From a virus, in the IMG/VR virus record IMGVR_UViG_3300031565_004156, positions 1 through 24,318 of that record: a stretch of DNA of 24,318 bases, one strand, 5' to 3'. How positions within the stretch are numbered: position 1 is the first letter of the stretch; the number at the start of each line of letters is the position of its first letter. Under the pieces are notes generated by a model. It had not been told where the DNA came from, made no database searches, and was given only the letters and a program-made list of their open reading frames with translations. Shown here one piece after another: positions 1 through 24,318 of this stretch. The translations under genes and the position numbers were made by a program.

Positions 1-2393
1 CGGGTAACGTCGCCATAGTCGAAGACGGCCTCCATCGCCAGTCGCGCGGCCTTCTGCGCCGCCATACCTCGCTCAGTGTGGTAGAGGAAGACCGCCATCT
101 TCGCTGACAACTCCGAGAACTCATAGGTAGCCGCGGCCTTTTCTGCTACTGTTCCGGCACCCTTCCATATGCTCCCAACGGTTGCCTCAAGCGCGTTGCC
201 CGCCCCCATCCCCAATTCTGCCTGACGGAACGTCGCCTGGAAGCCCGCGTGTAGTTGGCGTGCCCGTAGGAATGCGGCGGTTTCACCACGCACGGCTGCC
301 GCACCCTTGGCAAGGTATTCGGGAACATAAGCCGCGTCGATCTTTCCTGCGATGTACGTCATACCCGCGTTCGTCAAGGCGTTCCGACTCTGCGTCGGGA
401 CGTTGAAGATGGTGTGCAGGGCTTTCCAGGGACCGATGATGCTCGTATACCAGCCCGTCACCTCGCCGGCGCGTGCCGGAAGACCATAGGACACCAACCG
501 GGCGATCCTGCTCTCCCATCCAGCCCCCTCGACACCCGGCATCCCGAGGTGTGCCGCCAACCAGCGCGGGATATAAGTGCTATCCCTTAGCCTCCCCCAT
601 CGCTCCGACTCCGGGACCTTTACGAGTTGCCTCTGCTCGGCGGCCCCCATCTGTCCGAACTGCTTACTGGACACCCCGAACTTCCGAGAGAATTGACGCA
701 TTCGGAAAGCCTCGGAGGTGGATACCGCGGCCATGCGTTCTCCGATGGCGACGCGCTCGGGTACGGCCAACTCGCCAAGTTCCCGCTTCACCCCCGGCGT
801 TAGGGACTGGCGCTTCATTCCCAGTTTCCGCGAAACGCCTTGTCCCGGACCTGCGTAAAAGGCTCGCTTGTTCGCATTCAGGCGCTCAAGGTCTGCCGCA
901 AGTGCTGGAGACGCCGGCCTGATAACCTCGTCGATGTACTCCTGCGGATGAATGTCTCGCGCGAACCCGCGCCAGACATGGTACTTGCCGTACTTCTCCA
1001 CCTGCCCCGGTGCGAGTGCGCCGTGCTCTACCGCCCTCCGGGCGCGCTCCGATGCCATACGCTGAAGCTCATCCATCGCGCCGGCCACATCATCGGCAAT
1101 GTCTTTCCCTGCCACCTTCTCGATGCGCCTGATGGCCTGCGCCTGCCACTCCGCTGCTGCCGCCTGCGCCTTATTGGTGGCCCCCCTCTCTGCCAAATCC
1201 CGAATCGCCGCTATCCCCCGCGGTCCCGGCATCCTGCGCGCTAGAACCTGCCCTCGCCTTGCCCCCAAATCCTGCGCCTTCTGGATAAGCGACTCCATGC
1301 GTGCTGTTGCTGCTTCAGCCTGTTCCTGTGCCGTTACTGCCCTCCGCCGCACCCTCTCTGCCGCGCTCATCGGCTGTTCTTCGACGAGTTTGGGACCGGT
1401 GCGGGTAGTTATCGCACCACGGAATTCTCCCTCGCCCGTTGCCCCAACGTGACGTGTGAACGCCGTCTCCTTGACCGCGCCCTCTTCGGGGAAGGTGGGT
1501 CTACCAAACTCAGGCTTTCTACCCGCTGCCTTCGGTCGGGGCATGGGTGCCCGCGCACCGCCCTCCTCAAGTTGCTGGGCGCGCTTTGTGAGGTCCCGCA
1601 CTTTCGCCGTCTGTCGCTTCACATCTCGTCGCGCCCTCAGCGTCTCTGCCCGCAGCGCCTTGAATTCCTTGGTGGCAACGTCGCCCGCTTCGCCAAAGGC
1701 GTCATCCATCGCCTGCTCCAGGCCGCGCTGGGTGTAGTTGACGTACTTCTCATGGACCTGGGTGCGAGTGACGAGATTCTTCAGGGGGGCAGATATGGCC
1801 GCGATCTTGCGGCGCGCCTCCTGCTCTATCCGACGCACCGGCGCAAGCACCTGACGATACGTCTTCTGCGCCCGCCCGAGCTGGGGAATCTTCTCTAATG
1901 CCGCACCTACGGCTGGTGCCGCCCGCCCCACGATAGGCCGCAAGGCTGCGCCCGCCAACCTCTGTGGACCGCCGCCGGTGATGATGTCCCCCGCCAACCC
2001 AATCCCCTCGGTCGCCCAGGGGTGTTCTTGCCCGAACTCCGGCGATATGCTGCGGACAACATCGCTTCCGTATGTCTTCTGCTTTATGCCCCGAAGAAGA
2101 TCGCGGCCGACTTCAGGGATGGCTTCCCGTGGGTCCCAAGAGGGTCTCTGTGTTCCCGCCGCGTATCTCCGCTGACGCTCGATCCCGCCCTTCACCAATG
2201 AGGGAATGACGGAGAATGGAATCATCGCCGTGTCCAGCACGTCCTGAAGCGTGCCGCCGGAGAAGATCTTCGCCTTGCGGGGGGCGCCAAACTCCTTCGC
2301 CCACGCGTCCCCATAATCCGACGTAACGGGACCGGCGGCTGGCCTATCATTGAACTCCTTCGCCCATGCTCGCCGATAATCGGACGCGGCCAT
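1..2393 (-). CDS. Large internal virion / DNA-ejection-like protein (3' end off window)
   Basis: An open frame of 797 codons runs from an ATG at 2393 to the left edge with no stop, so the C-terminus is missing. The ATG overlaps the TAA of the upstream gene by one base (TAATG). The start of the protein holds two copies of a DYxxAWAKEF motif 21 residues apart. The middle is Ala/Arg/Gln/Glu-rich and predicted helical or coiled coil. The later part has WYTSIIGPWKAL, then PTQSRNALTNAG, then SELSAKMAVFLYHTERG, and ends in VFDYGDVTR. An 'RN..(T)N' segment followed by a 'DY.D(V/L)T' segment resembles very large structural proteins of short-tailed phages that are ejected with DNA; this is recalled similarity, not a search. 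As the third and largest gene after the nozzle it sits where such ejection proteins lie. No lysozyme or transglycosylase motif is visible in this part. Confidence 0.6.
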   Translation of the reverse strand, partial: MAASDYRRAWAKEFNDRPAAGPVTSDYGDAWAKEFGAPRKAKIFSGGTLQDVLDTAMIPFSVIPSLVKGGIERQRRYAAGTQRPSWDPREAIPEVGRDLLRGIKQKTYGSDVVRSISPEFGQEHPWATEGIGLAGDIITGGGPQRLAGAALRPIVGRAAPAVGAALEKIPQLGRAQKTYRQVLAPVRRIEQEARRKIAAISAPLKNLVTRTQVHEKYVNYTQRGLEQAMDDAFGEAGDVATKEFKALRAETLRARRDVKRQTAKVRDLTKRAQQLEEGGARAPMPRPKAAGRKPEFGRPTFPEEGAVKETAFTRHVGATGEGEFRGAITTRTGPKLVEEQPMSAAERVRRRAVTAQEQAEAATARMESLIQKAQDLGARRGQVLARRMPGPRGIAAIRDLAERGATNKAQAAAAEWQAQAIRRIEKVAGKDIADDVAGAMDELQRMASERARRAVEHGALAPGQVEKYGKYHVWRGFARDIHPQEYIDEVIRPASPALAADLERLNANKRAFYAGPGQGVSRKLGMKRQSLTPGVKRELGELAVPERVAIGERMAAVSTSEAFRMRQFSRKFGVSSKQFGQMGAAEQRQLVKVPESERWGRLRDSTYIPRWLAAHLGMPGVEGAGWESRIARLVSYGLPARAGEVTGWYTSIIGPWKALHTIFNVPTQSRNALTNAGMTYIAGKIDAAYVPEYLAKGAAAVRGETAAFLRARQLHAGFQATFRQAELGMGAGNALEATVGSIWKGAGTVAEKAAATYEFSELSAKMAVFLYHTERGMAAQKAARLAMEAVFDYGDVT
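2289..2384 (-). repeat. Two direct repeats encoding (S)DYxxAWAKEF at the N-terminus of the large internal protein
   Basis: Codons 4-14 (2352-2384) and 25-35 (2289-2321) encode SDYRRAWAKEF and SDYGDAWAKEF, a 63-bp period. The DNA is almost identical at the 3' side of each unit, sharing TGGGCGAAGGAGTT. The repeat is in frame and so works at the protein level, probably as a short linear binding motif. Confidence 0.8.
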
Positions 2394-3802
2394 TACTGAC
2401 TAGCTCCTATCGACTGCGGATATAACAACTCCGCCCCCTTTGCTTGCCGTCGCGCACCATAGTCTATGATCTTCTTCATCGCCTGTTCCGGGGTCGCCCC
2501 CGTCATGGCCTGAAGTTTCGACACGAATGCTGCCGTGCCGTTTGCGTCAATCCACGCGTCCAACTCTGCGGTATTCTTGGGGTCGATCTTCGTTAGGGGC
2601 ATACCCTTGTAGTCGGGAACCTTCGGTTTGCCGGTAGAGTACGCGTCCTTGGGGCGATGAGCCTTGCCCTGTATCTTTTCCCAGACCGCAATCTGCGCGT
2701 TCGCCTCGTCGAGGCTCCTCTGCGCCGCTTCGCGCTCCGGGCCAGGGGGTAGTCCTGGTGTCCTGGTTTCAGTCGGCGGCCCATTGGGGTCTAGCGGATT
2801 TGGCTTCAGCGTCGTACTGCCACTCAATAGGTCCCCCAAGCTTCCTCGTAGCGCATAGTATCGCTGCATTTCTACTGGGATGCCGATACTAGCCCCGCCA
2901 TCCGCACCCCTGCCCCCCGCCGACACCCGCGTTCGCGCCATAGCCGCCCCACGCTCCGCCACGTTCTGTCCGGCTTGCCACTCCCGCTGCAAGACGTCTT
3001 CGCGATGCTGCCAATCCATCCTCAGTTTGGCGGCGTTGTTCTCGTGCTCGCGACCCTTCTGGTTTTCGCCCGCCTGAAATGCCCGATCCGCCTTCGCTTC
3101 CTCCGAGCGAATCTTCGCCTGAATGCTGACGAGTTTCTTGTCGCGACCAAACTGCGCCTCCGCCGCCTGCGTATCCAGTTCAAACTCGTACTTCATCAGG
3201 TCCCGGCGTTCAGTGCGGGCTTCGCTCCTCACCGTGGCTTCGTGTTCGCGTTGCTCCCGCACCATGCCCTTCTCGTGGACCCGCCCCTTCGCCGCCATGA
3301 GTTCCCGGTGGCCCATCTGCTGCCGCAGTTGCCGGTCGACATCCATTCTGCCTTCACGTCGCTGCACGTCCTGGCGGTACTCACCTCGCCGCTTCTCCAT
3401 CCCCTGGGCGCGGCCGCCCGCGTAACCGGCCACCCCCTGCAATACACCCCGGTTCTTTGCTAATGCACCATAGATAAGAGCAGCCATCGCCAACTTATCC
3501 ATCGACCCCACACCCTCTTGTGGCCGCTGAATAGGAGGGAACTGATTGCTGGTCGGCGGGGTCGCCATCATAGGCGGTGCGAGGGTCGGCGCGGGACCCT
3601 GGGGCGACATGGGGCCGGCCAGTCCCGCACCGATAGCCGGACTAGGCCCCGCCACCGGAGGTATCATGGGGCCGGGACTAGGGGGCGGCATCATGGGGGG
3701 CCGTGGCTGTCCCGCCAACCCTCCACCGATACCCCCCGGAGTCGCCCCCGCAAGTTCTCTCAGAAGGTCTTCTATGTCGATGTACTGGTCAACCGAACTC
3801 AT
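2393..3802 (-). CDS. Internal virion / ejection-like protein with Pro-rich N-terminus and long charged helix
   Basis: 469 residues from an ATG preceded by GGAG at 6 nt spacing, starting 9 bp after the preceding gene. Residues about 20-95 are rich in Pro, Gly, Ala and Met and should be disordered. Residues about 102-128 are small and mildly hydrophobic (LAMAALIYGALAKNRGVLQG). Residues about 130-295 are dominated by Arg, Glu, Gln and Lys with little hydrophobic interruption, typical of a long helix or coiled coil. The C-terminal 150 residues look globular and end in KKIIDYGARRQAKGAELLYP. No enzyme motif is seen. Its place after the tail nozzle and before a very large protein, with this composition, fits the middle one of three internal head/ejection proteins. 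The assignment rests on position and composition rather than on a recognised family. Confidence 0.6.
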   Translation of the reverse strand: MSSVDQYIDIEDLLRELAGATPGGIGGGLAGQPRPPMMPPPSPGPMIPPVAGPSPAIGAGLAGPMSPQGPAPTLAPPMMATPPTSNQFPPIQRPQEGVGSMDKLAMAALIYGALAKNRGVLQGVAGYAGGRAQGMEKRRGEYRQDVQRREGRMDVDRQLRQQMGHRELMAAKGRVHEKGMVREQREHEATVRSEARTERRDLMKYEFELDTQAAEAQFGRDKKLVSIQAKIRSEEAKADRAFQAGENQKGREHENNAAKLRMDWQHREDVLQREWQAGQNVAERGAAMARTRVSAGGRGADGGASIGIPVEMQRYYALRGSLGDLLSGSTTLKPNPLDPNGPPTETRTPGLPPGPEREAAQRSLDEANAQIAVWEKIQGKAHRPKDAYSTGKPKVPDYKGMPLTKIDPKNTAELDAWIDANGTAAFVSKLQAMTGATPEQAMKKIIDYGARRQAKGAELLYPQSIGASQ

Positions 3803-3811
3803 AGTTCACTC

Positions 3812-4648
3812 CTATGCCATCGCCGCGATAACCGCCCCGAGTTGTGCCCAATCCGTGCCGCCGCCACCACCTTGCTGCCCAATCTGTTGTGACATCAATC
3901 CCTGTGAACCCTGGATGACGGAGAGCAACTTGTTCCATCGTTGGTTGCGGAGTTGGTCGATCAACGATAGGCGCTGTCGCATCAACTCCTGCGTATACTC
4001 GCCGCGCATCCCGCCCTGCAAGCCAGCGGAAATGCTCGAATCGCCCAACCCCCTCTCGCCCAGGGCGGCCCCGCCTTCCAATAACATCCTCTGCATCTCC
4101 GGCTCCATCGCGTCCCGCGTACTCGCCATCTGCTGGTTGAGTTGGCGGGGGTCATACCCAAGACTCGGGTCAAAGGTGGGCTGCCAGCGACCATCCTTGA
4201 ACTCGAAGCCCAAGGAAGCCATCATCGCGTCAGCCGACGGGAAGCCGTACATCAACTGCGGCAGATAGGCCATCGCGTCGAGCATCGAATTGTTGTACAG
4301 GTCCCATTTGCCTTCCCATGCTCCAAAGCCATCCCCATAGAAGGGCGGCGTTTCATAGGATGCCTCCGCCGTTCCGCCGCCCTGAGTCGATGCTGCTTGC
4401 TGTGGTTGTGGTGCCGGTGGCGTCGGCGGTGCCTGCAAGGGCTGCGGCTGTGGCGGTAGTATCGGAAGGGCCGGGGGTGCCGTTGTGCTCCTCGGCGCGG
4501 GACTCCCCAGGGTAGGCGTACTGGTCGGTGTCCTCCGCGCCGTATTGCCGAGCCACCCAAGGTCGGGTGCTGGGGCCGCCCCCGTTGCCGCGCCCCGCGG
4601 GCGTCCGCCAGAGTAGGCGCTGAGAAGATCACGCATGTAGTTTGGCAT
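3812..4648 (-). CDS. Small internal virion protein-like (Pro-rich linker, helical C-terminus)
   Basis: 278 residues, ATG at 4648, two bases after the stop of the 66-aa gene. The first 13 residues could form a short amphipathic helix (MPNYMRDLLSAY). Residues 40-85 are a Pro/Gln/Thr/Ala-rich linker. Residues 100-160 contain several aromatic residues (PPFYGDGFGAWEGKWDLY). Residues 165-250 are helical and contain ERGLGDSSISAG followed by a Gln/Leu/Arg helix, then a Gly run and an Ala-rich end. A helical C-terminal half with an 'RGLxxSS' segment reminds me of the smallest internal/ejection protein of short-tailed phages. No catalytic motif. It is the first of three adjacent genes that I read as internal head proteins; that reading is inference from order. 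Confidence 0.55.
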   Translation of the reverse strand: MPNYMRDLLSAYSGGRPRGAATGAAPAPDLGWLGNTARRTPTSTPTLGSPAPRSTTAPPALPILPPQPQPLQAPPTPPAPQPQQAASTQGGGTAEASYETPPFYGDGFGAWEGKWDLYNNSMLDAMAYLPQLMYGFPSADAMMASLGFEFKDGRWQPTFDPSLGYDPRQLNQQMASTRDAMEPEMQRMLLEGGAALGERGLGDSSISAGLQGGMRGEYTQELMRQRLSLIDQLRNQRWNKLLSVIQGSQGLMSQQIGQQGGGGGTDWAQLGAVIAAMA

Positions 4649-4650
4649 TG

Positions 4651-4851
4651 CTAGTTTCCCTTCGACAGTTCGATACCGACGATGCTACCGTCTATGGCGT
4701 GCGCCTCCAGGCGATTCCGCTCCTCGCTGAACCATATCTCTCCAACCCGCTTCTTCTGTCCGAACCGTGGGTTGCGCGGCACGAGCGTCTCGCCCGTGAC
4801 GCGTATTTCCACGATGCCCTTCCCCGGCACGTAGCGCCTTACTATCCTCAT
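4651..4851 (-). CDS. Small hypothetical beta-rich protein (66 aa)
   Basis: 66 residues. The ATG at 4851 overlaps the TGA of the nozzle gene as ATGA, so it is probably translated by re-initiation. The protein alternates charged and hydrophobic residues (RIVRRYVPGKGIVEIRV, then VGEIWFSEERNRLEAHAID, then SIVGIELSKGN), suggesting five or six short strands in a small barrel or sandwich. It has no Cys, signal peptide or membrane segment. I do not recognise the family. Position between nozzle and internal proteins suggests a small virion or assembly component. Confidence 0.7.
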   Translation of the reverse strand: MRIVRRYVPGKGIVEIRVTGETLVPRNPRFGQKKRVGEIWFSEERNRLEAHAIDGSIVGIELSKGN

Positions 4852-7667
4852 CGCTTTGCATCCAGATAGAGTGTTAGGTCGTACAACGTCATCGCCGTCG
4901 CTGCTGTCCCGCTCACCCGTACTCCGATGTTCCGCCCCTGCGCCTTCACCCCGAACCGCGGCAGGGTTATCTGCCCATCCCTCACTGCCGTCGCTGTCGT
5001 TGTGAGTCTGCCCACCGTTCCAGCATCTACCACCGGCTCTACCGCAATCGCCCCCGCCGTCGCCGATTCCATGCCGAGGTCAACGGAGCGCAAGCGAGTG
5101 ATGCGCGCCCCGTCTACTCCCATGCGTCGGCTCTCATAGAGGTGCGCGATAGGCGAAGTGCCGTCCTTCCAGGTATCGGGCGAATCATACTGCCAGAGCC
5201 GGTTCGTGCTGTTCCCTGCCCCGGTCGATACCGGCGACGCGACGATGAGCTGGTCGGTATCCCCCGCCGTCACCGCAAACCGCGGATGCTTCATCCGAAC
5301 CGTGCTGTGACGGTCTGACACCCAAGAGAAGGTCGCGAAGTCGAACACCAGGACGTTGTACACCTGCCCGTCGTATGTCACATCCTCCCCGAGGAAGAGA
5401 TACCAACGCCCATCCTTGACGCCCGCACTCATCTTCGTCGGGTCGGATACGGCATCGAGTATCGGCTTCACGGGTGCGCCGATGATGCTGATACCCTGGC
5501 CCTCATGTGGAACCGGGAGCCAGGTCGCCGCCTTGATCTCCGGGCCAAAGGCGTACACTTGGACGTCCCCCGCCGCCCCACCAGGCCACAGCGTCCAATC
5601 GCTGTACTCAGTGATAGCCTCCCCCGACACCGCGCCGATGGTCGAATGGACCTCAAGGATGGACATATCCTGTGCGGTGTTGCCGGTCAGGAGCGAGGTT
5701 GTGGACCGCGTAAACAGTAGGGGGTCGCTGCCATGCCTCCCGACACCAACAATCGCATGGCCCGCACCCGCCCCTGGCAGGTCTATCCAGAAGCCGTAAG
5801 ACCCCCTCGCGTCCACAGGCGTGTAGCGATCGCAGTAGGTGGGTGCATCCTGGCGAGAAACCCACACCCGGTCCCGGTACTCCAATAGGTGCGCGTAGGA
5901 AGGCTTGCCGCCCGAAGTGAACGCGCCCAACCGCACATTCGTCATGGCGGCAATACCGGAATAGGTGAGGCCGTACACGCCCGACCCTGACGCCACCCGG
6001 TAGGCACTCGTCCAGAGAGCTTCGTTCCAGGCATTGTCGGTAATGTCGGAGTGATCTACCGTCACCTTCCGTTTCGTCACGCCGCCGTCGGTGAGCTTGA
6101 TTGCGAAACTGCCGGTGCTGGCCGTTCCCGCCGCGTAGAACTCGACGCCCCGTGAGTATCCGCCCACTAGCACTCGGTTCATGTTCGTGACGTTCATTAT
6201 GGCGTCTATTACGAACGCCGTCGGAATCGCCATCTTCGCGTCCCCCACGTCGAGACCATTCGCGTAGAGCATCCGAGAATGTCCGAACGGCGAGAGTGAC
6301 TTCGCTCGCGGGGGAGGAAACGGAACGTCTGGGCTGAGGGAACCCATGTCCATATCGCCGCCGAAATCCCAGGCGTGTACGTCTACATTCACTTCTGTCG
6401 CCAATCGCCATTCTGGGGATGCGCCACCCCTGCGGTACCACCGCACTGTGTCTGCCCGAGCGTCGATGGTTCGCACGGCGGGCAACGAGACGGCTGCGGC
6501 TCGATAGGGGCCGCGTTCACACCGGATGGTGTAGACGTCCCCCAGCGGCGATTCCAGGTTGCTATCGGTATCCACGAACGACGACACATAGTCATACTCG
6601 CCGATCTGGAGGCCGTCGAAGTAGAGGTTAGAGAAGTCGCAGACGAAGGTGGCGGAGGCGTCCGTTACCACGAAGCGCGCAGAGGCGATATTCTGGCGGT
6701 CGATGTGGGGAAGACCGTCCAACATATACTGCTTGTGTTCCCACCGTCCCGTCTGGTTTATCTCTACTCCCAGGTCGCGCACGCGAGCGGAACCCAGGGA
6801 ATCCATGAACTCCAACTTTAGGAATTGACTCGGGCGCGTACTCTTCACCCAAAAGTGAACCCCGCCTAGAGAAGATGTGCCGCCGGTCCCGAAGGTGTAG
6901 TAGACTTTCGCCCCCGTCGCAATGCTGGCGGTTCCCTCTATGCGCATACTGAAGAGGCTTTCCATTCCAGCGGCAGGTGCGCCAGCATTTGTTCGGATGG
7001 TGGCACTCATCCCCGACGCACTCCACGCCGCAGTGCCCCTATTGCCCTTTACCCACAAGGGGAATAGGTATGACGAAAGTATCCCTGAGTCCTCGGGGAA
7101 GTTGCCAGCATGGGGAGGTGTGCCAATAAGGTACTCGCGGGGCACTGGGGGTCGACGCTGCTTCGGGTCCTCCAGCCACGCCCAACGCGATGCACCGTGT
7201 ATCCCCGGTCCGTCGATGCTCGCCGCTTCCGCTGCCGTGCCCCCCGTCACCTTCTGGAGGCGACTGCGCCCATCCGAGGCATACATCCCATCCCGCAAAC
7301 CCGCCATCGCGATGTTGTTCGTGGTATCGAAAGCTCCCCCGCGGTTCGTCGCCGCCGCCGTCGTGATCTCGTAGAGGTCAACCTTCGTGGAAGCGGCCTT
7401 GGGGAAGGCGGCATAGATGTGCCGCGCCCCATCCCCCGCATACCAGATGTAGAGGCCCTTCGCGCCCGCGGTTGTGGTCGCGCCGATCACGCCCGACGTG
7501 GGAATTGCCGTCGCCCCGCCGCGCAGGTGCCAATCCTCACGAGAAACGCGCCAGTTGCGGATGATGCGATGCTCACCCCCCTGCTGCGATCTCCCAGGGG
7601 AGGCGATATTCATTCCCTTGTCGGGCCGCTCGATGGCCCACGGGTACGATCCAACTCTAACGGCCAT
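4848..7667 (-). CDS. Tail nozzle-like protein (tail tubular protein B / stabilisation-protein type) with jelly-roll-like insert
   Basis: 939 residues from an ATG with GAGGG eight bases upstream, five bp after the second adaptor gene. It is rich in short beta strands with Gly/Thr/Ala turns and many 'LYxWYAGDG', 'GMYASDGRSRL' type blades, as expected of a beta-propeller-like nozzle at the end of a short tail. Residues about 358-430 carry YDYVSSFVDTDSNLESPLGD and ADTVRWYRRGGASPEWRLAT, patterns I associate with nozzle proteins. Residues about 235-357 form a separate block (VHFWVKSTRPSQFLKLEF, GRWEHKQYMLDGLPHI, FVCDFSNLYFDGLQIG) reading like a galactose-binding/carbohydrate-binding jelly roll. Position directly after two adaptor-like proteins matches the neck-then-nozzle order of podoviruses. 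It could instead be a receptor-binding tail protein; no esterase or lyase motif was seen. Confidence 0.65.
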   Translation of the reverse strand: MAVRVGSYPWAIERPDKGMNIASPGRSQQGGEHRIIRNWRVSREDWHLRGGATAIPTSGVIGATTTAGAKGLYIWYAGDGARHIYAAFPKAASTKVDLYEITTAAATNRGGAFDTTNNIAMAGLRDGMYASDGRSRLQKVTGGTAAEAASIDGPGIHGASRWAWLEDPKQRRPPVPREYLIGTPPHAGNFPEDSGILSSYLFPLWVKGNRGTAAWSASGMSATIRTNAGAPAAGMESLFSMRIEGTASIATGAKVYYTFGTGGTSSLGGVHFWVKSTRPSQFLKLEFMDSLGSARVRDLGVEINQTGRWEHKQYMLDGLPHIDRQNIASARFVVTDASATFVCDFSNLYFDGLQIGEYDYVSSFVDTDSNLESPLGDVYTIRCERGPYRAAAVSLPAVRTIDARADTVRWYRRGGASPEWRLATEVNVDVHAWDFGGDMDMGSLSPDVPFPPPRAKSLSPFGHSRMLYANGLDVGDAKMAIPTAFVIDAIMNVTNMNRVLVGGYSRGVEFYAAGTASTGSFAIKLTDGGVTKRKVTVDHSDITDNAWNEALWTSAYRVASGSGVYGLTYSGIAAMTNVRLGAFTSGGKPSYAHLLEYRDRVWVSRQDAPTYCDRYTPVDARGSYGFWIDLPGAGAGHAIVGVGRHGSDPLLFTRSTTSLLTGNTAQDMSILEVHSTIGAVSGEAITEYSDWTLWPGGAAGDVQVYAFGPEIKAATWLPVPHEGQGISIIGAPVKPILDAVSDPTKMSAGVKDGRWYLFLGEDVTYDGQVYNVLVFDFATFSWVSDRHSTVRMKHPRFAVTAGDTDQLIVASPVSTGAGNSTNRLWQYDSPDTWKDGTSPIAHLYESRRMGVDGARITRLRSVDLGMESATAGAIAVEPVVDAGTVGRLTTTATAVRDGQITLPRFGVKAQGRNIGVRVSGTAATAMTLYDLTLYLDAKR

Positions 7668-7672
7668 CTAGG

Positions 7673-8329
7673 TTACCCTCGTCGCGGAGCTACGAGTTGC
7701 GCCCCCACGATCATCGGCCGCACCCGACGGTACTTGGTGATCCCCCGTTCGTACTCTTGATCGAAACGAATGTGTCGCTTCTCCCCCGCCGGACTCTCGT
7801 CCAGCGTTGCCAACTCGCGACACACGAAAGCCACTACGGGGCTTTCGAGCGCCGTCGCAAGTTCGCTCGTCGTGGTCTCGGCACTCAGTGCGGCGGCGTA
7901 CCTGGGACCGTACACATAGATGGAACTTCCCGCCGTTGCTGGCATCGGGAAGAGTCCGAGGTTGCGCTGATCCTCGATGTACCACCGGGAGGGTGCCCCG
8001 GTCTCCGAGCGCCAGCTCTTCCCGTTCACGGCTTCGATCTTGTCCCGTGTCGATGGTTCTATCACGCGGGCGCGCAATGAGGCGCTGTTGGTGTCAGCCT
8101 CCACGCTTCGCACTCGGATGAAGTCGGTGGTGAGGGCGAATGTCCGCCCGCTCGCCGCCGCTGAGACCCCGCAAGAACCCTGGATGCACTCCGTCAACTC
8201 CGAGACCTCTCGATGTGCCCGGTCGATTTGCACGTTGAGCCAGCGGTCGTTCACCCACGCAGGGTACTCGTCGGGTAACCCGTATGTGTCAACGATCAAC
8301 TGCCTGTACTGCTTCCGGTTCATTGCCAT
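7673..8329 (-). CDS. Neck / head-tail adaptor-like protein, second copy
   Basis: 218 residues, ATG at 8329 one base after the stop of its paralogue. The N-terminal 50 residues are helical (YRQLIVDTYGLPDEYPAWVN, then LNVQIDRAHREVSELTECIQ). A beta-rich middle contains GAPSRWYIEDQRNLGLFPMP (111-130) and ATAGSSIYVYGPRYA (131-145). The C-terminal helices include VVAFVCRELATLDESPAGE and end in a basic tail. The helix-beta-helix plan, about 200 residues and place between capsid and nozzle match tail tubular protein A / adaptor proteins of short-tailed phages, which form the ring under the portal. It shares its central motif with the gene before it, so the pair looks like a duplication; one copy may have a specialised role. 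Confidence 0.6.
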   Translation of the reverse strand: MAMNRKQYRQLIVDTYGLPDEYPAWVNDRWLNVQIDRAHREVSELTECIQGSCGVSAAASGRTFALTTDFIRVRSVEADTNSASLRARVIEPSTRDKIEAVNGKSWRSETGAPSRWYIEDQRNLGLFPMPATAGSSIYVYGPRYAAALSAETTTSELATALESPVVAFVCRELATLDESPAGEKRHIRFDQEYERGITKYRRVRPMIVGAQLVAPRRG

Positions 8330-8330
8330 G

Positions 8331-8999
8331 CTAGGTCACCTTTCTGACCGACGCCAGGTTCACATATCCCTGCGCCTTCGCCTCGAAGTCGGCCGCCCGT
8401 TTCCCCTCGGCGTCGGAATCAGCGTCATGCTCTGCGAGTTTGCGGCAGGCTATGTAGACCACGCCCGGAGCGTACTCCGCACTAATCCCGCAGGCAGAAG
8501 CAGTCGCCGGCATCAGGTCCGGGACCGCCGGACCCCACAGCAATACCGAGCCCGCAGTTGCCGACATATCTGGCGGATAGAAGCCGATCCGGGTGCTGTC
8601 CTTCGTGTACCAGCGGTGCTTCTCCGGCGCGGTTCCTGTCGTCGCTTCCGAGTCTCGTATCCAGGTCGGACCCTCGCGCAAGTTCAATGCTCGCTCCGTC
8701 GTCCGCTCGATGATATTCCAGGCGGTGTCGGCCTTTGCGTATCGCAGGTGCGCGACCTTATCAACGCGGTACATGCCCGTAGGCACCGTAAGCAGTGCCT
8801 CATTGCCGCCAGTCGCATCCGGCCGGGAGCGCCGCGCCGACCCGATGACACAATCCGTCCGCAGGGCGAACTCCTGCACGGCTTCCTGTAGCGCCGTGTT
8901 GACGAAGGTGACAGTGAAGTCCGCACCGCCCGAGGCCTCGCCATAGGCGTCATAGGTGCGCGTCCGAAGTGCCGTCTTAGTGAGGGCTGTTAACGCCAT
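8331..8999 (-). CDS. Neck / head-tail adaptor-like protein, first copy
   Basis: 222 residues. The ATG at 8999 has GGAG with 7 nt spacing and lies 23 bases inside the end of the 71-aa gene. The N-terminal segment has DFTVTFVNTALQEAVQEFA (28-46), typical of the first helices of adaptors that start with 'W.d..l...iN.A..e'. The middle has EKHRWYTKDSTRIGFYPPDM (126-145) and SATAGSVLLWGPAVPDLM (146-163), which lines up with RWYIEDQRNLGLFP and ATAGSSIYVYGP of the next gene. The C-terminal part is helical (GVVYIACRKLAEHDADSD). Context and shape support a portal-adjacent adaptor; no direct family match can be confirmed here. Confidence 0.6.
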   Translation of the reverse strand: MALTALTKTALRTRTYDAYGEASGGADFTVTFVNTALQEAVQEFALRTDCVIGSARRSRPDATGGNEALLTVPTGMYRVDKVAHLRYAKADTAWNIIERTTERALNLREGPTWIRDSEATTGTAPEKHRWYTKDSTRIGFYPPDMSATAGSVLLWGPAVPDLMPATASACGISAEYAPGVVYIACRKLAEHDADSDAEGKRAADFEAKAQGYVNLASVRKVT

Positions 9000-9192
9000 T
9001 GCGGGACTCCTTTAACTTGTCCCAAATGCGACCATAGGTCGCCTGTTCCTTGGCATTGAGATTTGACCAACGACTCCCCTGGCAGATTTTTGCGAACACT
9101 CGGTCCTCTGACTTCGAGAATTTCGTCAACCCAACGATACGACTGCCCTCAACACGCGGCATGTCATCCAGTGGCAGCGGCAGGTACCGCAT
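8977..9192 (-). CDS. Small hypothetical protein (71 aa)
   Basis: 71 residues. The ATG at 9192 shares its last base with the TAA of the Cys-rich 50-aa gene (TAATG), and the 3' end overlaps the first adaptor gene by 23 bases, so the frame is held on both sides by coupling. The N-terminus is MRYLPLPLDDMPRVEGSRIV and the rest is a Lys/Glu-rich helical segment (KFSKSEDRVFAKICQGSRW, then NLNAKEQATYGRIWDKLKE). A folded helical domain is likely. I do not recognise the family; position suggests an assembly or structural accessory protein. Confidence 0.65.
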   Translation of the reverse strand: MRYLPLPLDDMPRVEGSRIVGLTKFSKSEDRVFAKICQGSRWSNLNAKEQATYGRIWDKLKESRNGVNSPH

Positions 9193-9344
9193 TACTCATC
9201 CTCGTCTTTGCAACTCGGGCGCGTGCAAATCAACACCCCTCGCTGCATCACCATCTGATCCTTGGGCCAGCGCCGCCGACATATCCCGCAGATGTTCTCC
9301 CAGGCCTTCAACGGGCCGTTGCTTCCATAAGGTGATTTAGGCAT
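9192..9344 (-). CDS. 50-aa Cys-rich (zinc-ribbon-like) protein
   Basis: ATG at 9344 lies eight bases inside the end of the 138-aa gene; TAA at 9192-9194 overlaps the next ATG by one base. The 50 residues start MPKSPYGSNGPLKAWENICG and carry four cysteines as Cys19-x2-Cys22 (CGIC) and Cys40-x4-Cys45 (CTRPSC), 17 residues apart, with basic and hydrophobic residues between them (RRRWPKD, GVLI). Two such Cys pairs with a 'W.. / G.LIC' core are typical of very small phage zinc-ribbon proteins of unknown role found among structural genes. The frame fills exactly the space left between its two neighbours, which is the best evidence that it is real. The role is not known. Confidence 0.75.
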   Translation of the reverse strand: MPKSPYGSNGPLKAWENICGICRRRWPKDQMVMQRGVLICTRPSCKDEDE

Positions 9345-9753
9345 CTTCGTCCCCCGTCAGGGTCAGCCCCATCGTAAATCGGGTCGCATTGCCGTTGATG
9401 GTATAGACTGCCCGAATGAAAGGCGGCATGAAGTCTATGTACCGCTTCGCCTGTCCCGCGGTTTTGAGGGTGAAGTCCACCTGACCTGCTATCGGGCTGC
9501 GCCATGAGGTCGCGCCGGTTGACCAACACTTTACTACGGTGTACTGAGCCGTTGCGTCTGTTGGAGCGCCCTGGACCTTCACGGATAGGGCTGCGCCCGT
9601 CGCGGTGCCGCCGTTCGCGATGTAGAGGGAGACAATCCCTTTCTTCAGGCCGTACCGATTCTCCCACGAGTCCGAGTAGAACGTCTCACCCCCCGTCGAT
9701 GCGGCTGTGTAGAGGGCGTACTCCAAGAGGTCATGCTTGATCGTCTTTGGCAT
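9337..9753 (-). CDS. Beta-rich hypothetical virion protein (138 aa)
   Basis: 138 residues. The ATG at 9753 lies within the last 23 bases of the glycosyltransferase gene and has AGGAG 9 bases upstream (TAGGAGTGGAAAGCG). The sequence is a run of short strands: GGETFYSDSWENRYG, IVSLYIANGGTATGAALSVK, DATAQYTVVKCW, QVDFTLKTAGQAKRYIDFMP, IRAVYTINGNATRFTMGLTL. This looks like a small beta sandwich; proteins of this size and style between capsid and neck genes in other phages are often minor capsid, decoration or head-completion proteins. It has many Thr and Ser residues, so it could also be a substrate for the sugar cassette just upstream, which is speculation. No recognised family. Confidence 0.65.
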   Translation of the reverse strand: MPKTIKHDLLEYALYTAASTGGETFYSDSWENRYGLKKGIVSLYIANGGTATGAALSVKVQGAPTDATAQYTVVKCWSTGATSWRSPIAGQVDFTLKTAGQAKRYIDFMPPFIRAVYTINGNATRFTMGLTLTGDEDA

Positions 9754-12739
9754 CGCTTTCCACTCCTAGCCATCGAACACCGCACGCCTCCAACACGGCA
9801 TCGACTTGGTGACCTATGGTCATGTTTTCCCAAATCCACTCGCAACCGCGAGCGGCCTTCTCTTCGCGCTCCTCTTCGTGTTCCAGGTAGTACGTGAGGC
9901 TCTCGAACAACTCATCTTCGCCGTGCCCAACCCCGAACGTGCCGTCTGGGAAGGGGTGACCCTCCGGCAACCCCTCCGTCAGCACGAACGTTCCCGCCGC
10001 CATCCCCTCGGCAAGGCGCGACTCCACGTTGGGTTCGTCGGCAATGTGCAGGTTCAGCAGAATCCGGCACCTATGCACGAAGTCCGCCAGAACCGCCGGG
10101 TCGTAGGCATTGATGATCCCGACCTTCTGCTTGCCCGCCTCTTCTAGCCGCTCATTCAGACGATCCAGAATCCCCTTCCGGCGGTCGTTGATGACCCCGT
10201 AGAAGCCCACGTCGAACGACTTCTCCTTGGGTTGAGACTTATGCCAATGTCTCCGCGCTCCCCCGGCATAGACGCAGCGCACGTTCTTTGCACCCATGTC
10301 CTTGACGACCCGGACCATGTTGGGCGACGACACCACAATCCAGTCCGGTTTGCCGATGTGCGGTTCCAGCTTGCTCCTCACCGCCTTGGCGTGTTCGCTG
10401 TCGCCCTCAAGGTGCTCCGTGTGCCAGAGGATACGGACCTGTGGCTTCTTCGGGCGAGGAACGTTCAATATCTGCATCGACCCCGAACAGAGGAGCATGA
10501 TGTCCGCCTGCTCCGGCGTCCCCGGCGAAAACCCCATCGTGTCCGCCGCCTCCGAGACCGCCATCTCAAAGCGCCACGGCGCACCGTCCGGTGCGGGAAT
10601 GGCAATCGTCGGATGAGTCATGATGAGCGAGATGTCCTTCATCATGCCCTCGAAGCTCAATTTGTCGGCAATCCAGGCTCGATACTCCTGCCGATCATCG
10701 GCGGTTGGTTCATCCTGAAGCATCAACGCCGCTTCCTCAGTGGTGCGGAATATCCACTGGTCGTCGTAGAAGTCACGACTGGAGCGCCAGCAGTGAATCA
10801 CGGGCTTCAAGCCGCACGCCATCGCCTCAGCCAGGGCATAGTGGAAGCTCTCTTCGCGGCTCGCCGAGAAGAAGTAGTCCTTGTCGGCATACCAGGCGCA
10901 GAGATCGTTCGTCCACGGATAGAACTTCACGCAGTCCCGCAACCCCAACTCGTCTATCATCTGCTGAATGTACTGCCACTCCCGGCTTTCTTGAACATCC
11001 CCGGCGACATGCAGTTCCAGGTCATCCCTCGTTGCGCGTGCCTCGTACAGCGCCATGAGCGCGAGCGGAATGTTCTTCTTGTGGTTGATGTAGCCGGCCA
11101 TCGCGATCTTGTTGCCAGTCTTACCCTCGGACACAACCCACTTCGACACATCCACGCCGCCGGGGATGAGGTGGACCGAACACATATCCCTCAACCGAGG
11201 CACCTGCTGGAGCGCCATGTCGAGCAGGTACTTCGCCACGAAGATCACGTGGTCTACGCGCTCCCAGTTCACTTGCGGCAGGTATCCAGAATGGAGTTCG
11301 TATCCATGCACCCGTACCACCATCCGGCATTGCCGGGGGAGTTTCGTCGCCGCCACAAGGAGCGGACCAGCCCACTCGAACCAGCACACATCCGGTCCCC
11401 ACTCCATAACCCGCGGCACATCCTCCACGTTGTCGCAAATCGCTATCTGGTACCGCTTCTTCCAGAGGTCCAGAATCGGGTCAATGAACTTCCGGTCGTT
11501 CCGGTCGATGAAGACGGCGATCCGGCGGGTCGGTGGGTAGATGGGCACCGCCGTCTTGTGGACGGCATCAATACTGCCATCGGGCGCACCCGTCTCGTGC
11601 GCTTGCTTCAGAGCCGCGTTAGCCTCTTCGAGGTTGCCCTTTGCTACCCATGCCTGCGCCATCCTCAGCCACGGCAACCAGGAGTGCGTAGCGCCCTCAG
11701 TAAAGTGCGGGTCCATCTTGAGGGGTCGGCGCGCCGCCACCCCATACCACCAGATGGCCTCGTCGTAGCGGTGCATCTCGAAGGAGATGTCCCCGAGGAT
11801 AGCGTAGAGTTCTGCCCGTTCCCAGTTGTCCACGATATGGGTGTGAGCGACCTCCTTCGCCTTCTGGAGGTCCTCGTCCGTGCGGTTCTTCAGGGAGAGC
11901 AGCGCCCGACAGTAGAACACCGCGGCCTGGTATTGTTCGTGTGGGAAATTGCCCTTGGCGGCGAGGTACTTCTCGTAGATGGCCGCCGCCTCCGGGTATC
12001 GCTTCGCGTCGTTGAGCGTCCCCGCCGCGTAGAACATACTCCTGGTGTCGGACGGGTCTTTCTCGTACCGCGGCATGAGCCACTTCTCCGCCATCCGAAC
12101 CCGTTGCTCCGCCCGCTGCGCCCGCTCCGCCTCCGGTCGGTAACGGCGAGAGTGGAATATCGCCAGGTCCTGCGGCCCCGTTGCTCCCTGCTTGACGTTG
12201 ATGCAGAAGTTGTGCATCGGCGCATCAAAGCGAACGTGCCTGCGGTAGAGTCGCTCGCCGAGGAACCAACTCGTGAAGACTCCATCGTTGTCCAGCATCA
12301 CGAGGGGTATGGCGATAAGGTCCAACTCGGGTTGCACGGAGTTCAGAACGCTCCGAAGCATCTGGTGCGGCATGAATGTCCGGTCAGTCCACCGTCCACC
12401 CTCCCCCGGCATCTGCACCGTCATGCGCTCGGGCATCACTTCGTCGGCGTCGAGCTGGAGAATCCACTCCGAAGTGACCTGTTCGATAGCGACATTGCGC
12501 GCCTCGGCGAACCCGACCTCTTCCACGGAAAGCCCGTCGATGACCTTCCACTTCTCGCCGGACGCGTCCCAGGCTTTCAGCCACTCCTCGACGACCCGCT
12601 TCGTGTTGTCCGTCGTCGTCGGGTCTATCCCGATCACTATTTCGTTGACAAGGTTCCGCACACTCTCCATCGAGTGTATGATCGACTGCACCTCGTTGCG
12701 AGCGATCATACATAAAGCCAACGCCTTACCCCCACTCAT
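9731..12739 (-). CDS. Multimodular glycosyltransferase: GT2-TPR + GT-B (GT4-like) + third GT-like module
   Basis: 1002 residues, starting at the ATG that overlaps the preceding TGA (ATGA, 12736-12739); an in-frame ATG 18 bp further upstream is less likely. Residues 5-225 are a GT2-type domain: LCMIARNE, NEIVIGIDPTTTDNT, FAEARN, and the DxD metal/nucleotide-sugar site WILQLDADE (92-100). Residues about 235-385 are TPR-like helices (KRYPEAAAIYEKYLA, HRYDEAIWWYGVAARRP). Residues about 405-705 are a GT-B domain of GT4 type: HLIPGGVDVSKW (523-534), AMAGYINHKKNIPLALMAL, and the EESFHYALAEAMACGLKPV (629-647) E-x7-E-type donor site. Residues about 715-985 form a third Rossmann-like unit with FDVGFYGVINDRRKG and EPNVESRLAEGMAAGTFVL (902-920), like a CgeB/GT4 C-terminal half. 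GT2-TPR enzymes include the peptide S-glycosyltransferase SunS. The acceptor here is unknown; virion protein or host glycan are both possible. Confidence 0.85.
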   Translation of the reverse strand: MSGGKALALCMIARNEVQSIIHSMESVRNLVNEIVIGIDPTTTDNTKRVVEEWLKAWDASGEKWKVIDGLSVEEVGFAEARNVAIEQVTSEWILQLDADEVMPERMTVQMPGEGGRWTDRTFMPHQMLRSVLNSVQPELDLIAIPLVMLDNDGVFTSWFLGERLYRRHVRFDAPMHNFCINVKQGATGPQDLAIFHSRRYRPEAERAQRAEQRVRMAEKWLMPRYEKDPSDTRSMFYAAGTLNDAKRYPEAAAIYEKYLAAKGNFPHEQYQAAVFYCRALLSLKNRTDEDLQKAKEVAHTHIVDNWERAELYAILGDISFEMHRYDEAIWWYGVAARRPLKMDPHFTEGATHSWLPWLRMAQAWVAKGNLEEANAALKQAHETGAPDGSIDAVHKTAVPIYPPTRRIAVFIDRNDRKFIDPILDLWKKRYQIAICDNVEDVPRVMEWGPDVCWFEWAGPLLVAATKLPRQCRMVVRVHGYELHSGYLPQVNWERVDHVIFVAKYLLDMALQQVPRLRDMCSVHLIPGGVDVSKWVVSEGKTGNKIAMAGYINHKKNIPLALMALYEARATRDDLELHVAGDVQESREWQYIQQMIDELGLRDCVKFYPWTNDLCAWYADKDYFFSASREESFHYALAEAMACGLKPVIHCWRSSRDFYDDQWIFRTTEEAALMLQDEPTADDRQEYRAWIADKLSFEGMMKDISLIMTHPTIAIPAPDGAPWRFEMAVSEAADTMGFSPGTPEQADIMLLCSGSMQILNVPRPKKPQVRILWHTEHLEGDSEHAKAVRSKLEPHIGKPDWIVVSSPNMVRVVKDMGAKNVRCVYAGGARRHWHKSQPKEKSFDVGFYGVINDRRKGILDRLNERLEEAGKQKVGIINAYDPAVLADFVHRCRILLNLHIADEPNVESRLAEGMAAGTFVLTEGLPEGHPFPDGTFGVGHGEDELFESLTYYLEHEEEREEKAARGCEWIWENMTIGHQVDAVLEACGVRWLGVESDAKDDQA

Positions 12740-13314
12740 TGCCCCACCGCCTCCCATTCCTGTGTATTGATCTGTAGCCGGTGAACCTCAACCTGCGCCG
12801 ACCACTGGCCCCATCCCCAAGCGAGTCGTACCTCCTGCCACTGTGTTCTTGCGTTGGGCGGCCACGAACCCATCAGCATCAATAGTTTGATCGCCGCCAC
12901 ACGGTCACCGCGAGGGAAACGCATCATACAAAGATCGTACCCGTCGCGCCACGAAAGCCACTGATGCACCGGCGGCTTCTCCGGCATGAAGTACAGGTCA
13001 ACCGCCTCGGATTCAACCGAAGGCACCGCGATCATGCCCTTGGCGGACACCCGATGCAACTCTTTCATCGCCAGGTCGGGCCTATCCAGATGTTCGAGCA
13101 GATGGTTGCAATATACGAAGTCCAATTGACCATCCTCGAAGGGCAAATCCATGATGTCGCCCTCTATCAACATCTGATTGATGCACTCAATGCCTCCCGT
13201 TCGGTGGGGTGTCTCCCCCAGGAACTTCTCGACCAGGATGTTTGCGAAAGGAACGGGTGCGCCCCCGCTGCCGATGTCCGCTATCCACGGGCGCGGGACA
13301 CCATCAAGTTGCAT
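12736..13314 (-). CDS. SAM-dependent methyltransferase-like protein, second copy
   Basis: 192 residues from an ATG at 13314 with GGGAGG five bases upstream, overlapping the end of the first methyltransferase gene by 11 bases and ending in ATGA with the glycosyltransferase gene. PRPWIADIGSGGAPV (7-21) is the SAM-binding glycine loop; IMDLPFEDGQLDFVYCNHLL followed by EHL is the class I 'acidic loop then xxxxHxLEH' signature. GMIAVPSVESEAVDL follows as the next strand. It lacks the N- and C-terminal extensions of larger enzymes and is a little short for the fold. It aligns along its length with the gene just upstream. A sugar O- or N-methyltransferase is the natural guess beside a glycosyltransferase, but the substrate cannot be read from sequence. 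Confidence 0.75.
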   Translation of the reverse strand: MQLDGVPRPWIADIGSGGAPVPFANILVEKFLGETPHRTGGIECINQMLIEGDIMDLPFEDGQLDFVYCNHLLEHLDRPDLAMKELHRVSAKGMIAVPSVESEAVDLYFMPEKPPVHQWLSWRDGYDLCMMRFPRGDRVAAIKLLMLMGSWPPNARTQWQEVRLAWGWGQWSAQVEVHRLQINTQEWEAVGQ

Positions 13315-13990
13315 CCCTACCTCCCGTCCCAAACCCCGCGAGGTCCCATACCCATCCGGCCTCCAGATCGAACAACTCCTCGGGATTGTCGCCTGGATCG
13401 ATCTCGACTATCACAGCATGAAGGCCGCTCTTGAACCTATCCGCCTCGGGACCCCAGTGCATCCGAATCTCAACATAGGCATCTATCGCGTTCACCTTGT
13501 CCAGGTGCATATGCTCGACCAGCTTCTTCACACCATCCGGGTCAAGCGTGTCGTAGCGCATGAAGACTAGTGTTGCGGAATCCCGCCAGCACACCCACTT
13601 ATGTGACTTGAGTTTTTCCTTCCAAGCGACCTTGAAGAGCACTTCCTGGCGTATGTGTGGAACCACAACTGTTCCCGAGATACCCACGCGGTTCAGTTCG
13701 CTCAGTCCCGTAAGTGGATGCTCGACGTGTTCCAGTACGTGCGAACAGTAGATGTAGTCTATGCTCTTATCAAGGAACGGAAGCGCCTCTACGTCGGCTT
13801 CAATGAAGCGCCGGTTACCGATTATCAGAGGCATGTACTCGTCGTCGCCAGCCGGGATGCACTTCTTCATTCTCCGGTGCATCGTTTGGCCCGGATACTT
13901 GTCCACGATGATGTTGGCTAAAGCGAACGGGTCGTTCCCTCCGCCTACGTCCACGATCCACGGTTTCGGTAATCCTTCCAACTCTTTCAC
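13304..13990 (-). CDS. SAM-dependent methyltransferase-like protein, first copy
   Basis: 228 residues if started at the GTG at 13990, which has GGGAGG four bases upstream. An ATG at 14032 would extend it by 14 residues but lies inside an inverted repeat and adds Gly/Pro/His-rich sequence with no counterpart in the paralogue, so I prefer the GTG. LPKPWIVDVGGGNDPFALAN (7-26) is the SAM loop; FIEADVEALPFLDKSIDYIY then CSHVLEHVEHP is the class I Methyltransf_11-like signature; ISGTVVVPHIRQ is the following strand. The middle segment HKWVCWRDSATLVFM corresponds to HQWLSWRDGYDLCMM in the next gene. Probably modifies a sugar or a surface/virion component together with the downstream glycosyltransferase; this is inferred from neighbours. 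Confidence 0.78.
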   Translation of the reverse strand: MKELEGLPKPWIVDVGGGNDPFALANIIVDKYPGQTMHRRMKKCIPAGDDEYMPLIIGNRRFIEADVEALPFLDKSIDYIYCSHVLEHVEHPLTGLSELNRVGISGTVVVPHIRQEVLFKVAWKEKLKSHKWVCWRDSATLVFMRYDTLDPDGVKKLVEHMHLDKVNAIDAYVEIRMHWGPEADRFKSGLHAVIVEIDPGDNPEELFDLEAGWVWDLAGFGTGGRDAT

Positions 13991-13994
13991 GTTG

Positions 13995-14000
13995 CCTCCC
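13995..14000 (-). promoter_or_regulatory. Ribosome binding site deciding the GTG start of methyltransferase 1
   Basis: GGGAGG on the minus strand, four bases before a GTG codon at 13990. It favours this start over the ATG at 14032, which lies within the upstream hairpin and has no Shine-Dalgarno sequence of similar strength. Confidence 0.6.
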
Positions 14001-14008
14001 TTGTGAGG

Positions 14009-14032
14009 GTGGGGGGCCTTGCGACCCCCCAC
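14009..14032 (-). promoter_or_regulatory. GC-rich hairpin between beta-helix gene and methyltransferase gene
   Basis: An 8-bp perfect stem, GTGGGGGG with CCCCCCAC, encloses an 8-base loop. It sits between the stop of the beta-helix gene and the ribosome binding site of the first methyltransferase. No run of T follows on the minus strand, so it is not a canonical intrinsic terminator. It may protect or attenuate the transcript, or limit access to the next start. Confidence 0.6.
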
Positions 14033-14041
14033 ACATTCCCC

Positions 14042-15394
14042 TTACGCTACGGAGTCCACGTTGCTGCCAGCCATCAACGGTCGCCATCGACAAACGTAGT
14101 CGAGGTAGCCGGTGCCGACGTTATCGCCGTGGGTGTACTCAGAGATCGAGCCTTCGCGCACGACCTTATACATGGCGGTTGCGTTCAGACCAGTCTGGTG
14201 GAACGCTCCATGCACGGCCTGACCAGCATCGATGTCTGTGGCAGTGAGCTTGGCTACAAAGAGGCCGGTAGCTCCAGTCACACCCACCGAAATGGTAGCG
14301 GTGTCTCCCAGAAGGGTCGTCGTGCAGATGCCATAGACCTGGCACTCCACAAGGCCCTTAACGTGGAAGATCGGGTACGGGTCCTTGGTGCCAGCGTCAT
14401 TGCCGCGGCCGTTGGCGGTCTCGCCCTTGAACGCCGTGCAGTCGGCATAGGCAACCTGCCAACCCGATTCACCGCCCTCGAACGGGATACGGACACCCGC
14501 CTCGTCAGTCGAATCCGTCGCGGCAACGTAGTTCTCGATGCAGCCGCACAGTCCGGGGTCGATGGTGTCGTCCTTCGGCCCCGTGTATGCCGTGACGAAG
14601 CGGTTGAACTCAATCAAGCCGCCGGAGGCCACGGCGATGTAAACGCCGCGCCCCGCGGTCTTGTCGTCGTTCCTGCCGCGGTTGTTGGAGATGTAGATGT
14701 TGTGAGTCACGGTCCCCAGGACATTCACGCAGGCGGAACCGAAGTTCCCGCTGAAGGAGTTGCCCTGGATAACCGCGTCATCGCTGTCATGCACGGCGAT
14801 GCCGCTGCCAGCACCCACTACCGCGTTCTCCGCTATGAGGACGTTGCCAGTGACGGTCACTCGGTTTGCGGAAGCAACGTCGATACAGCGGATGAAGTCG
14901 TATGCGGTCGTCGAGAAGTTGAACTCGCAATTAGCAACGGTGCAGTCATCCCCGGTCACGAAGATGCCCTTCACGATTGCCGACACGCCAGCCACGAAGA
15001 CACAGTTCTCGATGGAACAGTCGTCTGCGGACATGGCGATAATCGACGTTGTGGCCGAGAGAGTGAAGGTCGGGCGGGCGCGGCCGGAACCAAGACCGAT
15101 GATCTTGACTCCCACAACGTCCACCACGCACGCAGTCGCACTCGCGATAGTCTCGGCGTGACCCTCCATGACGTAGATTACGTCACCGCTGGATGCGGTG
15201 CACATCCCAATAGCCTTGTCGAGGGTCGCGAATGCCCGCTTCGGGCTTCGCCCACCGTGATTGTCAGAACCCGATCCGCTGTCCACGAAGAAGACCTTTC
15301 CCGTGGACGGCACACCGGATGCACCGGCACCCGGCAGGACCGGCATTCCGGCGCTTGCGATTATGCTCTTGAAAGCCGTTATCCCGTTTCCCAT
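14042..15394 (-). CDS. Parallel beta-helix virion protein (tailspike- or decoration-like)
   Basis: 450 residues, ATG at 15394 with AAGGA nearby. Residues about 32-75 (GKVFFVDSGSGSDNHGG, FATLDKAIGMCTASSGDVIY) are the typical entry to a pectate-lyase-like right-handed beta-helix, followed by many short coils of the type DDCSIENCVFVAG, DDCTVANCEFNF, NRVTVTGNVLIAENA, DDAVIQGNSFSGN and HNIYISNNRG. From about residue 330 a different beta-rich domain begins, with DTATISVGVTGATGLFVAKL and TATDIDAG. Such helices occur in tailspikes and in head-surface proteins. Its place straight after the capsid gene, rather than after the nozzle, and the lack of a clear head-binding domain leave the location open. 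No Asp/Glu pair typical of a polysaccharide lyase could be assigned. Confidence 0.75.
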   Translation of the reverse strand: MGNGITAFKSIIASAGMPVLPGAGASGVPSTGKVFFVDSGSGSDNHGGRSPKRAFATLDKAIGMCTASSGDVIYVMEGHAETIASATACVVDVVGVKIIGLGSGRARPTFTLSATTSIIAMSADDCSIENCVFVAGVSAIVKGIFVTGDDCTVANCEFNFSTTAYDFIRCIDVASANRVTVTGNVLIAENAVVGAGSGIAVHDSDDAVIQGNSFSGNFGSACVNVLGTVTHNIYISNNRGRNDDKTAGRGVYIAVASGGLIEFNRFVTAYTGPKDDTIDPGLCGCIENYVAATDSTDEAGVRIPFEGGESGWQVAYADCTAFKGETANGRGNDAGTKDPYPIFHVKGLVECQVYGICTTTLLGDTATISVGVTGATGLFVAKLTATDIDAGQAVHGAFHQTGLNATAMYKVVREGSISEYTHGDNVGTGYLDYVCRWRPLMAGSNVDSVA

Positions 15395-15503
15395 GTCGTC
15401 CTTGCTACTTTCTCACCGCCTCCAGTAAGAGGTGCGGGGGACGCAGAGGTGGAGGCGGTGGGGGGTATCCCCGCGCCCTCCCGCACCAAATCGGGTCGCA
15501 TTC
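15395..15503. other. 109-bp non-coding gap after the capsid gene
   Basis: No gene fits here on either strand. It contains a 10-bp inverted repeat and a smaller GGGG-TAT-CCCC hairpin at 15462-15472. It is the only gap other than 17450-17735 that exceeds about 25 bp in the whole window. Confidence 0.7.
15414..15460 (-). terminator. Inverted repeat downstream of the major capsid gene (possible terminator or processing hairpin)
   Basis: CACCGCCTCC (15414-15423) and GGAGGCGGTG (15451-15460) are perfect inverted copies separated by 27 bases. The stem would form in the minus-strand transcript just after the capsid stop. There is no T-run, so efficient intrinsic termination is doubtful; partial termination, pausing or mRNA protection are equally possible. 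Confidence 0.4.
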
Positions 15504-16400
15504 CTACGCGCCCGCCGAACCATACACGCCACGCCAGTCCGACCACCCCGGTACGAACCGCATGGTAGCCTTGAACAGGGCATTGCCCGTGTCAAAGTCA
15601 TCGTCGCTCGAAAAGATCGGACGCTCCCGCCAGAACACCTTCATCTGGTGATCCGCCGGAGCCGCCATCAGGAACCAGGCGTCCTCGTCCGTGAGATAGT
15701 CCCACACCTTCACGGTGAGCTTATTGTGAAGGGGGTTGATCGCGTTCGATGCGTCCTCGGGGTCCTTCGCTGAGCCAACGAGCCTTTCGGCGTTGAATTG
15801 TTCGCCCGCAGGAACCACGAGGTAGCGCGGCGAGATCGCGAGCTTCGCGCCGGTGTCGTCCAGGAAGCCACGGAACTCAGTGACCGCGTTTTCCAACGTG
15901 GTCAGGTTGAGGTCCACGCCGCTGGACGGCATATTCGCGTCGGTCGATCCGGCGAGAAGTGGATGCGAGGAACTGAACAGCGCAACGGAGTCCGCTCCCG
16001 TGTAATCGCTCGAAAACCCGTTGTTGAAGACGTTAGCACAGACTGTCTCAAACGTCTTCTTGGCCGAACGAGCGAGCTTGCGCGACGCCGCCGCCATCTG
16101 CTTGTAGAGGTCGTCCGCCCACATGATGCGGGTAACGGCAAAACCCATCCCGTACCCAACGTGGGTGTACGTCTTTTTGTATCCCTGGGTGGGATCGTAG
16201 TAACTGATACCCGCACCCTCGTCGAGTTCGGGCATCGTGGCGAGTCCGCCAATGGTCAAATCATCTTCGGTGTGCTTACCCGATGTAAGCACGTTGAAGA
16301 TGTTCTCAGCCTGGAACGGAGCCAACTTGAGGTCGGTAGAGAATACCTTGCTCAGTCCAGGTTCGATCAACTCCGAAAATGCGCCAGTGGTGCTTGGCAT
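15504..16400 (-). CDS. Major capsid protein (Mu gpT-like, HK97-fold)
   Basis: 298 residues. The ATG at 16400 has the strongest ribosome binding site in the window (GAGGAG, 7 nt spacing). Features that fit the Mu gpT-like group of HK97-fold capsid proteins: a conserved N-terminal segment (GAFSELIEPGLSKVFSTDL), the FAVTRIMWADDLYKQM helix, the ALFSSSHPLLAGS segment in the middle, LAISPRYLVVPAGEQFNAER, and a C-terminal half with DEDAWFLMAAPADHQMKVFW and WRGVYGSAGA at the very end. Length about 300 is normal for the family. It follows a scaffold and two decoration-like genes, the usual order. It forms the icosahedral shell; no protease domain or delta domain extension is visible, so maturation by cleavage cannot be inferred. 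Confidence 0.85.
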   Translation of the reverse strand: MPSTTGAFSELIEPGLSKVFSTDLKLAPFQAENIFNVLTSGKHTEDDLTIGGLATMPELDEGAGISYYDPTQGYKKTYTHVGYGMGFAVTRIMWADDLYKQMAAASRKLARSAKKTFETVCANVFNNGFSSDYTGADSVALFSSSHPLLAGSTDANMPSSGVDLNLTTLENAVTEFRGFLDDTGAKLAISPRYLVVPAGEQFNAERLVGSAKDPEDASNAINPLHNKLTVKVWDYLTDEDAWFLMAAPADHQMKVFWRERPIFSSDDDFDTGNALFKATMRFVPGWSDWRGVYGSAGA

Positions 16401-16407
16401 ACTCTAT

Positions 16408-16413
16408 CTCCTC
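16408..16413 (-). promoter_or_regulatory. Strong ribosome binding site of the capsid gene
   Basis: GAGGAG on the minus strand, seven bases upstream of the capsid ATG, touching the stop codon of the preceding gene. It indicates high translation of the capsid protein independent of upstream ribosomes. Confidence 0.75.
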
Positions 16414-16934
16414 TAAGCTTCCTGCGTTGTCTGGTACTGAGAAAAGGTCGGGTCGATGGTAACGTGCCATTTGCGACCCGCCCCAGTTACATCCTCACCG
16501 CCTCCCTCGTCTTGGTCCCAACCCACGATGCGTAGAGTGGGCACCGCTGCCGCCGTGTCGATCCGGCAATATGAAGCCGTCGGTATCTCGACATCAGCAT
16601 GGAGGTTCATAAAGCCGACAGTGGCAGTCCGACGGGCCATCGTCATCGTGGATGGGGCGCCAACTGCCTCGAAGACGGCCCCGATTACAAACGGGGTGAT
16701 TTCCAGATACTCCGTCTTCTGGGTAGCACTCGTCGTCTTATTGTGGAGCGCCACCCCATAGAGTGACGTGTCCGCTTCCGCAACTACTCGAACGGAACCG
16801 GATGTGGCGGACAGGTTCACGATGGTTCCCTTGTAAATCGTCTGCGAAATCTTTACAGGGAGCCGTTCTACTTCCATATGTCCGCCGCCAAAGTTATAGA
16901 GCCAGCGGAAACCTCTGTTGATCTCCGCGGCCAT
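16413..16934 (-). CDS. Capsid decoration-like protein, second tandem copy
   Basis: 173 residues. The start is the ATG at 16934 that shares a base with the TAA of the paralogue (TAATG); an in-frame ATG further upstream would add 21 residues lying inside the paralogue's 3' end and lacking any counterpart in it. Sequence is beta-rich: RGFRWLYNFGGGHMEVERLP, VKISQTIYKGTIVNLS, SGSVRVVAEADTSLYGVALH, ITPFVIGAVFEAVGAPSTMT, TLRIVGWDQ, GAGRKWHVTI. The 'KISQTIYkGT...G.V....adtSLyGVAL' pattern resembles capsid-stabilising proteins found next to capsid genes in other phages (DUF2190-like), a recalled resemblance. It is encoded 12 bp before the capsid gene, so co-expression with the shell is expected. Confidence 0.65.
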   Translation of the reverse strand: MAAEINRGFRWLYNFGGGHMEVERLPVKISQTIYKGTIVNLSATSGSVRVVAEADTSLYGVALHNKTTSATQKTEYLEITPFVIGAVFEAVGAPSTMTMARRTATVGFMNLHADVEIPTASYCRIDTAAAVPTLRIVGWDQDEGGGEDVTGAGRKWHVTIDPTFSQYQTTQEA

Positions 16935-17449
16935 TATGTCCCCACAGACTGCGTTGTCTGGACCTGGGAAGCGTCGGCAGCAATGGTGACGCGCCACTTA
17001 CGGCCCGCACCAGTCACGCCTTCCGTCCGCTTATCCCAGCCCACGATTCGCAGAGTGAGTGTTGCCGCGCCGGTGTCAATCCTCGAATATCCAGCCGTCG
17101 GCAACTTGATGTCGGCGTGGAGATTCCGGTACGCAGCGGCGGGGTTGTTGGCTGCCATAGTCATCGTCGATTTTGCACCCACTGCCTCGAAAACCGCGCC
17201 AACGGCGAACGGGACGAGTTGAATCGTCTCCGTCTTCTGAGAGGAGCTGGTGGTCTTCGAGTGGAGGGCTACGCCGAATAGAGAGGTATCCGCGTCGGCT
17301 ACTATCCGCACGGAACCAGATGTATCAGAGAGACACAGGACGGTTCCCCGGTAAATGGTCTGTGAAATCTTGACCGGGAGTTCCATGACCTGCATCTGGC
17401 CGCCGCGCATATTGTAGAGCCACTGGAAACCCCTGAGTGGTTCTGCCAT
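16934..17449 (-). CDS. Capsid decoration-like protein, first tandem copy
   Basis: 171 residues, ATG at 17449 after a 286-bp non-coding gap. The Shine-Dalgarno is weak (AAGGGAAAAGCTC before ATG). Reads as RGFQWLYNMRGGQMQVMELP, VKISQTIYRGTVLCLS, SGSVRIVADADTSLFGVALH, LVPFAVGAVFEAVGAKSTMT, TLRIVGWDK, GAGRKWRVTI, in register with the next gene for nearly its whole length; the copies differ most at the ends and around residue 110. All-beta, no membrane segment, small and hydrophilic. Two related outer proteins could occupy different sites on the capsid lattice or one could be for the vertex. That is inference. Confidence 0.65.
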   Translation of the reverse strand: MAEPLRGFQWLYNMRGGQMQVMELPVKISQTIYRGTVLCLSDTSGSVRIVADADTSLFGVALHSKTTSSSQKTETIQLVPFAVGAVFEAVGAKSTMTMAANNPAAAYRNLHADIKLPTAGYSRIDTGAATLTLRIVGWDKRTEGVTGAGRKWRVTIAADASQVQTTQSVGT

Positions 17450-17546
17450 GAGCTTTTCCCTTGGTAAACGTATTTCACGTCAAGGGGTGTCTCCCGGATG
17501 GGAGGCCCATGGCCCGTGTCCACACAGAACGACCGTTCTTCCGGTT

Positions 17547-17577
17547 GGCTTGGTGTCCCCACCCCTGGGGGCAAGCC
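17547..17577 (-). promoter_or_regulatory. Composite hairpin in the gap upstream of the decoration/capsid genes
   Basis: GGCTTG (17547-17552) pairs with CAAGCC (17572-17577); inside, CCCC (17557-17560) pairs with GGGG (17568-17571) across a 7-base loop, leaving a 4-base bulge. It is the largest fold in the gap. No T-run follows in the direction of transcription. Confidence 0.5.
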
Positions 17578-17589
17578 TCGGCGGGGTGT

Positions 17590-17604
17590 CCGTTGCGGCA
17601 ACGG
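17590..17604 (-). promoter_or_regulatory. Perfect inverted repeat CCGTTGC-G-GCAACGG
   Basis: A 7+1+7 base palindrome. As RNA it gives a 6-bp stem with a 3-base loop; as DNA it could be a protein-binding operator. It lies next to the composite hairpin in the same gap. Confidence 0.5.
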
Positions 17605-17735
17605 GTCCGCCGTTTACACCGTGTAGAGTCGGTCATCGCTGGTATCCCGTGTCCGCTGGGGCAGTCCGATGCCTTCTCTGGTCCCCTTGTGGGGGGCACT
17701 AGATACGACACGCGCTGTACGAGCGCGATGCAGCC

Positions 17736-18215
17736 TTAAGCATGTGACCTATTGTCGATGTTGATACCATCCTTCATAATTGCTTCTGCCTGCTTCTCGG
17801 TCATCACACCTGCACTGAGTTGCTCCTCGACGTACTTCACCTTGTCACGGTGGACCTGGTTGGCATTCGCCTGAGCCTTCTCCCGCTGGCGCTTCCCCCA
17901 GTCCTTCTCATCCGTCTGCATCAGAAGTAGTCCGCGTTCCCGTACCGTCCCGTCCTCTCGTTTCTCCCCCATGATAGGACGGACTTTCGCTTCGTTCAGA
18001 CCCTCGAAGTCAACGGAATCAGCAGGCACAGGTTCGTACCCGAGCATTTGCGCTGTCCGCAACTTCCTGCGATTGGTCGTGTCCACCCAACGATACTTCT
18101 TGCCGGGTTCCCCATCAACACGAGTGATGTCTGTCATGCGACCGGGCGTCGGTGCCGTCTTACTCTTTTGCACTATGCGGCGTTCGCCGCGCTTACGTCC
18201 TGCCGGTGCTGGCAT
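17736..18215 (-). CDS. Basic hypothetical protein (159 aa) between scaffold and decoration genes
   Basis: 159 residues. The ATG at 18215 shares its first base with the TAA of the scaffold gene (TAATG). The first 30 residues are strongly basic (PAPAGRKRGERRIVQKSK). A compact middle contains GKKYRWVDTTNRRKLRTAQM, then LGYEPVPADSVDFEGLNE, and GTVRERGLLLMQTDEKDWGK. The C-terminal third is a charged helix with a turn (KVKYVEEQLSAGVMTEKQAE). The 'YRWVD...R...GYEPV...ERGLLLM..dE..W' arrangement recurs, as I recall, in uncharacterised proteins beside phage scaffold genes. Function unknown; coupling to scaffold suggests a role in head assembly or nucleic-acid contact. Confidence 0.65.
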   Translation of the reverse strand: MPAPAGRKRGERRIVQKSKTAPTPGRMTDITRVDGEPGKKYRWVDTTNRRKLRTAQMLGYEPVPADSVDFEGLNEAKVRPIMGEKREDGTVRERGLLLMQTDEKDWGKRQREKAQANANQVHRDKVKYVEEQLSAGVMTEKQAEAIMKDGINIDNRSHA

Positions 18216-19009
18216 TACTCTACGCTCCTTCTGCGCTGGCGGACGGCCTCAATCCCATCTGCCGTTTCCGCCTCCGTCATCTCCACGCCCATATCCTTCA
18301 TGGCCTTACTCAGGCCCTCGTGTGCTTCCTTCGCCGAGCCAGTCAACCGCGTCGCCTTCTGCGTCCCGCTACCCGTCGAGGGTCGCGACGTTTCGGGAAT
18401 GATCTTCCCCAGGTTGACGGTCTTCCCGCCGGGCACCGGATCGTCGGTGGTGGTCGCCGGAATGTTGAACGCACCCTCTTCCATCAGTTGCCCGATGACA
18501 ACGCGACGCACGGCGTCCTGGGTGCCCTTATCGAGCCGCTGCCGAGCCGGAACCCTCCCCAACATCTCGTCGTAAATCTCCGCCGCCTTCGTCTTCGATC
18601 CCTCCGGCACGTTCGACAGTAGAAGCTGCTTTGATGTCGACGCGATGGAACGCGTAGCAACGTCGAGCGTCTGGCTCATCTCCGCAAGTCCCTTCTCCAG
18701 CCGCGCGACCTTCGCGTCCACATCCTCCCCTTGATTGTCATCATCGGTCAGATCGGGCGTACTGGCTACGTATCGCATGTTGCCATCGTCGTCGATCTGC
18801 AACCCCATCGCCTCGACCTGCGCCTTCAGTGCCCCGAAGCGTCTGAGGTCCGCACCCGACTCGCCGATCTTGTTCTGCGCTTCCGCATACCCTTTCTCTA
18901 ACTCTTCCACACTGGCATACTTGCCAGCAAGGAGCTTCGATTCTTCCTTCTCTTCTGCCTCCGATTTCTTGGAGCTGTCGGTTTTCTCGTCCAGCCGCTC
19001 TTCACTCAT
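18215..19009 (-). CDS. Scaffolding-like protein
   Basis: 264 residues, ATG at 19009 eight bases inside the end of the 88-aa gene. The N-terminus is highly acidic and charged (EERLDEKTDSSKKSEAEEKE), followed by LLAGKYASVEELEKGYAEAQ (26-45), a segment that occurs in many phage scaffold proteins. Most of the rest is helical (VDAKVARLEKGLAEMSQTLD; LLLSNVPEG region; RVPARQRLDKGTQDAVRRVV), with a Thr/Pro/Gly-rich linker near 180-215, and a basic C-terminus (VRQRRRSVE), as used by scaffolds to bind capsid protein. Position between portal and capsid genes is the standard one. It would guide procapsid assembly and be lost afterwards. Confidence 0.8.
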   Translation of the reverse strand: MSEERLDEKTDSSKKSEAEEKEESKLLAGKYASVEELEKGYAEAQNKIGESGADLRRFGALKAQVEAMGLQIDDDGNMRYVASTPDLTDDDNQGEDVDAKVARLEKGLAEMSQTLDVATRSIASTSKQLLLSNVPEGSKTKAAEIYDEMLGRVPARQRLDKGTQDAVRRVVIGQLMEEGAFNIPATTTDDPVPGGKTVNLGKIIPETSRPSTGSGTQKATRLTGSAKEAHEGLSKAMKDMGVEMTEAETADGIEAVRQRRRSVE

Positions 19010-19268
19010 CCTTTGTCGTCTCCACCGCCTGTATTCGTTGTGCTATCTCACCCTTGGGCGCTCGCAATACCCGTTCGATTGCAGCGTACTCACCCTGCGC
19101 CCTGTGTATCTCTGCCGGAGTGTTCGCCTTCAACATATGATTCACCGCACCATCCCGACACTCCCGAAGCCACTCATCCATCTTCGCCCATAATAGGCTT
19201 GTATCAATATCCCGCTTGAGGCGTTGCAACTGCTCCTGCTTGGCCCGCTCCGTACCCGGCACCTCCAC
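19002..19268 (-). CDS. Small helical protein between portal and scaffold (88 aa, start uncertain)
   Basis: Up to 88 residues from a GTG at 19268, overlapping the end of the portal gene by 65 bases. Other starts fit too: GTG at 19262 with better-spaced GGAGG, TTG at 19229, or ATG at 19181. The protein is almost wholly helical: RAKQEQLQRLKRDIDTSLLW, KMDEWLRECRDGAVNHMLKA, then AQGEYAAIERVLRAPKGEIA. A small helical protein ending in an '(R/Q)G....(I/L)..(L/V)L..P' helix is often found right after portal genes; its role is unknown to me. It continues into the scaffold gene by an 8-base overlap. Confidence 0.65.
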   Translation of the reverse strand: MEVPGTERAKQEQLQRLKRDIDTSLLWAKMDEWLRECRDGAVNHMLKANTPAEIHRAQGEYAAIERVLRAPKGEIAQRIQAVETTKDE

Positions 19269-21198
19269 CCCCTCCCCCGGCTTGATCGGCCGGAATTCCG
19301 TGTTGTCTCGCCTGCATCTCCTGCAACCACGCCTGCGCCGCCTCTTGCTGTTGTCCGATCATCTCCTGCCAGTTCTTCTCCCCGTACCGCAGGAGGAAGT
19401 TCTTCGTGATGTTGTACTGGAGATTCGGGTTCATCAGCACCAGCGGGTTTTGGATAAGTTCCCGATAGAGCAGTACCGCCCCTTCCTTCTGCTTGTTGAT
19501 ATTGCTGGTGGAACTGTTGCCCTGGGGAATGAAGTCGTACGCGCCGATGACTTCCTCCATGTCCTTGGGCATAGTCAACGCCAGGTCTTTACCGAGTAGC
19601 CGGAAAGGTTGCCCCTCGTCGGCAAACTGCATCGTCAACCCCATGAGTTGGTAGAAGAGTTCCTTGATGCCCCCACCTTCCTCGTAGTCCGATGTCCCCT
19701 GAATGGAGTCCACCATGTCGTCGAAGCGGACATTGCCCTGTGACTCAACCATTTCCACCTCACCCAGAGTCTTGCGGCCGCGTTCGCTTCTGCCAACACG
19801 CGCCTCCGTAACGCTCGTCGCCCGCTCCGCGTAGTCCAGAAGCACCGCCTCTTCCCGCTCGGAAGAAGGAGGCGTCTCGGGCACTTCGAGAAACTTGACT
19901 GCATTAGAATCGTCAGAGATAATGAATTCGCCGGGAGCCATCTTGATGCGGGTGTTCCCGTAGGCATCCGTGAGTTTGATACCCGGCTCTATAATCATCG
20001 GACGCCGGAGCAACATCGCCCCCCAGTCGAGGCGCATATTGTGCTCCGTGTCCATCTCGTCGTTGATGTCCTTGAGGAGTTCGCACCAACTCTTGCCGTA
20101 GAACTGTCCCTCCCGCGGATTCGCCGTAAACGGGATGTAGTGCCGCCGTCCGTGAATCCAGGGGTACAGGATACAGCGGGCGATGACGCCACCTTGCCCG
20201 CTCGACTCTCCGGTATCGGAACCGGACCCCTCTCCCATGAGTAGGTCGAGAAGGCAATCTCGCATCTCGCCCTTCTCGGGGTCGTAGACGAAGCCCCTGT
20301 CCGTCCAGCGCAGAGGCAGAGAGCGAATGTACTCCCAGTGCTCGAATCGCACGAATGCCTTGCCGACGTTCTCGTTGACCTTGACGCCGATGCGGTCCAC
20401 CACCTCGGTTTGGGGCACGCTAACTCCGGGGGAATCCTTCACCTCGTCGTAGACCCCCTTGTCGAAGACCCCCAACGCTTCCCGCTGTCGTATCCAGTCC
20501 AGGTGAACGTACCGTCTGTCGCCGACTCCAACCGCCTCCGAGATACTGCGGGCTTCAGCAGGCACCAACACGAAGTCCCGCATCTCGACGAAGTCCAGGC
20601 GCGGTCCCTTGTTCTCGACCTGTTTCTCGATAACAAAATCACCCTGAATCCGCTTCATATATTGGAGTTTCCGTTCGATGGTGAGCTTCGCCAACCCCTT
20701 GCCGTGCTTCAGGGTCGCTGTGATGATCTCCTTGAGCTTCCCCTTGAGGCCCAGGCGTCTCTCTGAGAGATACTGCAACCACGCCTGCCAGTTACGACCG
20801 GGTTCCTCATCCTCCCCACCACGAGGTTCGATGCGTACAATCGGGGTCGTTCCCAGGATCGTGCGGCAGATGTTCGCAGCCGTAGTGTCGATCATCCAGC
20901 GAGTCATTGGAATGTGGATGTTCGCGCACCCCTCCCACGGACTCGACTTCCGTGCCTTCACGCCCTCATAGAGATCGTTCCATTCCCGCATGGAGTTGTG
21001 GAGGTCCGACTTGGCTTTCAGGGCGGTGTTGATTTCCTCGGACAACTCCCTCGCCAACTCCTCCCGCTGCTCCGGCTTCGAGAATATGACAGAGGGATTG
21101 TACTCGATCACATCCTCTTCCGCCTCGCCCACCATCGGCTCCGGTTCTATCAGTTCCGGTTCTTCGATTGTCCCCAACCCCAAATCTTCAACCGTCAT
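19204..21198 (-). CDS. Portal protein
   Basis: 664 residues, ATG at 21198. An acidic N-terminal tail (EEPELIEPEPMVGEAEEDVI) is followed by a helical segment and the hallmark SSPWEGCANIHIPMTRWMID (85-104 region), then TTAANICRTILGTTPIVRIE, as in many portals where a 'PW.G..N...P' motif precedes the clip and wing. The middle has VEMRDFVLVPAEARSISEAV, FRFEHWEYI-type strands, IPFTANPREGQFYGKSWCEL and DEMDTEHNMRLDWGAMLLRR. Helical end: QNPLVLMNPNLQYNITKNFL, then a Gly/Ala-rich tail with a run of six Gly. Length over 600 is usual for podovirus-type portals. It forms the dodecameric ring where DNA enters. Its weak Shine-Dalgarno (ACGGA) suggests moderate expression. Confidence 0.85.
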   Translation of the reverse strand: MTVEDLGLGTIEEPELIEPEPMVGEAEEDVIEYNPSVIFSKPEQREELARELSEEINTALKAKSDLHNSMREWNDLYEGVKARKSSPWEGCANIHIPMTRWMIDTTAANICRTILGTTPIVRIEPRGGEDEEPGRNWQAWLQYLSERRLGLKGKLKEIITATLKHGKGLAKLTIERKLQYMKRIQGDFVIEKQVENKGPRLDFVEMRDFVLVPAEARSISEAVGVGDRRYVHLDWIRQREALGVFDKGVYDEVKDSPGVSVPQTEVVDRIGVKVNENVGKAFVRFEHWEYIRSLPLRWTDRGFVYDPEKGEMRDCLLDLLMGEGSGSDTGESSGQGGVIARCILYPWIHGRRHYIPFTANPREGQFYGKSWCELLKDINDEMDTEHNMRLDWGAMLLRRPMIIEPGIKLTDAYGNTRIKMAPGEFIISDDSNAVKFLEVPETPPSSEREEAVLLDYAERATSVTEARVGRSERGRKTLGEVEMVESQGNVRFDDMVDSIQGTSDYEEGGGIKELFYQLMGLTMQFADEGQPFRLLGKDLALTMPKDMEEVIGAYDFIPQGNSSTSNINKQKEGAVLLYRELIQNPLVLMNPNLQYNITKNFLLRYGEKNWQEMIGQQQEAAQAWLQEMQARQHGIPADQAGGGGGGAGYGAGQAGAVATPQAGY

Positions 21199-21220
21199 TC
21201 CGTATCGCTTTCAGCCTCCG

Positions 21221-21601
21221 CTACTGACTCGTCGGTTCCCCCGCCGGTACGGACGTAAATGGCATGTAGTAGGGATCACCTAATTCCTGACTTATCCTAT
21301 GCACTGTCGCTGATCCCAACGTGGCCTCCGCCTCCTTCAATGACTTCAGCACTTCCCGGCGAGACGCTTCCATATCCCTCCGCCACTTCTTCCACTCCTC
21401 ATCGGTCATCATACGCGTTTGCATTTCGCGCGATATTCCCGTCATAGTGAATCCGAATGGTTCCGGGGATGGATATGATACGTAGACGTGGAGTTGACTG
21501 TCTTCCCGCGGAACGTCCTCCCATTGTCTGAACCACTTCAAATCCAACTTCTTGTTCCTGTATTCGCCTTCTAACCTTCTCTGTACCCACGGTAGTCTCA
21601 T
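21221..21601 (-). CDS. Hypothetical protein (126 aa) between TerL and portal
   Basis: 126 residues from an ATG with GGGAGG five bases upstream, 10 bp after the TerL stop. N-terminal part is basic and aromatic (MRLPWVQRRLEGEYRNKKLD, LKWFRQWEDVPREDSQLHVY), then a strand-rich stretch VSYPSPEPFGFTMTGI, then a charged helix DEEWKKWRRDMEASRREVLK. No Cys, no membrane segment. I do not recognise it; a clean ribosome site and typical composition support a real gene. Confidence 0.7.
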   Translation of the reverse strand: MRLPWVQRRLEGEYRNKKLDLKWFRQWEDVPREDSQLHVYVSYPSPEPFGFTMTGISREMQTRMMTDEEWKKWRRDMEASRREVLKSLKEAEATLGSATVHRISQELGDPYYMPFTSVPAGEPTSQ

Positions 21602-21611
21602 CGTTGCCTCC

Positions 21612-23246
21612 CTAGTACCCCGTGCTTCCCTTCGGTTTGTACTTGCCGCGGTCGATGGTCGGTTCGTCTAATACGAGATGCTCCGGCTCCAGCATGATCC
21701 CGTACTTCCAGGCGGCGAGAACGTGGTGCTTGCGCGAATACTTGCGCTGCTCTACGTGCCGCTGCATCGCCACCTCGTCCCACACCTCGTCCCGTATCTG
21801 TCGAATCAGCGTCCCGCATCGCCGCATGAACAGATACTTGCGGTCAACGAATCCCTGGTTGGCCTTCTGGATGAAGGGTGTTTCCTCGGACTGGGACCGC
21901 ACGACGGGGAAAATACCCAAGTCCTTGAGTTGCTCTTCGCTGTTCTTCAGTCCCCGTCCGGTGATCTGGCGCGCATCCTTGGGGTCTATCCCCGTGAATG
22001 CCACCTGCACGCCCGTCTTCGTGTCCTGATCCAGCACATGGGCAACCTGCTCGGCGATGTCCACCTGCTCGGGACAATATTCGTCCCAGGTGATGATGTC
22101 GCCGTTCTTCACCAGGCATATTGAACCGCGCCCACCACAACTGTCGCACCCCTCACCCTTACACGTCTTGCACTCCTCACTTGGTATCGGATACCCCTTG
22201 GCACGCCACTTCTCCACGTCCTTCGCCACACTGATCCAGACCCAGGCGGCTCCCGTCACGCCGGGATCGTGGGCGCGAATGCAGGGCCAATCGCGGGGAA
22301 GGAAGAAGTCGTCAATGACGTTCGCATTCGTGAAGCCGATAAAGACCTTGCCTTCGCGCTGGTCCCAGGAGCCGTAGAGGTGTCGCTTCTTGTGCTGTTC
22401 GGGCCACCCATCGGCGCGCTCGAACCAATCGGCAGGCACGGCGGGCTGCCCACCCCTCATCTTCTCCTTGAGGTCGAACGCGGAACCCTGGATGAGTACG
22501 GTGTTCCGGTTGGGCGACTCTACGGCATGTTGCCAAACCCAGTTATGGCCCGCGTAGTTGGCTGTCACGTACATCTGCGGCACCGATGCACCCCACTTCT
22601 TCGACATCCCCACCCGATTCAGCCGCCCCTGGAGCATGACGTAGATTTCCGGCGTCATGTCTGAGGCGTCCTCCGGGTTATACCCGTTAGGGACCTCGCT
22701 GGCCTCCTCTATCCAGATGGCCCCATACTCGGTCGAACCAAGCCTCTGGGCGTCCTTGAGATGCTGAAACTGTATCGCCGCCCCACCCGGCAACTTCAAC
22801 TGCCGGACCCCAGCCCTCCACAAGGCGACATCCCGCGGCAAATCCGGGTCATCTAGGTTCTTCCACTCTACCCCCGGAGGCGCAAAAAGCGCCGATAACG
22901 CCCCGGCCAGAGAGACCATCGTAGAGTGATAGAGCATGTTGTATTCGTAACGACATATCAGGAGTGGGACCGAGGGCCAGCGGTAGGCCCGTTGGAGAAA
23001 CTTGAGCGCCATTCCCTCAGATTTCCCGGTACGATAACCTCCCGTATAGATCACGGTCCCCTTGTCCGTGTCCGTGAGTTCTCGCTGCGCCGGACTCGGC
23101 GAGAGGTCTGCGACGCGCCAGGGGTCCTCCATGCACCACTCACGGAGCCGCCGCAACCCTACCTTGCGACCCAATTTCGCTACATATGCCGGGTCAGCCC
23201 CGACCAACTCAGCTACGGATTGCGGTTGTACCACCGCAAACCCCAC
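21612..23246 (-). CDS. Terminase large subunit (ATPase-nuclease) with zinc-ribbon-like insert
   Basis: 544 residues from a GTG at 23246, six bases after the preceding stop; no strong ribosome site. ATPase: Walker A TGGYRTGKS (68-76), Walker B AIWIEEA (176-182) with the catalytic Glu, and a coupling-type strand MYVTANYAGHNW (225-236). Nuclease: first metal Asp in AHDPG (D327), second probably in GIDPKD (D421). The last acidic motif, usually near 'DHxxDALRY', reads KHHVLAAWKYGIM (506-518), without Asp. Between the first two nuclease motifs lies C359-x2-C362-x4-C367-x2-C370-x6-C377 with DnaJ-like CxxCxGxGC spacing, probably a metal-binding loop. The enzyme cuts and pumps DNA into the procapsid through the portal encoded just downstream. 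Confidence 0.9.
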   Translation of the reverse strand: MGFAVVQPQSVAELVGADPAYVAKLGRKVGLRRLREWCMEDPWRVADLSPSPAQRELTDTDKGTVIYTGGYRTGKSEGMALKFLQRAYRWPSVPLLICRYEYNMLYHSTMVSLAGALSALFAPPGVEWKNLDDPDLPRDVALWRAGVRQLKLPGGAAIQFQHLKDAQRLGSTEYGAIWIEEASEVPNGYNPEDASDMTPEIYVMLQGRLNRVGMSKKWGASVPQMYVTANYAGHNWVWQHAVESPNRNTVLIQGSAFDLKEKMRGGQPAVPADWFERADGWPEQHKKRHLYGSWDQREGKVFIGFTNANVIDDFFLPRDWPCIRAHDPGVTGAAWVWISVAKDVEKWRAKGYPIPSEECKTCKGEGCDSCGGRGSICLVKNGDIITWDEYCPEQVDIAEQVAHVLDQDTKTGVQVAFTGIDPKDARQITGRGLKNSEEQLKDLGIFPVVRSQSEETPFIQKANQGFVDRKYLFMRRCGTLIRQIRDEVWDEVAMQRHVEQRKYSRKHHVLAAWKYGIMLEPEHLVLDEPTIDRGKYKPKGSTGY

Positions 23247-23252
23247 AGAGAC

Positions 23253-24071
23253 TCATTTACTGCTCACCACATCCATCTGCGCCAGCGCCGAAGTCCCTAT
23301 CTGTCCCCCATGCGCGCCCACCCACGCCTTCAGGTCCTTCGGGAAGCACTTCCCGCCCACGCCATCGCCGATTGGCAGTGTGTGGTAGGGGTCGATCCAC
23401 GGAATCGCCATGACCGCGTTGCGTACCTCATCGGGATTCGCGCAGGCGGAGAGGAATTCTCGCCACCAGGCCGCCTTCACCGCCCCGTGACAGTTGATCG
23501 CATACTTGATTTCCGACGCCGTACGCCAGTCCGTGGCGATGTAGGCGACTCGCGGCCCCAGGATAGGTTTCCAGAAGTCCAATACCTCCTGCGCCTTCTC
23601 TCCTGCGGCAACCACCAGGCTAACATCGGTTTCCTCTCGCCAGGGCGCAAAGGGAGACTCGCCGATGAACTCGGGCTGATAGACCGTGTTCGCGTGCTTG
23701 TAGTATTCATCTGACATCGTGCTCCGAATCACGATTAGGGGCGCATCCAGCCAGGAAAGTACCTCGCCTACCGCCGTCGTATTCACGATGCCATTGTCTT
23801 TCGTGGGCGTTGGAACGCAGACGAAGACGATTTCACACTCATTCACCCGGTCGCCCCACTCATCCACCAGACGCCACGCCGGTAACCGCATGCCGTCGTT
23901 GCCGCCGAAGGAAGTTTCGTTATCCACCGCCACTATCTCATGCCCGTAACATGCGCGGGCGACCGCCTGCCCCACATACCCCATCCCCACAATGCCGACT
24001 TTCATGCCCTTGGGCCTCCCAACCCCCGGATACGGTATTCCCCGCCGCTCGTGACCGCCATAGGCGCTCAT
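23253..24071 (-). CDS. Nucleotide-sugar (UDP-glucose 6-dehydrogenase-like) dehydrogenase, lacking the C-terminal domain
   Basis: 272 residues from the ATG at 24071, which overlaps the upstream TGA (ATGA) and has GGAG nearby; an ATG at 24005 preceded by GGAGG would remove 22 residues and begin at the NAD domain. KVGIVGMGYVGQAVA (24-38) is the NAD-binding loop, IVAVD is the ribose-contact strand, FVCVPTPT (83-90) and YQPEFIGES (131-139) follow as in the UDP-glucose/GDP-mannose dehydrogenase family. EIKYAINCHGAVKAAWWREF (187-206) is the central helix with catalytic Lys and Asn; GVGGKCFPKD (237-246) holds the catalytic Cys242. Only 26 residues follow, whereas complete enzymes have another 150 or so forming the UDP-sugar domain. 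It may act on an unusual donor or be a reduced form. It implies synthesis of an oxidised sugar nucleotide. Confidence 0.8.
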   Translation of the reverse strand: MSAYGGHERRGIPYPGVGRPKGMKVGIVGMGYVGQAVARACYGHEIVAVDNETSFGGNDGMRLPAWRLVDEWGDRVNECEIVFVCVPTPTKDNGIVNTTAVGEVLSWLDAPLIVIRSTMSDEYYKHANTVYQPEFIGESPFAPWREETDVSLVVAAGEKAQEVLDFWKPILGPRVAYIATDWRTASEIKYAINCHGAVKAAWWREFLSACANPDEVRNAVMAIPWIDPYHTLPIGDGVGGKCFPKDLKAWVGAHGGQIGTSALAQMDVVSSK

Positions 24072-24318
24072 TCAGTCTCCAGGTGCTCACGGACCTTGGC
24101 GAGGATCGGGTAGTAACCCTGTGCAAATCGGAGGCGCTGATTCGTGGTCAAGGTCGCGTCCTTCGCGTCTATTTCTAGGCCATCCAACATCTCCACCAAC
24201 TCCCGTACGGCCTCGCGGAGGGGGTCGGGTATATCCCGCGTTCGATTGGCGACAGATGGATCGGTCTCCCCAATTTCAGGATGCTCCGCGAGGAGTTTCT
24301 TTCCCGCGGCTATGTCTG
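24068..24318 (-). CDS. C-terminal part of an unrecognised protein (N-terminus off window)
   Basis: 82 codons are open to the right edge and end at a TGA overlapping the next ATG (ATGA). The visible part is mainly helical and charged: AAGKKLLAEHPEIGETDPSV, then DPLREAVRELVEMLDGLEID and QRLRFAQGYYPILAKVREHL. It lies one gene before the terminase large subunit, where a small terminase subunit might be, but nothing here identifies it as one. Its coupling to the sugar dehydrogenase says they are co-translated. Confidence 0.6.
   Translation of the reverse strand, partial: DIAAGKKLLAEHPEIGETDPSVANRTRDIPDPLREAVRELVEMLDGLEIDAKDATLTTNQRLRFAQGYYPILAKVREHLETE

What the first reader, a model, noticed from the sequence alone, without database searches (positions are those of the whole stretch)
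9731..15394. Sugar-modification cassette embedded between capsid and neck genes
Between capsid and neck-adaptor genes, where podoviruses normally have nothing or a minor head gene, sit a beta-helix protein, two methyltransferases and a three-module glycosyltransferase, all on the same strand; the three enzyme genes overlap by 11 and 4 bases. With the sugar dehydrogenase before TerL this looks like a late-expressed pathway that makes and attaches a methylated, possibly acidic, sugar. Timing with virion genes suggests the acceptor is a virion protein (beta-helix, 138-aa protein, decoration proteins, nozzle). Phage-encoded glycosyltransferases that glycosylate capsid or tail proteins are known in actinobacteriophages. 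A host-surface or DNA target is not excluded.
Basis: partly seen in the sequence, partly recalled or inferred. Interest (0 to 1): 0.72.

Follow-up and report, generated by a model that had tools for sequence, protein, structure and literature searches.

The report
Phage protein-glycosylation cassette among head genes
An uncultured phage carries, between two of its own particle genes, two methyltransferases and one fused three-part sugar-adding enzyme whose first part is built like enzymes that attach sugars directly to proteins, so it probably puts a methylated sugar chain on its own particle, as a few other phages do with unrelated enzymes.

Summary
The genes are real, and the coordinates and overlaps are right (11 and 4 bases). 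The cassette proper is MT1-MT2-GT (9731-14032, minus strand). The beta-helix gene is a separate, conserved head gene: relatives keep it after the capsid gene without these MTs or GT, followed by a small protein related to the 138-aa one. The cassette is therefore an insertion. The 1002-aa GT has three modules: GT-A plus TPR, GT4, and CgeB-like GT-B. Module 1 folds like the peptide glycosyltransferases SunS and ThuS (model pLDDT 94; E 2.5e-15, next family 3e-7). In bacteria its family sits beside collagen-like Gly-X-Y genes (38 of 80 loci), as does Clostridioides difficile SgtA, a proven Thr-O-GlcNAc transferase. In other uncultured phages related GTs recur next to capsid, adaptor, portal or tail genes; one has the window's type of capsid gene immediately upstream. 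Best reading: late cytoplasmic glycosylation, with methylation, of a virion protein. The acceptor is not shown. The acidic-sugar idea is weak: the dehydrogenase lacks its sugar-nucleotide-binding domain. Mycobacteriophage Corndog-type O-methyltransferase/GT cassettes work alike but use unrelated enzymes. New variant of a known kind.

The parts
13304..14032 (-). MT1: class I SAM-dependent methyltransferase, 242 aa (GTG start; true start may be further downstream, near the conserved ELEGLPKPW)
   Evidence: Methyltransf_11 1.7e-9; paralogue of MT2, 36% identity; family found with GTs in bacterial polysaccharide clusters
12736..13314 (-). MT2: class I SAM-dependent methyltransferase, 192 aa, overlaps MT1 by 11 nt
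   Evidence: Methyltransf_11 4.2e-11; start preceded by GGGAGG
9731..12739 (-). GT: three-module glycosyltransferase, 1002 aa, overlaps MT2 by 4 nt
   Evidence: Pfam/PHROG/NCBIfam
11570..12739 (-). GT module 1 (aa 1-390): GT-A (GT2) plus TPR, peptide-glycosyltransferase type; D39, D97, D99, H176 intact
   Evidence: model pLDDT 93.9; PDB top hits SunS/ThuS 2.5e-15; TIGR04195 SunS 2.9e-7, below its curated cut-off; conserved columns
10640..11527 (-). GT module 2 (about aa 405-700): GT4-type GT-B, E-x7-E motif at aa 630-638
   Evidence: PF13692 5.8e-15, PF00534 2e-14; homologous to second half of the L041 GT, 5e-29
9734..10582 (-). GT module 3 (about aa 720-1002): CgeB-like GT-B (Glyco_trans_1_2)
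   Evidence: PF13524 1.2e-17; homologous to C-terminal module of the L048 GT, 2.7e-22
14042..15394 (-). parallel beta-helix protein, 450 aa: flanking head gene, candidate acceptor, not an enzyme of the cassette
   Evidence: homologues downstream of the MCP in relatives that lack the cassette; beta-helix fold for residues 30-290
9337..9753 (-). 138-aa protein: flanking virion-type gene, candidate acceptor
   Evidence: weak profile match (2.6e-4, best of 23 window proteins) to the small proteins that follow the beta-helix in relatives without the cassette
15504..16400 (-). major capsid protein, upstream flank, candidate acceptor
   Evidence: PF25209 2.8e-18, phrog_371 4.8e-23
23253..24071 (-). 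UDP-glucose/GDP-mannose dehydrogenase-like, 272 aa, lacks C-terminal UDP-binding domain; link to the cassette unproven
   Evidence: PF03721 and PF00984 only; full-length phage homologues are 429-436 aa

Best explanation
MT1-MT2-GT is an inserted, late-transcribed protein-glycosylation cassette. GT module 1 docks a phage polypeptide with its TPR arm and transfers the first sugar onto a side chain (most likely Thr/Ser; Cys possible), in the manner of SgtA, GmaR and SunS. Modules 2 and 3 add one sugar each in sequence, and the two methyltransferases O-methylate the glycan, probably as a cap. The acceptor is most likely a virion protein made at the same time (capsid, decoration, beta-helix or 138-aa protein, or a fibre outside this fragment). 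Shown by computation: gene content, modular architecture, SunS/ThuS-like fold with conserved acidic and His residues intact, insertion between conserved virion genes, recurrence near structural genes of other phages. Inferred: activity, donor sugars, order of addition, methylation of the glycan rather than of the protein, late timing, and the acceptor.
For: (1) Module 1 model (pLDDT 93.9) matches SunS/ThuS peptide S-glycosyltransferases at 2.5e-15, next family 3.3e-7; sequence search alone also puts GmaR and SunS first. (2) Bacterial relatives: 38/80 loci carry a collagen-like ORF, 27 within 300 bp of the GT. C. difficile SgtA, with the same GT-A plus TPR layout and located just upstream of bclA3, adds beta-O-GlcNAc to Thr of the collagen repeats in vitro (PMC7157674); GmaR puts GlcNAc on flagellin (PMC9638930). 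(3) In phages: L048 has a homologous MCP, immediately downstream a module-1 + module-3 GT, then a GPT-repeat collagen-like gene and a second GT-A/TPR gene; L049 MCP-x-GT-adaptor; L083 SU10-type MCP-x-GT; L041 MCP, three genes, GT, more GTs, MT; L057 GT-x-adaptor; L065/L069 TerL-GT-portal. (4) Other phages carry different MT/GT cassettes between portal/connector and head-completion genes (L033-L036). (5) Precedent: cluster O mycobacteriophages, O-methyltransferase plus three GTs between portal and protease (PMC4351075), with glycosylated capsid and tail-tube proteins reported (PMC12363180 citing Freeman 2023).
Against: No acceptor is identified. No collagen-like or GPT-repeat protein exists in the window (longest Gly-X-Y run 3). 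More than half of the phage module-1 relatives (24 of 42) have no profile-verified structural gene within about four genes. MT relatives sit mainly in bacterial polysaccharide clusters. The collagen link was measured on loci found with a profile that included one collagen-linked Priestia sequence, and chiefly in Bacillota. Module 1 of the window is a divergent member (about 25% identity to the others) and does not reach the curated SunS cut-off.
Confidence: 0.62

Rival explanations
1. The cassette remodels a host-surface polysaccharide (O-antigen, capsule) late in infection, for example to stop adsorption of released phage or superinfection; the GT modules and MTs come from host polysaccharide clusters.
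For: MT homologues lie in plasmid-borne LPS/exopolysaccharide-type clusters; GT4 and CgeB-like modules are common in such clusters; some authors read phage GTs and UDP-glucose dehydrogenases of pelagimyophages this way (PMC7029224).
Against: Module 1 has the GT-A plus TPR fold of peptide GTs; no flippase, polymerase, lipid-carrier transferase or membrane GT in the window; placement inside the late head operon is odd for a change that should act early; relatives favour structural-gene or collagen-like neighbours.
Confidence: 0.2
2. The acceptor is phage DNA (glycosylated hypermodified base) to block restriction; the dehydrogenase supplies a uronic acid.
For: The dehydrogenase's relatives include that of Bacillus phage SP-15, which sits beside a uridylyltransferase and a GT gene near replication genes (its DNA hypermodification is from memory).
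Against: No base-modification genes recognised in the window or in the 4 kb upstream in L005; the GT is in the virion region, not with replication genes; module 1 fold is peptide-GT-like; the dehydrogenase lacks its UDP-binding domain.
Confidence: 0.06
3. MT1/MT2 methylate a virion protein (or a different target) directly and have no link to the GT; the cassette is two adjacent modification units.
For: Methyltransf_11 enzymes are generic; no methyl-sugar specificity can be read from sequence (best curated hits weak; one is the mycofactocin oligosaccharide methyltransferase, 9e-5).
Against: Tight 11- and 4-nt overlaps and the repeated pairing of such MTs with GTs in other phages (L033-L036, L041, L047) and bacteria.
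Confidence: 0.08
4. The cassette is a decaying or non-functional insertion.
For: MT1/MT2 have slightly lower GC3 than most neighbours (0.68-0.70 against 0.74-0.79); the dehydrogenase is truncated.
Against: Three long intact frames with catalytic motifs in place; protein-identical MT genes in another contig.
Confidence: 0.04

Closest known systems
Cluster O (Corndog-type) mycobacteriophage virion-glycosylation cassette
   Same: Methyltransferase plus several GT genes inserted among head genes (between portal and capsid protease); capsid/tail-tube glycosylation reported
   Different: Enzymes not homologous: TylF-type O-methyltransferase, GT2-like and GT25 proteins as separate genes; no match to window MTs or GT by blastp or profile
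SgtA/BclA3 protein O-glycosylation (C. difficile exosporium) and its Priestia/Paenibacillus relatives
   Same: Single GT-A plus TPR glycosyltransferase next to the structural protein gene; in Priestia also GT and MT genes nearby
   Different: Acceptor there is a collagen-like protein; none in the window; here the GT is fused to two further GT modules
SunS/ThuS glycocin S-glycosyltransferases (SunS is encoded by prophage SPbeta)
   Same: Closest solved fold over the GT-A and helical-repeat parts
   Different: They S-glycosylate a small bacteriocin peptide; the window protein is below the NCBIfam cut-off for membership
PBCV-1 A064R (chlorovirus capsid glycosylation)
   Same: Virus-encoded fused GT-GT enzyme with methyl capping of a capsid glycan (PMC7019647)
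   Different: Eukaryotic virus; N-linked glycan; methyltransferase is within the fusion; comparison is of organisation as described in the paper, no sequence comparison was made

Membership tests
SunS/SgtA-type peptide glycosyltransferase (module 1 only) | GT-A domain followed by TPR-like helical acceptor arm | tested here: met
   AF2 model and Foldseek: SunS/ThuS top six hits
SunS/SgtA-type peptide glycosyltransferase (module 1 only) | Reaches curated SunS family cut-off (TIGR04195, 350 bits) | tested here: not met
   29.7 bits; the collagen-linked relatives L045 and L120 also fail (64-68 bits). So it is SunS-like in build, not a SunS
SunS/SgtA-type peptide glycosyltransferase (module 1 only) | Metal/UDP-binding acidic residues and conserved His | tested here: met
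   D97 and H176 invariant in 80 sequences; D39 and D99 at least 90% conserved; all four kept in the window
SunS/SgtA-type peptide glycosyltransferase (module 1 only) | Transfers sugar to a polypeptide | not testable with these tools
   Needs enzyme assay
Collagen-linked O-glycosylation (BclA/SgtA type) | Adjacent collagen-like acceptor with GXT repeats | tested here: not met
   Longest Gly-X-Y run in window proteins is 3; the fragment is incomplete
Phage virion-glycosylation cassette (Corndog kind) | GT and MT genes in one run inside the virion gene module | tested here: met
Phage virion-glycosylation cassette (Corndog kind) | Enzymes homologous to the cluster O cassette | tested here: not met
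   No hit
Phage virion-glycosylation cassette (Corndog kind) | Glycan on capsid/tail protein | not testable with these tools
   Needs mass spectrometry
UDP-glucose dehydrogenase (23253-24071) | NAD-binding and central domains with catalytic Cys (GGxCFPKD) and Lys | tested here: met
   PF03721, PF00984; GGKCFPKD present
UDP-glucose dehydrogenase (23253-24071) | C-terminal UDP-binding domain | tested here: not met
   272 aa, ends soon after GGKCFPKD; homologues 429-436 aa

The most novel reading that the evidence does not exclude
A widespread, largely unrecognised class of phage-encoded GT-A/TPR peptide glycosyltransferases recurs in virion modules of unrelated tailed phages, often with collagen-like fibres; in this podovirus lineage it has become a one-polypeptide trisaccharide synthase with two methyl-capping enzymes, decorating a head or neck protein that is not collagen-like.
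Probability: 0.4. Interest if true: 0.72.

Novelty: new variant of a known kind. Interest (0 to 1): 0.55.

Why it matters
Phage virion glycosylation is documented in only a few cultured phages. A traceable enzyme family (SunS/SgtA-type GT-A plus TPR) recurring next to capsid, adaptor, portal, tail and collagen-like genes of uncultured phages gives a sequence handle to predict which phages sugar-coat their particles, and makes the acceptor question directly testable by co-expression. Particle glycans are reported to affect antibody binding and may affect stability and adsorption.

Tried and rejected
Single-protein scans of viral and bacterial collections with the GT, capsid and terminase found only two near-identical contigs. 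MT1 has no relative in cultured phages. The profile of MT1+MT2 alone gave uninformative patterns. A nine-sequence beta-helix profile was too variable to scan, so the beta-helix neighbourhoods rest on nine viral-contig relatives plus one phage record. The beta-helix C-terminal 160 aa have no relative in the phage collection and no reliable model. Promoter and terminator scans are at the chance level, so late co-transcription is inferred from gene order and overlaps only. Rejected: beta-helix as an enzyme of the pathway (its fold hits are generic, and it is conserved without the cassette); acidic sugar as a core claim (dehydrogenase truncated). Corndog itself is not held; its relatives Firecracker and Catdawg were used instead. 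The 2023 Cell Host Microbe paper on virion glycosylation is not held and is cited through other papers.

Full report
WHAT THE WINDOW IS. The window is a whole 24,318-base IMG/VR virus record, a fragment: a gene runs off its left end. Two near-identical contigs from other metagenomes overlap it; one (L005) extends about 4 kb beyond the terminase side. The main genes run on the minus strand: dehydrogenase-like, TerL, SU10-type portal (PF23899), scaffold-like, tandem decoration-like proteins, capsid (PF25209/phrog_371), beta-helix, MT1, MT2, GT, 138-aa protein, two SU10-type adaptors (PF24175), a 939-aa nozzle-like protein.

OBSERVATION. In this GC-rich DNA long antisense ORFs also occur (827 aa opposite the GT, 521 aa opposite the beta-helix), so the evidence that these are genes is the domain matches and the intact frames in other contigs, not length.

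THE BETA-HELIX IS A NEIGHBOUR, NOT A MEMBER. A metagenome-assembled phage genome (MW202647, ctMEh928) has a 32%-identical beta-helix immediately after its capsid gene and no such MT or GT. A profile scan brought nine further relatives besides the two near-identical contigs; wherever a capsid gene was recognised it lies upstream, and none has the window's MTs or GT. The small proteins that follow in five of these relatives give a profile that matches the window's 138-aa protein best of all 23 window proteins (E 2.6e-4, weak). So MT1-MT2-GT was most likely inserted between two virion-type genes that are near neighbours elsewhere. In one relative, L019, a different GT-A glycosyltransferase (261 aa, PF00535 1.4e-3) overlaps the beta-helix stop codon, an independent GT insertion in the same slot.

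WHAT THE GT IS. Residues 10-104 are GT2/GT-A followed by TPR repeats, about 405-700 GT4, about 720-1002 CgeB-like GT-B. With an 80-row alignment from loci fetched here module 1 was modelled at mean pLDDT 93.9. Against the PDB the six best hits are SunS and ThuS peptide S-glycosyltransferases (2.5e-15 to 2.5e-14), then a gap to 3.3e-7. TM-scores are moderate (about 0.6), and rmsd is high for full-length pairs, as expected for two domains with a different hinge. Sequence search alone also ranks GmaR and SunS first. Among viral models the best are annotated glycosyltransferases of giant viruses and uncultured phages. The residues D39, D97, D99 and H176, conserved in at least 90% of the family, are present. 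The GT4 module keeps its E-x7-E motif. It does not meet the curated SunS family cut-off, so I call it SunS-like in build only.

WHAT THIS FAMILY DOES ELSEWHERE. Among 80 bacterial loci ranked by similarity to the window's module 1, 38 have a collagen-like ORF (at least 10 Gly-X-Y triplets) within 8 kb and 27 have it within 300 bp of the GT gene. Twenty of the host genomes hold 1-136 collagen-profile matches in 3.4-8.3 Mb (several matches per gene), so such adjacency looks far above random placement, though I did not compute a formal p-value. The experimentally known case with this layout is C. difficile SgtA: 358 aa, GT-A plus TPR, gene just upstream of bclA3, shown in vitro to add beta-O-GlcNAc to threonines of the collagen repeat (PMC7157674); the published cloning primer shows that the protein begins MITISLCMI, the family's start. 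That SgtA belongs to the same family is my inference from this and from the domain layout. GmaR transfers GlcNAc to flagellin (PMC9638930). All point to polypeptide acceptors.

WHERE IT SITS IN OTHER PHAGES. Of 42 phage loci with a near-complete module-1 homologue, 18 have a profile-verified virion or packaging gene within about four genes: next to or near capsid genes of different families (L041 phrog_1005; L048 window-type; L049 phrog_9953; L083 SU10_MCP; L112), before an adaptor (L049, L057), between terminase and portal (L065, L069; one side verified in L051, L089, L092), beside tail genes (L042, L044, L046, L080, L082), or near portal (L045) or terminase (L073). Loci are not all independent. 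L048 is the closest parallel: portal, scaffold-like, decoration-like, a capsid homologous to the window's (1.2e-19), then immediately a 776-aa GT made of modules 1 and 3, then two small genes, a GPT-repeat collagen-like gene and a second GT-A/TPR gene. L041 has a 763-aa fusion of modules 1 and 2 four genes after its capsid gene, with more GTs and an MT further on. Collagen-like ORFs are present in 14 of 79 phage loci, 11 within 300 bp. The other phage loci lack recognised structural neighbours, so the association is strong but not universal.

OTHER MT/GT CASSETTES IN HEAD REGIONS. MT homologues led to L033-L036: MTs, CgeB-like GT and further GTs lying after portal/connector genes or before a head-completion protein (PF05521, L033), in L036 with a collagen-like protein beside the portal-like gene. 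Cluster O mycobacteriophages have an O-methyltransferase and three GTs between portal and protease (PMC4351075) and, by later reports, glycosylated capsid and tail proteins (PMC12363180). Their enzymes are not homologous to those in the window: same way of working, different parts.

THE DEHYDROGENASE. It keeps GxGYVG, GGKCFPKD and the KY-x-x-N lysine but ends at 272 aa, soon after the central domain; phage homologues are 429-436 aa. Without the UDP-binding domain its activity is doubtful, and it is 9 kb away. I do not build on it.

MECHANISM AND CONFIDENCE. Shown by computation: content, order, overlap, insertion between conserved virion genes, fold class, intact motifs, recurrence near structural genes. 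Inferred: protein glycosylation by module 1 (about 0.85), virion protein as acceptor (about 0.65), two elongation steps by modules 2 and 3, methyl groups on the glycan (about 0.7). Overall 0.62. No acceptor has been identified and the fragment is incomplete.

NOVELTY. Virion glycosylation by phage enzymes is known; this is a new variant: unrelated enzymes, a fused three-module GT led by a SunS/SgtA-type peptide glycosyltransferase, paired methyltransferases, and a podovirus-like phage with SU10-type portal and neck genes.

Noticed in passing
window 16934-17449 (and 16413-16922): Against contig IMGVR_UViG_3300031539_004072, 39 of 40 nucleotide differences in 12.5 kb fall in one decoration-like gene, with only 3 amino-acid changes; suggests recombination or gene conversion between tandem paralogues, or a chimeric assembly.
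   Followed up: partly
L048 10838-11605 (IMGVR_UViG_3300009128_000133): A phage GPT-repeat collagen-like gene lies between two GT-A/TPR glycosyltransferase genes downstream of the capsid gene, resembling the BclA/SgtA arrangement of spores; a good system for testing phage collagen glycosylation.
   Followed up: partly
L019 10902-11684: A different GT-A glycosyltransferase overlaps the stop codon of the beta-helix gene in a distant relative: independent GT insertion in the same slot.
   Followed up: partly
L011 4160-4761: HNH-endonuclease-like reading frames stand between capsid and beta-helix genes, suggesting the slot also attracts homing elements.
   Followed up: no
L036 5665-6588 and L035 1611-2474: Collagen-like protein directly after the portal-like gene in phages with large MT/GT cassettes; the L036 copy also has a weak CBM5/12 match.
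   Followed up: partly
window 10232-12715 (+) and 14003-15568 (+): Antisense ORFs of 827 and 521 aa opposite the GT and beta-helix; probably a by-product of codon bias.
   Followed up: no
window 14042-14533 (-): The beta-helix protein has an extra C-terminal region of about 160 aa absent from its relatives and without matches in the phage collection; a candidate acceptor or binding domain specific to the lineage with the cassette.
   Followed up: partly
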